NCBI GenBank assembly: GCA_007679095.1
Contig: VEFU01000008.1
Location: 1-64,000 of the forward strand
DNA length: 64,000 bases
From: Paenibacillus bovis
Lineage (GTDB): Bacteria > Bacillota > Bacilli > Bacillales > Bacillaceae_C
Direction: 5' to 3'
Part shown: in pieces, positions 1 to 64,000 of the stretch
Position numbering within the stretch: position 1 is the stretch's first letter
How the letters are laid out: each line of letters starts with the position of its first letter
Notes under the pieces: model-generated
Database searches by the model: none
Told to the model about the DNA's origin: nothing
Seen by the model: the letters and a program-made list of their open reading frames with translations, nothing else
Translations under genes and position numbers: made by a program

Positions 1-76
1 AATTGAACCGCCGTATACCGAACGGTACGTACGGTGGTGTGAGAGGTCGGAGGTTAATCACCTCCTCCTACTCGAT
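1..76 (+). mobile_element. 3' end of a group II intron (domains V and VI)
   Basis: Positions 8-37 fold as a typical group II domain V: CCGCCGT pairs with ACGGTGG, then a 2-3 nt asymmetric bulge, then TACC pairs with GGTA around a GAAC tetraloop. Positions about 44-70 form a domain VI-like hairpin (GGAGG against CCTCC), and the tail ends in CTACTCGAT, a usual group II 3' end (AY). From memory the string resembles the Clostridium/Tn5397-type introns. The rest of the intron and any reverse transcriptase lie to the left of the window. It differs from the intron in radC. The exact 3' boundary (76 or 77) is uncertain. Confidence 0.8.
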
Positions 77-151
77 TATTTCTTTAGTTGCTCCCGAAAG
101 TTAATATTCTTACTAAAAAGGTTTTATTATTCATTTATAATAAAAATAGTA

Positions 152-164
152 TATACTTAGTATT
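152..164. promoter_or_regulatory. Possible operator in front of the regulator gene
   Basis: TATACT and TAGTATT abut here as a short inverted repeat, 28 bp before the regulator start. The halves match those of the two longer palindromes at 1273 and 2979, so autoregulation is plausible. The spacing between halves is shorter than in the other two sites, so this is the weakest of the three. A TATAAT at 136-141 could be the -10 element, but no good -35 is visible. Confidence 0.4.
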
Positions 165-191
165 AAATATATTAGGTATGGAGTGTTTAGA

Positions 192-1256
192 ATGAAGAAG
201 GAGCCATTATATCAACAAATACAAAATATTATAAAAGAACAAATTAAAACAGGTAAATTGCGATTAGGAGATCGAGTTCCCTCTGAAAAAGAGTTAATGG
301 AACAGTTTCATGTAAGTCAAATTACAACGAAAAATGCACTTACTGGACTAGCAGAAGAAGGAATTGTGGTTCGTATTAAAGGGAAAGGTACATTTGTTGC
401 AGAGAGTGATTTATTAAAATCACAACAACATTATAGACAGGAATCTAACGGACTTATTGGATTAATATTGCCTACAATGAAAACGAAAGTAGAGCAAGAG
501 TTAGTGAATTACATAGAAAAGTATACTTCGCAGAAAGGATACCAACTATTAATTAAGATAACTCGAGAATCACAGTTTGAAGAAGCAGATGCAATTGAAA
601 TGTTTCAAGGAATTGGTGTAAAAGGAATGATTATATTTCCGACCGAGAAGGAAACATATAATGAAGCAATTCTACGCCTAACATTAGATAAATTTCCACT
701 CGTATTAGTCGATAGGTATCTTGAAAATATACGTACATATAGTGTTTCTTCAGATAACAGAAAAGGAACGTTTACAGCAATTTCACACTTACTAGATAAA
801 GGGCATACACACATAGGATTAATATCACCAATCATAACGAATACCGTTACAGAAGAAAGAACAAAAGGTTTTGAAGACGCTTTTATAAAAAATGATATAA
901 TGGTGAACAAAAAGCTTTGGTTATTTCTTAATTTTAACAATATTTGTTTTGATAAAACTCCAGATATTATAAAGGAATTTTTAATGGAAAACCCTAATAT
1001 AACTTCCCTTTTTGTTATGAATGCTGAATTAGCAATTTACACATATGAAGCTATTCAGGCAATTAATAAAGAAAGTAATCGACATATCGAGCTAATATCT
1101 TTTGATTCACCTGGAATAATTGGATCCTCCTATATTGAACAAGATATAGATGAATGTAGCAAACAAACAATTAATTTATTAGTAGAACAAATCGATGGGG
1201 GCTATAATCCAAAAAGAATATTTGTTCCAGTTAGACTAAAAGTAGAAAATAAATAA
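192..1256 (+). CDS. GntR/LacI-hybrid (AraR-like) transcriptional regulator
   Basis: This 354-residue protein has an N-terminal GntR winged helix (residues about 1-70, opening MKKEPLYQQI, with PSEKELMEQF and GKGTFVAE) joined to a LacI-type periplasmic-binding-like sensor domain (about 90-350; LIGLILP, VLVDRY, GHTHIGLI). This architecture is that of AraR, the arabinose repressor of Bacillus. I chose ATG 192 because GGAG lies 8 nt before it; a GTG at 183 overlaps that site. The gene precedes a binding protein and several glycosidases and probably represses them through the TATACTAA/TTAGTATA palindromes. The ligand is not readable from sequence; an arabinose-type sugar is an inference from the neighbours. 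Confidence 0.85.
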   Translation: MKKEPLYQQIQNIIKEQIKTGKLRLGDRVPSEKELMEQFHVSQITTKNALTGLAEEGIVVRIKGKGTFVAESDLLKSQQHYRQESNGLIGLILPTMKTKVEQELVNYIEKYTSQKGYQLLIKITRESQFEEADAIEMFQGIGVKGMIIFPTEKETYNEAILRLTLDKFPLVLVDRYLENIRTYSVSSDNRKGTFTAISHLLDKGHTHIGLISPIITNTVTEERTKGFEDAFIKNDIMVNKKLWLFLNFNNICFDKTPDIIKEFLMENPNITSLFVMNAELAIYTYEAIQAINKESNRHIELISFDSPGIIGSSYIEQDIDECSKQTINLLVEQIDGGYNPKRIFVPVRLKVENK

Positions 1257-1272
1257 AAAACATGGTACGTTT

Positions 1273-1290
1273 TATACTAAAATTAGTATA
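1273..1290. promoter_or_regulatory. Palindromic operator in front of the sugar-binding protein gene
   Basis: TATACTAAAATTAGTATA is a perfect 8+2+8 palindrome. The same pattern occurs at 2979-2996 before the large GH43 gene, and half sites occur at 152-164 and 5643-5650. The probable ligand is the regulator encoded just upstream. A further half site, ATAGTATAG, lies about 15 bp downstream. Confidence 0.7.
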
Positions 1291-1324
1291 TATTTCACAT
1301 CATAGTATAGTGAATAATATAAAA

Positions 1325-1338
1325 TGAAAACACTTACA
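1325..1338. promoter_or_regulatory. cre-like (CcpA) site before the binding-protein gene
   Basis: TGAAAACACTTACA differs from the cre consensus TGWAANCGNTNWCA only at position 8 (A for G). It lies about 50 bp (centre to centre) downstream of the palindromic operator, which suggests glucose repression in addition to specific control. Confidence 0.6.
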
Positions 1339-1453
1339 CCTAGGTTTTGCATAAAATATTTTTGCTTGCATAGAAATTCATAGTTTAGGGGGAATTTTTA
1401 TAAGATTGCTAGATTAAAGCTTTTATTTTTTATCTTTTATAGGGGGAAAATCA

Positions 1454-2812
1454 ATGAATAAAAAATTATTTACATTAATGTTTTTAGTTTTTGTACTTAT
1501 TATTGCTGGTTGTTCTAGTAAGGGAACGAATAAAGAAACTGGCAATGAGAATGAAAAGGAAAAAGAAAAAGAAGCTATATTTGAGATTGATAAGGATTTA
1601 GAAGGGGAAGTAAGTTTTTGGACATGGTCACCAGATATACATGAAGAAGTTGTAGCGGAATTTAATAAAGAATATCCGAATATTAAAGTGAATGTAATCG
1701 GCCTTGACTTTGGTAAATTACATGACCAATTGCAGACTACCCTTGCTGCAGGCTCTGGTGCTCCAGACATAGCACAAGTAGAACAAGGGCAATTTCCTCG
1801 CTATTCAACAGGTGATTTAGTAGAGGATTTATTACAACCTCCATATAATGCAGAGAAATTCAAACAATATCTTTCAGATTATAACTGGGAACGTTGGATG
1901 TCTGTAGATGGAAAAAGGTTACTAGGGATGCCTTGGGATGTAACTTCAGGAGTATTCTATTATCGAGCAGATATATATGAAGAAATGGGATTACCAAGTG
2001 ATCCTGAAGATTTAGGAGAATTTTTACAAGATAAGCAAAACTTATTAGATGCAGCACAGACACTAGCTGCAAATGATATTTACATGTATGATTGGCGCGA
2101 TTTACCTGCAGTTCAATATGGGGACGCTTTAGGTTACTTTGATTCTGAATACAACTGGACTCGTAATACAGAAAAAATGGCAGAGCTAGTAGATGTCGTG
2201 AAACAAGGTATTCAAATCGGTTGGGCACCTCAATTAAGTGGTCTAGGTTCGGATGAAGGAAAGCAATTAATGAAACAAGGGAAGATCGCTTCACTTGCGC
2301 TTGGAAGTTACGGAGCTCGTGATTTAGAAGCAGTATTACCAGAACAAGCTGGTAAATGGCGTGCAACTAAAATGCCACTAGGTGTGAATGTAGGACTAGG
2401 AGGATCATCTTTCGTTATTCCATCACAAGGTGAAAACAAAGATGTCGCTTGGGCATTCTTACAATGGATGACTCTATCAGAAGAAGCTTGGAAAGTATTT
2501 GTAAAGCACTCTGTTCAACCTTCTCATTCACATATTACGTCCTTACCATGGTACCAAGAGTACGAGAGCGAATATTTGGGTGGTCAACAAGATTATAAGC
2601 TTTATAGTGAAATTGAGAAACAAATTCCTGTAAGACGTTTAACTCCGCTTGACGGAATTGGTTGGGAACATTATATTACTGGACTAAATGAAGCGGTTGA
2701 TAAGAATATCGATTCGAAAACAATCCTAAATCAAATTGAAGAAAATGCTATGAAAGAGCTTGCGACTGAAATTGAAAAATTGAAAGAAGAAATGAATGCA
2801 GCATTAGAATAA
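1454..2812 (+). CDS. Sugar ABC transporter substrate-binding lipoprotein
   Basis: The protein has 452 residues, a lipoprotein signal peptide with lipobox IIAGC (Cys20), a charged Lys/Glu-rich linker, and a family 1 extracellular solute-binding fold (GEVSFWTWSPD, NIKVNVIGLDFGKLHDQLQTT, GSGAPDIAQVE). It should bind a sugar or oligosaccharide on the outer membrane face. AGGGGG lies 7 nt before the ATG. No permease or ATPase gene follows: the next genes are glycosidases, so transport partners must be upstream of the window or elsewhere. Two hairpins follow the stop codon. The ligand is inferred from the flanking GH43/GH2 genes and is not proven. Confidence 0.85.
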   Translation: MNKKLFTLMFLVFVLIIAGCSSKGTNKETGNENEKEKEKEAIFEIDKDLEGEVSFWTWSPDIHEEVVAEFNKEYPNIKVNVIGLDFGKLHDQLQTTLAAGSGAPDIAQVEQGQFPRYSTGDLVEDLLQPPYNAEKFKQYLSDYNWERWMSVDGKRLLGMPWDVTSGVFYYRADIYEEMGLPSDPEDLGEFLQDKQNLLDAAQTLAANDIYMYDWRDLPAVQYGDALGYFDSEYNWTRNTEKMAELVDVVKQGIQIGWAPQLSGLGSDEGKQLMKQGKIASLALGSYGARDLEAVLPEQAGKWRATKMPLGVNVGLGGSSFVIPSQGENKDVAWAFLQWMTLSEEAWKVFVKHSVQPSHSHITSLPWYQEYESEYLGGQQDYKLYSEIEKQIPVRRLTPLDGIGWEHYITGLNEAVDKNIDSKTILNQIEENAMKELATEIEKLKEEMNAALE

Positions 2813-2820
2813 AAATACGA

Positions 2821-2866
2821 GGTTTGCTCCTTTGGTATTATGTATACCGGGGAGCAAACCTTTACT
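2821..2866 (+). terminator. Terminator after the binding-protein gene
   Basis: GGTTTGCTCC at 2821-2830 pairs with GGAGCAAACC at 2851-2860, with an inner GGTAT/ATACC helix, and is followed by a T-rich tail. The tail is imperfect. It separates the binding-protein transcript from the GH43 gene. Confidence 0.65.
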
Positions 2867-2917
2867 TTAAATTTACAATTAATTTGCTAGATACCAAAGT
2901 AAATAGATGATGATTTT

Positions 2918-2945
2918 CAGCTCTCCTAAGGAGAGCTGTTTTTAT
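2918..2945 (+). terminator. Second terminator before the GH43 lipoprotein gene
   Basis: CAGCTCTCC pairs perfectly with GGAGAGCTG around a 3-nt loop and is followed by TTTTTATT. Together with the hairpin at 2821 it isolates the two promoters, each of which has its own operator. Confidence 0.8.
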
Positions 2946-2978
2946 TGAATTAAATAGATAATAACGAAAAGTATATTT

Positions 2979-2996
2979 TATACTAATTATAGTATA
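2979..2996. promoter_or_regulatory. Palindromic operator in front of the large GH43 gene
   Basis: TATACTAATTATAGTATA is an inverted repeat (TATACTA and TAGTATA around ATTA). It matches the operator at 1273-1290 in length and half sites and stands at almost the same distance (about 48 bp) from a cre-like sequence. Confidence 0.65.
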
Positions 2997-3028
2997 TAAA
3001 ACCTATTGGCATTTTACTAAGATTTATA

Positions 3029-3042
3029 TGAAAGCACTTACT
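3029..3042. promoter_or_regulatory. cre-like site before the large GH43 gene
   Basis: TGAAAGCACTTACT matches the CcpA cre consensus except at positions 8 and 14. Alone it is weak, but its position relative to the operator repeats that of the site at 1325. Confidence 0.45.
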
Positions 3043-3077
3043 TCATGATTTATTAAAACATATAGGGGTTGTTCAAA

Positions 3078-5516
3078 ATGAGCTTACATAAATGGTCACA
3101 AGCTATATTATTTTTATCTATGTTGCTTATTTTGAGTAGCTGCCAACAGGTGGAGGAGGCAAAGGTGGACATAAAAGTAGATACTGATGCAACTTATACT
3201 AATCCTTTTCAACTACCGGACGAATGGTCAGACTATGGGCTTGGTGATCCATATGTATTACGACATAACGGAATGTATTATTTATATGTCAGCACGAAAG
3301 ATAATCGGCCTGGAATTAAAGGCTGGAGTTCTGAGGATTTAGTTTATTGGAAGTATGAAGGTTTGGTAACAGAGGATGAACGTACAACATCAGCATATGC
3401 TCCAGAGGTTGTATATTGGAATGGAATGTTTTATATGTACACGTCTCCTGCAGGAAATGGGCATTATGTGTTAAGTAGTGATAGCCCTACTGGTCCTTTT
3501 GAAATTAAGACAGAAAACCTAGGGATGACGATTGATGGGTCTGTTTTTATTGATGATGATGGTTCTTGGTATTTTACGCGAGCGGGAGACAAAGGGATTG
3601 TTGGTCATCAAATGAAGGATCCATTTACATTTGAATTCCCTATAAATACGAACCTCTTTTTAGGTCATTGGACTGAAGGATCAATGATAATTAAAAAGAA
3701 TGATAGATATTATATGACATATACAGGGAATCATGTTTTCAGTAAAGGTTATCGGATTAATTATGCTGTTTCTGAGAAAAATCCTTTGTCAGGGTATGAA
3801 ATTCCTGATCATAATCCGATTATTATTAATACAACAGATGATTTCGTAGGTCTAGGTCACAATTCAATTGTTATGGGGCCAAATTTAGATTCATATTATG
3901 TTGTCTATCATAATCTTGTTGGTAGTTCGGCGGAAGGTCCTCCAGTTCGACAAATGAACATTGATAGATTCGTATTTAATGGAAAGAAGATGGATGTATT
4001 AGGTCCTACTAATTATGCAGTTCCAAATCCAGAAAGACCGGATTATGAACAAAGGTGGACAAATGAACATCAACCGACTTTTAATAAACTATCTAATTCA
4101 GAAGAAGCATTGTTCCTGAGTGGTTCTAGTACAGAAACTTATTTTACAGCGGAGTTTAACTTTTCTTTAATAAATCCAATAGAAAATGCAAGATTCAAAA
4201 TACTATTTTCATATGAAGATGAATCTAATTATGGATACGCCTCCATAAATCAGAAAGAGAAGGAAATAGAAGTTTTTCAAGTTAGTGAAGGAATAGAACA
4301 GTTAATGGATTCAAATTCTTTTCCTGAGGAGTTTGATTTTACAAAACTTCATACAGTAAGAGTGGAAAATAAAGAAACTGAGACGGTAATATTTTTGGAT
4401 GGAATGAAAAAGGTTGTTGTATCAGAAAGTGGCTTTGGAAATGGAGAAATTGGTTATGTAATAGAGAATGTTGAAGTGAACATTGGCTATACAGCATTTT
4501 CTAATCATGTCGATAGTTCAAGCGACTTTGAAGTATATAAGCCGATTCCAGGTACTATTGAGGCAGTACACTACTTAGAGGAAGAAAAGCGCGGGTTTTA
4601 TGTAAAAGAACAGACGGAAAAAAACGTCTATCGTAGTAAAGTTCCGATTCAATTACTCGATAGCGGGGCATATTCTGTATCGCTTCATAATAAAGGTGAT
4701 TGGCTTAAATATAAAGTGAATGTAAAAGAATCAGGATTATACGGTGTCTCAGCAATAATTAATCCGAAATCTTTTAAAAAGAATGCAAAAATTGAAATGT
4801 CCATAGACGATGAAAAACCAGTAAAAGCAAAAGTTTCAAAAGCTGATCTAGTTGAGGAATCTACTTTAATGAAGGTAAGTTTGGGCACAATCGATTTAAA
4901 AGAAGGATTTCATGTATTTAAATTCTTACTTGATGGTGGAGAAATAGAGTTTGAACAATTGGAATTTTATAAAGTAACAGAGGAAGAAGAAGAAATTAAA
5001 AATGGATTGAAAAATATTAAAGTAGAGGATATTCACGGTAATTGGACTGGTTCTGACGGGATTTTGATATCTAATAGTGGGGAAGATATGAAATTGTACA
5101 CCGGCGACACTAGTTGGTCAGATATGGATGTAGAGCTAACTTTTGAAATTACAAATAATCTTATGTCGGAAGCGGGATTACTTTTTAGAGTTACAAATGA
5201 ATCAACTCATCCACATCAAGTACAGGATTCGTTAATGGGTTACTATGTTTCTGTTAATGGAAGAAATATAACATTAAAGAAATTAAATTATGATACAACC
5301 ATTTTAACATCGGAATCGGCTGATATAGAATTTGGAAAAGAACAGCGTTTACGAGTTAAAGTAGTCAAAAATAAGATCGATGTCTTCTTAAACGGTGAAA
5401 AGAATCCAATTATTTCATATGAAGACCCAAATGCATTCATGGTTGGAAAAGTAGGTGTACGATCCGAATATTCAGAAGTGAACTTCAAAAACCTTCTTAT
5501 TCGGACATTAAAATAG
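3078..5516 (+). CDS. Surface lipoprotein glycoside hydrolase family 43 with C-terminal carbohydrate-binding modules
   Basis: The 812-residue product has a lipobox LSSC (Cys22), so it should be anchored outside the membrane. Residues about 42-320 form a GH43 five-bladed propeller; Asp57 (GDPY), Asp153 (IDGSVF) and Glu200 (TEGSM) fit the base, pKa modulator and acid. Then come a concanavalin-like beta-sandwich (about 340-475), a CBM6-like module (about 485-640, IEAVHYLE, GDWLKYKVNV) and a second sandwich (about 650-812). Likely substrates are arabinan or arabinoxylan side chains; the exact activity is not readable. ATG 3078 was chosen over TTG 3069 because AGGGG ends right before the TTG. It has its own operator and cre-like site. 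Confidence 0.85.
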   Translation: MSLHKWSQAILFLSMLLILSSCQQVEEAKVDIKVDTDATYTNPFQLPDEWSDYGLGDPYVLRHNGMYYLYVSTKDNRPGIKGWSSEDLVYWKYEGLVTEDERTTSAYAPEVVYWNGMFYMYTSPAGNGHYVLSSDSPTGPFEIKTENLGMTIDGSVFIDDDGSWYFTRAGDKGIVGHQMKDPFTFEFPINTNLFLGHWTEGSMIIKKNDRYYMTYTGNHVFSKGYRINYAVSEKNPLSGYEIPDHNPIIINTTDDFVGLGHNSIVMGPNLDSYYVVYHNLVGSSAEGPPVRQMNIDRFVFNGKKMDVLGPTNYAVPNPERPDYEQRWTNEHQPTFNKLSNSEEALFLSGSSTETYFTAEFNFSLINPIENARFKILFSYEDESNYGYASINQKEKEIEVFQVSEGIEQLMDSNSFPEEFDFTKLHTVRVENKETETVIFLDGMKKVVVSESGFGNGEIGYVIENVEVNIGYTAFSNHVDSSSDFEVYKPIPGTIEAVHYLEEEKRGFYVKEQTEKNVYRSKVPIQLLDSGAYSVSLHNKGDWLKYKVNVKESGLYGVSAIINPKSFKKNAKIEMSIDDEKPVKAKVSKADLVEESTLMKVSLGTIDLKEGFHVFKFLLDGGEIEFEQLEFYKVTEEEEEIKNGLKNIKVEDIHGNWTGSDGILISNSGEDMKLYTGDTSWSDMDVELTFEITNNLMSEAGLLFRVTNESTHPHQVQDSLMGYYVSVNGRNITLKKLNYDTTILTSESADIEFGKEQRLRVKVVKNKIDVFLNGEKNPIISYEDPNAFMVGKVGVRSEYSEVNFKNLLIRTLK

Positions 5517-5665
5517 TTGTATATCAATACTTATTCTTAATGTTGGCACTATGTTGATTGGAACTGAGGGTAAGCAACTTTTATGGATTTCGCTAGCAGG
5601 GGGTACCTACAGTAGAACCAACAATCAACATTTATATAAAAAATAGTATAAGGGAGAATTACAAA
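5517..5665. other. Intergenic leader of the GH2 gene with a long inverted repeat and a half operator
   Basis: ATGTTGATT at 5551-5559 is repeated in inverse at 5623-5631 (AATCAACAT), with about 63 nt between. ATAGTATA at 5643-5650, directly before the GH2 ribosome binding site, equals an operator half site. I see no terminator with a T-run and no clear promoter. Whether the inverted repeat is a structured leader or the remains of a small mobile element is open. Confidence 0.35.
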
Positions 5666-7426
5666 ATGACAAACAACACAATTCCAAGAAAAGAATATCC
5701 AAGACCACAATTTGAACGTCAAGACTGGGTGAATCTAAATGGTGAATGGGAATTTGCCTTTGATAAAGATAACATTGGAGAAAAAGAAAAATGGTTCAAT
5801 AAGGATAAACTAAATCAAAAAATTATCGTTCCTTTTACGTATGAAACAGAAGCTAGTGGAATTGGAGAAGAAGAATTTTGTGCTAATATTTGGTACCAAA
5901 AGGAAGTAACAGTACCTACTGAATTTGAAAATAAGCGTATTATTCTTCATTTTCAAGCAGCGGACTACATTACAAAATTATGGGTTAATGGCCAATATGT
6001 TGGTAAACACAAAGGTGGCCAAATTGCATTTTCTTTTGATATTACAAAATATCTTTCAGCAGACAGAAAATTAAACATAGTAGTTAAGAATGAAGACAGT
6101 TTCAGTTGTGCACAACCACGCGGAAAACAAAGATGGCTTCCTGAAAATTTCGGTTGCTGGTATGTGCAGACAACAGGTATTTGGCAAACTGTTTGGTTAG
6201 AATTTCTTAATGAAGCAAATTTAGAGTCTGTAAAAATTACGCCAGATATTGATACTGAATCCGTAGAATTCAATTTAGAGTTTTCTGAAGATGTATTACA
6301 ACCAAATCTTGTGCTAAAAACAGAAATTTCCTTTGAAAATCGTATCGTAAAAGAATTTGAGGTGGGAATAAATCGCACTCTCCATACAGTGAAAACAGAT
6401 ATTGCTAGCGAATACTTCCATTGGAAAATAATGCAATGGTCACCGCATCACCCTAATTTATATGATGTGAAATTCACGTTATATAAAGATGGAAAGGCAG
6501 TAGATGAAGTTCAGTCTTATTTTGGAATGAGAAAAGTGTCTATTGAAAATGGAAATGTGTTATTAAATAATACTCCAATCTATCAAAGACTTTTATTGGA
6601 TCAAGGATATTGGAAGGAAAGTCATTTAACTCCTCCTTCAGAGGATGCAATTTTAGAAGATATTGATAGAACACTAGAAATGGGCTTTAACGGTGTTCGG
6701 AAGCATATGAAGGTAGAAGACCAACGTTTCCTATATTGGGCTGATAAGAAGGGACTATTAGTTTGGTCAGAAATGGCAGCAACGTATGAATTCTCAGATG
6801 AAGCAGTTCAAAACTTCACCGAAGAATGGATGGAAGTAGTAAAACAACAATATAATCACCCATCTATCATTACGTGGACTCCATTCAATGAATCTTGGGG
6901 TGTTAAAAATATTTATACAGACGTAAAACAACAAAAGTTCACAGAAGCTATTTACTATTTAACAAAGGCGTTTGATAGCATGCGTCCTGTTATTGTAAAT
7001 GATGGTTGGGAACATACTATCTCTGATATCATTACTCTTCATGATTATGTGGAGTATGGAGATGAATTTACAGAACGTTATCAAGATAAGGAAACAGTTC
7101 TTAATAACTCCATTGCATTTAATAAGGGAAAACATGCGATGGCTCAAGGTTACGAATATAAAGGTCAGCCTGTTATTGTTAGTGAATATGGAGGTATCGC
7201 ATTCAATAGTGAAGAAGGATGGGGTTACGGCAATCAGGTGAAAAATGAAGAAGAATTCCTTCACCGCTATGAATCAATTACACAAGCAATTAAGGATATG
7301 AAATATATATCAGGTTTCTGCTATACGCAAATAACCGATGTACAGCAAGAAGTAAATGGACTACTTACAGAAGATAGAAAGCCAAAAATTGATTTAGAGA
7401 AAATCAAGAAAATTAATTTACAATAA
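5666..7426 (+). CDS. Glycoside hydrolase family 2 protein (beta-galactosidase-like)
   Basis: This 586-residue enzyme has the GH2 order: sugar-binding jelly roll (about 10-180), immunoglobulin-like domain (about 185-285) and TIM barrel (about 290-585). Glu409 in the PFNES motif is the expected acid/base and Glu507 in IVSEYGG the nucleophile. No signal peptide is present, so it acts on imported oligosaccharides. AAGGGAG lies 9 nt before the ATG. GH2 covers beta-galactosidase, beta-glucuronidase, beta-mannosidase and arabinosidase-like activities, so substrate is uncertain; the setting favours a galactoside or arabinoside. A terminator follows the stop codon. Confidence 0.85.
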   Translation: MTNNTIPRKEYPRPQFERQDWVNLNGEWEFAFDKDNIGEKEKWFNKDKLNQKIIVPFTYETEASGIGEEEFCANIWYQKEVTVPTEFENKRIILHFQAADYITKLWVNGQYVGKHKGGQIAFSFDITKYLSADRKLNIVVKNEDSFSCAQPRGKQRWLPENFGCWYVQTTGIWQTVWLEFLNEANLESVKITPDIDTESVEFNLEFSEDVLQPNLVLKTEISFENRIVKEFEVGINRTLHTVKTDIASEYFHWKIMQWSPHHPNLYDVKFTLYKDGKAVDEVQSYFGMRKVSIENGNVLLNNTPIYQRLLLDQGYWKESHLTPPSEDAILEDIDRTLEMGFNGVRKHMKVEDQRFLYWADKKGLLVWSEMAATYEFSDEAVQNFTEEWMEVVKQQYNHPSIITWTPFNESWGVKNIYTDVKQQKFTEAIYYLTKAFDSMRPVIVNDGWEHTISDIITLHDYVEYGDEFTERYQDKETVLNNSIAFNKGKHAMAQGYEYKGQPVIVSEYGGIAFNSEEGWGYGNQVKNEEEFLHRYESITQAIKDMKYISGFCYTQITDVQQEVNGLLTEDRKPKIDLEKIKKINLQ

Positions 7427-7439
7427 CTCTTTTAAAAGA

Positions 7440-7482
7440 AACTGCTTGGAAAACAGAAATTAAACCAAGCAGTTTTCCTTTC
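7440..7482 (+). terminator. Terminator between the GH2 and GH43 genes
   Basis: ACTGCTTGG at 7441-7449 pairs with CCAAGCAGT at 7465-7473, followed by TTTTCCTTT. It may be leaky, because no strong promoter is visible before the next gene. Confidence 0.7.
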
Positions 7483-7508
7483 CATTAATCAATTTAGGAG
7501 GTTTTATC

Positions 7509-8459
7509 GTGTCAACAAAAGTATTTCAAAATCCATTATTAAACCCAGGGCCAGATCCATGGATTTATCATCATACGGATGGTATGTATTATTTGATGGT
7601 AACGAAAAGAAATAAATTAGTTTTACAGCGAAATACAGCTCTCAGTAAAGTAGCGCAAGGAGAAGAAAAAACAATTTGGTTACCTAGTGAGACAGATTAT
7701 TTTAAAGCGAATTTTTGGGCACCAGAACTACATTATATCGAAAATAAATGGTATGTATATTTTACTGCTAATGATGGTGGCGGAGATGACACTAGAAGAG
7801 TACTAGTGATTGAAAATAGTAATGAAGATCCATATGTTGGGGACTGGGAATTAAAAGGTGTAATTAATACAGAGCGACCAGGATTAGATGGTTCTGTATT
7901 TTATCATAAAGAACAATTATATTTCCTTTATGCAGGCTATGGGCACTTTCCGGATTATGGTTCAGCTATTTATATTGCTGCAATGGAGAATCCTTGGACA
8001 TTAAAAGGAGAAGAAGTACTTTTGACAAAACCGGAATATGACTGGGAGAAACAAGGAGGGATGGCAATTAATGAAGGCCCTGTTATCTTGAAACGCAACG
8101 AAAAATTGTTTCTTGTATATTCTGCAAGCACAACATGGTCCGATGATTATAGCCTTGGGATGCTAACAATAAATGAGGATGACGATGTGTTAGATGTTAA
8201 TACTTGGTCTAAATCACCAAAACCTGTTTTTAGTAAGAATGTGGAGCAAGGTGTGTATGGTCCTGGACATAATAGTTTTACAACATCCCCGGATCGAACG
8301 GAAGATTGGATTGTGTATCATGCGTTCACAAATGGTGGGGAAAATAACCCGGAACGTAGTTTGAGAATACAGGCGTTTTCTTGGAATGAAGATGGAACGC
8401 CTAATTTTGGTAGACCTATAGGATTAGCAAATGATATACCAGTTCCTTCCGGAGAATGA
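7509..8459 (+). CDS. Intracellular glycoside hydrolase family 43 protein (arabinofuranosidase-like)
   Basis: A single-domain 316-residue GH43 propeller without signal peptide. Asp16 (GPDPW), Asp127 (LDGSVF) and Glu189 (INEGP) fit the catalytic base, pKa modulator and acid. ANFWAPELHY and GVYGPGHNSF are typical family strings. It probably removes arabinofuranosyl or xylosyl units from oligosaccharides brought into the cell. The start is GTG with TAGGAGG 7 nt before it. It is flanked by the GH2 and oxidoreductase genes in the same direction. An AT-rich inverted repeat (8503-8512 and 8524-8533) follows. Confidence 0.85.
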   Translation: MSTKVFQNPLLNPGPDPWIYHHTDGMYYLMVTKRNKLVLQRNTALSKVAQGEEKTIWLPSETDYFKANFWAPELHYIENKWYVYFTANDGGGDDTRRVLVIENSNEDPYVGDWELKGVINTERPGLDGSVFYHKEQLYFLYAGYGHFPDYGSAIYIAAMENPWTLKGEEVLLTKPEYDWEKQGGMAINEGPVILKRNEKLFLVYSASTTWSDDYSLGMLTINEDDDVLDVNTWSKSPKPVFSKNVEQGVYGPGHNSFTTSPDRTEDWIVYHAFTNGGENNPERSLRIQAFSWNEDGTPNFGRPIGLANDIPVPSGE

Positions 8460-8553
8460 TAGTTAAATTTATAGTAATAAAGGAATATATTGAAGTATTG
8501 TCGAATATTAATGATAGAATTTAATTAATATTCATCTGGAGAGGTTGGTTGTT

Positions 8554-9525
8554 ATGAGTGAAAAAATTCGGATTGGAATGATAGGAACCGGAGGCATATC
8601 CCATTGGCATGCTAGACAATTAAAAGAGTTGGATAATGTGGAGATTATTGCAATTGCTGATCCTAACCAACAAAGTAAAGATAAAATAGTCGCTGATATA
8701 GGTTTAGCCAATGTAAAGCAATTTTCTGATTATCAGGATATGTTTCAACATGTTCAATTAGATGCAGTAGTAATATGTTCTCCACATACATTGCATTTTC
8801 AACAGGCAATTGATTCATTAAATAATGGCTGTCATGTCTTAATTGAAAAACCAATGGCATGTTCAGAATATGAAGCTCAACAAATGATCAATACTGCTAA
8901 ACATTTAGGGAAAGTATTGCAAGTTTCATATCAACGTCATTTTCAACCTGATTTTCTGTTTATCCGTGATGCGATTGCAGATGGATTAATTGGTAATTTA
9001 ACATCCGTAACTGCTTCCTTATATCAAGATTGGGGTTACCTAACAACAGGTTCATGGAGACAAAATCCTGCACTTTCAGGTGGAGGAATGTTGATGGATT
9101 CCGGTAGCCATATTTTAGATGTTCTCCTTTGGACGACTGGATTAAAGCCTGTTGAAGTAAGCGCTCAAATACAAAAACATAATGCTGCTGTGGAATTGGA
9201 TTCCTTCACATCGATAAGATTTGAAAATGATGTGATTGCTGGTGTAAATATTGTAGGTAATGCTCCGTGCTGGCATGAAACATATGTGTTCTGTGGCGAA
9301 AAAGGTGGTATCTTCTTCGATAATGGTAATATTACTGTTCGACTAATAGGAGAGGAACCATATACTCCAAAACTTCCAAAACAAACGACAAATCAAGATA
9401 AAAGTTTCATAGATGCTATAGTAGGGAAGCATGAAGTACTAGTTCCTGGTGAATTTGCCAAGCAAGTAGTGAAGCTAACTGAAATGATTTATCAAGCAGC
9501 AGATTATAAACCAACTGGAAAATAA
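8554..9525 (+). CDS. Gfo/Idh/MocA family NAD(P)-dependent oxidoreductase
   Basis: The 323-residue protein has a Rossmann nucleotide-binding motif near the N terminus (GMIGTGGIS), the family EKP motif (VLIEKPMACS, the Lys near 95) and the C-terminal sandwich (GGGMLMDSGSHILD). Members oxidise or epimerise sugars, sugar acids or inositols with NAD(P). ATG 8554 is preferred over TTG 8545 because GGAGAGG directly abuts the TTG. It is last in the glycan locus and might handle a released monosaccharide; the substrate cannot be read from the sequence. Confidence 0.8.
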   Translation: MSEKIRIGMIGTGGISHWHARQLKELDNVEIIAIADPNQQSKDKIVADIGLANVKQFSDYQDMFQHVQLDAVVICSPHTLHFQQAIDSLNNGCHVLIEKPMACSEYEAQQMINTAKHLGKVLQVSYQRHFQPDFLFIRDAIADGLIGNLTSVTASLYQDWGYLTTGSWRQNPALSGGGMLMDSGSHILDVLLWTTGLKPVEVSAQIQKHNAAVELDSFTSIRFENDVIAGVNIVGNAPCWHETYVFCGEKGGIFFDNGNITVRLIGEEPYTPKLPKQTTNQDKSFIDAIVGKHEVLVPGEFAKQVVKLTEMIYQAADYKPTGK

Positions 9526-9645
9526 ATCTGTATGTGAATTCGAGCAATGGTATTTTAACTATACCGCTTCGGAAATACACTACGCTTTCCTCGGGCTTAG
9601 AAAAGTGAAAATTCTCATCCGATGTGAACGCAGTTAGAATAATAA

Positions 9646-9690
9646 CCCGAACTATCTTGAGTTTTATCAAATGATAGTTCGGGTTTTTAA
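9646..9690 (+). terminator. Hairpin terminator of the repeat module, after the oxidoreductase gene
   Basis: CCCGAACTATC at 9646-9656 pairs with GATAGTTCGGG at 9673-9683, then TTTTTAATT. The same hairpin sequence recurs at 16809, 26911 and 35905. Confidence 0.8.
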
Positions 9691-9831
9691 TTCGACTATT
9701 TTCTTTTGTCCCAGTTTCTTTTTACTTAACATGTTGGATGTTTTATGATGTCAAAAAAACAGGCGGAATTTCAGCTTTCTTTTTCATGAAATATGGCAAA
9801 TTTATTCCTTTATGCTTAAATTTCTTGAAAT

Positions 9832-9861
9832 TTTACAGGAAAAAGGAGAAAATGCTATAAA
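9832..9861 (+). promoter_or_regulatory. Possible sigma-A promoter of the ysmB-racE unit
   Basis: TTTACA at 9832-9837 and TATAAA at 9856-9861 are 18 nt apart, 20 bp before the start codon. This is a pattern match only. Confidence 0.4.
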
Positions 9862-9881
9862 AGGATAGGGAGTTGCTTTAG

Positions 9882-10340
9882 ATGATATTAGATGAAAAGC
9901 TCCTTCAGCATGATGATATAGTAGTAGCGGAATTAGAAAAAGACCTCCGATACATAGCAGCTATTATTAAGCAGAAGGGTCGCGAGTTGTTGGCAGATTA
10001 TACAATTACGCCTCCACAATTTGTAGCTCTACAATGGTTATTTGAAGAAGGAAATATGACGATAGGGGACTTGTCTCAAAAGATGTACCTTGCCTTTAGT
10101 ACGACAACTGATTTGATTGATCGGATGGAGAAAAAAGAACTTGTCACACGTATGAAAGATCCGAATGATCGTCGTGTAGTTAGAATTCAATTGTTAGAAA
10201 AAGGTGAAAAAATAATAGATGAAGTTATCAAAAAACGCCAAAAATATTTACATGATATTTTAGGGGATTATTCAGCTGATGAAGTAATTTTGTTGAAAGA
10301 TAATTTATCTAAGCTCCATCAACAAATGCGGAAAGAATGA
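9882..10340 (+). CDS. ysmB: MarR family transcriptional regulator (YsmB-like)
   Basis: A 152-residue MarR winged-helix protein: [20 protein letters not shown] enters the recognition region, followed by [20 protein letters not shown] and the wing [12 protein letters not shown]. subtilis has a MarR protein, YsmB, directly before racE, as here. GGGAG lies about 9 nt upstream of the ATG. It is 7 bp from racE and likely cotranscribed with it. Its target and ligand are unknown. Confidence 0.85.
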
Positions 10341-10347
10341 GGCGGAA

Positions 10348-11172
10348 ATGTTAGAACAGGCAATCGGTGTTATTGACTCAGGAGTAGGCGGGCTAACAGT
10401 TGCGAAAGAAATAATGAGGCAAATGCCCAATGAAATAATCTATTATGTAGGGGATACGGCTCGTTGTCCATATGGTCCTAGACCAAAACATGAAGTGCGA
10501 AAATTCACCTTACAAATGGCAGGCTTTTTAATGAATCGCAATATTAAAATGCTTGTTGTAGCATGTAATACAGCAACTGCAGTTGTACTAGAAGAATTGA
10601 AATCATTTCTTCCAATACCCGTTATCGGTGTTATTTCTCCTGGGTCAAGAGCAGCACTAAAAGCAACAGAGAATGGAAGAATAGGTATTTTAGGTACAAT
10701 TGGAACTATTAATAGTAAGGCATATGTACGTGAGCTAACACTTATTAATCACCAAGTTGAAGTAATACAATTAGCTTGTCCTAAATTTGTTTCGATTGTT
10801 GAAAGTTTTGAATATCAAAGTGCTATAGCCAAAAGGGTAGTAGAAGAAACTCTACAACCAATAGTCGGTAGCGGTATTGATACACTTGTATTAGGATGTA
10901 CTCATTATCCTCTACTAGGACCTCTCATCGAAAATGTAATGGGACCTAATGTGAAAGTTATTAGTTCTGGTGAAGAAACCGCACAAGAGGTTAGTGCTAT
11001 ATTACAATTCCAAAATATGTTAAATACCACTACAACTTCACCAAAACATATTTTTTATACGACCGGTTCTCCGAAGCTTTTTAAGCAAATTGCGTATGAT
11101 TGGTTGAATATAAAAGATATTCAAGTAGATATAGCTCATTTAGCAAGCTTAGATAAAGAATTTGAAAAATAG
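10348..11172 (+). CDS. racE: Glutamate racemase
   Basis: This 274-residue cytoplasmic enzyme interconverts L- and D-glutamate and supplies D-glutamate for peptidoglycan. The two catalytic cysteines are Cys73 (VVACNTATA) and Cys184 (LGCTHYPLL); [12 protein letters not shown] at the N terminus and GDTARCPYG are family motifs. GAGGCGG precedes the ATG. It follows the MarR gene closely and is closed by a terminator. Confidence 0.95.
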
Positions 11173-11201
11173 CTCTCCTTCTGGAGGAGGCTATTTTTAT
11201 T
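11168..11201 (+). terminator. Terminator after racE
   Basis: ATAGCTCTCC and GGAGGAGGCTAT pair with a small internal bulge, then TTTTATTTTAT. The stem overlaps the racE stop codon. Confidence 0.75.
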
Positions 11202-11242
11202 TTATTTATAGATAAGAAATTTACAAAACTTTCTTCTTTCCG

Positions 11243-11273
11243 GTCTATTCCGAATCGATAGCTCGTATACATT
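11243..11273 (+). promoter_or_regulatory. Possible sigma-E promoter of gerM
   Basis: TATACATT at 11266-11273 matches the sigma-E -10 consensus CATACANT at 7 of 8 positions. GTCTATT at 11243-11249 matches the -35 KMATATT at 5 of 7, with 16 nt between. gerM is under sigma-E in B. subtilis, which supports the reading. The -35 is weak. Confidence 0.4.
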
Positions 11274-11303
11274 TAGTACAAACTGTCTTAGGAGGGGTAC
11301 GAA

Positions 11304-12371
11304 ATGTCAAAATATACTAGGATCGCTATTACTACAGCAGCTGTACTTGCAACGAGTGTGTTTTTATCAGGCTGTGGTTTATTCGGTAAAGATAAAGAGG
11401 CTTTGGATCCACCGCCAAAACAAAATGTATCACATTTGGATGAAAATGAAGACCTCGATTCTTTAACAGATACGGAAACATCTGGAGAAGAACAAGTAGA
11501 AGCAGTCATGACAGATCTTTACTTAATTGATAAGAATGGACTAGTAGTAGGTCAATCATTACCGTTACCAAAAACAAATAGTGTTGCAAAGCAGGCTTTG
11601 GAGTATTTAGTGGCTGATGGAAAGATATCTGATATTTTACCTAATGGTTTCCGTACTGTATTACCTGCAGGTACAAATGTTGATGTTGATATTCAAGATG
11701 GTAAAGCAATTGTCGACTTTTCGGAGGAATTTAAAAACTACCAAGCAAGTGATGAACAAAAAATTCTCCAAGCTGTAACATGGACGTTAACTCAATTTGA
11801 TACAGTTAATTCTGTTGAATTAAGGGTGAATGGATACCCTCTAACGGAAATGCCTGTTGGAGGAACGCCAATTAGCGAGGATGGATTAACACGTGCAGAT
11901 GGTATCAATACAGGATTTGCTGATGTAGTGGATGTAACGAATACGCGTCCACTTACGGTCTACTATTTAGCACAAGGCCTTGATAATTATTACTATGTAC
12001 CAGTTACAACTCGTGTATCAAACTTAGAAGAAGATAATATCAAAGCTGTAATTGACCAATTAGTTGAAGGTCCTACGTTAGAAGCTTCATTAATGACTGT
12101 ATTAGATGGTGATGCATTATTGTTAGACGACCCGACGATTAAGGACGGAGTTGTTACACTTAACTTTAATGAGGAAATTCTCGGAAACAGTGAGACAAAA
12201 GAGATTTCTACTGAAACATTACAATCACTCGTCCTTTCTTTAACGGAACAGCCTGGAATTGAAAGTGTCGCTGTCATGGTTAATGGAGATGGAGGACTTG
12301 TGAACGAAGATGGGGAAGAACTAACAGAACCAGTTACCCGTCCTGAAAAAGTGAACACAGGTAGTTTTTAA
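11304..12371 (+). CDS. gerM: Spore germination/sporulation lipoprotein GerM
   Basis: The 355-residue protein has a lipobox LSGC (Cys24), an acidic linker and two GerMN domains (about 65-185 and 205-345), each with a pattern such as VDFSEEFKNY or LNFNEEIL. GerM acts at the mother-cell/forespore interface during engulfment and in germination. AGGAGGGG precedes the ATG. Position between racE and rph matches B. subtilis. A possible sigma-E promoter precedes it and a terminator follows. Confidence 0.9.
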   Translation: MSKYTRIAITTAAVLATSVFLSGCGLFGKDKEALDPPPKQNVSHLDENEDLDSLTDTETSGEEQVEAVMTDLYLIDKNGLVVGQSLPLPKTNSVAKQALEYLVADGKISDILPNGFRTVLPAGTNVDVDIQDGKAIVDFSEEFKNYQASDEQKILQAVTWTLTQFDTVNSVELRVNGYPLTEMPVGGTPISEDGLTRADGINTGFADVVDVTNTRPLTVYYLAQGLDNYYYVPVTTRVSNLEEDNIKAVIDQLVEGPTLEASLMTVLDGDALLLDDPTIKDGVVTLNFNEEILGNSETKEISTETLQSLVLSLTEQPGIESVAVMVNGDGGLVNEDGEELTEPVTRPEKVNTGSF

Positions 12372-12400
12372 TTGTGAAAATTTGATATACTATAATACAA

Positions 12401-12437
12401 AGAGAAGAGGTTGGCCATTGCCGCCTCTTTTCCGTTT
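12401..12437 (+). terminator. Terminator between gerM and rph
   Basis: AAGAGG-GGC pairs with GCC-CCTCTT around a short loop, followed by TTCCGTTTTTC. It overlaps the leader of rph. Confidence 0.6.
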
Positions 12438-12458
12438 TTCAGTAGAGGGAGGAAGTCT

Positions 12459-13214
12459 ATGCGATTTGATGGTAGAGACTCGCATGAGTTAAGAAATGTA
12501 CAAATTGAAACAAATTATTTAAAACATCCTGAAGGATCTGTGTTAATTTCAGTTGGTGATACGAAGGTTATATGTACTGCTAGTATTGAGGATCGTGTCC
12601 CTCCATTCATGCGTGGTGAAGGAAAAGGATGGATAACAGCTGAATATTCCATGCTTCCTCGCGCTACAGAAACTCGAAATATTCGAGAATCGTCCAAAGG
12701 AAAAGTTTCTGGTCGCACGATGGAAATTCAAAGATTAATTGGTAGAGCATTGCGTGCCGTTGTTGATTTAGAAGTGATAGGCGAACGGACCGTTTGGATT
12801 GATTGTGATGTTATCCAAGCAGATGGAGGCACTCGTACTGCTTCGATTACAGGTGCATTCGTAGCTATGTCGATGGCTTTACATCAGCTCTATCTCGAGA
12901 AAAAATTAAAATCATACCCAATAATAGACTTCTTGGCTGCAACAAGTGTAGGGATATTAGAAGAAGTAGGCGTCATATTAGATTTGAATTATGTAGAAGA
13001 TAGCTCTGCATTAGTTGATATGAATGTTGTCATGACTGGAGTAGGGGAGTTTGTTGAATTACAAGGAACTGGTGAAGAATCAACGTTTAGCTCTACACAG
13101 CTTCAAGAAATGCTTGCTCTTGCAAATGACGGACTAAAAGAATTGATGAACATTCAAAAAGAAGTGCTTGGTGCGGATATTACTAATCAAATCGAGCAAA
13201 AAAGTGGAGAATAA
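12459..13214 (+). CDS. rph: Ribonuclease PH
   Basis: RNase PH trims the 3' end of tRNA precursors using phosphate. The 251-residue protein carries the family strings MRFDGR at the start, [18 protein letters not shown] and [18 protein letters not shown] chose ATG 12459 because GAGGGAGGA lies just before it; an upstream extension to 12411 would read through the terminator hairpin. It is 2 bp from ysnA, so the two are cotranscribed, as in B. subtilis. Confidence 0.95.
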
Positions 13215-13216
13215 CG

Positions 13217-13822
13217 ATGGATAGAAAAGTAATTATTGCTACTAAAAATAAAGGCAAGGCAAAAGAATTTGAAGCATTATTTTCAAAGTTCAATTTGGAA
13301 GTGTTAACACTTTTAGATATTGAAAATGCACCAGATGTAGAAGAAACTGGTGCAACATTTGAGGAGAATGCGATTTTAAAAGCTGAAGCAATCAGTCAAT
13401 TTACTGGTTCTATTGTTGTTGCGGATGATTCTGGGCTAGTCGTGGACGCATTAGATGGAAGGCCGGGCATATATTCCGCTAGATATGCTGGTGAAGAGAA
13501 AAGTGATGAAGCAAATATTAGTAAGTTATTAAGTGAATTAAACGATGTCCAGCAAAAAGATAGAACTGCTCGTTTTTACTGTGCTCTAGCAGTTGCTATA
13601 CCTGGTGCAGAAACGTTAGTAGTTGCTGGCACATGTGAAGGACTTATTTTGAATGAACGTCGTGGAACAAATGGATTTGGTTATGATCCAGTTTTTTATG
13701 TTCCCTCCTTACAGCAAACTATGGCAGAACTAAGTTCCGAACAAAAAAATAGCATTAGCCATAGAGCAAATGCTCTTAGAAATTTGCAGCCGCTGATCGG
13801 AAGGATTTTCTCAAAGAGGTGA
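13217..13822 (+). CDS. ysnA: XTP/dITP diphosphatase (RdgB/HAM1 family)
   Basis: This 201-residue house-cleaning pyrophosphatase removes XTP, dITP and ITP from nucleotide pools. The substrate motif [11 protein letters not shown] is at residues 8-18; [18 protein letters not shown] and [11 protein letters not shown] are family signatures. It lies between rph and the YfcE-like phosphodiesterase with almost no spacing. Confidence 0.95.
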
Positions 13823-13829
13823 GAGTGTG

Positions 13830-14339
13830 ATGAAACTACTTGTAGTAAGTGATAGTCATGGGGAAAGAAGCACTTTGAAGAAATTACATGATAAATATGT
13901 AAATGAAGTAGATGCTATGATTCATTGTGGAGATTCAGAGTTACATGCGGTTGACCCCGTTTTGAAAGGGTATACGGTAGTGAAGGGGAATTGTGATGTA
14001 GATAATCAATTTCAAGAGGAAGTAGTTCAAAAAGTAAGTGGATCTACAGTGTTTGTAGCGCATGGCCATTTACATCAAGTGAATTCTTCCCTATTAAATA
14101 TATCTTACCGTGCCAAAGAAAAGGCTGCTGATTTTGTGTTTTTTGGGCATACTCATTTACTTGGTGCTGAACTAATAGATGGTATATTGTACTTAAATCC
14201 AGGAAGTATTAGTTACCCTCGTGGTGGAAATCCACAGACATATGCAATCATAGAGAAAACAGATAATGTTATTACCGTTTATTTTTACAATGAACAATAT
14301 ATAGAAATAGAAACTTTGCGGCAAACTTTTCATTTTTAA
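13830..14339 (+). CDS. ysnB: YfcE/MJ0936 family metallophosphoesterase
   Basis: The 169-residue protein has the calcineurin-like metal motifs in order: SDSHG (about 7-11), HCGDSE, KGNCD, HGHLHQ and GHTH. Members hydrolyse phosphodiesters in vitro; the physiological substrate is unknown. ATG 13830 is preferred over GTG 13827 because AGGTGAG sits 6 nt before it. It follows ysnA as in B. subtilis and ends the conserved block. Confidence 0.9.
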   Translation: MKLLVVSDSHGERSTLKKLHDKYVNEVDAMIHCGDSELHAVDPVLKGYTVVKGNCDVDNQFQEEVVQKVSGSTVFVAHGHLHQVNSSLLNISYRAKEKAADFVFFGHTHLLGAELIDGILYLNPGSISYPRGGNPQTYAIIEKTDNVITVYFYNEQYIEIETLRQTFHF

Positions 14340-14355
14340 TAGGATTTAAAGGGAG

Positions 14356-15825
14356 ATGGAAAAATTGAAGGTATTATTACTAGATCTAGATTCAACAAGT
14401 CCAAATCATTTAAGTTGTTACGGTTATCATCGAAATACTTCTCCGAATATCGATAAAATAGCGGAACAAGGTGTGAGGTTTACAAATTACTATACGTCAG
14501 ATGCACCATGTTTTCCTTCGAGAACTGCATTAATGACAGGGCAATTCGGAATACATAATGGTGTCGTTGGACACGGAGGAACAGCTGGGGATGTTCGTAA
14601 TGAAGGGATCCATCGTGAATTTAAATCTCGATTAGAAACAGCTAGCTTTCCTTCACTATTTCGCTCTTTAGGAATGAAAACTGCTTTAAGTAGTCCATTT
14701 GCAGAAAGACACTCCGCATACACGTTTTATGCAGGATTCAATGAAATGTATAATACAGGTAAATCAGGTATGGAATCAGCAGAGGAAGTTACACCAACTG
14801 TCGTAAATTGGCTAGAAAACAATGCGCAAAAAGATGATTGGTTCTTATATGTTAATTATTGGGATCCTCACACACCATACCGCGCACCAGAGGAGTTTGG
14901 AAACCCGTTTGCAGATGAACCACTTCCTGAATGGATTACAGATGAGGTGTTAGCAAAACACCGTGAAAAAATCGGACCACACAGTGCAAGCGAAATAAAT
15001 ATGTATGATAATAGAACAAATCCTGAATTTCCACGTCACCCTGGTGAAATAAAGAATCGGGAAGATTTGCGTAAGATGATTGATGGTTATGACTGTGGAA
15101 TAAGACATATGGATGACCATATTGGTATTGTATTTGAACAATTAGAGAAACAAGGTATTATGGATGAAGTGATCATCATTATTACAGCAGACCATGGTGA
15201 AAATATGGGACAGTTAGGCATATATGGTGAACATGGTACTGCAGATCAAGGGACATGTAATATTCCGATGATTATAAGATGGCCTGGAATGAAGCAGGGC
15301 TATGTAAACGATGACTTACATTACCATCTAGATATTTTACCTACTATTGCTGAAATTTGTGGGAAAGAACCACATCCATCTTGGGATGGTGAAAGTTATG
15401 CACCAGTATTACAAAATGGTGAATCAGTTGGTAGAGATTATTTAGTCATTTCTCAATGTGCTCACGTTTGTCAGCGAAGTGTAAGATTTGGTGATTGGTT
15501 ATATATTCGCACTTATCACGATGGCTATCATTTATTTAATAAAGAAATGCTCTTTAATATAAAAGAGGATCCAAATGAGCAGTTTGATTTAGCAGCGGAA
15601 CGTCCAGACCTTTGTCGTGAAGCAGTCTATTATTTAAATGAATGGCATGATGAGATGATGGAGTCTATGCCGTTTGATGTAGACCCGTTATGGACTGTCA
15701 TGAAAGAAGGTGGCCCATACCATGCGAAGGGGAATTTACCACGCTATATTAAATGGCTTGAACAAACAGGTAGAGGCCATGCAGTACCAGAATTAATGAA
15801 ACGTCATCCGAGAGAATTTGAATAG
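14356..15825 (+). CDS. Sulfatase (Cys-type, formylglycine-dependent)
   Basis: The 489-residue protein has the sulfatase signature CFPSRTALMTG, with Cys52 expected to become formylglycine and Arg56 conserved. Metal ligands fit the LDLDS string near the N terminus and ADHGEN in the middle. No signal peptide is seen, so it should be cytoplasmic. Activity needs a formylglycine-generating enzyme, which is not in the window. The start is doubtful: a TTG at 14365 has GGGAG 9 nt upstream, while the ATG at 14356 directly abuts it. It lies outside the B. subtilis gene order, between ysnB and a tRNA, and looks like an accessory insertion. The substrate is unknown. Confidence 0.85.
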   Translation: MEKLKVLLLDLDSTSPNHLSCYGYHRNTSPNIDKIAEQGVRFTNYYTSDAPCFPSRTALMTGQFGIHNGVVGHGGTAGDVRNEGIHREFKSRLETASFPSLFRSLGMKTALSSPFAERHSAYTFYAGFNEMYNTGKSGMESAEEVTPTVVNWLENNAQKDDWFLYVNYWDPHTPYRAPEEFGNPFADEPLPEWITDEVLAKHREKIGPHSASEINMYDNRTNPEFPRHPGEIKNREDLRKMIDGYDCGIRHMDDHIGIVFEQLEKQGIMDEVIIIITADHGENMGQLGIYGEHGTADQGTCNIPMIIRWPGMKQGYVNDDLHYHLDILPTIAEICGKEPHPSWDGESYAPVLQNGESVGRDYLVISQCAHVCQRSVRFGDWLYIRTYHDGYHLFNKEMLFNIKEDPNEQFDLAAERPDLCREAVYYLNEWHDEMMESMPFDVDPLWTVMKEGGPYHAKGNLPRYIKWLEQTGRGHAVPELMKRHPREFE

Positions 15826-15833
15826 TAGAAATA

Positions 15834-15875
15834 GAAGGGTGCTTAGTTTCAAACTGCACTAAGCACCCTTTTTAA
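15834..15875 (+). terminator. Terminator after the sulfatase gene
   Basis: GGGTGCTTAG at 15837-15846 pairs perfectly with CTAAGCACCC at 15859-15868, followed by TTTTT. Confidence 0.9.
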
Positions 15876-15894
15876 AATATTTTACGAAAAACTA

Positions 15895-15923
15895 TTGACT
15901 TTAAATGTATCCATGTCTATAAT
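15895..15923 (+). promoter_or_regulatory. Sigma-A promoter of tRNA-Arg
   Basis: TTGACT at 15895-15900 and TATAAT at 15918-15923 are 17 nt apart, and the tRNA starts 22 bp downstream of the -10. Confidence 0.85.
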
Positions 15924-15945
15924 AAAAAATGTCTTCAAAAGAAAT

Positions 15946-16022
15946 GTCCCAGTAGCTCAGCAGGATAGAGCAACAGCCTTCTAAGCTGTGGGTCGGGAGT
16001 TCGAATCTCTCCTGGGACGCCA
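15946..16022 (+). tRNA. tRNA-Arg (anticodon TCT)
   Basis: The cloverleaf is complete: GTCCCAG pairs with CTGGGAC in the acceptor stem, the D arm contains TAGCTCAG, the anticodon loop is CTTCTAA with TCT (reads AGA), and the T arm holds GTTCGAATC. G73 is followed by an encoded CCA at 16020-16022. It stands alone with its own promoter and terminator. Confidence 0.95.
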
Positions 16023-16040
16023 TTTACATAATAATTAATA

Positions 16041-16078
16041 CGCCAAACTCTTTTTAAATTAAGAGTTTGGCGTTTTTG
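16041..16078 (+). terminator. Terminator of the tRNA-Arg transcript
   Basis: CGCCAAACTCTT at 16041-16052 pairs perfectly with AAGAGTTTGGCG at 16061-16072, then TTTTTG. Confidence 0.9.
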
Positions 16079-16261
16079 TTTTCAATTATTCATTACAACG
16101 AAACAAGAATAATTTATCTCTTGGGGTTGGATTGATTTTTACAACTTGGTATCTGGTGTTGAATAACTATCTTACATTTCCTTAATACAGTTGCTTTTTG
16201 AAAACAGTTCAAAGGGAATTAGCACCTTTTGTCGAATTAGTAGTTCAAGGGAGGTGTGGAA

Positions 16262-16483
16262 ATGGCTGAAGACATAAAAGTTGAACGAGTTTCCCAAAGA
16301 AATGAATTTGATGTAGCCGTAGATCTAACTAAGCTTTATCTTGATGAATTTACGATTAGTGATGAAGAAGAAATAGAAAAGCAGTTTGCAACATTCTATG
16401 CACTCGCTGTTACGTTAAAGAATACAGATACTTATCATTTGCAAAAACTTGTACCAGAAGAAATATTGAATAAACTGAAATGA
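16262..16483 (+). CDS. Small acidic protein of unknown function
   Basis: This 73-residue protein starts at an ATG preceded by AAGGGAGGTG at good spacing, which is strong evidence for translation. The sequence is helical and acidic (DVAVDLTKLYLDEFTISDEEEIEKQ), with no membrane segment, cysteine or known motif. I do not recognise a family. It lies between the tRNA and a dispersed repeat. Confidence 0.65.
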   Translation: MAEDIKVERVSQRNEFDVAVDLTKLYLDEFTISDEEEIEKQFATFYALAVTLKNTDTYHLQKLVPEEILNKLK

Positions 16484-17144
16484 AAAGAATGATGTTGAAA
16501 CAAAATGATTTGATCTGGATGTAATTCCGAACAATGTATACCGCTTCAGAAATACACTTCGCTTTCCGCGGGAGGTTCGGGAGCCTCCTCGGCGTTGAAC
16601 ACGCCTGTGGGGTCTCCCGGTTACCGTACATCCCGCAGTCAATCATGTATACCAAAAATACACCACAGAGAATGGAAATGATGCTAGTGGTAGTTGTCTA
16701 TACGATGCATGTATAAGTTAGATTCCACTTTTTAAAGCTTTATTTCCATGGTAGGAGTCTTCGTGTATTTCCTCCGCTTGTTACTATAAATTTTATAATT
16801 GATAAACTGACCGGACTATCTTATTTTGAAATCAAGTGATAGTTCGGTTTTTATTTGCAACCATGTTCCTTTGTCCTAACCATTTTATGGATAAGATTAC
16901 ATGCTAGAACACCTCTGCTGGCATAAAATTGCAAGTAACAGGTTGTCAAGGGCAAATGTTAAATGAAACGGTTATTTATGATTTCGCACGCTTTATGGAT
17001 AATCCCAACTAGTTAAATAGTGTGGCTTTGTGATTTTATAACAGAATAATACTGTTTCCTAATCTAAATTTTACATGATCCTTACAATCTATTAACAATA
17101 AAAAGTTACAATTAATTTGTATAAAATAAGAAGAGGTGATTTAG
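16484..17144. repeat. Intergenic region with dispersed repeat, copy B
   Basis: The 5' core (about 16536-16575, ATACCGCTTCAGAAATACAC) is followed by GC-rich palindromes (GGGAG...CTCCC, CGGCGTT...AACACGCC). The module ends in the hairpin at 16809. A short open frame inside it (16534-16716) is repeat sequence, not a gene. From 16870 to 17130 I see only AT-rich sequence. Confidence 0.6.
16809..16853 (+). terminator. Hairpin terminator of repeat module copy B
   Basis: ACCGGACTATC pairs with GATAGTTCGGT (one G-T pair) and is followed by TTTTATTT. It belongs to the same hairpin family as 9646, 26911 and 35905. Confidence 0.7.
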
Positions 17145-17303
17145 TTGTTTGGTAAACTCTTAAATTTATTTAAAGTACCAAGACATGCGAACGAAATACC
17201 TCCTTTTTACGAAGAACATGTGGATGAATTGATTGATGATGAAGATGATATCGATGACTCGTTTGATTTTGAAGAATATCAAAAGGAAGATTTTTTTTAT
17301 TAA
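17145..17303 (+). CDS. 52-residue acidic small protein
   Basis: A TTG start with GAGGTGAT a few bases upstream opens a frame MFGKLLNLFK ... ending EDFFY. The N terminus is basic and hydrophobic (possible amphipathic helix); the C-terminal half is very acidic (Asp/Glu cluster). The frame is clean and ends just before the SOS-type promoter of the next gene. No family is recognised. Confidence 0.55.
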   Translation: MFGKLLNLFKVPRHANEIPPFYEEHVDELIDDEDDIDDSFDFEEYQKEDFFY

Positions 17304-17328
17304 AGAATAAAATATTTTTTACCGATAC

Positions 17329-17377
17329 TTGCATATAGAACAAACGTTTGTGTATAATATATAAAAACGTTTGTTCG
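17329..17377 (+). promoter_or_regulatory. Sigma-A promoter with two LexA (SOS) boxes
   Basis: TTGCAT (17329-17334) and TATAAT (17353-17358) are 18 nt apart. AGAACAAACGTTTG at 17337-17350 matches the Bacillus LexA consensus CGAACRNRYGTTYG at 13 of 14 positions. The inverse copy at 17364-17377 reads CGAACAAACGTTTT on the minus strand, also 13 of 14. The boxes flank the -10, so LexA bound there would block initiation. Confidence 0.75.
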
Positions 17378-17387
17378 GGGTGGTTAT

Positions 17388-17603
17388 GTGAAAGGGATTT
17401 TCATACGTGCACTAGGTACAAACCAAAAGCTCGAATTAATTTATATAAATAAAGATAATCAAATTACACATCGTATCATTAAAGTACTTGCAGTAACTGA
17501 GACATCCATAAAAGCATACTGTTATCATAAACGACAATTTAGGATATTTAAAATAGCCAATATCTTATCGGTTACTTCTTTAAGACGAAGTAGAGGGGCA
17601 TAA
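17388..17603 (+). CDS. Small WYL-like domain protein, probably SOS-regulated
   Basis: The 71-residue product reads LELIYINKDNQITHRIIKVLAV ... RQFRIFKIANILSVTSL, which resembles the C-terminal beta-rich part of WYL domains (KxDNIxSV-type ending) without a helix-turn-helix. The start is GTG with GGGGTGG upstream. The promoter has two LexA boxes, so expression on DNA damage is expected. Small stand-alone WYL-like proteins occur in Bacillaceae; function is unknown. A ligand- or nucleic-acid-binding role would be an inference from the WYL family. Confidence 0.7.
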   Translation: MKGIFIRALGTNQKLELIYINKDNQITHRIIKVLAVTETSIKAYCYHKRQFRIFKIANILSVTSLRRSRGA

Positions 17604-17620
17604 TATTAATTTTTATAAGT

Positions 17621-17662
17621 GAAAAAGCCACAGTTCTAGTATAAACTAGAGCTTTTTTTGTT
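17621..17662 (+). terminator. Terminator after the WYL-like gene
   Basis: AAAAAGC ... CTAGT pairs with ACTAG ... GCTTTTTTT in a two-part stem, ending in a long T-run. Confidence 0.65.
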
Positions 17663-17727
17663 TTTTCTTGTTTTATTTTCTTGTATTTGCTACACTATTT
17701 TCAATATTTATGATGGGCGGTTCTACC

Positions 17728-18738
17728 ATGAAAAGAAAGCAGCACAATCAACATGATAGTAAAGTAATTCCTTTTCCCAATTTGAAAGAACGCTATTTTG
17801 AAAAAGGAATTGCAAGTATGGAAGCCCAGGATTTTGAAGATGCCGTAGAGTTCTTACACCAAGCTTATGAATTAGATAAGGAAGATTCGCGAATTGCTGT
17901 TACATATCTTGTTGCACAATATCAAAATAGAAGCTATACATCAGCTAAACTATTAGCAGAACAACTTTTGCAACAAGGAATTGGTGATTATTATGAAGTG
18001 CTTGAAATATACTTGACTGTCTTAATTCAACTGAAAGACCACGAAACAGTTGTAAAAACGATCGAAGCACTCATGGATGAAAAGGTTGTTCCTCCAGATA
18101 AGGAAGATCAATTATTAACATTACTTCAATTGAGCAAAAAAGTAAGTGATAACTCTAATATAGAAGTAAATCAGCCAATATCGTTAGATTTGGACTTTTC
18201 AAATATAGATAAACTACCTGAATTAGCAATTCAACTTGGCAGTCTTGCGGACAAAAATATACATCCTTATTTACCAACATTGTTACAAGTGCTGAATAAT
18301 CAAAGCGTGCATCCTTTTTTAAAAACAATTGTTTTCAATGTCCTAAGGGAACATAAAATTGATCAACATGTACAAGTGAATAAGCTTGATATGGAAGATG
18401 TGTTTAACCCTACGCAAGTACCTGACTTACATGAAACTCCATTATTTAAAGAAGTAAATAAGGAGTTAACGGTACAATTAGAAAATGAAAATCCAGTATT
18501 ATTACTACAATTACAGGAAATGATGCAACGACATGCATTTATTCTGTACCCATTTGAATATTCACATCCAAATACAACCTTATGGGTTGTTGCGTATAAA
18601 GGTATGGGTTTAGAATTATATGGTGAGGAATGGAGTTTAGAAGAGCTTGCACAACAAAATGGATTAAATGTGGAGAAATTAACAGAAGCATACACTAACT
18701 TATTAGAATTAGAAAAAATTTCTTCTCCAATAGTTTAA
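17728..18738 (+). CDS. ysoA: TPR-repeat protein (YsoA-like)
   Basis: The 336-residue protein has tetratricopeptide helices early on (FEKGIASMEAQDFEDAVEFLHQAYELDKED, residues about 25-55) and a helical C-terminal half. In B. subtilis the TPR protein YsoA lies just before tig, as here. ATG 17728 is chosen, with GGGCGG 8 nt before it; ATGs at 17710 and 17713 lack a ribosome binding site. TPR domains mediate protein contacts; the partner is unknown. Confidence 0.8.
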   Translation: MKRKQHNQHDSKVIPFPNLKERYFEKGIASMEAQDFEDAVEFLHQAYELDKEDSRIAVTYLVAQYQNRSYTSAKLLAEQLLQQGIGDYYEVLEIYLTVLIQLKDHETVVKTIEALMDEKVVPPDKEDQLLTLLQLSKKVSDNSNIEVNQPISLDLDFSNIDKLPELAIQLGSLADKNIHPYLPTLLQVLNNQSVHPFLKTIVFNVLREHKIDQHVQVNKLDMEDVFNPTQVPDLHETPLFKEVNKELTVQLENENPVLLLQLQEMMQRHAFILYPFEYSHPNTTLWVVAYKGMGLELYGEEWSLEELAQQNGLNVEKLTEAYTNLLELEKISSPIV

Positions 18739-18747
18739 GTCGAATTG

Positions 18748-18775
18748 TTGAAAGCTTTATAAGCTATGTTATAAT
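18748..18775 (+). promoter_or_regulatory. Sigma-A promoter of tig
   Basis: TTGAAA (18748-18753) and TATAAT (18770-18775) are 16 nt apart, leaving a leader of about 100 nt with a small hairpin (AGCAGGT/ATCTGCT) before the tig ribosome binding site. Confidence 0.65.
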
Positions 18776-18885
18776 GTAATGGTTATGCCGGGATTAAGTT
18801 CCATTTGGACATTACATAAGCAGGTTTTATATCTGCTAGGTCGTATATGAAAGTAATGCATTATATATTTGTTGGAGGTATTTAT

Positions 18886-20175
18886 ATGTCAGCTAAATGG
18901 GAAAAATTAGAGGGGAACAAAGGAGTTTTAACTGTTGAGGTCGAAGTGGAGAAGGTAAATCAAGGCCTTGATGAAGCATTCAAGAAAGTTTCTAAACAAG
19001 TAAATATTCCTGGGTTCCGTAAAGGGAAAATTCCACGTTCTATGTTTGAAAAGCGTTTCGGAGTGGAAAGTTTGTATCAAGATGCTTTAGATTTTATTCT
19101 TCCAGAAGCATATATGGCAGCAATTGAAGAAACAGGAATCGAACCAATTGATCGTCCTGAAATTGATGTCGAGCAAATGGAAAAAGGTAAAGAACTAATC
19201 TTCAAAGCAACAGTTGAAGTTAAGCCTGAAGTTAAACTTGGAGATTATAAAGGTCTAGAAGTGGAAAAGATGGATACGGAAGTAACAGATGAAGATGTTG
19301 CGGAAGAATTGAAATCAATGCAAGAGCGCCAAGCTGAATTAGTTGTTAAAGAAGAAGGCGAAGTTGTTGAGGGCGATACTGTAGTAATTGATTTTGAAGG
19401 TTTTGTTGATGGAGAAGCATTTGAAGGTGGACAAGCAGATAATTATTCTCTTGAAATTGGATCAGGTTCCTTTATTCCTGGTTTCGAAGAGCAGTTAATT
19501 GGTTTAAAATCTGGAGAAGAAAAAGACGTAGAGGTAACTTTCCCAGAAGAATACCATGCTGCTGAATTAGCTGGTAAGCCTGCTGTATTTAAAGTGAAAC
19601 TTCATGAAATTAAAACAAAAGAACTTCCTGAGCTTGATGATGAATTTGCAAAAGATGTAGATGAAAGTGCTGAAACTTTAGAGGAGTTAAAAGCTAAAAT
19701 TAGAACTCGTCTAGAGACAAGCAAAAAAGAGGAAGCTGAAACGAAGTTACGTGATCAACTTGTAGATATGGCTACTGCAAATGCTGAATTTGAAGTACCA
19801 GAAATCTTAATTAACAATGAAGTTGATCGTATGATGCAAGAGTTTGAACAACGTCTACAAATGCAAGGCATGAATTTGGAGCTTTATTTCCAATTCTCAG
19901 GTCAAGATCAAGAAGCATTACGTAGCCAAATGACTTCTGATGCTGAAAAACGTGTGAGCATGAACTTAACACTTGAAGCTATTGCAAAAGCTGAAAACTT
20001 AGAAGCTGATGAAGAAACTGTCAACAAAGAACTAGACAGAATGGCTGAAATGTACAATATGCAAGTGGAAGATATTAAGAGAGCACTAGGTGATAATCTA
20101 GATAGCTTAAAAGCTGACTTAAAAGTTCAAAAAGCAGTTGAATTTCTTGTTGAAAACAGCAAGATTGGTGCATAA
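18886..20175 (+). CDS. tig: Trigger factor
   Basis: The ribosome-bound chaperone and peptidyl-prolyl isomerase has 429 residues, the usual length. The ribosome-binding signature [17 protein letters not shown] is at about 43-59, the FKBP-type domain at about 150-240 ([20 protein letters not shown]), and the C-terminal chaperone arms follow. ATG 18886 has GGAGGT 6 nt upstream. tig is followed by clpX, as in most Bacillaceae. Confidence 0.97.
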
Positions 20176-20213
20176 TAATATAGAACATACACATAAGATA
20201 TAAGACTAACTTA

Positions 20214-20246
20214 AAACAAGGCACGTTTTACTCGTGCCTTGTTTTA
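20214..20246 (+). terminator. Terminator after tig
   Basis: AAAACAAGGCACG at 20214-20226 pairs with CGTGCCTTGTTTT at 20232-20244 around a short loop. Confidence 0.9.
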
Positions 20247-20431
20247 CCAAATCAATACATATTTTAATTCGAATTAACCAGCAATTTGGGTCAAGATGTA
20301 GTAATGGAGTTTGTTTTAATAAATATGATACAATTCAATACATAACTATCTGCTTCATAGAAGTGGGAAATTACTATATTTCCGATTAAATATGACGCAA
20401 TGGTTGTAGCTTTCTAAAGGGGTGAGTTGGA

Positions 20432-21688
20432 ATGTTCAAATTTAATGATGAGAAGGGGCAATTAAAATGTTCCTTTTGCGGAAAAACACAAGAACAGGTC
20501 CGCAAATTAGTTGCTGGCCCGGGTGTATATATATGTGATGAATGTATAGAACTATGTACAGAAATAGTGGAAGAGGAACTAGGATCAGAAGAAGAAATTG
20601 AATTTAAAGATGTTCCAAAACCACTTGAAATTCGTGACATCCTGGATGAATACGTAATTGGTCAAGACCAAGCGAAGAAGGCACTAGCTGTTGCTGTTTA
20701 TAATCACTATAAACGTATTAATTCTAATAGTAAGATCGATGATGTCGAACTTGCTAAAAGCAATATTTGTTTAATTGGTCCTACAGGTAGTGGTAAAACA
20801 TTACTTGCGCAAACATTAGCGCGTATTCTGAATGTGCCATTTGCAATTGCAGATGCAACTTCTTTAACTGAAGCTGGATATGTTGGAGAAGACGTTGAAA
20901 ATATCTTATTGAAATTAATTCAATCTGCTGATTACGATGTTGAGAAGGCAGAAAGAGGAATTATCTATATCGATGAGATTGATAAAGTTGCAAGAAAATC
21001 AGAAAATCCTTCTATCACAAGAGATGTTTCTGGTGAAGGTGTACAACAAGCGCTATTGAAAATTCTAGAAGGAACAGTAGCAAGTGTACCTCCACAAGGC
21101 GGTAGAAAGCATCCACATCAAGAATTTATTCAAATTGATACAACAAACATTTTGTTTATTTGTGGTGGAGCATTTGATGGTGTGGAACAAATTATTAAAC
21201 GTCGCCTCGGCCAAAAAGTAATTGGCTTCGGTTCGAATACACAAGTTGATGAAGCAGACGCAAAAGGTTTATTAACGAAAATCCTTCCAGAGGATCTACT
21301 TCGTTTTGGATTAATCCCGGAATTTATTGGTCGTTTGCCAGTAATTGCAAGTCTCGAACAACTTGATGAAGATGCATTAATTGAAATCTTAACAACGCCG
21401 AAAAATGCGCTTGTAAAACAATATCAAAAAATGTTAGAGCTAGATAATGTTGAGTTAGAATTTGAACAAGAAGCTCTACAAGAGATTTCGAAAAAAGCAA
21501 TTGAAAGAAAAACAGGTGCACGTGGTCTTCGTTCCATCATTGAAGCACTAATGTTGGATGTAATGTTTGACCTACCATCTCGTGATGATATAGCAAAATG
21601 TATCATTACAAAAGATTGCGTCCTCGATAACAAGCCACCGAAACTTGTATTGAAAGACGGAACAGTTATTCAAAAAACATCCGCTTAA
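20432..21688 (+). CDS. clpX: ClpX, ATPase subunit of the ClpXP protease
   Basis: ClpX unfolds substrates and feeds them to ClpP. The 418-residue protein has the N-terminal zinc finger Cys13/Cys16/Cys35/Cys38, Walker A GPTGSGKT (about 115-122), Walker B IYIDEIDK, and sensor regions near the C terminus. AAAGGGGTGAG precedes the ATG. It has its own terminator; clpP is elsewhere, as usual for Bacilli. Confidence 0.97.
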
Positions 21689-21705
21689 AATAATATGGAT
21701 GAAAT

Positions 21706-21760
21706 TAAAAAGCCAAACTACTGCTTGAATTATTCAAGGTAGGTAGTTTGGCTTTTTTTA
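21706..21760 (+). terminator. Terminator after clpX
   Basis: AAAAAGCCAAACTAC at 21707-21721 pairs with GTAGTTTGGCTTTTTTT at 21743-21759, with an inner CTTGAA/TTCAAG hairpin. Confidence 0.9.
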
Positions 21761-21780
21761 TATCTCTGTTAAATTCTGTT

Positions 21781-21916
21781 GTTGATTTTCGCTCCTGTAC
21801 ACTCGCTTTCCGCGGGCACGGCCTCAGCTAACTTGGCAAAGAAAACCGCTTTGCCAAGTGGATCTTCGGCTCGTGCTGTTCCCGCAGGAGTCTCGTGTAC
21901 ATCCGCTACAATCAAC
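21781..21916. repeat. Large imperfect palindromic repeat (copy C, divergent) before lonB
   Basis: GTTGATT at 21781 pairs with AATCAAC at 21910-21916; GTACACTCG pairs with CGTGTAC; CGCGGGCACG pairs with CGTGCTGTTCCCG. In the middle ACTTGGCAAAG (21831-21841) and CTTTGCCAAGT (21849-21859) form a perfect 11-bp stem. It contains the CGCTTTCCGCGGG string shared with copy B but lacks the GATAGTTCGG hairpin. It looks like a non-coding dispersed element. Confidence 0.65.
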
Positions 21917-21987
21917 TAAGTTGTTAACAACAATGAACTTTAAGAGAGCCTTTTATATAGAAATATGTAATGTAGATGAAAAATACT

Positions 21988-22017
21988 GTTTATTCCCAAT
22001 CCTAGCCGGAGATACTA
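21988..22017 (+). promoter_or_regulatory. Sigma-F (forespore) promoter of lonB
   Basis: GTTTA at 21988-21992, 15 nt, then GGAGATACTA at 22008-22017 agrees fully with the sigma-F consensus GYWTA-N15-GGNRANANTW. LonB is a forespore sigma-F gene in B. subtilis. Confidence 0.75.
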
Positions 22018-22052
22018 GCACATATGTGATATTGTGTCTAGGAGGGAAATAG

Positions 22053-23714
22053 ATGGATTGGACAATGATAATTTTAATGATTCAACTATTCTTCGGAATC
22101 ATTATTGGTTTGTACTTTTTTAATCTACTTAAAAATCAACGTGCGCAAAAAGTTACGATTGATAAAGAATCAAAGAAAGAAATGGAACATTTACGGAAAA
22201 TGCGTGGAATAAAACTTACTGAGCCATTATCTGAAAGAGTTAGACCAGCTACTTTTGCAGATATAGTGGGACAGAGCGATGGAATTAAAGCATTAAAGGC
22301 AGCGTTATGTGGACCAAATCCACAGCATGTCATTATATACGGTCCACCTGGAGTCGGAAAAACAGCTGCTGCGCGCTTAGTGTTAGAAGAAGCGAAAAGA
22401 AATCAACGATCTCCATTTCGTCCGGATTCTGTATTCGTTGAATTAGATGCAACTACTGCCAGGTTCGATGAAAGAGGAATTGCTGACCCTCTAATTGGTT
22501 CTGTCCATGATCCTATTTACCAAGGTGCTGGCGCGATGGGGCAAGCGGGAATACCACAACCAAAACAAGGAGCTGTTTCAAACGCTCATGGTGGTGTTCT
22601 ATTTATAGATGAAATTGGGGAATTACATCCGATTCAAATGAATAAATTATTAAAGGTTTTAGAAGATCGTAAAGTGTTTCTAGAAAGTGCTTATTACAGT
22701 GAAGAAAATATGCAAATTCCAGCTCATATCCATGATATTTTTAAACGCGGATTACCTGCAGATTTCCGATTGATCGGTGCTACGACAAGAACACCTGATG
22801 AGATTCCTCCAGCAATCCGTTCTCGTTGTATGGAGATTTTCTTTAATGAGTTAGAACAACCAGAAATTGAAATGGTAATAAAAAATGCAGCAGAAAAAAT
22901 AAAATTGAAAATAAGTGAACGTGGTATGAAGCTTTTTTCCTCATATGCTCGGAATGGCCGTGAAGCAGTTAATATGATGCAAACAGCTGCTGGTCTCGCC
23001 ATTACAGAGGATAGGGATTATATAAAGGATGAAGATGTGGAATGGGTTATACGCTCTAGTCAATTAAGTCCTCGCTATGAGAAATCTATTTCTGAGAAAC
23101 CAAAAGTAGGAATAGTGAATGGATTGGCTGTCACAGGGCCTAATAGTGGAATGCTACTTGAAATAGAAGTAATTGTAATTCCTGCGGATAAAGGAACGAT
23201 TAATATTACAGGGATAGTAGAAGAAGAAAGTATTAACGGACAAGGTAAATCCATAAGAAGGAAAAGTATGGCCAAGGGATCTGTGGAGAATGTTATTACT
23301 GTATTGAGGACAATGGGTGTCCCTGCAGATCAATATGATATCCATATTAATTTTCCAGGGGGTATACCGACAGATGGACCATCAGCTGGGGTAGCAATGA
23401 CAGTAGCTATCTACTCAGCAATTTATAAGATTCCTGTAAAAAACACTGTAGCAATGACTGGTGAGATAGGAATCCATGGTGACGTAAAACCAGTTGGTGG
23501 TGTATATGCAAAGGTAAAAGCTGCGAAACAAGCGGGAGCAAATACTGTATTTATCCCTAATGAAAATAATCAAGCAAGTTTACAAGAAATTGAGGGTATA
23601 GAAATAATACCTGTAACGCGTATTGAGAGTGTGTTGGAAGAAGCGTTACTCAAAAATAATAATCAGGATATGATATCTCCAGGGTTAATGCAGAAAACGA
23701 AGAAAAGTGTTTGA
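22053..23714 (+). CDS. lonB: LonB, forespore ATP-dependent protease
   Basis: The 553-residue protease has an N-terminal membrane segment (about 5-26), an AAA+ domain with Walker A GPPGVGKT (97-104) and Walker B GVLFIDEIGEL, and a Lon-type proteolytic domain with the Ser444-Lys487 dyad (DGPSAGVA; GGVYAK). In B. subtilis LonB localises to the forespore membrane and helps control sigma-G. AGGAGGG lies 6 nt before the ATG. A consensus sigma-F promoter is 36 bp upstream. Confidence 0.95.
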   Translation: MDWTMIILMIQLFFGIIIGLYFFNLLKNQRAQKVTIDKESKKEMEHLRKMRGIKLTEPLSERVRPATFADIVGQSDGIKALKAALCGPNPQHVIIYGPPGVGKTAAARLVLEEAKRNQRSPFRPDSVFVELDATTARFDERGIADPLIGSVHDPIYQGAGAMGQAGIPQPKQGAVSNAHGGVLFIDEIGELHPIQMNKLLKVLEDRKVFLESAYYSEENMQIPAHIHDIFKRGLPADFRLIGATTRTPDEIPPAIRSRCMEIFFNELEQPEIEMVIKNAAEKIKLKISERGMKLFSSYARNGREAVNMMQTAAGLAITEDRDYIKDEDVEWVIRSSQLSPRYEKSISEKPKVGIVNGLAVTGPNSGMLLEIEVIVIPADKGTINITGIVEEESINGQGKSIRRKSMAKGSVENVITVLRTMGVPADQYDIHINFPGGIPTDGPSAGVAMTVAIYSAIYKIPVKNTVAMTGEIGIHGDVKPVGGVYAKVKAAKQAGANTVFIPNENNQASLQEIEGIEIIPVTRIESVLEEALLKNNNQDMISPGLMQKTKKSV

Positions 23715-23806
23715 GTTTTTGAGAGCCCATTTCTCGACAGGAGATACTGAATAAGCTAGAATTGAAAAAGATTCCCTAAAGCTTTTTAGTAATGGATGTA
23801 TCCGAT

Positions 23807-23848
23807 AGCGCAAGCAGTAACTGATAAAAAAGTCGCTTGCGCTTTTAT
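23807..23848 (+). terminator. Hairpin between lonB and lonA
   Basis: AGCGCAAGC at 23807-23815 pairs perfectly with GCTTGCGCT at 23835-23843, then TTTATAT. The lonA ribosome binding site starts only 8 nt later, so the element is either the lonB terminator or a leader attenuator for lonA. Confidence 0.7.
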
Positions 23849-23863
23849 ATGGAGGTGTTAGGT

Positions 23864-26191
23864 TTGGAAATTCGCACAGAGGTGCCTCTGTTGCCACTTA
23901 GAGGAATGCTTGTATTCCCAACAATGGTTTTACATTTAGATGTAGGGCGTGATCAATCTGTCCAAGCGTTAGAACAAGCTATGCTTAATGATAGTATTGT
24001 GTTCTTATCAACGCAAAAGGATATTGCCGTTGATGAACCTGGATTAGATGATATATATGAAATGGGCACATTGACAAAAGTAAAGCAAATGCTGAAGTTA
24101 CCGAATGGAACTATTCGTGTATTAGTAGAGGGATTGACAAGGGCAAAAATGACTTCTCTTACTAATCAAGGTTCATATCAATCCGTTGATTTAGAGTTGT
24201 ATGAAGATGAAAGAGAGCAAGATGTAGAAGTTCAAGCGTTAATGCGTACAATGCTAGAATATTTCGAACAATACATTAAAGTATCCAAGAAAATTTCTGC
24301 AGAAACGTTAGCAACCGTTGCTGATATTGAAGAAGCTGGCAGAATGGCTGATATTATTACGTCCCACTTACCATTGAAAATACATGATAAGCAAAAGATT
24401 TTGGAAATGGTAGATGTAAAAGTTCGTTTAAGTAGCGTAATAAAGATTATTCATAATGAACATGAAGTCCTAAATTTAGAAAAGAAAATCGGACAGCGTG
24501 TAAAACAATCTATGGAAAGAACGCAAAAAGAATATTACTTACGCGAACAGATGAAAGCCATCCAGAAAGAGCTCGGAGATAAAGAAGGTAAGACTGGAGA
24601 AATTGCAGACTTAACGGAAAAGATTAAAAAAGCAAATATGCCTGAACATGTGGAAAAGGCTGCTTATAAAGAATTGGACCGTTATGAAAAGGTACCTGCA
24701 ACATCAGCAGAAAGTGCAGTAATTCGAAATTACTTAGACTGGCTCGTTTCTCTTCCATGGACTGCCGCAACAGTAGATGATATCGATATACATAAAGCAG
24801 AGAAAATATTAGATCGTGATCATTATGGTCTAGACAAAGTAAAAGTGCGCGTATTAGAATATTTAGCTGTCCAAAAGTTAACGAAATCACTTCGTAGTCC
24901 GATTCTTTGTCTAGTAGGTCCACCTGGTGTAGGTAAAACAAGCCTTGCTAGGTCGATTGCGGAATCTATGGGACGTAATTTTGTTCGTATTTCATTAGGT
25001 GGAGTACGAGATGAATCCGAAATTCGAGGTCATAGGAGAACGTATGTAGGTGCAATGCCAGGTAGGATTATTCAAGGGATGAAAAAGGCAAAAACGATTA
25101 ATCCTGTTTTTTTACTAGATGAAATAGATAAAATGTCGAATGATTTTCGTGGTGATCCTTCTTCAGCAATGTTAGAAGTCTTGGATCCTGCTCAAAATAA
25201 ATCATTTAGTGATCATTTCATTGAAGAGACATATGACTTGTCAAAAGTAATGTTTCTAGCTACAGCTAATGATTTGGCTTCTATTCCTGGACCGCTTCGT
25301 GATCGTATGGAAATTATTACGATTGCTGGATATACAGAGCTAGAAAAGATTCATATTGCTAAGGATCATCTTCTTCCACGACAAATCCAGGAACATGGTT
25401 TAACAAAAAGTCAGTTACAAATGCGGTCAGAAGCGATTAAAAGTTTAGTCCGTTATTATACACGTGAAGCTGGTGTCAGGGAACTAGATCGTCAGTTAGC
25501 TGCAATATGCCGGAAAGTCGCTAAGATTATTGTTTCTGGTGAAAAGAAACGTGTCATCGTAACGGAAGCGTTATTGGAAGAAATGCTCGGTAAGAAAAAA
25601 TATAGTTACGGTCAAGCAGAAAGCGAAGATCAAATTGGAGTAGCTACAGGACTTGCATATACAACAGTTGGAGGAGATACGTTACAAATAGAAGTATCTT
25701 TGTCTCCTGGAAGTGGAAAGCTTGTCTTGACAGGTAAATTGGGAGATGTCATGAAGGAGTCAGCTCAAGCAGCCTTTAGTTATGTTCGCTCCAAGGCGGA
25801 TGAACTTCAGCTTGAAAAAGATTTTCATGAGAAAACAGATATTCATATACATGTTCCAGAAGGAGCGGTTCCAAAAGATGGACCATCTGCTGGGATTACA
25901 ATATCTACTGCATTAGTTTCTGCATTGTTGAAGAAACCAATTAAAAAAGAAGTAGGTATGACAGGCGAAATTACTTTGCGTGGAAGAGTATTACCAATCG
26001 GTGGACTTAAAGAGAAGTCTTTGAGTGCTCATCGTGCTGGACTAACTACTATTATTATTCCAAAAGATAATGAAAAGGATATAGATGATATTCCAGAAAG
26101 TGTGAGAGAAGACTTAACTTTTGTTCCAGTTTCTCATATGGACGAAGTATTGGAAACAGCTCTAGTAGGTGGATTAAATGAAAGTAAATAA
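23864..26191 (+). CDS. lonA: LonA, ATP-dependent protease La
   Basis: The 775-residue protein has the full Lon layout: N-terminal substrate domain (about 1-205), coiled linker, AAA+ domain with GPPGVGKTS (about 352-360) and LDEIDKM, and a C-terminal protease with Ser675 (DGPSAGI) and Lys718 (GGLKEK). It degrades misfolded and regulatory proteins. The start is TTG 23864, because GGAGGT is 7 nt upstream and the length then equals the family norm. It overlaps engB by 14 bp. Confidence 0.96.
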
Positions 26192-26762
26192 TGTTGAATT
26201 AGTAATAAGTGCCGTAAAACCGGAACAATATCCTGAGGAAGGTCTTCCGGAATTTGCACTCGCTGGAAGATCGAATGTAGGTAAGTCATCATTTATTAAT
26301 AAAATGATAAATCGAAAAAGCATGGCTAGAACATCTTCCAAACCTGGGAAAACACAAACGTTAAATTTTTATAAGATTGAAGAAGCACTATACTTTGTAG
26401 ATGTACCTGGATATGGATTTGCCAGAGTATCAAAACGTGAGCGCGAAGCATGGGGTCAAATGATTGAGACTTATATTACATCACGTGAACAACTGAATGG
26501 TGTTCTTCTCATTATCGATTTGAGGCACCCACCTACAAAAGATGATGTGATGATGTATGATTTCTTAAAACATTATGAAATTCCTTGTTTAGTTATTGCT
26601 ACAAAAGCAGATAAAATTCCACGAGGTAAGTGGGATAAACATAAAAAAGTTGTTAAGGATACACTGGACCTTGTAAAAGGTGATGAAATTATCGTGTTTT
26701 CATCCGAAACAGGTGAAGGTAAAGATAAAGTTTGGGGAATCTTAAATAATTGGGGAAGATAA
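26178..26762 (+). CDS. engB: Ribosome biogenesis GTPase EngB (YsxC)
   Basis: This 194-residue GTPase is needed for 50S subunit assembly. Motifs in order: G1 GRSNVGKSS (about 31-39), G3 DVPGYG, G4 TKADK, and SSETGEG as G5. It overlaps the end of lonA, so translation is probably coupled. The lonA-engB pair is conserved in Bacilli. Confidence 0.96.
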
Positions 26763-26950
26763 AGTGAGGATGGCGTAAAACCATTTGAACTGGAATGTAA
26801 TTCGGGCAAAGTTAGATTAATAAAACCGCTACAGAAATACATTAAGCTGATAACTTTAAACTAATATAGGGGATAGTTCCATCCTGAAAGAACTATATCG
26901 CAGAAAGAATAAAACCGAACTATCTAGAGTTAACGATAGTTCGGTTTTAA
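26763..26950. repeat. Dispersed repeat module, copy D
   Basis: AAAACCGCTACAGAAATACA at 26822-26841 is a decayed copy of the 5' core, and the module ends in the perfect hairpin at 26911-26948. The part between holds an imperfect inverted repeat (GATAGTTCC/GAACTATAT). Confidence 0.5.
26911..26950. terminator. Bidirectional terminator between engB and the convergent membrane gene
   Basis: AAAACCGAACTATC at 26911-26924 pairs perfectly (14 bp) with GATAGTTCGGTTTT at 26935-26948. It has T-runs on both strands and sits between convergent genes. It is the cleanest copy of the hairpin found in the repeat modules. Confidence 0.85.
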
Positions 26951-26977
26951 TTTTGTCTTTTTTCCTTTATCTAAATA

Positions 26978-27463
26978 TTATTTCTTTTTACTATAGATTA
27001 AATAAATTCCGATGCCAATAAAAATAAGTGGCATGATGTTATGTAAGAAACTTAAGTTATATCCAAAATTATTTGCCCATGTGACAATTTTATCAAAGAA
27101 TAATAGTAAGATTGCAGCGGTAAGGAAGAGAATCCCCGAAAATAATCCAGAACCTGTTTTGACATACCTTAATAATAACCCAAGAGCTATCAGAAGAAGA
27201 AAGATACCGGAGTGTTCAGGCCAAACAGGTAGATTATTGGTAATATGAAAGTGAATACCGATTCCTGTTAAAATAACACCAGGTAGTATCGAATCATAAT
27301 CCTTTCCAACATAACCATTTACTAGAAATCCGAGACCAATGATGATAAGTAATGTTGGCCACGTGTAAAAGCCCTGAAATAGGGAAATATGATAGTGCTG
27401 GAGTAAAAAGTAAATTCCAAAGGATAAAAAGATACACCCGGTTAAGTATGATTTTTTCTTCAT
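26978..27463 (-). CDS. Small multi-pass membrane protein (LiaF/DUF5668-like transmembrane region)
   Basis: The 161-residue protein has about five to six hydrophobic segments separated by short loops (IFLSFGIYFLLQHY, PTLLIIIGLGFLVNGY, LLIALGLLLRYV, MPLIFIGIGIYLIY), like the LiaI/LiaF-type membrane domain. AGGAGA precedes the start on the minus strand. B. subtilis has an uncharacterised membrane gene, ysxD, at this place between engB and hemA; I infer the same locus but have not confirmed homology. Function unknown. Confidence 0.75.
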   Translation of the reverse strand: MKKKSYLTGCIFLSFGIYFLLQHYHISLFQGFYTWPTLLIIIGLGFLVNGYVGKDYDSILPGVILTGIGIHFHITNNLPVWPEHSGIFLLLIALGLLLRYVKTGSGLFSGILFLTAAILLLFFDKIVTWANNFGYNLSFLHNIMPLIFIGIGIYLIYSKKK

Positions 27464-27598
27464 TATTTCTCCTCATTTCGCTCCACTTGTATTTCTATTC
27501 TTAATTTGTTATGTTACAGTAGGTTGATTTAATAGAAATTATTCCTTTTAAATATATCATATTCGTGCTTTAGGATTCATTATCTGTTCACATCTTTT

Positions 27599-27613
27599 TT
27601 AGAATTATTATAA
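27599..27613. promoter_or_regulatory. PerR box upstream of hemA
   Basis: TTAGAATTATTATAA matches the PerR consensus TTATAATNATTATAA at all but position 4. It lies at the -35 region of the -10 TATAAT at 27624-27629. The hemA operon is PerR-repressed in B. subtilis, which supports the call. Confidence 0.7.
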
Positions 27614-27667
27614 CTTGGCATGATATAATATACCTACGAGCATTAATACTGGAGGTGCCATTTTTAC

Positions 27668-29023
27668 ATGCACATCATTGTGGTAGGATTAAATTATAAA
27701 ACGGCTCCTGTTGAAATAAGAGAACAGCTCGCATTCTCAGAAACAGAATTACATGATGCTATGCACGCGTTGCAACAGAAAAAAAGCATTTTGGAAAATG
27801 TAATCGTCTCTACATGTAACCGTACAGAGGTTTACGCTGTAGTGGATCAGATTCATACAGGCCGCTATTATATTAAAGAGTTTTTATCAGAATGGTTTAA
27901 AATAGAGAAAGAAGAATTTTCTCCATACTTATTTATTTATGAACAAGAAGATGCAGCCCATCATTTATTCAAAGTGACTTGTGGATTGAATTCGATGGTA
28001 CTAGGGGAAACGCAAATTTTAGGACAAGTTAGAAATAGTTTCTTGCTTGCACAAGAAAAAGGTGCGACAGGTACTATTTTCAATCATTTAATGAAACAAG
28101 CTATTACGTTAGCAAAAAGAGCACACGCTGAAACAGATATTGGTGCAAATGCAGTTTCTGTAAGTTATGCTGCAGTAGAATTGGCGAAAAAAGTGTTTGG
28201 AAGTTTACAGGACAAACACGTACTTGTCATTGGTGCTGGAAAAATGGGTGAGCTAGCAATTAATAACCTTTATGCAAATGGTGCAACAAAGGTTACTGTT
28301 GTGAATCGAACATATGAAAAAGCTCATTCATTAGCAGAACAATTCTCGGGAACAGCAAAGCCACTGAATGAGTTACAGTGTGCATTAATAGAAGCAGATA
28401 TTGTCATTAGTTCTACAGGAGCTAATGGTTATATTGTAAAAAAAGAAATGATTGCTAGTATGGAAAAAATGCGTAAAGGACGTCCACTCTTTTTGATGGA
28501 CATAGCAGTTCCAAGAGATTTGGATCCAGCTATTGGCGAATTAGAAAATGCCTTCCTATATGATATTGATGATTTAGAGAATGTTGTAGAAGCTAATATG
28601 AAGGAACGGCAAATCGCCGCTGCGAAAATTATGGATATGATTGAAAGTGAAACGTTTGAGTTCCAAGAGTGGATTAATACTTTAGGTGTTGTTCCTGTAA
28701 TTGCCTCTTTACGAGAGAAGGCATTGTCGATTCAAGCAGAAACAATGAAAAGTATTGAACGGAAGCTACCTAATTTATCAGAACGCGAGCGAAAAGTGGT
28801 TAGTAAGCACACAAAAAGTATCGTGAATCAACTTCTCAAACATCCAATACTGCAAGTGAAGGAATTCTCATCTCATGAAGATGCACAAGAGAAAATTGAG
28901 CTTTTTAAACAAATATTTGATCTTGAAGAAACGAGAGATGGAAAGATTGAACCAGCATCAACTACAAAAATAGATAAAGCAAAGAAGAAGTTATCTACTT
29001 CACTTCCATCTTTCCAGTCGTAA
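27668..29023 (+). CDS. hemA: Glutamyl-tRNA reductase
   Basis: This 451-residue enzyme makes glutamate-1-semialdehyde from Glu-tRNA with NADPH, the first step of C5 haem synthesis. Cys50 in [10 protein letters not shown] is the catalytic thiol; the NADPH fold has [20 protein letters not shown] precedes the ATG. It opens hemAXCDBL, with a PerR-type box in its promoter, so peroxide should raise expression. Confidence 0.96.
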
Positions 29024-29036
29024 GAGGACGTGACAT

Positions 29037-29864
29037 ATGATAGATGTAATAATGGTTAGGTTACCTGAAATAGTCTTAATCATTTATGCCTTTTCCACTT
29101 TATTATATTTTTTCGATTTCATTGAACATAATCAGAAGGCAAACAAAATTGCCTTCTGGCTACTTTCAATTGTTTGGATACTTCAAACAATTTTTTTGTT
29201 TTTGTATATGTACAAGACAGGCAGATTCCCGGTGTTAACCTTATTTGAAGGACTTTATTTTTATTCATGGGTATTAATTACTTTATCCCTTGCTATTCAT
29301 CGTATAGTCCAAATGGAGTTCACACTATTTTTCACGAATCTACTTGGCTTTACCATTATGGCTATTCATGCATTTGTTCCTAGTCAAGTACCAGCAATGG
29401 CGGAACAACTTATATCAGAATTACTTTTCATACATGTTACAATGGCGATTGTTTCATATGGTGCATTTTCTTTATCCTTTGTCTTTTCTATTCTTTATTT
29501 ATTACAATATAAACTGTTGAAAGAAAAGAAGTGGAAGCAACGTATATGGCGTTTAGGAGATTTAACGAAATTAGAAAACATCTCCTATTTATTTAATGCG
29601 ATTGGTGTCCCAATATTATTGCTAAGTTTAATTCTTGGCTTAATATGGGCTTTTATAAAACTACCAATAGTACCGTGGTACGATTTAAAAATCATTGGTT
29701 CCTTTATTCTTTTAATCATTTATGGAATCGTTTTGTATCTTCGCATTAAGAAATCACTATATGGTAGAAATTTAGCAACGTGGAATATCGCTGCATTTTT
29801 AATTGTTTTAGTTAATTTTTTCTTAGTTAGTAGATTATCAACATTTCACATATGGTATCAGTAA
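29037..29864 (+). CDS. hemX: HemX, membrane protein of the haem operon
   Basis: The 275-residue protein has about eight transmembrane segments and belongs to the CcsA/cytochrome c assembly family ([21 protein letters not shown] resembles the WWD region). In B. subtilis HemX lowers the level of HemA. It lies between hemA and hemC, 13 bp after hemA. Confidence 0.92.
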
Positions 29865-29887
29865 AAAATGGTCGCGAAGGAGGATGT

Positions 29888-30823
29888 ATGGTGAGAAAAA
29901 TTATTATAGGTTCCCGAAGAAGTAAGCTTGCATTGACTCAAACAAATTGGGTGCGTGAACAACTTGAAAAACTAGGTGCACCTTTTGAGTTTGAAATTAA
30001 GGAGATTGTTACTAAAGGGGATCGAATTCTTGATGTCACCCTCTCAAAAGTTGGGGGTAAAGGATTGTTTGTCAAAGAGATTGAACAGGCACTTTTAGAT
30101 GGAGAAATTGATATGGCTGTACATAGTATGAAGGATATGCCTGCAGTTTTACCTGATGGGTTAACAATTGGTTGTATTCCAGAAAGAGAAGATGTACGCG
30201 ACGTATTGATTTCTAAAGGAAATATAAAGTTAAAAGATTTACCAGAAGGTGCGATAGTTGGGACAAGTAGTTTACGTAGAAGTGCACAAATACTAGCAGT
30301 GCGTCCAGATTTAGAAATTAAGTGGATTCGTGGGAATATAGAAACACGTTTATCTAAATTAGAGACAGAAGATTATGATGCTATTATTTTGGCTGCAGCA
30401 GGACTTGCAAGAATGGGATGGAATAAAGATATTGTAACAGAATACTTAGAACCAGAAGATTGCCTACCTGCTATCGGTCAAGGAGCATTAGGAATCGAGT
30501 GTCGTGAGGACGATAAAGAATTACTAGAACAATTAGCATTACTTACTTCTAATGTAACTGCACGTGCAGTTGATGCTGAACGAGTATTTCTTGAAAAAAT
30601 GGAAGGTAGCTGCCAAGTACCGATTGCTGGCTATGGAACGATAACTGCAGATGATGAAATACAGTTAACTGCACTTGTCGCATCTCCTGACGGTAAAATT
30701 GTGTATAAAGAAACAATTACAGGCTCTGAACCAAGGTTAGTTGGAGAGGAAGCAGCCGAGATATTAAGTAAACAAGGAGCAAAAAACCTAATAGACAAGG
30801 TGAAAGAAGAGTTAGAAAAATGA
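29888..30823 (+). CDS. hemC: Porphobilinogen deaminase (hydroxymethylbilane synthase)
   Basis: The 311-residue enzyme joins four porphobilinogens. Cys242 ([12 protein letters not shown]) binds the dipyrromethane cofactor; [17 protein letters not shown] and GTSSLRR are conserved. GAAGGAGG lies 4 nt before ATG 29888 and 7 nt before GTG 29891; either may be used. The last 4 bases overlap hemD. Confidence 0.96.
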
Positions 30824-31623
30824 CCGTAAGGCACAAACCCCTAAAAGGTCAACATGTTTTAATAACACGTGGTGGTGAGCAAGGAGAGAAATTTTGTATG
30901 GATGTTGCCAATGCTGGTGGTATTCCGCACATGGTTCCTCTAATTGATTTCCGACCGTACAAAGATGTAAATGAGTCGTACTATAAGAGTAATATTAGCC
31001 AATATGATTGGATTATTTTTACTAGTAAAAACGGTGTGCTTCATTTTTTTCAGCATTTTAAAGAAAATCCTAAAGAACAACTATTTCATGAAGGTAAAAT
31101 TAAGTTTGCAGTAGTGGGAGAAAAGACGAAGGAAGCGCTAGAACGATACCATATTGCATCACATTTTATGCCTAATGTTTATACTGCAGAGGCATTTGCT
31201 AATGAATTTGATCCTCTTGACGAGCAACCTAAAAAGGTATTAATTGCCAAAGGGAATTTAGCTAGTACTGTAATAGCGGAACGATTTCGAACACAAGGAA
31301 TTCGGGCGGATGAATGGATTATATATGAGACATTTTATCCAACTGCAAATGTTGGGAAATTAACTCAACTATTAAAAAATGAACTGATTAATGTTACTGC
31401 TTTTACAAGCCCATCCACATTCAATCACTTTTTGAAAATTGTTCAGCAGCACCATCTCTCGTATGCTTTAGAAAATCTAATTGTAGCAGCAATTGGAACT
31501 GTTACAAAACAAAGAATTGAACAGGCAGGTTTTAAAGTTCATATATGTCCAGATACTTTTACGATTGATGAAATGTTTGCCGCCATATGTTCGTATTTTG
31601 AACGAAAGGAAGATACTTTTTGA
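30820..31623 (+). CDS. hemD: Uroporphyrinogen-III synthase
   Basis: The 267-residue protein has the two-lobe fold of Hem[25 protein letters not shown] and [14 protein letters not shown] are family patterns. It cyclises hydroxymethylbilane with D-ring inversion. Sequence is weakly conserved in this family, so position (ATGA overlap with hemC and overlap with hemB) adds support. Confidence 0.92.
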
Positions 31624-32612
31624 ATACATTAGAATTTAAGAGACATCGACGTTTACGAAAAACTGCAGCAATTCGCTCTATGGTTCGTGAAACGCATTTG
31701 CATACAGAAGATTTTATTTATCCTATTTTTATCGTGGAGGGAGAAAATCAAAAAAATGAAGTCCCTTCGATGCCAGGAGTATTCCAAATTTCGTTAGACT
31801 TGTTAAAATCTGAACTGGATGAAATAGTAGCATTAGGTATCAAAGCTGTTATTCTTTTTGGAGTGCCTAATGAAAACGATAAGGATGAGTGTGGTACAGG
31901 GGCCTTCCATGATCATGGTATTGTTCAATTAGCAACGAAAGAAGTAAAGAAACACTATCCTGAATTGTTAGTTGTTGCGGACACATGTTTATGTGAGTAT
32001 ACAGATCACGGTCATTGTGGCATCGTAGAAAATGGAACAGTGTTAAATGATGAAAGTCTAGAATTACTAGTCAAAACAGCAGTGAGTCAAGCAGAAGCAG
32101 GTGCAGATATCATCGCACCTTCCAATATGATGGATGGATTCGTTGTAGCGATTAGAAAGGGACTGGATGAAGCCGGTTTTATTGATATTCCAATTATGTC
32201 CTATGCAGTTAAATATTCTTCTGCTTTTTATGGTCCATTCCGTGACGCAGCAAATAGTGCACCACAATTTGGAGATCGTAAAACATACCAAATGGATCCT
32301 GCCAATCGCATGGAAGCACTGCGTGAAGCTGAGTCCGATATAGAAGAAGGAGCAGATTTCTTAATTGTAAAACCAGCTCTATCCTATATGGATATTATAC
32401 GTGATGTAAAGAATCATTTTAATGCACCTATTGTTGCTTATAATGTTAGTGGTGAATATGCGATGATTAAGGCCGCTGCTGCCAATGGATGGATTGACGA
32501 ACGATCCATCATATTAGAAATGTTAACAAGCATGAAACGTGCAGGTGCTGATCTTATTATTACGTATTTTGCAAAAGATGTAGCAGGATGGTTACAAGAT
32601 ACTAAACAATAA
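31620..32612 (+). CDS. hemB: Delta-aminolevulinic acid dehydratase (porphobilinogen synthase)
   Basis: The 330-residue enzyme condenses two aminolevulinates. Lys198 and Lys251 (LIVKPALSY) are the Schiff-base lysines; the zinc cysteines are Cys123, Cys125 and Cys133. The start is TTG 31620 with GAAAGGA about 9 nt upstream, overlapping the hemD stop. Confidence 0.96.
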
Positions 32613-32633
32613 TAATGGAACGGAGGAATGAAA

Positions 32634-33923
32634 TTGAGATCATATGAAAAGTCTCAACAAGCATTTCAAGAAGCTGTAAAGTTAATGCCTGGTGGTGTTA
32701 ATAGTCCAGTACGTGCCTTTAAATCAGTAGATATGGACCCAATTTTTATGGAGAGAGGAAAAGGCTCCCGCATTTTCGATATTGATGGAAATGAATATAT
32801 TGATTATGTACTCTCATGGGGTCCGCTTATTTTAGGACATGCAAATGACCGTGTCGTAGAAGCTATTAAAAAAGTAGCTGAAGATGGTACAAGCTTTGGG
32901 GCGCCAACATTATTGGAAAATAAACTAGCGAATCTAGTTATTGAACGTGTCCCTTCCATTGAAATAGTTAGGATGGTTTCATCTGGAACAGAAGCTACAA
33001 TGAGTGCACTTAGATTAGCACGTGGTTACACTGGTCGTAATAAAATTATGAAATTTGAAGGCTGTTACCATGGACATGGAGATTCTCTCTTAATAAAAGC
33101 TGGTTCCGGTGTTGCAACGTTAGGTTTACCTGATAGTCCAGGTGTTCCAGAAGGCATTGCAAAAAATACAATCACCGTTCCATATAACGATTTGGAAAGT
33201 GTTCGATATGCTTTTGAGCAATATGGTGATGATATTGCTGGAATTATTGTGGAGCCAGTTGCTGGTAATATGGGAGTAGTACCTCCACGCCCTGGATTTT
33301 TGCAAGGTTTACGTGACATTACGAACGAATATGGATCATTACTCATTTTTGATGAAGTAATGACAGGGTTCCGTGTTGGTTACAATTGTGCACAAGGTTA
33401 CTTTGGAATAACACCTGATATTACTTGTTTAGGAAAAGTAATAGGTGGGGGACTACCAGTTGGTGCATACGGTGGTAAGGCAGAAATTATGGAAAAGATT
33501 GCGCCAAGCGGACCAATCTATCAAGCAGGTACATTATCAGGAAATCCTTTGGCAATGACAGCGGGTTATGAAACACTTAGTCAATTAACCCCTGAATCGT
33601 ATGACGATTTTATTAGAAAAGCAGACGAATTAGAAGCTGGGTTGAGACCGGCAGCAAATAAGTATAATATTCCTCATACGATTAATCGTGCTGGATCTAT
33701 GATTGGTATTTTCTTCACAAATGAAGATGTATACAATTATGAGCAAGCGAAAACATCTGATTTAGAACTATTCTCTAAATATTATCGCGAAATGGCTTAC
33801 GAAGGAGTATTTTTGCCTCCTTCCCAATTTGAAGGTTTATTTTTATCTACAGCACATACCGATGATGATATTGCTGCTACTATTGCAGCTGCTGAGAGAG
33901 CATTTGAAAAAATAAGTAAATAA
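32634..33923 (+). CDS. hemL: Glutamate-1-semialdehyde 2,1-aminomutase
   Basis: This PLP enzyme of 429 residues makes 5-aminolevulinate. Lys268 ([17 protein letters not shown]) binds PLP. I chose TTG 32634 over ATG 32628 because GGAGG is only 1 nt from the ATG but 7 nt from the TTG, and the resulting MRSYEKS agrees with known HemL proteins. It ends the haem operon before a terminator. Confidence 0.95.
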
Positions 33924-33930
33924 TCACCAC

Positions 33931-33968
33931 ATAACGGCATGGTCATAGTACCATACCGTTATTTTTTT
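33931..33968 (+). terminator. Terminator of the hem operon
   Basis: ATAACGGCATGGT pairs with ACCATACCGTTAT (one mismatch), then a run of seven T. Confidence 0.9.
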
Positions 33969-34047
33969 GTTCTTAAAACCTTTCTACTTACATAGGCTGT
34001 TAGTGACCTAATATTATTTGTAGTGGATTTGAAAGGAGGAATGAAGC

Positions 34048-35436
34048 TTGCCTGATCGTCAACAAACATCCCTAAGGTTCCCGCTCGAGGAGTCTGTTTG
34101 GTTTGAAAAAGGACAGGAAGTAGATGAACTAATTTCGTTATCATTAGATCCTTATATAACGGTTTTAGATGAGGTGGAATTTATAGTTCTGAAAGGCTCG
34201 CTTGAACTGAGTGGTGAATATAGACATGCGTATAGCAATAGTGATGTCGAGTCGTTTTCTGTTCCAGGAAGAACATATATGCAAACGACAGAAATTAGAA
34301 ATGACGGAAATAGTGAGTTTTCACACCATTTCCCAGTAGATATAACAATTCCGAGATCAAGAGTGACCAATTTAGAAGAATTAGAAATTGAAGTAGAATC
34401 GATTGATTATGACCTACTAGATGGTGAAAGGCTGAAATTAATAGCAGATATCTATGTACATGGAGTTTATTCTGATAATGAGATAGTGGAGGAAGAAGAC
34501 GTTTCAGCTCAGGTAGAAGAGGATTCATTTGCATCAGAGTTAGAATTAGAATCTGTGCGTTCTGAAGTGGATGAGGAAGAGATTGTGGAAGTGGAGGTAT
34601 TGGAACAACAATCACAGCCTGAGATCATACAACAAGATTCCACTTCTATCGAGTCTTCATATGAGTCATCTCAACAGTTAGTGGATGAGGAAGAGATTGT
34701 GGAAGTGGAGGTATTGGAACAACAATCACAGCCTGAGATCATACAACAAGATGCCACTTCTATCGAGTCTTCATATGAGTCATCTCAACAGTTAGTGGAT
34801 GAGGAAGAGATTGTGGAAGTGGAGGTATTGGAACAACAATCACAGCCTGAGATCATACAACAAGATGCCACTTCTATCGAGTCTTCATATGAGTCATCTC
34901 AACAGTTAGTGGATGAGGAAGAGGATTTATTTACTCCGTTCCGTACAGAAGCAACGATAGTACCTGAAAGCGTTAAGAAAGATAATGCTGAACAAGAAAA
35001 TTTTAAGCAACATAAGGTTCAATCATTACCGGAAATTGCTCTTCATTCTATTGAAGAACATGACCTGGCAGAGGTGAGAAATATAGAATCTTCTTCATAT
35101 GTTATAGATGATTACATGGAGGATGAATCCCCTCAAGACGCTGAGTCAAGTAGTGACCATCAGGAACCTACTAATAAAGTGAAGAAAAAGAAAGATAAGT
35201 ACAAAACGATGTCATTTGCTGATTTCTTCGCTAGAAAGGAAGAGGAAGAATCAGCTAAATTACGAGTTTGTTTAGTGCAGCATGGTGATTCATTAGAACA
35301 AATAGCTGATAGGTATGATGTTAGTGTTCAGCAAATTTTAAGAGAAAATAAGTTAGACGCAAATCATGAAGTATATGAAGGTCAAGTGCTTTATATTCCA
35401 TCGAAAAGTGTTCCGATTTTAAAGAAACATTACTAG
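34048..35436 (+). CDS. spoVID: Spore morphogenesis protein SpoVID with tandem repeats and C-terminal LysM
   Basis: SpoVID helps the coat encase the spore. The N-terminal ~150 residues form the conserved domain (PLEESVWFEKGQEVDELISL). Residues 174-287 are three 38-residue repeats (VDEEEIVEVEVLEQQ...SSQQL) plus part of a fourth; the middle is very acidic. A LysM motif lies at about 408-455 (GDSLEQIADRYDVSVQQILREN). The start is TTG with AAAGGAGG 8 nt upstream; a nearby ATG is out of frame. It lies between hemL and ysxE, as in B. subtilis. Confidence 0.92.
   Translation: MPDRQQTSLRFPLEESVWFEKGQEVDELISLSLDPYITVLDEVEFIVLKGSLELSGEYRHAYSNSDVESFSVPGRTYMQTTEIRNDGNSEFSHHFPVDITIPRSRVTNLEELEIEVESIDYDLLDGERLKLIADIYVHGVYSDNEIVEEEDVSAQVEEDSFASELELESVRSEVDEEEIVEVEVLEQQSQPEIIQQDSTSIESSYESSQQLVDEEEIVEVEVLEQQSQPEIIQQDATSIESSYESSQQLVDEEEIVEVEVLEQQSQPEIIQQDATSIESSYESSQQLVDEEEDLFTPFRTEATIVPESVKKDNAEQENFKQHKVQSLPEIALHSIEEHDLAEVRNIESSSYVIDDYMEDESPQDAESSSDHQEPTNKVKKKKDKYKTMSFADFFARKEEEESAKLRVCLVQHGDSLEQIADRYDVSVQQILRENKLDANHEVYEGQVLYIPSKSVPILKKHY
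34567..34908 (+). repeat. Three tandem 114-bp repeats inside spoVID
   Basis: Units begin at 34567, 34681 and 34795, and a truncated fourth begins at 34909. The three units look identical except for one base (GATTCC in the first, GATGCC in the others), which changes one codon. The near-identity indicates recent duplication and preserves frame. Confidence 0.95.
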
Positions 35437-36025
35437 AAATTGAAAGAGGGTGGGTTATTAACTAGATCTTAATATAGGCAATACTAGTGTACAATACCGC
35501 ATCGGAAATACACTACGCTCCCGGGGATTTAGAAAAGCGAAGGTTGCTTGCTTATCGGCGACAAGCAAATGTTCTGAGACAATGAAAGGCGTTCTTTGCC
35601 TTTCATGTATCAGGTTATTTGACCTCGAGCCGATAGCGCCTGCAGCTAGACAAAGAAAGTGAAAGGCGCTTGGGGCTTGAAGGAAGGCTAATTTCGCAAC
35701 ATCCTGTTGGCAGGCTCAAACAGCGACGTCCTGTCGCTTCGCCTGCACTAGTACGTCCATGTACTTCGCAACGCCTTCCTGACCCCAGGAGTCTGTTCGT
35801 TTTTTAGATCAAAGTTAAAAAATTACCCTACAATCGTATTTCAATCTGTTCTGTCCTGTAAAATCTGTTTTTTAAGGATTCTACAGGAAGCGCTTTTTGT
35901 AGGAAAAAGCTGAACTATCTTGAAAAAATTCAAGCAATAGTTTGGCTTTTATTTCTATCTACATTTTATTGTCTTCGGTTATGTACAAGGAAAAGAAAAG
36001 TTTTAAGGTGGAAACAGGTGATTAG
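35437..36025. repeat. Intergenic dispersed repeat module, copy E (long form)
   Basis: The 5' core (35495-35518, TACCGCATCGGAAATACACT) matches copies A and B. It is followed by about 300 bp of nested palindromes (TGAAAGGCG/CGCC..TTTCA, CAACATCCTGTTG, AGCGACGTCCTGTCGCT, GAAGGAAGGC/GCCTTCC) and ends in the hairpin at 35905. No gene is seen. The nested palindromes look like those of Bacillaceae-type intergenic repeats. Confidence 0.7.
35905..35952 (+). terminator. Hairpin at the end of repeat copy E
   Basis: AAAAGCTGAACTATCTTGAA pairs with TTCAAGCAATAGTTTGGCTTTT with a few mismatches, then TATTTC. It is a variant of the GATAGTTCGG hairpin. Confidence 0.65.
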
Positions 36026-37054
36026 ATGGAGAATCAATATCATAGTGAACTAGAGAAAGTGATTAGGCACTACGGATTGGAAATTAGTTATGTAGAAAAG
36101 CATGGGCGAGTATTTAAGTTATATACGGATAAAGGCGAGTTTGCATTGAAGAGAATGAATGCAAAGAACGGAATAGATTTTCTATATTATGTACAGACAC
36201 TTTATCAGCGTGGATATAATCGTATCGTTCCTATTTACCCTTGTCAGGATGGAAGGTATGCAATTTTAGAAGGGGATTCCTTATATTATTTAATGCCCTG
36301 GCTTGAAAACAAGGAGAGAGATGGAGAGATAGGGAAGAATGTTGACCTGTTTCGTGAGCTTGCCAGAATGCACACATTATCTGTACGCGAAGTACCAATC
36401 ACGAAAGAGGAACGTCAAGAACATTATGACCGTACTAGTAGTCGCTGGGAAAGTGAACAAGAAGCTTTATTACTCTTCATTGAACGGTGTGAGAGACAAA
36501 CATATATGTCTCCTTTTCAGCTACTTTTTAGTACATTTTATAGTGAAATATACGGTGGACAGCGGTATGCTTTAGCTAAATTAAAAGATTGGTTTGAAAA
36601 AACAAAAGAAGAAACAAAAGCTCGAAGTGTCATCATACATGGGAAATTATCTAATGAACACTTTTTATATGATAAGAGTGGTCATGGATTTTTTTCGAAT
36701 TTTGAGCATGCAGCAATTTCATCTCCATTACATGATCTGCTCCCCTTTTTGGATCGTACATTAAGCACACATCCAAAACGGTTTGATGAAAGTTTGAAAT
36801 GGTTAGATGCTTATTTTCGATATTTTCCATTTAACGAAGAAGAAATGCTTTTGTTTCTAAGTTATTTAGCAAATCCTGGTCCCATTTTCCGAGTTGTAGA
36901 GAAATACTTTTCTACAGGAAAAGAAAAAAGTGAAATGAAATTTGTTACTCAGTTACAGCGTCAGTATTGGCGTATGAAAAATATTGAATATTTAGTGATG
37001 CAATTAGAAGAAATAGAAAAAAGAAAAAAAGAACAATCTACCCCTTCGGAATAA
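36026..37054 (+). CDS. ysxE: YsxE, spore coat-associated kinase-fold protein (CotS family)
   Basis: The 342-residue protein belongs to the CotS/YutH/YsxE group with a choline-kinase-like fold: GEFALKRMN holds the ATP-site lysine, and IHGKLSNEHFLYD replaces the usual HGDLxxxN catalytic loop, so kinase activity is doubtful. It is expected in the spore coat. The order spoVID-ysxE-valS agrees with B. subtilis. An AGGTGATT site precedes the ATG. Confidence 0.88.
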   Translation: MENQYHSELEKVIRHYGLEISYVEKHGRVFKLYTDKGEFALKRMNAKNGIDFLYYVQTLYQRGYNRIVPIYPCQDGRYAILEGDSLYYLMPWLENKERDGEIGKNVDLFRELARMHTLSVREVPITKEERQEHYDRTSSRWESEQEALLLFIERCERQTYMSPFQLLFSTFYSEIYGGQRYALAKLKDWFEKTKEETKARSVIIHGKLSNEHFLYDKSGHGFFSNFEHAAISSPLHDLLPFLDRTLSTHPKRFDESLKWLDAYFRYFPFNEEEMLLFLSYLANPGPIFRVVEKYFSTGKEKSEMKFVTQLQRQYWRMKNIEYLVMQLEEIEKRKKEQSTPSE

Positions 37055-37078
37055 AAAAGTGGATCGAAGGGGTATTTT
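37040..37078 (+). terminator. Terminator overlapping the ysxE stop codon
   Basis: ACCCCTTCG at 37040-37048 pairs with CGAAGGGGT at 37064-37072, then ATTTTTA. The ysxE stop lies in the loop. Confidence 0.75.
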
Positions 37079-37269
37079 TATATCCACTCGTTGTGAAATG
37101 CAATAATTGTGGCAATAAAAGTAGCTAAAATTAATACATCTAAAACAGTAGGGAAAATTAATGTTCTAATCGCTTGAAATACAGTAAATGGAACGATGAG
37201 TTGTCTGCACATTGCCTTGAAATGTAACTTCCATGAATAAAAAGTATACTGATTAAATTTCTTTTTCAT
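37078..37269 (-). CDS. 63-residue membrane protein of unknown function
   Basis: A perfect AGGAGG stands 8 nt before the minus-strand ATG. The product has a basic N terminus (MKKKFNQYTF) and one or two hydrophobic segments (QLIVPFTVFQAIRTLIFPTV, DVLILATFIATIIAF). It is convergent with ysxE. I do not recognise a family. Confidence 0.65.
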   Translation of the reverse strand: MKKKFNQYTFYSWKLHFKAMCRQLIVPFTVFQAIRTLIFPTVLDVLILATFIATIIAFHNEWI

Positions 37270-37366
37270 CCGATTAACCTCCTAATGAATTCGCCTAGTA
37301 TAAATTATGTAAAATTGGCTATGATGTGAGTAATCTTGAATAAAGATAGAAATTTTATTGAAATCA

Positions 37367-37394
37367 TTGACAATCTGCAAGGAAATTCTATACT
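37367..37394 (+). promoter_or_regulatory. Sigma-A promoter of the valS leader
   Basis: TTGACA at 37367-37372 and TATACT at 37389-37394 are 16 nt apart. They start the transcript that carries the T-box. Confidence 0.75.
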
Positions 37395-37414
37395 ATAAAT
37401 GAATAATGATAAAA

Positions 37415-37668
37415 ATGCATTGACAGGGAAGAGTACGTTAGTTAAGTTGCTTTCAGAGAGGAAAATCAAAGCTGTGAGATTTTCTAAGTGACACTAATGG
37501 AAGGTCGCCCTTGAGCAGTTTCTATGAACGAAAAATCAAGTAGTAGAAACCGGTTGAGAGCCGTTATGTATGTAAGTGCTGGATTTATTGTGTCTTGATA
37601 AATCCATGAAAAAAGGTGGTACCGCGAATCTGCTCCCTTCGTCCTTTTGACGGAGGGGGCTTTTTGTA
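37415..37668 (+). ncRNA. T-box riboswitch controlling valS
   Basis: The leader has the conserved T-box AGGTGGTACCGCG at 37614-37626, followed by the terminator GCTCCCTTCGTC/GACGGAGGGGGC (37632-37660) with TTTTT. The Stem I region carries AGAGAGGAAAATC-like and GTGAG elements, and a GTC at 37504-37506 is the probable valine specifier codon. Uncharged tRNA-Val should pair with the specifier and T-box and prevent termination. The specifier assignment needs a covariance model. Confidence 0.92.
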
Positions 37669-37695
37669 TTTGGAGAATGAAGTAGGAGGATGAAT

Positions 37696-40338
37696 ATGGA
37701 AAAGAAAGAAGTTAGCATGCCAACTAAATATGAACCTCAAAACATTGAACAAGGTAGATATGAATGGTGGTTGTCTGGAAAGTACTTTGAAGCAGAAAAT
37801 AATCCTGATAAGGAACCATACACGATTGTTATTCCGCCTCCAAATGTAACAGGAAAGCTACATTTAGGTCATGCATGGGATACTGCTTTGCAAGATATAT
37901 TGACAAGAATGAAGCGGATGCAAGGATATGATGTGTTATGGCTTCCTGGAATGGATCATGCAGGTATTGCAACACAAGCGAAAGTAGAAGAAAAACTTCG
38001 GGAAGAAGGAAAATCTCGTTACGATCTTGGCAGAGAAAAGTTCCTAGAAGAAACGTGGAAATGGAAAGAGGAATATGCGACTTTTATCCGTGAGCAATGG
38101 GCGAAACTGGGGTTGGGACTTGATTACTCTAGAGAACGATTCACGTTAGATGAAGGACTTTCAAAAGCTGTACGTGAGGTATTCGTAACTCTTTACAATG
38201 AAGGTTTAATCTATCGTGGCGAATACATTATTAACTGGGATCCTGCAACAAAGACAGCATTATCTGATATTGAAGTTATTCATAAAGATGTACAAGGTGC
38301 ATTTTATCATATGAATTACCCACTAGCTGATGGTTCTGGCTCCATAGAAGTAGCAACTACTCGTCCAGAAACAATGCTTGGTGACACTGGTGTAGCCGTC
38401 CATCCAGAAGATGAGCGCTACAAACATTTAATTGGGAAAACTGTAATATTACCTATCGTTGGAAGGGAAATTCCAATTGTAGCGGATGATTATGTAGATA
38501 CGGAGTTTGGATCAGGAGCGGTGAAAATTACACCGGCACATGATCCTAATGACTTTGAAATTGGTAACCGTCACAATCTTCCTCGTATCCTTGTGATGAA
38601 CGAAGATGGCACAATGAATAAGAATGCAGGAAAGTATAATGGAATGGATCGCTTTGCATGTCGTAAACAAATTGTAAAAGACTTGCAGGAAGCAGGTATT
38701 CTTTTTGAAATTGAAGAGCACCTCCATTCTGTTGGCCATTCTGAACGAAGTGGAGCAGTAGTAGAGCCATACTTATCTACACAGTGGTTTGTTAAAATGA
38801 AGCCACTAGCAGAAAAAGCAATTGAATTACAAAAAAGTGATGAAAAAGTTAACTTTGTTCCAGATCGTTTTGAAAAGACATATATGCACTGGATGGAAAA
38901 TATTCATGATTGGTGTATTTCACGCCAATTATGGTGGGGACATCGAATTCCTGCTTGGTACCATAAAGAAACAGGAGAAATATATGTAGGTCATGAGGCA
39001 CCACAAGATGAGGGAAATTGGGAACAAGACACGGATGTATTAGATACGTGGTTTAGTTCTGCACTATGGCCGTTTTCAACAATGGGATGGCCAGACGAAG
39101 ATGCGGCAGATTACAAACGTTATTACCCAACTGATTGCCTAGTAACAGGATATGATATTATCTTTTTCTGGGTATCGAGAATGTTATTCCAAGGTCTAAA
39201 GTTTACGGAAAAACGTCCTTTTAAAGACTTATTAATACATGGACTTGTTCGTGATGCGGAAGGACGGAAAATGAGTAAATCGCTTGGTAACGGCGTGGAT
39301 CCAATGGATGTTATTGATAAGTACGGTGCCGATTCTCTCCGTTATTTCTTAACAACAGGAAGTTCTCCAGGCCAAGATTTACGTTTCAGCATGGAGAAAA
39401 TCGAATCTGTTTGGAATTTTGCTAATAAAATATGGAATGCATCTCGCTTTGCTCTAATGAATATGGATGGATTAACATATGACGAAATTGATTTAACCGG
39501 GGAAAAGTCTGTTGCCGATAAATGGATCTTAGCTCGTTTAAATGACACAATAGAAACAGTTACAAAGCTTGCAGACAAATATGAATTTGGTGAAGTAGGT
39601 AGAGCACTTTACAACTTTATATGGGATGATTTCTGTGACTGGTATATCGAAATGGCGAAACTTCCACTTTATGGAGAAGATGAGGCAGCGAAAAAGACAA
39701 CACGTTCTATATTGGCATATGTTCTCGATCAAACAATGAGATTGTTACATCCATTTATGCCATTTATTACCGAGGAAATTTGGCAGAACTTACCTCATGA
39801 AGGTGAATCTATTACAGTTGCTGCATGGCCAACAGTAAATGAGCAATTTAATGATGAAAATGCTGTACAAGAAATGAAATTGCTAATGGATATTATCCGT
39901 TCTGTTCGTAATATCCGTGCAGAAGTAAACACACCTATGAGTAAGAAAATTACATTATTATTAAAGGCAAAAGATGAAACTGTATTGGCAGCACTAGAAA
40001 AAAATAAACCTTTCATTGAAAAGTTCTGTAATCCAGATGAGTTACAAATTGCTACTGATATTGTGTCACCAGATAAAGCAATGACGGCGGTTGTTACAGG
40101 AGTTGAACTGTTTATTCCATTAGCTGACTTAATCAATATGGAAGAAGAAATTGCGCGCCTAAATAAAGAATTAGATAAATGGACGAAAGAAGTAGAACGC
40201 GTCCAGAAGAAATTGGCAAATGAGAAATTTATCAGTAAGGCACCTGAAGCTGTTGTTGCGGAAGAACGCGCAAAAGAAAAAGACTACTTAGAGAAGAAAG
40301 CGACAGTGGAAGCACGTATTAAGGAACTACAATCATAA
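37696..40338 (+). CDS. valS: Valyl-tRNA synthetase
   Basis: The class I synthetase has 880 residues. HLGH (56-59) and KMSKS (525-529) are the ATP motifs; [15 protein letters not shown] and the editing-domain string [17 protein letters not shown] are present; a C-terminal coiled coil (about 810-880) binds tRNA. ATG 37696 is 6 nt from AGGAGG; ATG 37690 abuts it. A valine T-box lies in the leader. Confidence 0.97.
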
Positions 40339-40402
40339 TTGTGCTAGAGGAAGCGAATTCTATTAGGATTCGCTTCCATTATCATGGATAGAGGTGTACA
40401 CA

Positions 40403-41722
40403 TTGTTTTCTACATATGATGAGGCCCTTAACTGGATTCATGCCCGTTTACGTTTAGGAATGAAGCCAGGTTTAAAAAGGATGGAGTGGATGCTAGAAAA
40501 GCTATCCCATCCAGAACAAAAACTTCAAGCAATTCATATAGGTGGAACGAATGGAAAAGGGTCAACCGTTACTTATGTGCGCTCTATGCTCCAAGCAGCT
40601 GGGTATGAGGTAGGAACTTTCACATCACCATATATTGAACAATTTAACGAAAGAATTAGCGTAAATGGAATTCCAATTGATGACAATGATATTACGAGAC
40701 TAGTAAATATAATAAAACCACTTGCTGATGAGCTGGAAAACACAACGTTAGGTCCACCGACTGAGTTTGAAGTAATTACTGCAATGGCTATCTATTATTT
40801 TTCGGAAGTACATTCAGTAGACTTCGTCATATTTGAGGTTGGACTTGGGGGAAGATTTGATTCGACCAACGTGATAAAGCCTTTATTGTCCATTATTACA
40901 AATGTCGGAATGGATCATACTCAAATTCTAGGTGACACGATTGAACAAATAGCCTTTGAAAAAGCAGGGATTATTAAAGAAAATACAGCTATCTTTACAT
41001 GTATTCAAATCGATGAAGGAATACAACAAGTAGAGAAAATTGCGAAGGAGAAAAACGCTCCTTTGTTCCAACTTGGAAAAGACTTTTCGGTATCAAGTTA
41101 TCAATCCCTTCAAAACAGAGAACAGTTTACGTTAAAAACATATAATGTCCTATTAGAAAATATACAAATTTCCTTATTAGGAAAACATCAAACAGAAAAT
41201 GCAGCAGTTGCAATTGCTAGTATTTTATATCTACTAGAATCTGGTCATGTAACTGTTCACGAACAGCACATAAGAGAAGGTCTATTACAAGCGTATTGGC
41301 CAGGCAGGTTTGAAATATTACAAGTAAATCCAACTATCATTATGGATGGGGCACATAATCCAGAAGGAATGCGCTCCTTTGTTTCTGCTATGGAAGCTAG
41401 ATACAAACACAAAAATATTAAAATTGTATTTGCTGCGTTAAAAGATAAGGATTTAACAGAGATGTTTGCCCTTTTAAATACATTAAAAGCACAAATATTT
41501 GTAACTGAATTTGACTTCCCACGAGCTGCTACTGCTGAGGAACTGAAGGAAATAAGTAATAACCCAAATGTAACTGCAGAGCCAAATAGTAAGTTTTTAA
41601 TCAAACAACTAATTGAGTCACTTGAAAAAGATGAGGTACTTGCGATTGTAAGTTCTCTATATTTCATTTCGGAAATGAAACCATTTATCGTTAATCTAAT
41701 TCGTAATCAAGAGTGCCATTAA
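40403..41722 (+). CDS. folC: Folylpolyglutamate synthase / dihydrofolate synthase
   Basis: The 439-residue enzyme adds glutamate to folates. The Mur-ligase-like P-loop GGTNGKGST is at about 47-55; TSPYIEQFNERI, FEVGLGGRFDSTN and DGAHNPEGM are family motifs. The start TTG 40403 has AGAGGTG 6 nt upstream. folC follows valS as in B. subtilis; an inverted repeat (GGAAGCGAAT/ATTCGCTTCC) lies between them. Confidence 0.95.
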   Translation: MFSTYDEALNWIHARLRLGMKPGLKRMEWMLEKLSHPEQKLQAIHIGGTNGKGSTVTYVRSMLQAAGYEVGTFTSPYIEQFNERISVNGIPIDDNDITRLVNIIKPLADELENTTLGPPTEFEVITAMAIYYFSEVHSVDFVIFEVGLGGRFDSTNVIKPLLSIITNVGMDHTQILGDTIEQIAFEKAGIIKENTAIFTCIQIDEGIQQVEKIAKEKNAPLFQLGKDFSVSSYQSLQNREQFTLKTYNVLLENIQISLLGKHQTENAAVAIASILYLLESGHVTVHEQHIREGLLQAYWPGRFEILQVNPTIIMDGAHNPEGMRSFVSAMEARYKHKNIKIVFAALKDKDLTEMFALLNTLKAQIFVTEFDFPRAATAEELKEISNNPNVTAEPNSKFLIKQLIESLEKDEVLAIVSSLYFISEMKPFIVNLIRNQECH

Positions 41723-41741
41723 AAAAGCACTCTTTTTTTAT
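41710..41741 (+). terminator. Terminator overlapping the end of folC
   Basis: AGAGTGC at 41710-41716 pairs with GCACTCT at 41727-41733, then TTTTTTT. The folC stop is in the loop. Confidence 0.85.
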
Positions 41742-41849
41742 TTTGTAGATGTCGATAGTTATTTATTGATTATTTCAGATTATAATGGCTATATTTGAAT
41801 TAAGCTGTGGAAAAAACTAGACTTTTGTCCTGGTTATTTGTTAAGAGGA

Positions 41850-41932
41850 TGAACTGATACCATAAAAACTATCATGGAAGTTAGTTCAAAAGCTAAATGA
41901 ACCGATTAATATGGCTGAGAGGATGGGTTTGA
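41850..41932 (+). promoter_or_regulatory. Structured leader of the pilus operon with competing hairpins
   Basis: GAACTGA (41851-41857) pairs with TTAGTTC (41881-41887), with CCAT/ATGG inside. The same AGTTC bases can instead pair downstream (GTTCA 41884-41888 with TGAAC 41898-41902). No T-run follows. This may be accidental; no known riboswitch class was recognised. Confidence 0.3.
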
Positions 41933-43588
41933 TTGAAAATGAGAAAACGGCTCGGGGATTTACTTGTCAGTTCGGGACTAATAACTTCGAATCAGCTTGA
42001 AAAAGCATTACAAGAAAAAAGTGAAAACCAAAAACTTGGGGATGCATTAGTACAATTCGGATATATTACCGAGCGACAGTTAATTGAGGCATTGGAGTTT
42101 CAGTTAGGGATACCTCATATTAGTCTGTACCGTTATCCGTTTGATGAGACATTATTTTCATTAATCCCAAAAGATGCTGCGAAACGGAATTTAATTGTCC
42201 CGTTAAAGAAAGAGGATGATAAATTATATGTAGCAATGGCTGATCCGATGGACTTTTATTTAATTGAAGACCTCAGACTTGCTACTGGCTTTCATATAGA
42301 AACTGTTATTGCTACAAAAGCAGATATTTTACGTGCGATTCATAAATATTACGACAATGAAGATGACTTTGATGAATTTGAATCCGAGCAGGTAAATATA
42401 CAAGCTGGCCAAGAAAATATTACCTATAATGATTCACCAATTGTTCGATTAGTGAATCAGATTTTAACGAATGCACTCGTACAAAGAGCAAGTGATATAC
42501 ATATCGATCCACAGGAATCGAAGGTTGTTATTCGCTACCGTGTAGATGGATTACTTCGTGTAGAACGTAAAGTTCCAAAGAATATGCAAAACATGCTAAT
42601 CTCAAGAGTTAAAATCATGGCAAATATGGATATTACCGAATACCGAATACCCCAAGATGGTAGAATTAGAACAAATATAGATTTGCGACCAATAGATTTG
42701 AGAGTTTCAACTTTACCAACTGTCTATGGTGAAAAAATCGTTTTACGGATTCTTGATTTAAGAAATGTTTTAAACGATATAAATAGAATTGGATTTAATG
42801 AATTAAATTTACAACGATTTAAACAATTAATTGAACAACCTACTGGAATTATTCTTATTAGCGGTCCAACAGGTTCTGGGAAATCCTCCACATTATATGC
42901 TGCATTAAACCGGTTAAATAAGGAAGAAGTAAATATTATAACTGTTGAAGATCCGGTCGAGTACCAACTGGAAGGAATAAATCAAATACAAGTTAACGCC
43001 ACTGTAGGTTTGACGTTTGCCTCTGGGCTACGATCTATATTACGTCAAGATCCTAATATTATCATGGTCGGTGAAATACGTGATAATGAAACAATGGAAA
43101 TAGCGATTAGAGCTTCCTTGACGGGACATTTAGTATTATCAACCATCCATACAAACGACTCTATTAGTACCGTAACAAGATTGATGGATATGGGGGTAGA
43201 GCCATTTCTAATAGCTGCCTCTTTAAATGGTATTGTTTCGCAAAGGCTTGTCCGCAAAGTTTGTAGAGATTGTGCGCAAAAAGACATACCAACAAATAGA
43301 GAAATGGACATATTTAGAAAACGAGGACTACATATTGACCATGTCATGCGCGGTAAAGGTTGTGTTTCATGCAATATGACAGGTTATAAGGGAAGAGTTG
43401 CTATCCATGAAGTACTTGTAATGACAGACGAAATGAAGAAAATCATCATGAATAAACAAGATCTATCTGAACTTAAGAAACAAGCAGAGCAACAAAAAAC
43501 CGTATTCTTATTAGATGATGGATTAATGAAGGTGCAAGCAGGGATAACTACTACAGAAGAAGTTTTGCGAGTTGCATATTTAGAGTAG
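41933..43588 (+). CDS. pilB: Type IV pilus assembly ATPase PilB (GspE family)
   Basis: The 551-residue ATPase drives pilus extension. It has an N-terminal MshEN domain (about 1-145, RLGDLLVSSGLITSNQLEKAL), Walker A GPTGSGKSS (311-319), Asp box and Walker B GEIRDNETMEIAIRASLTGH, and zinc cysteines CRDC...CVSC near 445-480. I kept the TTG start because AGAGG lies about 9 nt upstream; ATG 41939 is farther from it. It opens the pilus operon. Confidence 0.9.
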   Translation: MKMRKRLGDLLVSSGLITSNQLEKALQEKSENQKLGDALVQFGYITERQLIEALEFQLGIPHISLYRYPFDETLFSLIPKDAAKRNLIVPLKKEDDKLYVAMADPMDFYLIEDLRLATGFHIETVIATKADILRAIHKYYDNEDDFDEFESEQVNIQAGQENITYNDSPIVRLVNQILTNALVQRASDIHIDPQESKVVIRYRVDGLLRVERKVPKNMQNMLISRVKIMANMDITEYRIPQDGRIRTNIDLRPIDLRVSTLPTVYGEKIVLRILDLRNVLNDINRIGFNELNLQRFKQLIEQPTGIILISGPTGSGKSSTLYAALNRLNKEEVNIITVEDPVEYQLEGINQIQVNATVGLTFASGLRSILRQDPNIIMVGEIRDNETMEIAIRASLTGHLVLSTIHTNDSISTVTRLMDMGVEPFLIAASLNGIVSQRLVRKVCRDCAQKDIPTNREMDIFRKRGLHIDHVMRGKGCVSCNMTGYKGRVAIHEVLVMTDEMKKIIMNKQDLSELKKQAEQQKTVFLLDDGLMKVQAGITTTEEVLRVAYLE

Positions 43589-43596
43589 GTGAAAAC

Positions 43597-44640
43597 ATGG
43601 ACGAAAATAGTATTCATTATTTACTGCAAAAAGCATTTGAACTTCAAGCATCGGATTTACATATAACGGTTGGAGTTCCACCAATCATGCGCATAAATGG
43701 TGTGTTAAAGAAATTTGGAGAAAATCGAATAACACAAGATCAATCGGAAGCGATTGCTCAAGAAATGATTCCAGAGCACTTATGGAATGTTTATATCGAG
43801 AAAGGTGAATTAGATTTTTCATACGGTTTGCAAGGAGTGTCAAGATTTCGTGTGAATGTGTTTCGGCAACGCTCCAGTTCCGCCCTTGCAATTCGAGTAG
43901 TGCCAACCGAAATTCCCTCAATGGAACAATTAAATTTGCCACCAATCGTAAGAAAAATTGCAGAGAAGCCGCAAGGACTAGTACTCGTAACAGGTCCAAC
44001 TGGAAGCGGAAAATCCACAACATTAGCTTCTATGATTGACTACATGAATAAAACGATGCGAAAACATATTATTACACTTGAGGATCCGATTGAATATATG
44101 CATAAGCATCAACTATGTGTTATTGACCAACGAGAGGTTGGGTTAGATACACTAAATTTTGCAAATGGACTACGCAGTGCGCTTCGTCAAGATCCTGATG
44201 TTATATTAGTAGGAGAGATGAGAGATTTAGAAACGATCCAAACCGCGATTACTGCTGCAGAAACAGGTCATTTAGTATTAGGTACTTTACATACTTCTGG
44301 TGCTGTTTCAACGGTTAATCGTATTATTGATGTGTTTAATGGGGATCAACAGCATCAAATCCGTTATCAGCTCTCCTCCGTATTAGAAGCAGTAATATCC
44401 CAAAGATTATTTCCAACTATCGACGGAAAAGGGCGCATTGCAGCTTTTGAAGTATTGCTCAATGTCCCAGCTGTTGGAAACTTGATTCGATCAGAAAAAG
44501 CACACCAAATTCCAAATATCATGCAAACATCACGACTGGAAGGGATGCAACTTTTAGAAAACAGCACAAAAGAACTGTTAAACGCGGGGAAAATCTCTCG
44601 AGAGGTTGCACTTCCATTCCTAAAGCAGGTATTCGAATAA
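43597..44640 (+). CDS. pilT: Type IV pilus retraction ATPase PilT
   Basis: The 347-residue protein is PilT-like: Walker A GPTGSGKST (133-141), GEMRDLETIQTAITAAETGHLVL (Walker B with the AETGH-type string of PilT) and IDVFNGDQQHQIRYQLS. It should disassemble the pilus and so power twitching or DNA uptake. It starts 8 bp after pilB and its stop overlaps the pilC ATG. Confidence 0.92.
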   Translation: MDENSIHYLLQKAFELQASDLHITVGVPPIMRINGVLKKFGENRITQDQSEAIAQEMIPEHLWNVYIEKGELDFSYGLQGVSRFRVNVFRQRSSSALAIRVVPTEIPSMEQLNLPPIVRKIAEKPQGLVLVTGPTGSGKSTTLASMIDYMNKTMRKHIITLEDPIEYMHKHQLCVIDQREVGLDTLNFANGLRSALRQDPDVILVGEMRDLETIQTAITAAETGHLVLGTLHTSGAVSTVNRIIDVFNGDQQHQIRYQLSSVLEAVISQRLFPTIDGKGRIAAFEVLLNVPAVGNLIRSEKAHQIPNIMQTSRLEGMQLLENSTKELLNAGKISREVALPFLKQVFE

Positions 44641-45851
44641 TGGCACGTTTTAAGTATAGTGGGCGCACAAGGACAGGGAAGAAGAATGGGATATTACACG
44701 CCGATTCCAAAAGAGAGGCGATGGAAAAGCTCCGACATGATGGCGTTCGAGTAATTGAAATCGAGGAAGTACCTGAAAATATATTTACGAAAGATATTGT
44801 GATTGGAAACCCAGTAAAACTTCAACATCTCGTTATTTTTCTGAAGCAATTTTCAACTCTACTGTCAGCTGGAGTGTCAGTAGTAGAGGCAACGAAAATT
44901 CTAGCAGAGCAGACGGACAGTAAACCATTGGCGAAAGCTTTACAAAAGGTTGAAGTGGAGATACGTGCGGGAAATCCATTATCGAAAGCATTAGCGAAGC
45001 ATGAAGAAATATTTGAGTCTTTAATTATTAATATGGTACATGCTGGAGAAATTTCAGGAACATTAGATGAGACACTTAATCGATTAAGTATTCATTATGA
45101 AAAGCAACATCGTACTAGACAAAAAGTAATTTCTGCTTTTTCATACCCAATTTTTGTTGGTATCATTGCGATAGCTGTAGTCATTTTTCTATTAATAGGA
45201 GTTGTGCCTACATTTGTATCTTTGTTTGCAGATGTAGGTGGAGAGCTACCAGCTATCACTCAATTTGTCCTAAATAGTAGTAATTTCGTTCGAAAGTTTT
45301 GGTATTTATTGATACTGATTCCTTTGTTAATTTGGTTTACTATATATACGATGCGTAAAAAGCCAGAAACAAAGTATTATTTAGACCTAATCGTATTAAG
45401 AATGCCTATATTTGGTTCTATTTTTCAAAAAAGTGTATTAGCTAGGTTTACTTTAACATTTAGCTCGATGTTTTCGAGTTCTGTGCCTATTCTCCAAGCA
45501 TTGACAATGCTGGAGAAACTAGTAGAGAATGAAGTAATTGCTAGAGTGATAAAGGAATCAAGACAATCATTAGAACAAGGGAAGTCACTAACAGAACCGA
45601 TGAAAAAACATTGGGCATTTCCCCCGCTCGTCTCCCAAATGATTGCAATTGGAGAGGAAACAGGATCACTGGATGTCATGTTAGAGAAAGTTGCGGATTT
45701 CTATGAAGCAGAAGTCGAAGCAACTACTGATCGTTTAAAATCACTCATTGAACCAATCATGATTGTGCTATTAGCGGGTTTAGTCGGAACGATTGTCACA
45801 GCTATTATGGTGCCGATGTTTGATATATTTAATAATATACAAAGTTACTAA
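44640..45851 (+). CDS. pilC: Type IV pilus inner-membrane platform protein PilC (GspF family)
   Basis: The 403-residue protein has two cytoplasmic GspF domains (about 65-190 and 270-395) and three membrane segments near 165-190, 215-235 and 375-395. FLKQFSTLLSAGVSVVEA, TGSLDVMLEKVADFYEAEVE and EPIMIVLLAGLVG are family strings. It couples the PilB/PilT motors to the fibre. The start codon overlaps the pilT stop (TAATG). Confidence 0.92.
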   Translation: MARFKYSGRTRTGKKNGILHADSKREAMEKLRHDGVRVIEIEEVPENIFTKDIVIGNPVKLQHLVIFLKQFSTLLSAGVSVVEATKILAEQTDSKPLAKALQKVEVEIRAGNPLSKALAKHEEIFESLIINMVHAGEISGTLDETLNRLSIHYEKQHRTRQKVISAFSYPIFVGIIAIAVVIFLLIGVVPTFVSLFADVGGELPAITQFVLNSSNFVRKFWYLLILIPLLIWFTIYTMRKKPETKYYLDLIVLRMPIFGSIFQKSVLARFTLTFSSMFSSSVPILQALTMLEKLVENEVIARVIKESRQSLEQGKSLTEPMKKHWAFPPLVSQMIAIGEETGSLDVMLEKVADFYEAEVEATTDRLKSLIEPIMIVLLAGLVGTIVTAIMVPMFDIFNNIQSY

Positions 45852-45959
45852 ATCTTAACAATTTTTTGTGAGAAATTTGTCGCTTATTTTTCTGCTATCG
45901 CCTATAATAAAGCTGTATATTACTTTTGAACTAATACAAAGGTATGAGGAGGAAGTTTG

Positions 45960-46382
45960 ATGGTAAAAAAGATTAGACAAGCTTTAAAAAATGAAAAAGG
46001 CTTAACATTAGTTGAGTTACTAGCGGTTGTCGTTATTCTCGGAATCATCTCTGCTATTGCTATTCCAAGCATCGGTGGATTAATCAATAACTCGAAAAAG
46101 GATGCGCATTTAGCAAATGGACAACAGATGGTGAATGCAGCTAAATTAGCATTAATTGAAGATGATGAAGTAGAATCATGGACTCTACAAGATCTTATAA
46201 GTAAAGAATATTTAGAACCAGTTAAGGATCCATCCGGTGGAGAATATGCACCTGGTAGTATTGTGAAAAAAGGTGAAAATGGATCTTTTACAGTTACTTT
46301 AGTTCAAAAAGATTCAAAACATCAATTTTATTCTGGTGACCCTTTCGAACTTAAAAGAGGAGATGTAACTCTCCCGAAATAA
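45960..46382 (+). CDS. pilA: Type IV prepilin (PilA-like)
   Basis: The 140-residue product has a class III signal: a short basic leader ending in Gly14, then LTLVELLAVVVILGIISAIA with Glu at mature position 5. The first mature residue is Leu instead of the usual Phe or Met. The C-terminal domain is small and without cysteine. ATG 45960 has GAGGAGG 7 nt upstream; TTG 45957 is too close. It is the only prepilin in the operon. Confidence 0.9.
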   Translation: MVKKIRQALKNEKGLTLVELLAVVVILGIISAIAIPSIGGLINNSKKDAHLANGQQMVNAAKLALIEDDEVESWTLQDLISKEYLEPVKDPSGGEYAPGSIVKKGENGSFTVTLVQKDSKHQFYSGDPFELKRGDVTLPK

Positions 46383-46384
46383 TC

Positions 46385-47131
46385 ATGACTATTCTATTCT
46401 TCCTTTACGGACTCTTATTCGGTTCGTTTTATAATGTCGTTGGGCTAAGAGTCCCAAAGAAGCAATCGATTATCCGACCACGTTCTGCTTGTCCGAGTTG
46501 TGGTCGGACATTGTCATTTTTGGAACTTATGCCTGTTGTTGCTTATGTCATACAGTTAGGGAAATGTAAGCACTGTGGAAAACGAATTTCGCCAATATAT
46601 CCTATTATGGAACTTACAACCGGCCTCCTCTTCGCTTTAGCATACATAAAAATTGGTTGGAGTTTTGAGTTAGTGATTGCATTAACCCTTATCTCCTTAC
46701 TTGTTATCATTACAGTTTCAGATCTAACATATATGTTGATACCAGATAAGGTATTACTTGTATTTACGGGGATATTTATCATAGAGCTTATCATTGAACC
46801 GCTCTCTCCTTGGTGGGATTCACTGGCTGGAGCAGCTGTTGCATTTATTATGCTACTAGCAATAGCCATTATTTCAAAAGGTGGTATGGGTGGCGGTGAT
46901 ATTAAATTATTTACCGTTCTTGGACTAGTCCTAGGTGTAAAACTAGTATTCGTTTCATTTTTCTTTGCGAATTTAATCGGTGCGATTATTGGTATTATTG
47001 GGATGGCGATTGGAAAAATTGAAAGAAAAAAACCTATCCCTTTTGGTCCATTTATCGCGATAGGTACTATCATTGCGTATTTTTTCCATAAAGAAATATT
47101 CACATGGTATCTTTCACTTGTGAATTTTTAA
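46385..47131 (+). CDS. pilD: Prepilin peptidase / N-methyltransferase (PilD, ComC-like)
   Basis: The 248-residue membrane aspartyl protease has the zinc cysteines Cys36/39/61/64 of the methylase loop and the catalytic Asp113 (SDLTYMLIPD) and Asp172 (GGGDIKL). It cleaves and N-methylates prepilins. It follows the prepilin by 2 bp. B. subtilis has comC at this place between folC and spoIIB, so this may also serve competence pilins. Confidence 0.93.
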   Translation: MTILFFLYGLLFGSFYNVVGLRVPKKQSIIRPRSACPSCGRTLSFLELMPVVAYVIQLGKCKHCGKRISPIYPIMELTTGLLFALAYIKIGWSFELVIALTLISLLVIITVSDLTYMLIPDKVLLVFTGIFIIELIIEPLSPWWDSLAGAAVAFIMLLAIAIISKGGMGGGDIKLFTVLGLVLGVKLVFVSFFFANLIGAIIGIIGMAIGKIERKKPIPFGPFIAIGTIIAYFFHKEIFTWYLSLVNF

Positions 47132-47146
47132 GGGAGACGAAATAGA

Positions 47147-48115
47147 ATGGCAATATCACTCTTTAAAAGACAGCAAAAAACAATAAATTTTGTTTTTACA
47201 GATCAAGTCATTCGTTTTGTAGAACTAGCTATTGGTAGTAAATTTGAAATTGTACAAGCAGATGAACAAGCGCTTCCTAAAGGAATTATTAAATCTGGAA
47301 AAATTCATGATTATCCTGCTTTACAGGAAGTGCTCTTTCAATGTGTAAAAAAATGGAAGATTAAAAATAAAAAGATTCGCTTCATCATCCCTGATCCCCA
47401 TATTATTATTCGCCAAATACAAGTACCTCTAGATGTAAAAGAAGATGAATTAAATAACTATTTATTTTTAGAAATGGGTACAACCATTCATTTACCGTTT
47501 TCTGAGCCCACTTATGACTCGGTACTACTAGGGAAAACAGAAACGAAACAAAATGTTTTATTAGTAGCATCGCCAGAAGAAGTGGTCCAGTCTTATCGAG
47601 AAATATTGGAGGATGTAAAATTACAGCCTATAGTTGCTGATATTGGACCATTATCGTTGTATCGTCTTTGTAAGTTAGGAGAGCTTATTCAAGATGATGA
47701 CCATGTCATGTTATTAAATTTAGATGAACAACTATTAACGCTTTCGATTTTTCATGATGATATTCCTATATTTATGCGTCCTATCGAATTACAACAAGAT
47801 GATGACTTCCAGATCATGATGAATCAGACTAGCGCTTTGGATGAATCATACATATTAGAGGATATTTATAGTGAAGTAGAAAAGGTTATGAGCTTTTATA
47901 CGTATTCACTGCATCAAGGGAATGCAAGAGTTAATAAATATTTCATTTCAGGTGATCATCCTAATCTAGAAGAAATACAGAAGTATTTGGAAAATCGTCT
48001 TCAAGTTCATATTGAAGTATTATTAGCCGAAATAAACAATAATTTTTCAGGACAAGAAGTTGCAGCCCGATATACGACAGCACTTGGTCTCGGATTGAAA
48101 GAGGTGCCATTGTGA
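47147..48115 (+). CDS. pilM: Type IV pilus alignment protein PilM
   Basis: The 322-residue protein is a PilM-type actin-like ATPase: NFVFTDQVIRFVELA at the start, ALPKGIIKSGKI, and VADIGPLSLYRL where the nucleotide-binding fold is expected. It has no membrane segment and should bind the PilN N-terminus in the cytoplasm. The usual PilN contact partner follows immediately. Confidence 0.8.
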   Translation: MAISLFKRQQKTINFVFTDQVIRFVELAIGSKFEIVQADEQALPKGIIKSGKIHDYPALQEVLFQCVKKWKIKNKKIRFIIPDPHIIIRQIQVPLDVKEDELNNYLFLEMGTTIHLPFSEPTYDSVLLGKTETKQNVLLVASPEEVVQSYREILEDVKLQPIVADIGPLSLYRLCKLGELIQDDDHVMLLNLDEQLLTLSIFHDDIPIFMRPIELQQDDDFQIMMNQTSALDESYILEDIYSEVEKVMSFYTYSLHQGNARVNKYFISGDHPNLEEIQKYLENRLQVHIEVLLAEINNNFSGQEVAARYTTALGLGLKEVPL

Positions 48116-48663
48116 TGCGTATTGACATCAACCTATTACAACGGCCAGAGAAAAAAGAAAGACATACGTACGCTTATGTAATGGTATTGATTTTAGTCGT
48201 TATTCTTGCCTTATTCCTATTTTATCTACAGCATGAGAAACAAACGAAGGAAAAATTAACAGAAGAATTGCAGCAAATTCGTCAAGAAATCGAACAAATA
48301 GAGCAAAATGTTGCGACAGATGAATCACTTGCTTCCGTTGAAAAACTACAATCTGTTATCGACTTGATGGAAGAAGATAGTATGTCTGTTATTCCAATTC
48401 TTCACCATTTTACGAGAATATTGCCACAAGATGGATATATTCAATCCATAGATTATGTGAATGATGAGATCAACTTAGAGATAGAATTTACGAATCAACG
48501 CCATGCAGCTTATTATTTAGCAGAGCTAAATCGCACAACTTGGGTAACTACTGCAACACTGCAAACAATAAATCAGGTAAGTGGCGCTGGTGCAGAAGAT
48601 AAGGCGAACTATATAGCCTTTTACTTCATTAAACTCGATAATCAATTGGCAGGTAGGGAATAA
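48115..48663 (+). CDS. pilN: Type IV pilus alignment protein PilN
   Basis: The 182-residue protein has the cytoplasmic motif RIDINLLQRPEKKE (the PilN INLLP-type sequence that binds PilM), one membrane segment (about 20-41), a coiled coil (about 42-80) and a periplasmic-type alpha/beta domain. GAGGTG is 8 nt before ATG 48115. The last base of the pilM stop overlaps the start. Confidence 0.82.
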   Translation: MRIDINLLQRPEKKERHTYAYVMVLILVVILALFLFYLQHEKQTKEKLTEELQQIRQEIEQIEQNVATDESLASVEKLQSVIDLMEEDSMSVIPILHHFTRILPQDGYIQSIDYVNDEINLEIEFTNQRHAAYYLAELNRTTWVTTATLQTINQVSGAGAEDKANYIAFYFIKLDNQLAGRE

Positions 48664-48665
48664 CG

Positions 48666-49292
48666 ATGGAAAAAATCATCTCAAAAAAGACCTTACTCAT
48701 TAGTGGCATTCTCATCATAGCTTTCGTTTTATTTACGTATCTTTATTTTCAAGTGTATAAGCCAATTAATCTTGATGTGACAATGTTAGAAAATGAAATA
48801 CAAATGGAACAAAAACGATTAAATTTATTAGAGAAAAAGCAAAATGAAACGAACGAACCAAATAGAGCTACAACCTACTTACAGCAGAAAATACCTGTAT
48901 TACCATTACAAGAGCAACTGATTCTCCAATTAGAGATGGCAGCAATGACTTCTAATATAAATATTTCAGGAATGAGTTTTACAGATGGGGAAACAACACA
49001 AGAATTGGAAGGAACTCCAGTTGAGCTACCAGATGGAATCGAATTATTAACAGCAACCTTATCCATAGATGCCCAATCCTATGCTGCAGTTGAAAAATTT
49101 ATCATGGAATTGGAAGCATTACAAAGAATTATAAAAATCGACCATTTGTCCATCAAATCAGAAGCTGAATCGAATATTATGATGGATTTAAGTGTATCTG
49201 CGTATTATTTACCAACATTATTTGACTTGCAAGATGAAGTACCATCTATTGAAATACCTACACCTGCAAGTAAAACTGATCCATTTAAGTAA
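48666..49292 (+). CDS. pilO: Type IV pilus alignment protein PilO
   Basis: A 208-residue bitopic protein with a membrane segment at about 9-29, a coiled coil (about 35-65, LENEIQMEQKRLNLLEKKQNE) and a ferredoxin-like domain typical of PilO (EKFIMELEALQRIIKIDHLSIKSE). It pairs with PilN. It is last in the pilus operon; a terminator follows. Confidence 0.8.
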   Translation: MEKIISKKTLLISGILIIAFVLFTYLYFQVYKPINLDVTMLENEIQMEQKRLNLLEKKQNETNEPNRATTYLQQKIPVLPLQEQLILQLEMAAMTSNINISGMSFTDGETTQELEGTPVELPDGIELLTATLSIDAQSYAAVEKFIMELEALQRIIKIDHLSIKSEAESNIMMDLSVSAYYLPTLFDLQDEVPSIEIPTPASKTDPFK

Positions 49293-49332
49293 TATGATTT
49301 ACCTGTTGAAAAAATTGACGAAATCATTTTAT

Positions 49333-49365
49333 GACAAGACGACAAAAGTCTTGTCTTTTTTTTTT
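49333..49365 (+). terminator. Terminator of the pilus operon
   Basis: GACAAGAC at 49333-49340 pairs perfectly with GTCTTGTC at 49348-49355, followed by a long T-run. Confidence 0.92.
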
Positions 49366-49412
49366 GCTTGTATGATAGCATGTAAGCAATTGCAAGGGCG
49401 GGAGGTAGAAGA

Positions 49413-50432
49413 ATGGAAGATGGAAAGGAGAAGCAAACATCACAAATTAAAATTAAATTGAATGGAGTTGAAAAGCCATTTTCCGAAGAAACCCGGATAC
49501 ATGATTGGCGAACAACTGTAAGAGACGAGACAGCAGCAACTTCAGAAGATACTGCAGATGAAGAAGAATTTGAGTGGATATTGCCGGAAATCGAAACGAA
49601 AGAAATACCAGAGTATAAAATTGTTAATGCTACGGTCCCATCTCCAAGAAACAATATAGGAAAAAAATGGAGACGGCAAATGTATCCTGATATTTCGAAG
49701 CTAGTATTTTCAATTATACTCGCTATTGTAGTCGGACTTATATTAGGTACTTTATTTTTAAAAATGATGGCATCTGAAGATGATATTGTGGCGATAAATG
49801 AAGTTGAAAATCCAGGGTCTGTAAATAAGGATGATGAAAAAAAAGGTGGAACTACGGCTGGTCCAGTTGAAATAACGATTCCAGCTTTAACCATTGGAGT
49901 TCTTCAAGGTGGACAATTTTCGACGAAAGAAGCTGCCGATGCAGCTGCTAATTCTTTTCGCAAAGAAGATTTAGCTACAACGATCATAGAAATGGACGGG
50001 AAACATTATGTATTTATTGGTGTAGCAGGTGATTTGGCTACAGCAAAATCTTGGGAGAGCCAATTAAAGGATAATGGTATAGAAGTATGGGCTAAAGAGT
50101 TAACCATTCCGGCGAAGGATATTACGTTTGCTTCTCAAACAAAAGGAGAGCAATTTGTTACAGAAGCAAGTACTTTTAAAAAGCTAGCAAATGAATCTGT
50201 TACTGCGACTATTTCAGGGAAGACTAATGCTGCCAACATGAAAGAAATAAGTGGCAGTATTGAAATGAAAGAGGATATATTCGAAAGTGAAGTTGCTAAT
50301 AGTATCCATTCAAAACTAGTATATGCACTGCAGGGATTAACTGAATTTTCAAGTTCTGATTCACAAAAAAATCTAATTAATGCCCAACAAGGATTATTAG
50401 ATTATATGAATTTATTTTATAAGGGTGAGTGA
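49413..50432 (+). CDS. spoIIB: SpoIIB-like sporulation septum protein with SPOR domain
   Basis: The 339-residue protein has a cytoplasmic acidic N terminus, one membrane segment (about 94-115, LVFSIILAIVVGLILGTLFL) and an extracellular SPOR-type domain (about 152-230, LTIGVLQGGQFSTKEAADAAANSF). SpoIIB binds septal peptidoglycan and helps septal thinning during engulfment. The place before maf-radC-mreB is that of spoIIB in B. subtilis. GGGAGGT precedes the ATG. Confidence 0.85.
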   Translation: MEDGKEKQTSQIKIKLNGVEKPFSEETRIHDWRTTVRDETAATSEDTADEEEFEWILPEIETKEIPEYKIVNATVPSPRNNIGKKWRRQMYPDISKLVFSIILAIVVGLILGTLFLKMMASEDDIVAINEVENPGSVNKDDEKKGGTTAGPVEITIPALTIGVLQGGQFSTKEAADAAANSFRKEDLATTIIEMDGKHYVFIGVAGDLATAKSWESQLKDNGIEVWAKELTIPAKDITFASQTKGEQFVTEASTFKKLANESVTATISGKTNAANMKEISGSIEMKEDIFESEVANSIHSKLVYALQGLTEFSSSDSQKNLINAQQGLLDYMNLFYKGE

Positions 50433-50466
50433 CTAGCTACGTCTAGTCCCACCCTATTTACTATTT
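50423..50466 (+). terminator. Terminator after spoIIB
   Basis: GGGTG-GACTAG pairs with CTAGTC-CACCC around CTACGT, then TATTTACTATTTTTG. The stem overlaps the spoIIB stop codon. Confidence 0.7.
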
Positions 50467-50534
50467 TTGTCTACTTTGGTAGTATAATGGTATGTATCTC
50501 CAATATCATCATGTCGAAAGGATGGCTATCAAAT

Positions 50535-51098
50535 ATGCCTCAGCTAATTCTAGCTTCGAATTCCCCACGTAGGAGAGAGTTACTTCAAAAGTTAAATATT
50601 CCATTTAAAGCGCTTTCACCAAATGTTGATGAATCGATTTCTACTTATGTATCACCAGAGGATATTGTGATGACTCTAGCATTGCGAAAAGCAAATATAG
50701 TAAAGGACTTAGAAGAAAATGCAGTTGTAGTTGGTTGTGACACAGTTGTAGTTTATAATGATCAAATACTTGGAAAACCGAAAGATGAAAGTGAAGCTCG
50801 CGACATGTTAAAACAGCTGTCAGGTCGAACACATTCTGTTTATACAGGGGTAGCAGTCATTCATGATGCAAAACATGAATTGTTTTTTGAAAAAACAGAT
50901 GTGGAGTTCTGGCTATTATCAGATGAAGAAATAGAGCAATATATCGAAAGTGGAGAATCTTTTGATAAAGCTGGTGCCTACGGAATTCAAGGATTAGGAG
51001 CATTATTAGTTAAATCTATTAGAGGGGATTATTACTCTGTTGTTGGCCTACCTATTGCCCGCTTGTCCCGCGTCTTAAGAGAGAAATTTAACTTATAA
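50535..51098 (+). CDS. maf: Maf, nucleotide pyrophosphatase / septum formation inhibitor
   Basis: The 187-residue protein starts MPQLILASNSPRRRELL, the Maf signature, with VGCDTVVVYNDQILGKP and FDKAGAYGIQG later. Maf proteins hydrolyse dTTP, UTP or modified nucleotides and slow septum formation when overproduced. I chose ATG 50535, with AAAGG upstream; an extension to 50487 would be unusual for the family. Confidence 0.95.
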   Translation: MPQLILASNSPRRRELLQKLNIPFKALSPNVDESISTYVSPEDIVMTLALRKANIVKDLEENAVVVGCDTVVVYNDQILGKPKDESEARDMLKQLSGRTHSVYTGVAVIHDAKHELFFEKTDVEFWLLSDEEIEQYIESGESFDKAGAYGIQGLGALLVKSIRGDYYSVVGLPIARLSRVLREKFNL

Positions 51099-51120
51099 TA
51101 TTATAGGAGGAGAAGGAAGG

Positions 51121-51672
51121 TTGAATAATAAATCTTCACTCATGATTCGAGATTTTCCAATCGATGAACGTCCAAGAGAACGATTAATTCAAAAAGGGCC
51201 AGAAAGTTTGTCGAATCAAGAATTACTCGCAATTATATTAAGAACAGGGACGAAATCAGAATCTGTTATTCAATTAGCCAATCGTCTTTTAACTCAATTT
51301 GACGGCCTACATTGGCTAAAAGATGCAGCTTTAGAAGAAATAATGGAAATTAAGGGAATTGGAACAGCAAAAGCAGTGCAAATTGCGGCTGCTGTGGAAT
51401 TAGGAAGAAGAATAAGTAACATAACGTTTAACGATCGTTATGTAATTCGAAGTCCGGAAGATGGTGCGAATTATGTGATGAATGATATGCGTTTTTTAAA
51501 GCAGGAACATTTTGTATGCGCTTACTTAAATACAAAAAACCAAGTAATTCACCGTCAAACTATCTTTATTGGTAGTTTAAATGCCTCCATCGTACATCCT
51601 CGTGAGATTTTCAAAGAAGCATTTCGACGTTCAGCAGCGTCTATCATTTGTTTCCATAATCACCCATCCGGC
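51121..51672 (+). CDS. radC: radC, 5' exon (interrupted by a group II intron)
   Basis: The exon encodes residues 1-184 of a RadC-type JAB/MPN protein: helix-hairpin-helix (about 60-75, MEIKGIGTAKAVQIAAAVELG), then the JAMM zinc region up to HNHPSG (His179, His181). It stops exactly before the metal ligand Asp192. The rest is in the 3' exon 54207-54347. Joined, the exons give 230 residues, the length of B. subtilis RadC, without frame change. The start is TTG after AGGAGGAGAAGG. Without splicing, translation adds six residues and stops at 51693. RadC's biochemical role is not settled. Confidence 0.92.
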
Positions 51673-52243
51673 GTGCGCCTGCAAGGTGCGTAATTTTAGC
51701 GATTTCTATAGAAATCTAGAACTCCTTACATTGTTCTATGGTCAGCATCTTACCATGAGGGGAAACCCATAGAGGGAACAGAGCATGATGTAAAAAGGAG
51801 AAAAGACAGGCAAGCTATCTACGCCTGAGTCAGTTCTTCAGACCAAGTGATGTATGGTAAAAGCTATACTGCTTGAATCCTAGACGAATGAGCGATGGGT
51901 GCGCCGTTGTCTACGATAGCTAACAGGCAATGAGGACAAAATGGGAGACATATCCTCGGAGTGTCTGCTGGGTATCGCCTGAGCCCTGTCCATAGTAAGG
52001 TTTGTCCTTCAATCCTCAACTAGAGGAAACCGTCGAAAGGGATACCTAACCATCACGTATCTAAAATTATGTCATAATGCAGGGATTACCTAAGTGCAAG
52101 TGCCTCAGGCTATTAGACAAAGGTCTATGAAAATTGCATATGGTAACGGAGTCTCCATAGTACCCAACGTTTGCTTGTAATGAGTTTAGCAGGGGGAAGG
52201 GAGACAGGTTGATGTTAACGTTAACTAGAAAGGAGTCATGAAT

Positions 52244-54127
52244 ATGGCAACCAATCCATTTCGACAGTTAGACGTTATAAGGAAAGCTTCTCAAAAAGGA
52301 AATATCATTACGGATTGTTACCGTCTTATGTATAACAAAGAGTTGTGGATTAAAGCATACGCTAAACTATATCTGAATGCAGGGAATCTAACAAAGGGAT
52401 CATCTAATGAAACAATAGATGGTTTCAGTTTACAAAAAATAGACGACATCATAGAGCAATTAAGAGCTGGAACATTCCGTTTTGCAACCGTAAGAAGGGC
52501 TTATATTCCTAAGTCAAATGGTAAAAAGAGACCGCTTGGAGTTCCTAATTTCAAAGATAAGATAGTACAGGAAGTTATGAGAATGATATTAGAGAATGTT
52601 TATGAGCCAAGATTCTCTGAAAACTCACATGGTTTTAGAGAAGGAAGAAGCTGTCATACGGCACTTTCTCAAATTAAAAACACATGGAAAGGACTCACAT
52701 GGTGCATTGAAGGAGATATTAAAAGCTTCTTTGATCATATTGACCATACTGTACTATTAAAACTTATCTCGAAGAAAATAAATGACCGTCGTTTCCTGCT
52801 ATTAATTCATAATGCACTAACGAGTGGTGTAATGGAAAATTGGAAATACCATAAAACCTACAGTGGTACACCACAAGGAGGAATCATTTCTCCTATCTTA
52901 GCAAATATCTATCTTCATGAGTTTGACCTCTTTATGGAAAAACAAATGAAAGCATTTGATAAAGGTCAGGTTAGAGCTAGAAATAAGGATTATATCAAGA
53001 TTCGGTCAAAGATCAGCACCCTATCACGGAAGATTAAAAGACTTGATGAAAGAAATGGACATAGTGATTGGCAAGGTAGGAAGGAGCTAGTCCTCAATAT
53101 TCAGGAACTTAAAGTAAAACAAATACAAGTTACTTCTATTGACCCTATGGATAAAAATTATCAAAGAATGAAATATGTCCGCTATGCCGATGATTTTGTG
53201 ATTGGAATTGCTGGCTCGAGACAGAGTGCCATGAAAATGAAGGAAACGATTAAATGTTTTCTTAAAAAGGAACTTCAGCTTGAACTAAGTGACGAAAAGA
53301 CACTTGTTACCCATCTAGAAAATCCTATTCCCTTTCTTGGGTATCAATTTCACAGATGGAACGAGGTTAAGGTTAAACGAGTCACATATAAAAACCAAAA
53401 ACATCCATTGAAAAAAAGAACTCTATCAGGTGCGATTAAGTTAGAAATTCCAGAAAAGAAAATAAAAGAATGTACAATAAAAAATGGATATGGAAATTTA
53501 GACGACTTTAAAATTACACATAGGGCGAAGTTAATTAACAATTCGGAACTAGAAATCCTACACACCTACAATGCCGAGTTGCGAGGAATTGCAAACTACT
53601 ATAAGTTAGCTAATAATTATCATCATTTGGATAGGCTCTTTTACTTGGCTGAAAGTAGTTTCATAAAAACAATCGCTAATAAACGAAGAAGCACCTCTAT
53701 GAAAGTAGCCACCAGTATGAGAACTCATAAACAAGGGGTACTATGCTTGGTTAGGAAAGATACTAAAGGTAATGAAAAACTTCATCAATTCGTGAAACTA
53801 AAAGATTTACCGAAGCACAAAGGTGCAATAAAAATAGACTCCCCTAATACAGATGTATTAGTTAATACATTGAAATATTCTGGGAGAACTGAATTAGAAA
53901 AACGATTATTAGCAAATAAATGTGAAGCGTGTGGTACAACAGAAGGTCAAATGGAAGTTCATCATGTCCGTAAATTAAAAGACTTGAAGAACAAAAAACA
54001 CCTAACATATTTGGACAAGAAAATGATTGAACGGAATAGAAAAACACTCGTTCTTTGTTACAGGTGCCATCATGACCACCATGAGAAGCAAATTCCGATT
54101 AATCAACTGGCGAGCCGTATACGCTGA
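52244..54127 (+). CDS. ltrA: Group II intron reverse transcriptase/maturase/endonuclease (LtrA-like)
   Basis: The 627-residue protein has RT domains 0-7 ([52 protein letters not shown]), the active site YADD, a maturase domain X (about 400-510, [18 protein letters not shown]) and an HNH endonuclease domain at the end ([31 protein letters not shown]). It promotes splicing and retrohoming. ATG 52244 is 8 nt after AGGAG; ATG 52238 is only 2 nt from it. The organisation and motifs closely resemble lactococcal LtrA. The stop overlaps domain V. Confidence 0.95.
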
Positions 54128-54145
54128 AAGGTGTACGTACGGTTC
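54112..54145 (+). ncRNA. Group II intron domain V of the radC intron
   Basis: GAGCCGTATACGCTGAAAGG and its partner GTGTACGTACGGTTC form the canonical 34-nt domain V: GAGCCGT pairs with ACGGTTC, a 2-nt bulge, then a stem closed by a GAAA tetraloop. It holds the catalytic AGC triad. Domain VI follows up to 54206. Confidence 0.92.
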
Positions 54146-54206
54146 TGAGGGGGGAGCTGTGAAACCTACTTTGGAAACAAAGCAAGGCGCATGGTTCCTA
54201 CCCTAC

Positions 54207-54347
54207 GACCCCGAGCCTTCAAGAGAAGATATAGAAGTAACAAAAAGATTAGTGGAATGTGGAAAAATAGTTGGGATAGAAGTGCTTGATCATTTAATTA
54301 TTGGTGATAAAAAATATATAAGTCTTAAGGAAAAAGGTTATTGCTGA
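54207..54347 (+). CDS. radC: radC, 3' exon
   Basis: This exon encodes 46 residues beginning [20 protein letters not shown] and ends at TGA 54347. It supplies Ser189 and Asp192, completing HxHx7SxxD of the JAMM motif. No ribosome binding site or start codon precedes it, so it is expressed only after intron splicing. Confidence 0.92.
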
Positions 54348-54524
54348 TACTATGATTTTAAAAAAGATTAGGATATAATTATATTTATGAATTTTTACTG
54401 AAGTTGTATTCGGTAAATAGGGACAAGCTGATGATTTCTAATGACAGTATTAGTTAATAGTAAATAGAGGCCTTACATTATAATGTCCGGCTGTTGGCAT
54501 AAATGAGAGAGGGAGATACATACC

Positions 54525-55544
54525 ATGTTTGGATTTGGATCAAAGGACTTAGGTATTGATTTAGGTACAGCAAATACACTTGTTTTTGTGAAAGGGAAGG
54601 GAATTGTGTTACGTGAGCCTTCCGTAGTTGCTTTACAAACTGATACAAAAAAAATAGTTGCTGTTGGTAATGATGCGAAAAATATGATTGGACGTACACC
54701 AGGTAATATTGTAGCATTGCGACCAATGAAAGATGGTGTAATCGCTGATTACGAGACAACTGCATCTATGATGAAATACTATATTAAGCATGCTCTAAAA
54801 GGTAAAGGGCTTGGAGGGAAGCCTTATGTCATGGTGTGTGTACCATCAGGCATAACAGCAGTGGAACAAAGGGCGGTGCTTGATGCAACACGTGAAGCGG
54901 GTGCACGTGAGGCATTTCCAATTGAAGAACCATTTGCAGCAGCGATTGGAGCAAACCTACCTGTATGGGAACCTACAGGAAGTATGGTTGTCGATATTGG
55001 TGGTGGTACAACAGAAGTTGCTGTTATATCATTAGGTGGAATTGTAACGAGTATGTCTATTCGTACTGCAGGTGATAATATGGACGAATCTATTATTGCC
55101 TACATTAGAAAAACGTATAATCTATTAATTGGAGATCGTACTGCAGAGTCGATTAAAATGGAAATTGGTTCTGCTAGTGATACAGAGGGTATTGGCCCAA
55201 TGGAAATTCGTGGACGTGATTTATTAACAGGCCTACCAAAAACAATCGAAATCACTGCAGCAGAGATTTCTGGTGCACTACATGACACCGTGTATGCCAT
55301 TATCGATGCAGTGAAAAACACATTAGAAAGAACGCCACCTGAATTATCAGCTGATATTATGGATCGTGGGATTGTGTTAACAGGAGGCGGTGCTCTGCTT
55401 CACAATATGGATAAAGTATTAAGCCAAGAAACGGATATGCCAGTCTTAATTGCAGACGAGCCACTAGATTGTGTTGCTATTGGAACTGGTAAAGCACTTG
55501 ACCATATTCATCTATTTAAAAATAAAGTTAAAGATTCTCGATAA
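54525..55544 (+). CDS. mreB: Rod shape-determining protein MreB
   Basis: The bacterial actin homologue directs lateral wall synthesis. The 339-residue protein has the actin phosphate loops [10 protein letters not shown] (about 10-19) and [12 protein letters not shown] (about 155-166), plus the adenosine motif LTGGGALL (about 285). It follows radC as in B. subtilis. GAGAGGGAG precedes the ATG. The 177 bp before it hold a TATAAT (54374-54379) but no clear -35. A terminator follows, so mreC and mreD may have another promoter. Confidence 0.97.
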
Positions 55545-55586
55545 AGTCATGCGCCGGTATCATACTGGCGCTTGCACTTTTTAAAA
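55544..55586 (+). terminator. Terminator after mreB
   Basis: GCGCC and GGCGC (with GTA/TAC inside) form the stem, flanked by AAGT/ACTTTTT. It lies between mreB and mreC and may be partly read through. Confidence 0.6.
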
Positions 55587-55727
55587 TTTTATGTTTAGCT
55601 TTGCGTCTTTTCGCTAGTCCATTCGTACCTCTTTTTAATTTCAAATTTATGGAGGAAAAGTAGACGAAGTGACCCTACTTCTATTAGCATACTAGGCGCT
55701 TATGCTGTTCTATTTGGGGTGATTTTG

Positions 55728-56579
55728 ATGCCGAATTTTTTTCTCAACAAACGTTTAATTATACTGCTTATCAGCATCATCATACTCGTTTCATTAATTG
55801 GCTTTTCTTTAAGAGATAAAGAAAATATTTCAAAGCCAGAACAATTCGTGAAAGATGTTGTTGGTTTTGGTCAATATCTAATTATGAAACCAGCACAGGG
55901 GATTGCCGGTTTTTTTGAGAATATAGAAGATATAAAAAATACATATACGGAAAATAAAAAACTAAAATCAAGATTGGAAGGTCTAGCCAAGCTTGAAAAA
56001 GAAATAGCAGATTTAAAGTTAGACAATGAAGAACTAAGAGAAATATTAAATAAAACGGATAATATTCGTGACTATGAACCTATTCAAGCAACCGTTATTA
56101 ATCGTTCTCCTGATCGTTGGTATGATAGACTAATTATTAATAAGGGGCAAAAAAGCGGTGTCCAAAATGATATGGCTGTTATTACTGCAAAAGGGTTAAT
56201 AGGTAAAGTAGTAAGTACGTCTGAAATGACTGCAACGGTTGAACTGTTGTCTTCTACGAACACAAGAAATAAGGTATCCGCTCAAATACAAGGAGAAACC
56301 CCTGTTTATGGGTTTATAAATGGCTATGACCAAGTAAATAACTTGTTGTTAATGAAAGATATCCCAATTGATCAAGAAATAGAGGTTGGTCAAAATGTAA
56401 TTACATCGGGATATGGTGGGGTATTCCCAAAATTATTGGATATCGGAAAGATTAAAGAAATTGAGTTGGACCGTTATGGATTGACGCAGACTGCATATGT
56501 AGAACCAGCAGCGGATTTTTATGGTTTTGAACATGTTATCGTTGTGAAAACGGAAAATGTTAAAATGGAGGAGGAATAA
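55728..56579 (+). CDS. mreC: Rod shape-determining protein MreC
   Basis: The 283-residue bitopic protein has a membrane segment (about 8-27), a coiled coil (about 68-112, NKKLKSRLEGLAKLEKEIADLKLDNEELREIL) and the extracellular beta domains of MreC (NRSPDRWYDRLIINKGQKSGV). It links MreB filaments to wall synthases. ATG 55728 follows GGGGTGAT; earlier GTG/TTG codons are less well placed. Confidence 0.95.
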   Translation: MPNFFLNKRLIILLISIIILVSLIGFSLRDKENISKPEQFVKDVVGFGQYLIMKPAQGIAGFFENIEDIKNTYTENKKLKSRLEGLAKLEKEIADLKLDNEELREILNKTDNIRDYEPIQATVINRSPDRWYDRLIINKGQKSGVQNDMAVITAKGLIGKVVSTSEMTATVELLSSTNTRNKVSAQIQGETPVYGFINGYDQVNNLLLMKDIPIDQEIEVGQNVITSGYGGVFPKLLDIGKIKEIELDRYGLTQTAYVEPAADFYGFEHVIVVKTENVKMEEE

Positions 56580-56581
56580 TA

Positions 56582-57103
56582 ATGATGAAAAAATTATTTC
56601 TTCCTCTCCTTTTAGCATTTTGTTTTTATAGTGGTAGTGTTTTTGTGTATTTCCTTCCACCAGGATCTTTTGGTATCGATAAAGTGTTAACACCACATTT
56701 TTTACTTGTTATGTTAATTTTAATGGGGATTTTTTATTTTCGAAATCGCTCGTTAATCTATGCAGCTATTTTTGGGTTAATATTTGATATATATTTCACC
56801 GAGATCATTGGAATTTACTTCACATTGTTTCCAATAGCTGTTTATTTGTCTGCCAAAACATCAAAGTTTTTACAAGCAAATATATTAACAACCCTTGTAA
56901 TAAGTACTATTTGTTTGACGTTAGTTGAAATTATCGTCTACATATTTAACGTTCTCATTATGCAAATAAATCTGCAACCAGAAGATTACGTATTAGTGCG
57001 ATTATGGCCTACACTCGTGTTAAATCTAATCTTCTTATTAATCATTTACTATCCTTTCTCACGGATGCTTCAAAAAAGTGTAAAAGAAGAACTAAATGAA
57101 TAA
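56582..57103 (+). CDS. mreD: Rod shape-determining protein MreD
   Basis: A 173-residue integral membrane protein with about five membrane segments and the MreD-type string FGLIFDIYFTEIIGIYFTLFP (about 64-85). It works with MreC. GGAGGAGG lies 7 nt before the ATG, and it starts 2 bp after mreC. Confidence 0.93.
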   Translation: MMKKLFLPLLLAFCFYSGSVFVYFLPPGSFGIDKVLTPHFLLVMLILMGIFYFRNRSLIYAAIFGLIFDIYFTEIIGIYFTLFPIAVYLSAKTSKFLQANILTTLVISTICLTLVEIIVYIFNVLIMQINLQPEDYVLVRLWPTLVLNLIFLLIIYYPFSRMLQKSVKEELNE

Positions 57104-57209
57104 AAATAAAGCGATTTTAAAGGAAAATACACTCACTTTGTCGAATTGAGCTAAAGATGACGTATCCATAAATATTAGTTAAAATAGATAGTAATTGATG
57201 TAGTTGTTG

Positions 57210-57276
57210 AAAGGAGACATAAGGGCAAAAAATTAGGAGAGATATAATCTATTAATCTCCACTTTGCCCGGATCAC
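57210..57276 (+). promoter_or_regulatory. minC leader with a hairpin between Shine-Dalgarno and start
   Basis: AAAGGAG is at 57210-57216, far (60 nt) before the ATG at 57277. Between them GGGCAAA (57223-57229) pairs with TTTGCCC (57263-57269), with GGAGA/TCTCC inside. If this hairpin forms, the distance from Shine-Dalgarno to ATG shrinks to about 13 nt. No other Shine-Dalgarno is close to the ATG, and no T-run follows, so it is not a terminator. Confidence 0.5.
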
Positions 57277-57966
57277 ATGAAAAACAGACAAAATGTAATG
57301 ATTAAAGGGACGAAAAGTGGTCTTTCACTGCAATTAAATGATCACTGCTCCTATGATGAATTACGGAAAGAGTTATCAGATAAACTAGCTGATTTGCATG
57401 GAGTAGATATGGATAGTCCGGTAATTTCTGTGCGAATATTGGCAGGTAATAGACATTTGACGGAAACGCAGCAAGAAGAATTGAAAAAGTTGATAATGCA
57501 AAAGAAAAATTTGCATGTAGAGGAAATTGAAAGTAACGTTATATTAAAAGAGGAAGCAGAGCGTTTAATTACAGAACAGGAAGTTACGTCTGTTGCTACA
57601 ATTGTCAGATCGGGACAAGTTTTAGAAGTACCAGGTGATTTGTTACTTGTTGGTGATGTAAATCCAGGAGGTACCGTAAAGGCTGGTGGAAATATCTTTA
57701 TCATGGGTGCTCTAAAAGGTATAGCCCATGCTGGTGTTACGGGTAGGAGTGAAGCCGTCATTGTTGCTTCTTTTATGACTCCATCGCAATTACGGATTTC
57801 TGACTGTATTAGTCGAGCACCAGACTCGTATAATCAGGAAGAACATCACCAAATGGAATGTGCTTACATAGACAATAAGCAACAAATTGTTATTGATCGA
57901 TTACAAGTTTTAAAACATATTAGACCAAATATTAATAGATTAAAAGGGGGACAAATCTATGGGTGA
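57277..57966 (+). CDS. minC: Septum site-determining protein MinC
   Basis: MinC blocks FtsZ assembly away from midcell. The 229-residue protein has an N-terminal MinC_N-like domain (about 1-105) and the right-handed beta-helix domain (about 115-220, VRSGQVLEVPGDLLLVGDVNPGGTVKAGGNIFIMGALKG). The ATG fits the family N terminus (MIKGTKSGLSL) but has no close ribosome binding site. It overlaps minD by 8 bp. Confidence 0.95.
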   Translation: MKNRQNVMIKGTKSGLSLQLNDHCSYDELRKELSDKLADLHGVDMDSPVISVRILAGNRHLTETQQEELKKLIMQKKNLHVEEIESNVILKEEAERLITEQEVTSVATIVRSGQVLEVPGDLLLVGDVNPGGTVKAGGNIFIMGALKGIAHAGVTGRSEAVIVASFMTPSQLRISDCISRAPDSYNQEEHHQMECAYIDNKQQIVIDRLQVLKHIRPNINRLKGGQIYG

Positions 57967-58765
57967 GGCGATTGTAATAACATCAGGTAAAGGTGGAGTC
58001 GGAAAGACAACTACATCCGCTAACCTTGGAACAGCACTTGCCCTTCAAGGGAAAAAGGTATGTCTGATTGATACAGATATCGGTCTTCGAAATCTTGATG
58101 TTGTCCTAGGTTTAGAGAATAGAATCATATATGATCTTGTAGATGTTGTCGAAGGACGTTGCAAACCACATCAAGCATTAGTAAAAGATAAGCGATTTGA
58201 TGATAAATTATTCTTGCTCCCAGCTGCACAAACGAGCGATAAAACAGCAGTTTCTCCACCACAAATGAAGCAGCTTGTTGATGAAATGAAACAAGACTAT
58301 GATTATATATTAATTGATTGTCCGGCAGGTATTGAACAAGGATACAAAAATGCTGTTGCAGGTGCTGATAAGGCAATTGTAGTTACAACACCAGAAATTT
58401 CTGCCGTTAGAGATGCAGATCGTATAATTGGATTGCTTGAAAAAGAAGAAGGTGTCGAACCACCGAAATTGATTATTAATCGCATACGTCCACAAATGAT
58501 GAAAGATGGAGATGTATTAGATATTGACGAAATTGCTCAACATCTATCCATCGATTTAATCGGAATCGTACAAGACGATGTAGAGGTAATTAAATCATCG
58601 AATCAAGGTGAACCAATTGCGTTAAATCCTAATAGTACTGCTTCAATTGCATATCGTAATATTGCAAGACGAATTCTAGGTGAATCAGTACCACTCCAAG
58701 CATTAGAAGACACCAACAATGGTCTCTTTGCAAAACTAAAAAAACTATTCAGTGCGAAAGCCTAA
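57959..58765 (+). CDS. minD: Septum site-determining ATPase MinD
   Basis: The 268-residue ATPase has the deviant Walker A GKGGVGKTT (10-18), DTDIGLRNLDVV and IDCPAGIEQGY, and a C-terminal amphipathic membrane-targeting helix (GLFAKLKKLFSAKA). It recruits MinC to the membrane; in Bacilli DivIVA positions it. GGGGG precedes the ATG within the end of minC. Confidence 0.97.
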   Translation: MGEAIVITSGKGGVGKTTTSANLGTALALQGKKVCLIDTDIGLRNLDVVLGLENRIIYDLVDVVEGRCKPHQALVKDKRFDDKLFLLPAAQTSDKTAVSPPQMKQLVDEMKQDYDYILIDCPAGIEQGYKNAVAGADKAIVVTTPEISAVRDADRIIGLLEKEEGVEPPKLIINRIRPQMMKDGDVLDIDEIAQHLSIDLIGIVQDDVEVIKSSNQGEPIALNPNSTASIAYRNIARRILGESVPLQALEDTNNGLFAKLKKLFSAKA

Positions 58766-58792
58766 CGGATTAACTTCCAGGAAAGTTTTTAT

Positions 58793-58841
58793 GGACGATA
58801 GACAAACTTGATAAAGTAGAGTTTGTCTATCGTCTTTTTTT
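58793..58841 (+). terminator. Strong terminator after minD
   Basis: GACGATAGACAAACT pairs with AGTTTGTCTATCGTC (15 bp) and is followed by seven T. Confidence 0.93.
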
Positions 58842-59023
58842 GAGTGTTTTTTAGGTACATAAAAACAATTCGAAAAACGAGCACTGACAGTCTAATATGT
58901 GCCACGTTCTGTGTAAATACCTGCACGAGTACTTCCCTGTATATCGCAGTCAAATAGTAACATTATTGAAGGGTGCTTCCAACAAGTCAATTTTTTGTGG
59001 CTTATTGGAGAGCACCTTTTTTT
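58842..59023 (+). other. Gene-free stretch with repeat remnant and a second terminator
   Basis: Around 58910-58955 there are weak matches to the right end of repeat copy B (ATATCGCAGTCAA). GGTGCTTCCAA at 58972 pairs with TTGGAGAGCACC at 59005-59016, followed by TTTTTTT, a good terminator. No gene is seen between the two terminators, so the second may end read-through or a small unrecognised transcript. Confidence 0.5.
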
Positions 59024-59047
59024 CTTTTAGGTTTGTCTCCTCAAAAA

Positions 59048-59076
59048 GAATAATTAAATCGGACGAGTCATAGGTT
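59048..59076 (+). promoter_or_regulatory. Possible sigma-E promoter of spoIVFA
   Basis: GAATAAT (59048-59054), 14 nt, then CATAGGTT (59069-59076) fits the sigma-E consensus KMATATT-N14-CATACANT at 6 of 7 and 6 of 8 positions. spoIVF is a sigma-E operon in B. subtilis. Confidence 0.5.
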
Positions 59077-59107
59077 AGTAGAAATAGTTAAAGGAGGATG
59101 GGGGAGT

Positions 59108-59875
59108 ATGAGCCGAAGGGCTGACGAGATTCGCCGACAAATTAGCAAACGCCGAAAAAATTATATGGAGAACCGTAGAAGGACGGTAAAACCTACTGTA
59201 AATCCATCACCTTTTAGCGAGGATGAAATAGAAACATCTGTGTATGAGTCTGACCCTAAAGATTCATTCCATCCACTTTGGAATCGTGATGTGTTCCTTA
59301 TGAAAATATTAATTTCAGCTATCCTTGTATTAGTAGTTGCTATCATATTTAAATCACCTTCTACGACGTTTGATAAAGTTAGAGCTAGTGTCCAGAAAAC
59401 AATGGAAACAGAATTCCAATTTGCTACTGTAGCTAATTGGTATGAGAGTCAATTTGGAAAACCACTTGCACTTTTACCTCCATTTGAAAAGGAAACAGAA
59501 AATCCCGATAAAATGCACGACTACTCACAACCAGTTTCAGGAAAAGTATTAGAGGATTTTTCAGGGGATGGAAGAGGAATTATTATTGAAACTGGACAAG
59601 ATGCGGATGTAAAAGCAATGAGTGGTGGTAATGTTATTTTTGCAGGAGTGAAAGAAGATATTGGTAAAACAGTTATTATTCAACATGCTGATCACAGTGA
59701 ATCATGGTATGGCAGACTAGATAGCATATCTGTAAAGACGCACCAAAATGTAAAAGAAGGTGAAATTGTTGGAAATGTAGCAGCAAGTGATGAAAATCAA
59801 AAAGGTGAGTTTTATTTTGCCATTAAGCAAAATGATACCTTTATTGATCCTATACAGGTGATGAAATTTGAATAA
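59108..59875 (+). CDS. spoIVFA: Stage IV sporulation protein SpoIVFA (M23-like, regulatory)
   Basis: The 255-residue protein has a basic N terminus, one membrane segment (about 63-80, ILISAILVLVVAIIF) and a C-terminal M23/LytM-like fold (about 140-250, SGGNVIFAGVKEDIGKTVIIQH) without the complete zinc ligands, as expected for SpoIVFA. It holds and inhibits the SpoIVFB protease until the SpoIVB signal. AAAGGAGG precedes the ATG. Confidence 0.92.
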   Translation: MSRRADEIRRQISKRRKNYMENRRRTVKPTVNPSPFSEDEIETSVYESDPKDSFHPLWNRDVFLMKILISAILVLVVAIIFKSPSTTFDKVRASVQKTMETEFQFATVANWYESQFGKPLALLPPFEKETENPDKMHDYSQPVSGKVLEDFSGDGRGIIIETGQDADVKAMSGGNVIFAGVKEDIGKTVIIQHADHSESWYGRLDSISVKTHQNVKEGEIVGNVAASDENQKGEFYFAIKQNDTFIDPIQVMKFE

Positions 59876-60731
59876 ATATATAGACCTTATAAAAAAGATT
59901 AACATTCACCCCCTCTTTTGGGCAGTCACAGGGTTAGCGATTATGACTGGGTATTTTTGGGAGCTACTAGCCCTGTTTTGCATTGTTTTCTTGCATGAAC
60001 TTGGACATGCTTTTATGGCTCATTACTATGATTGGAAAATAAAGCGCATATTAATATTGCCTTTTGGTGGTTATTGTGAAGTGGATGAACACGGGAATAG
60101 GAGTATGCAAGAAGAGCTAATGGTCATATTAGCTGGGCCATTTCAACATTTAATTATTGCGATTTTGTTGCCAATCTTAGTAATGGCTTCTGTTGTTACA
60201 GCAGATTATGCAAAAGTCATTTTACAATTTAATGTAATGATTTTAATCTTTAATCTTCTACCTATCTGGCCACTTGATGGAGGTAAATTAATTCAATTAT
60301 TTTTTGCAACTAGGAATACGTATTTAGAAGCGAATCGCCTCTCATTATTAGTATCCGCAGTTGTATTAGGTATGTTACATCTATTTATTTTCATATATTC
60401 ACCATGGAATATAAATGTTTGGTTAGTATTGATTTATTTGAGCGTATCCCTATGGACTGCATGGAAACAATTAAGATTCTCTTTTATGAGGTTTTTAATG
60501 GAGAGACATTATGGTAAACATGAATATGTGTCACAATTACAAACAATAAATGCAAAAGGCGATGAATATTTGCATGAAGTATTTACGAAATTTAAAAGAG
60601 GCTGTAAGCATTTAATATATGTTGCTGGACCAACTCATCAAGGGAAACTAGATGAAAATGAACTTCTGTATGCTTATTTTACAGAAAAAAGAGTAGATGC
60701 CCGCTTAAAGGATCTTGTTTACGATGATTAA
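59868..60731 (+). CDS. spoIVFB: Intramembrane metalloprotease SpoIVFB
   Basis: A site-2-protease family enzyme of 287 residues that cleaves pro-sigma-K in the mother cell. Zinc ligands are HELGH (43-47) and Asp137 (WPLDGG); there are about six membrane segments, then a CBS-like C-terminal domain (about 210-287). The start is TTG, overlapping the end of spoIVFA, with AGGTGATG upstream. Confidence 0.95.
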   Translation: MNKYIDLIKKINIHPLFWAVTGLAIMTGYFWELLALFCIVFLHELGHAFMAHYYDWKIKRILILPFGGYCEVDEHGNRSMQEELMVILAGPFQHLIIAILLPILVMASVVTADYAKVILQFNVMILIFNLLPIWPLDGGKLIQLFFATRNTYLEANRLSLLVSAVVLGMLHLFIFIYSPWNINVWLVLIYLSVSLWTAWKQLRFSFMRFLMERHYGKHEYVSQLQTINAKGDEYLHEVFTKFKRGCKHLIYVAGPTHQGKLDENELLYAYFTEKRVDARLKDLVYDD

Positions 60732-60737
60732 TAAATG

Positions 60738-60775
60738 GACGACAATGGATATGTTGACATCGTCGTCTTTTTTGT
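60738..60775 (+). terminator. Terminator after spoIVFB
   Basis: GACGACAATG pairs with CATCGTCGTC (one bulge), then TTTTTTG. Confidence 0.85.
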
Positions 60776-60823
60776 TTTTACATGCCCAGTCTAAGTTGCC
60801 TTTTGCTTTCCTATCGAAAGTCA

Positions 60824-60853
60824 TTGACATTCATGTTTAATATATGATAGTAT
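60824..60853 (+). promoter_or_regulatory. Sigma-A promoter of the rplU operon
   Basis: TTGACA at 60824-60829 is a perfect -35. The -10 is less clear; TAGTAT at 60848-60853 (18-nt spacer) is the best match. Confidence 0.55.
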
Positions 60854-60861
60854 TTTCTTGT

Positions 60862-60955
60862 TAGTCTGTAGCACCCGTGCTACAACCGCACATACCAGGT
60901 ACATAAGTTTTGATGAACATCAAACACCTGTCAATGGCGAGTCTGAGTCTATTAA
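60862..60955 (+). ncRNA. L21 (rplU) leader RNA
   Basis: GTAGCAC (60868) pairs with GTGCTAC (60877-60883). A second, longer arm has CAGGT/ACCTG with TTTGATG/CATCAAA inside. This matches the ribosomal protein L21 leader described in Bacillus, which probably binds L21 for feedback control. A covariance search would settle it. Confidence 0.75.
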
Positions 60956-60969
60956 GGAGGTGCAATAAT

Positions 60970-61278
60970 ATGTACGCAATCATTGAAACTGGTGGTAAAC
61001 AAATTCGTGTTGAAGAAGGCCAAACTATCTACGTTGAGAAATTAAATGCAGCTGAAGGTGAGTCATTCACTTTTGATAAAGTTCTTTTCGTTGGTGGGGA
61101 AGATGTGAAAGTTGGTAGCCCATTTGTTGAAGGTGCAACTGTCACAGCTAAAGTTGAAAAACAAGGTCGTCAAAAGAAGATTGTTGTTTACAAATACAAG
61201 CCAAAGAAAAACTACCACAAAAAACAAGGTCATCGTCAACCATACACTAAAGTTGTTGTTGAAAAAATCAACGCGTAA
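60970..61278 (+). CDS. rplU: 50S ribosomal protein L21
   Basis: L21 of 102 residues: [20 protein letters not shown] at the start and a basic end ([18 protein letters not shown]). AAGGAGGTG precedes ATG 60970. It is the first gene of rplU-prp-rpmA, with the L21 leader upstream. Confidence 0.98.
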
Positions 61279-61290
61279 GGCGGATTGACA

Positions 61291-61623
61291 ATGATTCAAA
61301 TTGAAATTAACAAACGTCCTGATGGAAAGATTACTTCATTCACGATGGATGGACATGCTAATTTTGCAGATAAAGGACAGGACATCGTTTGTGCAGGTGC
61401 ATCAGCTGTTGCCTTCGGTAGTGTTAATGCAATCATTGCATTAACAGGTATAGAACCGGAAATAGAACAAGCTGATAGTGGATTTTTAAAATGTACATTC
61501 CCGCATAAACTATCCGATGAAGTGTCTAAACAGCTTCAGCTACTGCTAGATAGCATGGTTATATCACTACAAACAATCGAAAGAGATTATAGTGATTTTA
61601 TAAATATTTCCTTTAAAGAGTAG
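61291..61623 (+). CDS. prp: Ribosomal-processing cysteine protease Prp (YsxB)
   Basis: Prp removes the N-terminal extension of L27 before it enters the ribosome. The 110-residue protein has catalytic His22 (DGHANFA) and Cys34 (DIVCAGASA). ATG 61291 is 7 nt after AAGGCGG; TTG 61285 is too near. It lies between rplU and rpmA, its usual place in Firmicutes. Confidence 0.95.
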   Translation: MIQIEINKRPDGKITSFTMDGHANFADKGQDIVCAGASAVAFGSVNAIIALTGIEPEIEQADSGFLKCTFPHKLSDEVSKQLQLLLDSMVISLQTIERDYSDFINISFKE

Positions 61624-61920
<297 letters not shown>

Positions 61921-61942
61921 TTACCTCTTCCTGAGGATATAT

Positions 61943-61985
61943 GAAAGCTCTAGCCTGATAAGGTTAGAGCTTTTGTGTTTTTTAT
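61943..61985 (+). terminator. Terminator after rpmA
   Basis: AAAGCTCTAGCC pairs with GGTTAGAGCTTTT (one G-T pair), then a T-rich stretch. Confidence 0.88.
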
Positions 61986-62013
61986 AGGACTTATATAATG
62001 TAATGCCAATTTC

Positions 62014-62022
62014 TGTTATACT
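62014..62022 (+). promoter_or_regulatory. Extended -10 promoter of spo0B-obg
   Basis: TGTTATACT is a TGn-extended -10 element 38 bp before the spo0B start. No good -35 is visible, as is common for extended -10 promoters. Confidence 0.45.
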
Positions 62023-62059
62023 ATAGTAACGATGGTAGATGGATTGTGAGGATAAAAAG

Positions 62060-62590
62060 ATGACCGATAAGAAGGAAGTTTTGGACATACTCCAACATGT
62101 AAGACATGATTGGCTCAATAAGATACAGTTGATAAAAGGATATATATCTTTAGGGAGATTAGAGAAAGCTGAAAGTATCATTGCTGATATAATAATGGAA
62201 TCACAACAAGAATCAAGAATTACAAACTTGAAGCTACCAGAATTTGCGTATATGCTTATTACTCATAATTGGCAAGGAAGCAAATTCCTAGTTGAGTATG
62301 AAGTCGCTGAGCAAGTACATAAAAATGTAGAAGATGAAACATCATTAGTGTTATGGATGAGAGGTTTTTTTCAGCAATTAGAAAGTGTTGTCCATCCAAT
62401 GTATGAAAATCGTCTGGCAATTACCGTAAAACCACTCGAAAATCAGAATCAATTTTTATTTCATTTTAGTGGAAAGCTAGAACAGGTAGACATTATGGAA
62501 AATTGGATTTCTAATAGTGAAAATAGGTATAATAATGTACATTTACTAAAAATGAACGAAACGGAGCTCATTATCGAGTTCATTTTATGA
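62060..62590 (+). CDS. spo0B: Sporulation initiation phosphotransferase Spo0B
   Basis: The 176-residue phosphorelay protein moves phosphate from Spo0F to Spo0A. His16 in [15 protein letters not shown] is the phosphorylated residue (the RHDWxN motif); a degenerate kinase-like C-terminal domain follows (about 65-176). ATG 62060 has GAGG 8 nt upstream. It is followed by obg, as in B. subtilis, and lies after rpmA. Confidence 0.92.
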
Positions 62591-62606
62591 AATATGGAGT
62601 GATAAG

Positions 62607-63896
62607 ATGTTTGTCGATCAGGTGAAAATATTTGTTAAAGGTGGAGACGGTGGTAATGGGATGGTTGCATTCCGCCGTGAGAAATATGTTGCAATGGGTG
62701 GCCCAGCTGGCGGAGACGGAGGAAAAGGAGCAAGTGTCATTTTTCAAGTCGACGAAGGTTTGAGAACATTAATGGATTTTCGTTATCAACGCCACTTTAA
62801 AGCTCCACGTGGTGAGCATGGAATGTCCAAAGGCCAACATGGAAAAGGAGCGCAAGATTTAATTATTAAAGTTCCACCAGGGACTGTTGTAAAAGATGAA
62901 GATACAAATGAAATCATAGCAGATTTAATTGAACATGAACAACAAGCTGTAATTGCGAAAGGTGGCAGGGGAGGAAGAGGTAATACTCGATTTGCAACAC
63001 CTGCAAACCCTGCACCAGAGATTGCTGAGAATGGGGAGCCGGGCCAGGAAAGAAATGTAATTCTAGAATTGAAAGTATTAGCTGATGTTGGTCTAGTTGG
63101 TTTTCCTAGTGTTGGGAAATCTACTTTGCTATCCGTAGTATCTGCTGCAAAGCCTAAAATAGCTGAATATCATTTCACCACGATCGTTCCCAACTTAGGT
63201 GTTGTGGAGACAGATGATGGTAGAAGTTTTGTAATGGCAGATCTTCCGGGATTAATTGAAGGTGCACATGAAGGTGTCGGATTAGGACACCAATTCTTGA
63301 GACATATTGAAAGAACAAGAGTTATCGTTCATGTTATTGATATGTCAGGCTTAGAAGGACGAGATCCGTATGCTGATTTTACTACCATTAATCAAGAATT
63401 GCAGGAGTATAATCTTCGACTTCTAGAAAGACCTCAAATTATTGTAGCTAATAAAATGGACATGCCTGATGCAGAACAAAATTTGCAAGAATTTAAGGAG
63501 AAATTAACTGAGGATTATCCTATATTCCCTATTTCTGCAATAAGTAGACAAGGCTTGCGAGAGCTATTATATGCAATTGCTGATCAGTTAGAACAAACAC
63601 CAGAATTTCCACTACACGAGACGATACAAGATGATACAATTAATCGGGTAGTGTACAGGCATGAAAAAGCGGAGCAAGAGTTTGAAATTTCAAGAGATCC
63701 TGACGGAAGTTTTGTACTAACAGGTGACAAAATTGAACGTCTGTTCAAAATGACAGACTTTTCTCGCGATGAATCAGTTCGCCGTTTTTCACGTCAGTTA
63801 AGATCTATGGGAGTGGACGATGCATTAAGGGAAAGAGGAGCTCAACATGGTGACACCATTCGTCTGCTTGAATTCGAATTTGAATTTATAGAGTAA
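62607..63896 (+). CDS. obg: GTPase Obg (CgtA)
   Basis: The 429-residue GTPase acts in 50S assembly and stress and sporulation signalling. It has the glycine-rich Obg domain (1-158, [18 protein letters not shown]), the G domain with [11 protein letters not shown] (about 165-175), [10 protein letters not shown] and NKMD, and the C-terminal OCT domain (about 350-429). It is 16 bp after spo0B. Confidence 0.97.
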
Positions 63897-63925
63897 GTTT
63901 TTTCTTTTGAACGGGGGAAAATGGT

Positions 63926-64000
63926 ATGGCGAAAAAAGAAAGTCATCATCGGTTTTTTTTGATCAGGGAGGATGTATTACCTGAAGCAATGAAAAAAACA
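63926..64000 (+). CDS. pheB: ACT domain protein PheB, partial (cut by window end)
   Basis: Only 25 codons are present: MAKKESHHRFFLIREDVLPE and onward. LIREDVLPEAMKKT matches the start of the ACT domain protein PheB that follows obg in B. subtilis. GGGGGA lies 8 nt before ATG 63926; ATG 63921 is in another frame. Confidence 0.8.
   Translation, partial: MAKKESHHRFFLIREDVLPEAMKKT

Follow-up and report, generated by a model that had tools for sequence, protein, structure and literature searches.

How does a ribosome reach the start codon of minC when the only strong Shine-Dalgarno (SD) sequence lies 60 nt upstream of it? The question is posed by the window, the whole 64,000-nucleotide stretch of Paenibacillus bovis DNA analyzed here (contig VEFU01000008.1, positions 1 to 64,000), in which a preliminary description had noticed a hairpin filling the gap and had suggested that folding would bring the two signals to within about 13 nt of each other. 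To our knowledge, only a handful of genes have been described with a split ribosome binding site, and we found no prior report of one at minC in the open-licence literature. Here we examine the leader together with its counterparts from 16 Lederbergia and 6 Siminovitchia genomes (n = 22) and propose that it is probably a clade-specific ribosome binding site split in two and bridged by a hairpin.

Layout and Predicted Folding of the minC Leader

All elements of the leader lie on the plus strand. The distal SD, AAAGGAG (57210-57216; GAAAGGAG when counted from 57209), pairs with the 16S tail found in the genus, GGATCACCTCCTTTCT, at −12.7 kcal/mol, as compared to −3.3 kcal/mol for the best site in the final 20 nt before the ATG. 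It is followed by a 6-nt 5′ linker (ACATAA, 57217-57222; 5-6 nt across all 22 species) and by the 5′ arm of the bridging stem (GGGCAAA, 57223-57229), assigned from fold and conservation, whose GGGC core is invariant (22/22). The bridge insert (57230-57262), of varying length and sequence among species, includes a predicted apical helix (GGAGA at 57236-57240 with TCTCC at 57256-57260) and gives way to the 3′ arm (TTTGCCC, 57263-57269; GCCC in 21/22), assigned in the same way, and to a 7-nt 3′ linker (GGATCAC, 57270-57276) with an invariant leading G. The minC coding sequence (57277-57966, 229 aa) then begins with the ATG at 57277, so that SD and start codon stand 60 nt apart on the linear RNA and 6 + 7 = 13 nt apart with the 7-bp stem formed. 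The elements, gap, and folded spacing given in the preliminary description are thus correct base for base, as is its statement that AAAGGAG is the only strong SD. The N-terminus of the protein, MKNRQNVMIKG, aligns with MinC starts that have a canonical SD immediately before them, both in Neobacillus, Cytobacillus, Robertmurraya, and other genera and in five sister genera from the family itself, and this alignment indicates that the ATG at 57277 is the correct start. The closest relatives of the window’s MinC are those of Lederbergia.

Both the minimum free energy and the centroid structures of 57200-57300 include the bridging and apical helices. Their total stability is ordinary (−16.6 kcal/mol, z = −1.38; 18 of 200 shuffles are equally stable or more so), and energy alone would not have singled out this hairpin. 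Its geometry is rarer. A stem was counted as bridging if it had 5 or more bp, four or more of them G-C, with its base 2-8 nt past the SD and 4-10 nt before the ATG. Among 5000 dinucleotide shuffles of the window’s spacer, 5 produced such a stem and 2 produced one of 7 bp. When both the SD and the start codon are constrained to be single-stranded, the probability of a path of at most 17 nt between them is 1.00, and none of 100 mononucleotide shuffles reaches as high a value. The model further predicts a bridge probability of 1.00 between 15 and 55 °C, with the SD open at 0.64-0.81 throughout; the earlier suggestion of a start that responds to temperature or to a factor accordingly finds no support in the window’s species, where the predicted behavior is not that of an RNA thermometer.

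The leader was also examined for known elements and for transcription signals. An Rfam search of 50000-62000 returned no match above the gathering score for the minC leader, the matches there being a group II intron and a ribosomal protein L21 leader. The former, with its reverse transcriptase ORF, occupies 52238-54206 immediately upstream of mreB (RF00029 at 54110-54206), and the latter (RF00559, 60874-60954) is an ordinary, known element. Neither a terminator or attenuator nor a T-run was found in the minC leader. Transcription starting inside the hairpin, which had been named beforehand as a threat to the bridging idea, is disfavored: the TATAAT at 57243-57248 has no −35 match in the promoter scan and is not shared by relatives, and a leader starting there would have no SD. 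Upstream lie a promoter-like element, AGGAAAAT-N11-GTCGAAT (57121-57146), which we take to be of the σH type and which is matched in most relatives and in all outgroup genera tested, and a possible σA promoter, ATGACG-17-TAAAAT (57157-57185), upstream of the SD, whose consensus match is not above the chance count in the window’s species, with similar ones in many Lederbergia. Either candidate would put both the SD and the hairpin on the transcript.

Conservation across Lederbergia and Siminovitchia

The 22 leaders have a common layout, GAAAGGAG-(5-6 nt)-GGGC-variable insert-GCCC-(7-8 nt)-ATG, which is complete in 21, with GAAAGGAG itself invariant in all 22. The 3′ linker measures 7 nt in 21 species and 8 nt in S. 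thermophila. While both linkers are thus constant, the linear SD-to-ATG distance ranges from 42 to 180 nt in 21 species (35 nt in the exception) and the insert from 22 to 166 nt, with the half-sites ~12 to 157 nt apart. Mean column conservation follows the same division: the SD scores 0.99 and the arms 0.99 and 0.95, whereas the flanks of the loop reach 0.45 and 0.48 and the sequence ahead of the SD 0.60; the A preceding GGGC and the G following GCCC are likewise invariant. Run on 16 leaders with no structure supplied, RNAalifold recovers only five pairs, those of GGGCA with UGCCC, four of them in 16/16. This comparison strongly supports the bridging role proposed for the hairpin, the free length of the insert and the fixed length outside it arguing that the stem serves spacing, which we consider our strongest argument. 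The expectation that pairing would be conserved in relatives holds insofar as the arms are kept in 21-22 of the 22 species; covariation is absent, the four core pairs never varying and compensatory changes in the core stem numbering zero, and such invariant pairs could in principle reflect sequence recognition instead of pairing.

Folding predictions largely extend to the relatives. With SD and start codon held open, the probability of a path of at most 17 nt is at least 0.64 in 19 of the 22 species; it is 0.33 in L. panacisoli, and the bridge is not favored in L. citrisecunda and in genome G014. The bridging-geometry test recovers 19 of the 22 minC leaders and none of 321 ORFs in 400 kb of L. 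citrisecunda, the latter being a rough control with a crude ORF set and lenient start choice. Of 34 family genomes, 17 contain the exact pattern, all of them Lederbergia or Siminovitchia. It marks minC only, save for two unrelated matches in the 34 genomes, and one match within the 17 is not at minC; ~380 other genomes of the order have ~4 scattered matches, which we attribute to chance. Five matches in viral contigs are unrelated. In its own right, viral contig L162 carries on the minus strand (11482-11522) AAAGGAGG, then a GC-rich hairpin with nine perfect base pairs, then the ATG of an open frame, which may be a bridged site or chance.

In L. citrea the stem is weakened to ~3 bp, with GCC in place of GCCC, and a new GGAG stands 9 nt from the ATG, as expected if the bridge became dispensable; this single case may represent a return to a conventional ribosome binding site. 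Bacillus sp. FJAT-50079 (L012, ~1327-1493) has a 166-nt insert with a large branched predicted fold and both linkers intact, and a mobile origin for this insert was rejected, as it is single copy in its genome.

Outgroups and Origin of the Proposed Split Site

In every outgroup genus the minC SD is an ordinary GAGGTGA, pairing with the 16S tail at −11.5 kcal/mol. In Lederbergia and Siminovitchia, by comparison, the proximal site lies between +1.0 and −6.5 kcal/mol and the distal one between −11.9 and −12.9 kcal/mol, a difference that reads as loss of the proximal SD; in several Siminovitchia the 3′ arm retains a weak proximal site resembling AGGTG (−5.2 to −6.3 kcal/mol). The GAG-to-ATG spacing is 13-14 nt in the outgroups versus 12-14 nt around the stem in the clade. 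A tree of MinC and MinD places Lederbergia and Siminovitchia together on one side of a 100/99 branch, which fits a single origin of the split site. The σH-like element, in turn, is ~55 nt from the minC ATG in most outgroup genera as opposed to 115-280 nt in the two genera, whose leader apparently grew by insertion between promoter and gene; the element itself appears ancestral to that insertion.

Weighing Alternative Readings

The most serious alternative is that the leader is primarily an SD-sequestering switch, in which pairing of the 3′ arm UCUCCUUUGCCC with the SD would give the off state and closure of the bridge through its UUUGCCC the on state, the balance of the two setting minC translation. 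Eleven Lederbergia (L003, L005-L011, L013, L014, and L016) carry a TCTCCTT(T) complementary to the SD, TCTCCTT itself arising in 9-21 of 5000 shuffled spacers, and in their free RNA the sequestering fold is predicted to compete with the bridge and to be clearly preferred in ~8. In constrained ensembles the panacisoli and niameyensis leaders favor SD:anti-SD pairing by 2-8 kcal/mol; in NSJ-179, DE0224, galactosidilytica, and SD088 it comes within ~1 kcal/mol of the bridge. The anti-SD is, however, missing from Siminovitchia and from L. lenta, G014, FJAT-50079, and citrea, its presence in 11 species may reflect one inherited event, and no ligand or trigger for such a switch is known. In the window’s species TCTCC is also retained but engaged by the internal GGAGA, and the SD:anti-SD fold is predicted to be ~9 kcal/mol less favorable than the bridge. 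The GGAG that the preliminary description saw buried in the stem is real in the window; it is not kept in relatives, whereas its partner TCTCC is shared by 12 Lederbergia. Overall we regard a primarily sequestering role as unlikely. The two folds might also be combined in a bistable device, where one 3′ arm (UCUCCUUUGCCC in most Lederbergia) would either lock the SD or close the bridge after the SD has been taken up by the ribosome or some other factor, thereby tuning MinC, with the internal GGAGA fixing the window’s species in the bridged state; we offer this as a speculative extension and think it rather unlikely.

A different function for the repeat is less probable still. GGGCA/TGCCC could be an inverted repeat bound by a protein, an sRNA, or at the DNA level, placed between SD and ATG for repression and not for spacing, and the invariance of the arms and of the flanking A and G without compensatory changes would suit such recognition. 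On the other hand, half-sites whose separation varies that widely are ill suited to a DNA dyad, the pattern has no other gene-adjacent occurrence in family genomes, and the reading would deprive minC of a usable SD, so that we give it little credence. It is very unlikely that AAAGGAG instead serves a short leader peptide, with minC translated by coupling or without an SD. An ATG does lie 2 nt past the GGAG in 8 of the 22 species, and L. panacisoli and FJAT-49711 (L003 and L005) have a 15-codon frame whose TGA overlaps the minC ATG, but this arrangement is not conserved, leader frames where present range from 7 to 35 codons, a start codon 2 nt from the SD is too close for efficient initiation, and 14 of the 22 species, the window’s included, have no start codon 2-12 nt past the SD. 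The ordinary overall fold energy is what one would expect if the spacer were a relic and its hairpin fortuitous, with minC poorly translated from a weak proximal site; conservation in 22 species effectively refutes chance, and we find this reading barely credible.

Proposed Mechanism and Significance

In light of these comparisons, we return to the hairpin-bridged site as the preferred reading and infer that the folded stem exists in living cells, where ribosomes make use of it and MinC synthesis requires it. In this model the 16S tail would anchor the sole strong SD, GAAAGGAG, while the hairpin closed by GGGC/GCCC would take out the 22-166 nt in between, and the start codon would thereby come to lie 12-14 nt from the SD, at about the position of the ancestral GAGGTGA. 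The stem would sit folded on the 30S subunit and would not be melted. The arrangement would have arisen once, in the common ancestor of Lederbergia and Siminovitchia, together with an upstream insertion that would have pushed the former proximal SD out of place.

If true, this would be a chromosomal split site kept across 22 species of two genera at a core cell-division gene. Its natural inserts of 22-166 nt, together with the ordinary outgroup, would offer an evolutionary series for learning which hairpins ribosomes skip, and would caution that models of SD spacing and programs that predict start sites will misjudge genes of this type.

Comparison with Known Systems

Among described leaders, the E. 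coli thrS mRNA illustrates that a hairpin interrupting a split site can be accommodated unmelted by the 30S subunit (Sacerdot et al. 1998, as described in PMC3936740 and PMC3858243). It shares with minC an unpaired SD. Unlike in minC, where the hairpin stands between a strong SD and the ATG, the thrS SD is weak and, by those papers’ description of an SD plus a U-rich region upstream of the hairpin, lies downstream of the hairpin, while the single strand upstream docks via S1. The thrS hairpin is moreover described there as a tRNA-like operator bound by ThrRS, whereas the minC insert is unconserved, with no protein operator evident; a thrS-type autoregulated operator was rejected in view of loop flanks conserved at 0.45-0.48 and of the wide range of insert lengths. 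SD-sequestering leaders and RNA thermometers find their likeness in the 11 Lederbergia relatives, whose SD can pair with TCTCCTT(T).

The nearest counterparts are genes 25 and 38 of phage T4, in which a hairpin between SD and AUG shortens the spacing from 27 to 11 and from 22 to 5 nt, respectively, as proven by mutation and DMS probing according to a review (PMC3014915, covering Nivinskas 1999 and Malys and Nivinskas 2009). The T4 cases are likewise clade-restricted, to T-even phages as minC’s is to two genera. They differ in being phage genes with much shorter inserts and in having been shown experimentally, whereas the proposed minC site belongs to a chromosomal, Gram-positive cell-division gene, with inserts of 22-166 nt. 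In all features that sequence can test, the minC leader resembles the T4 cases.
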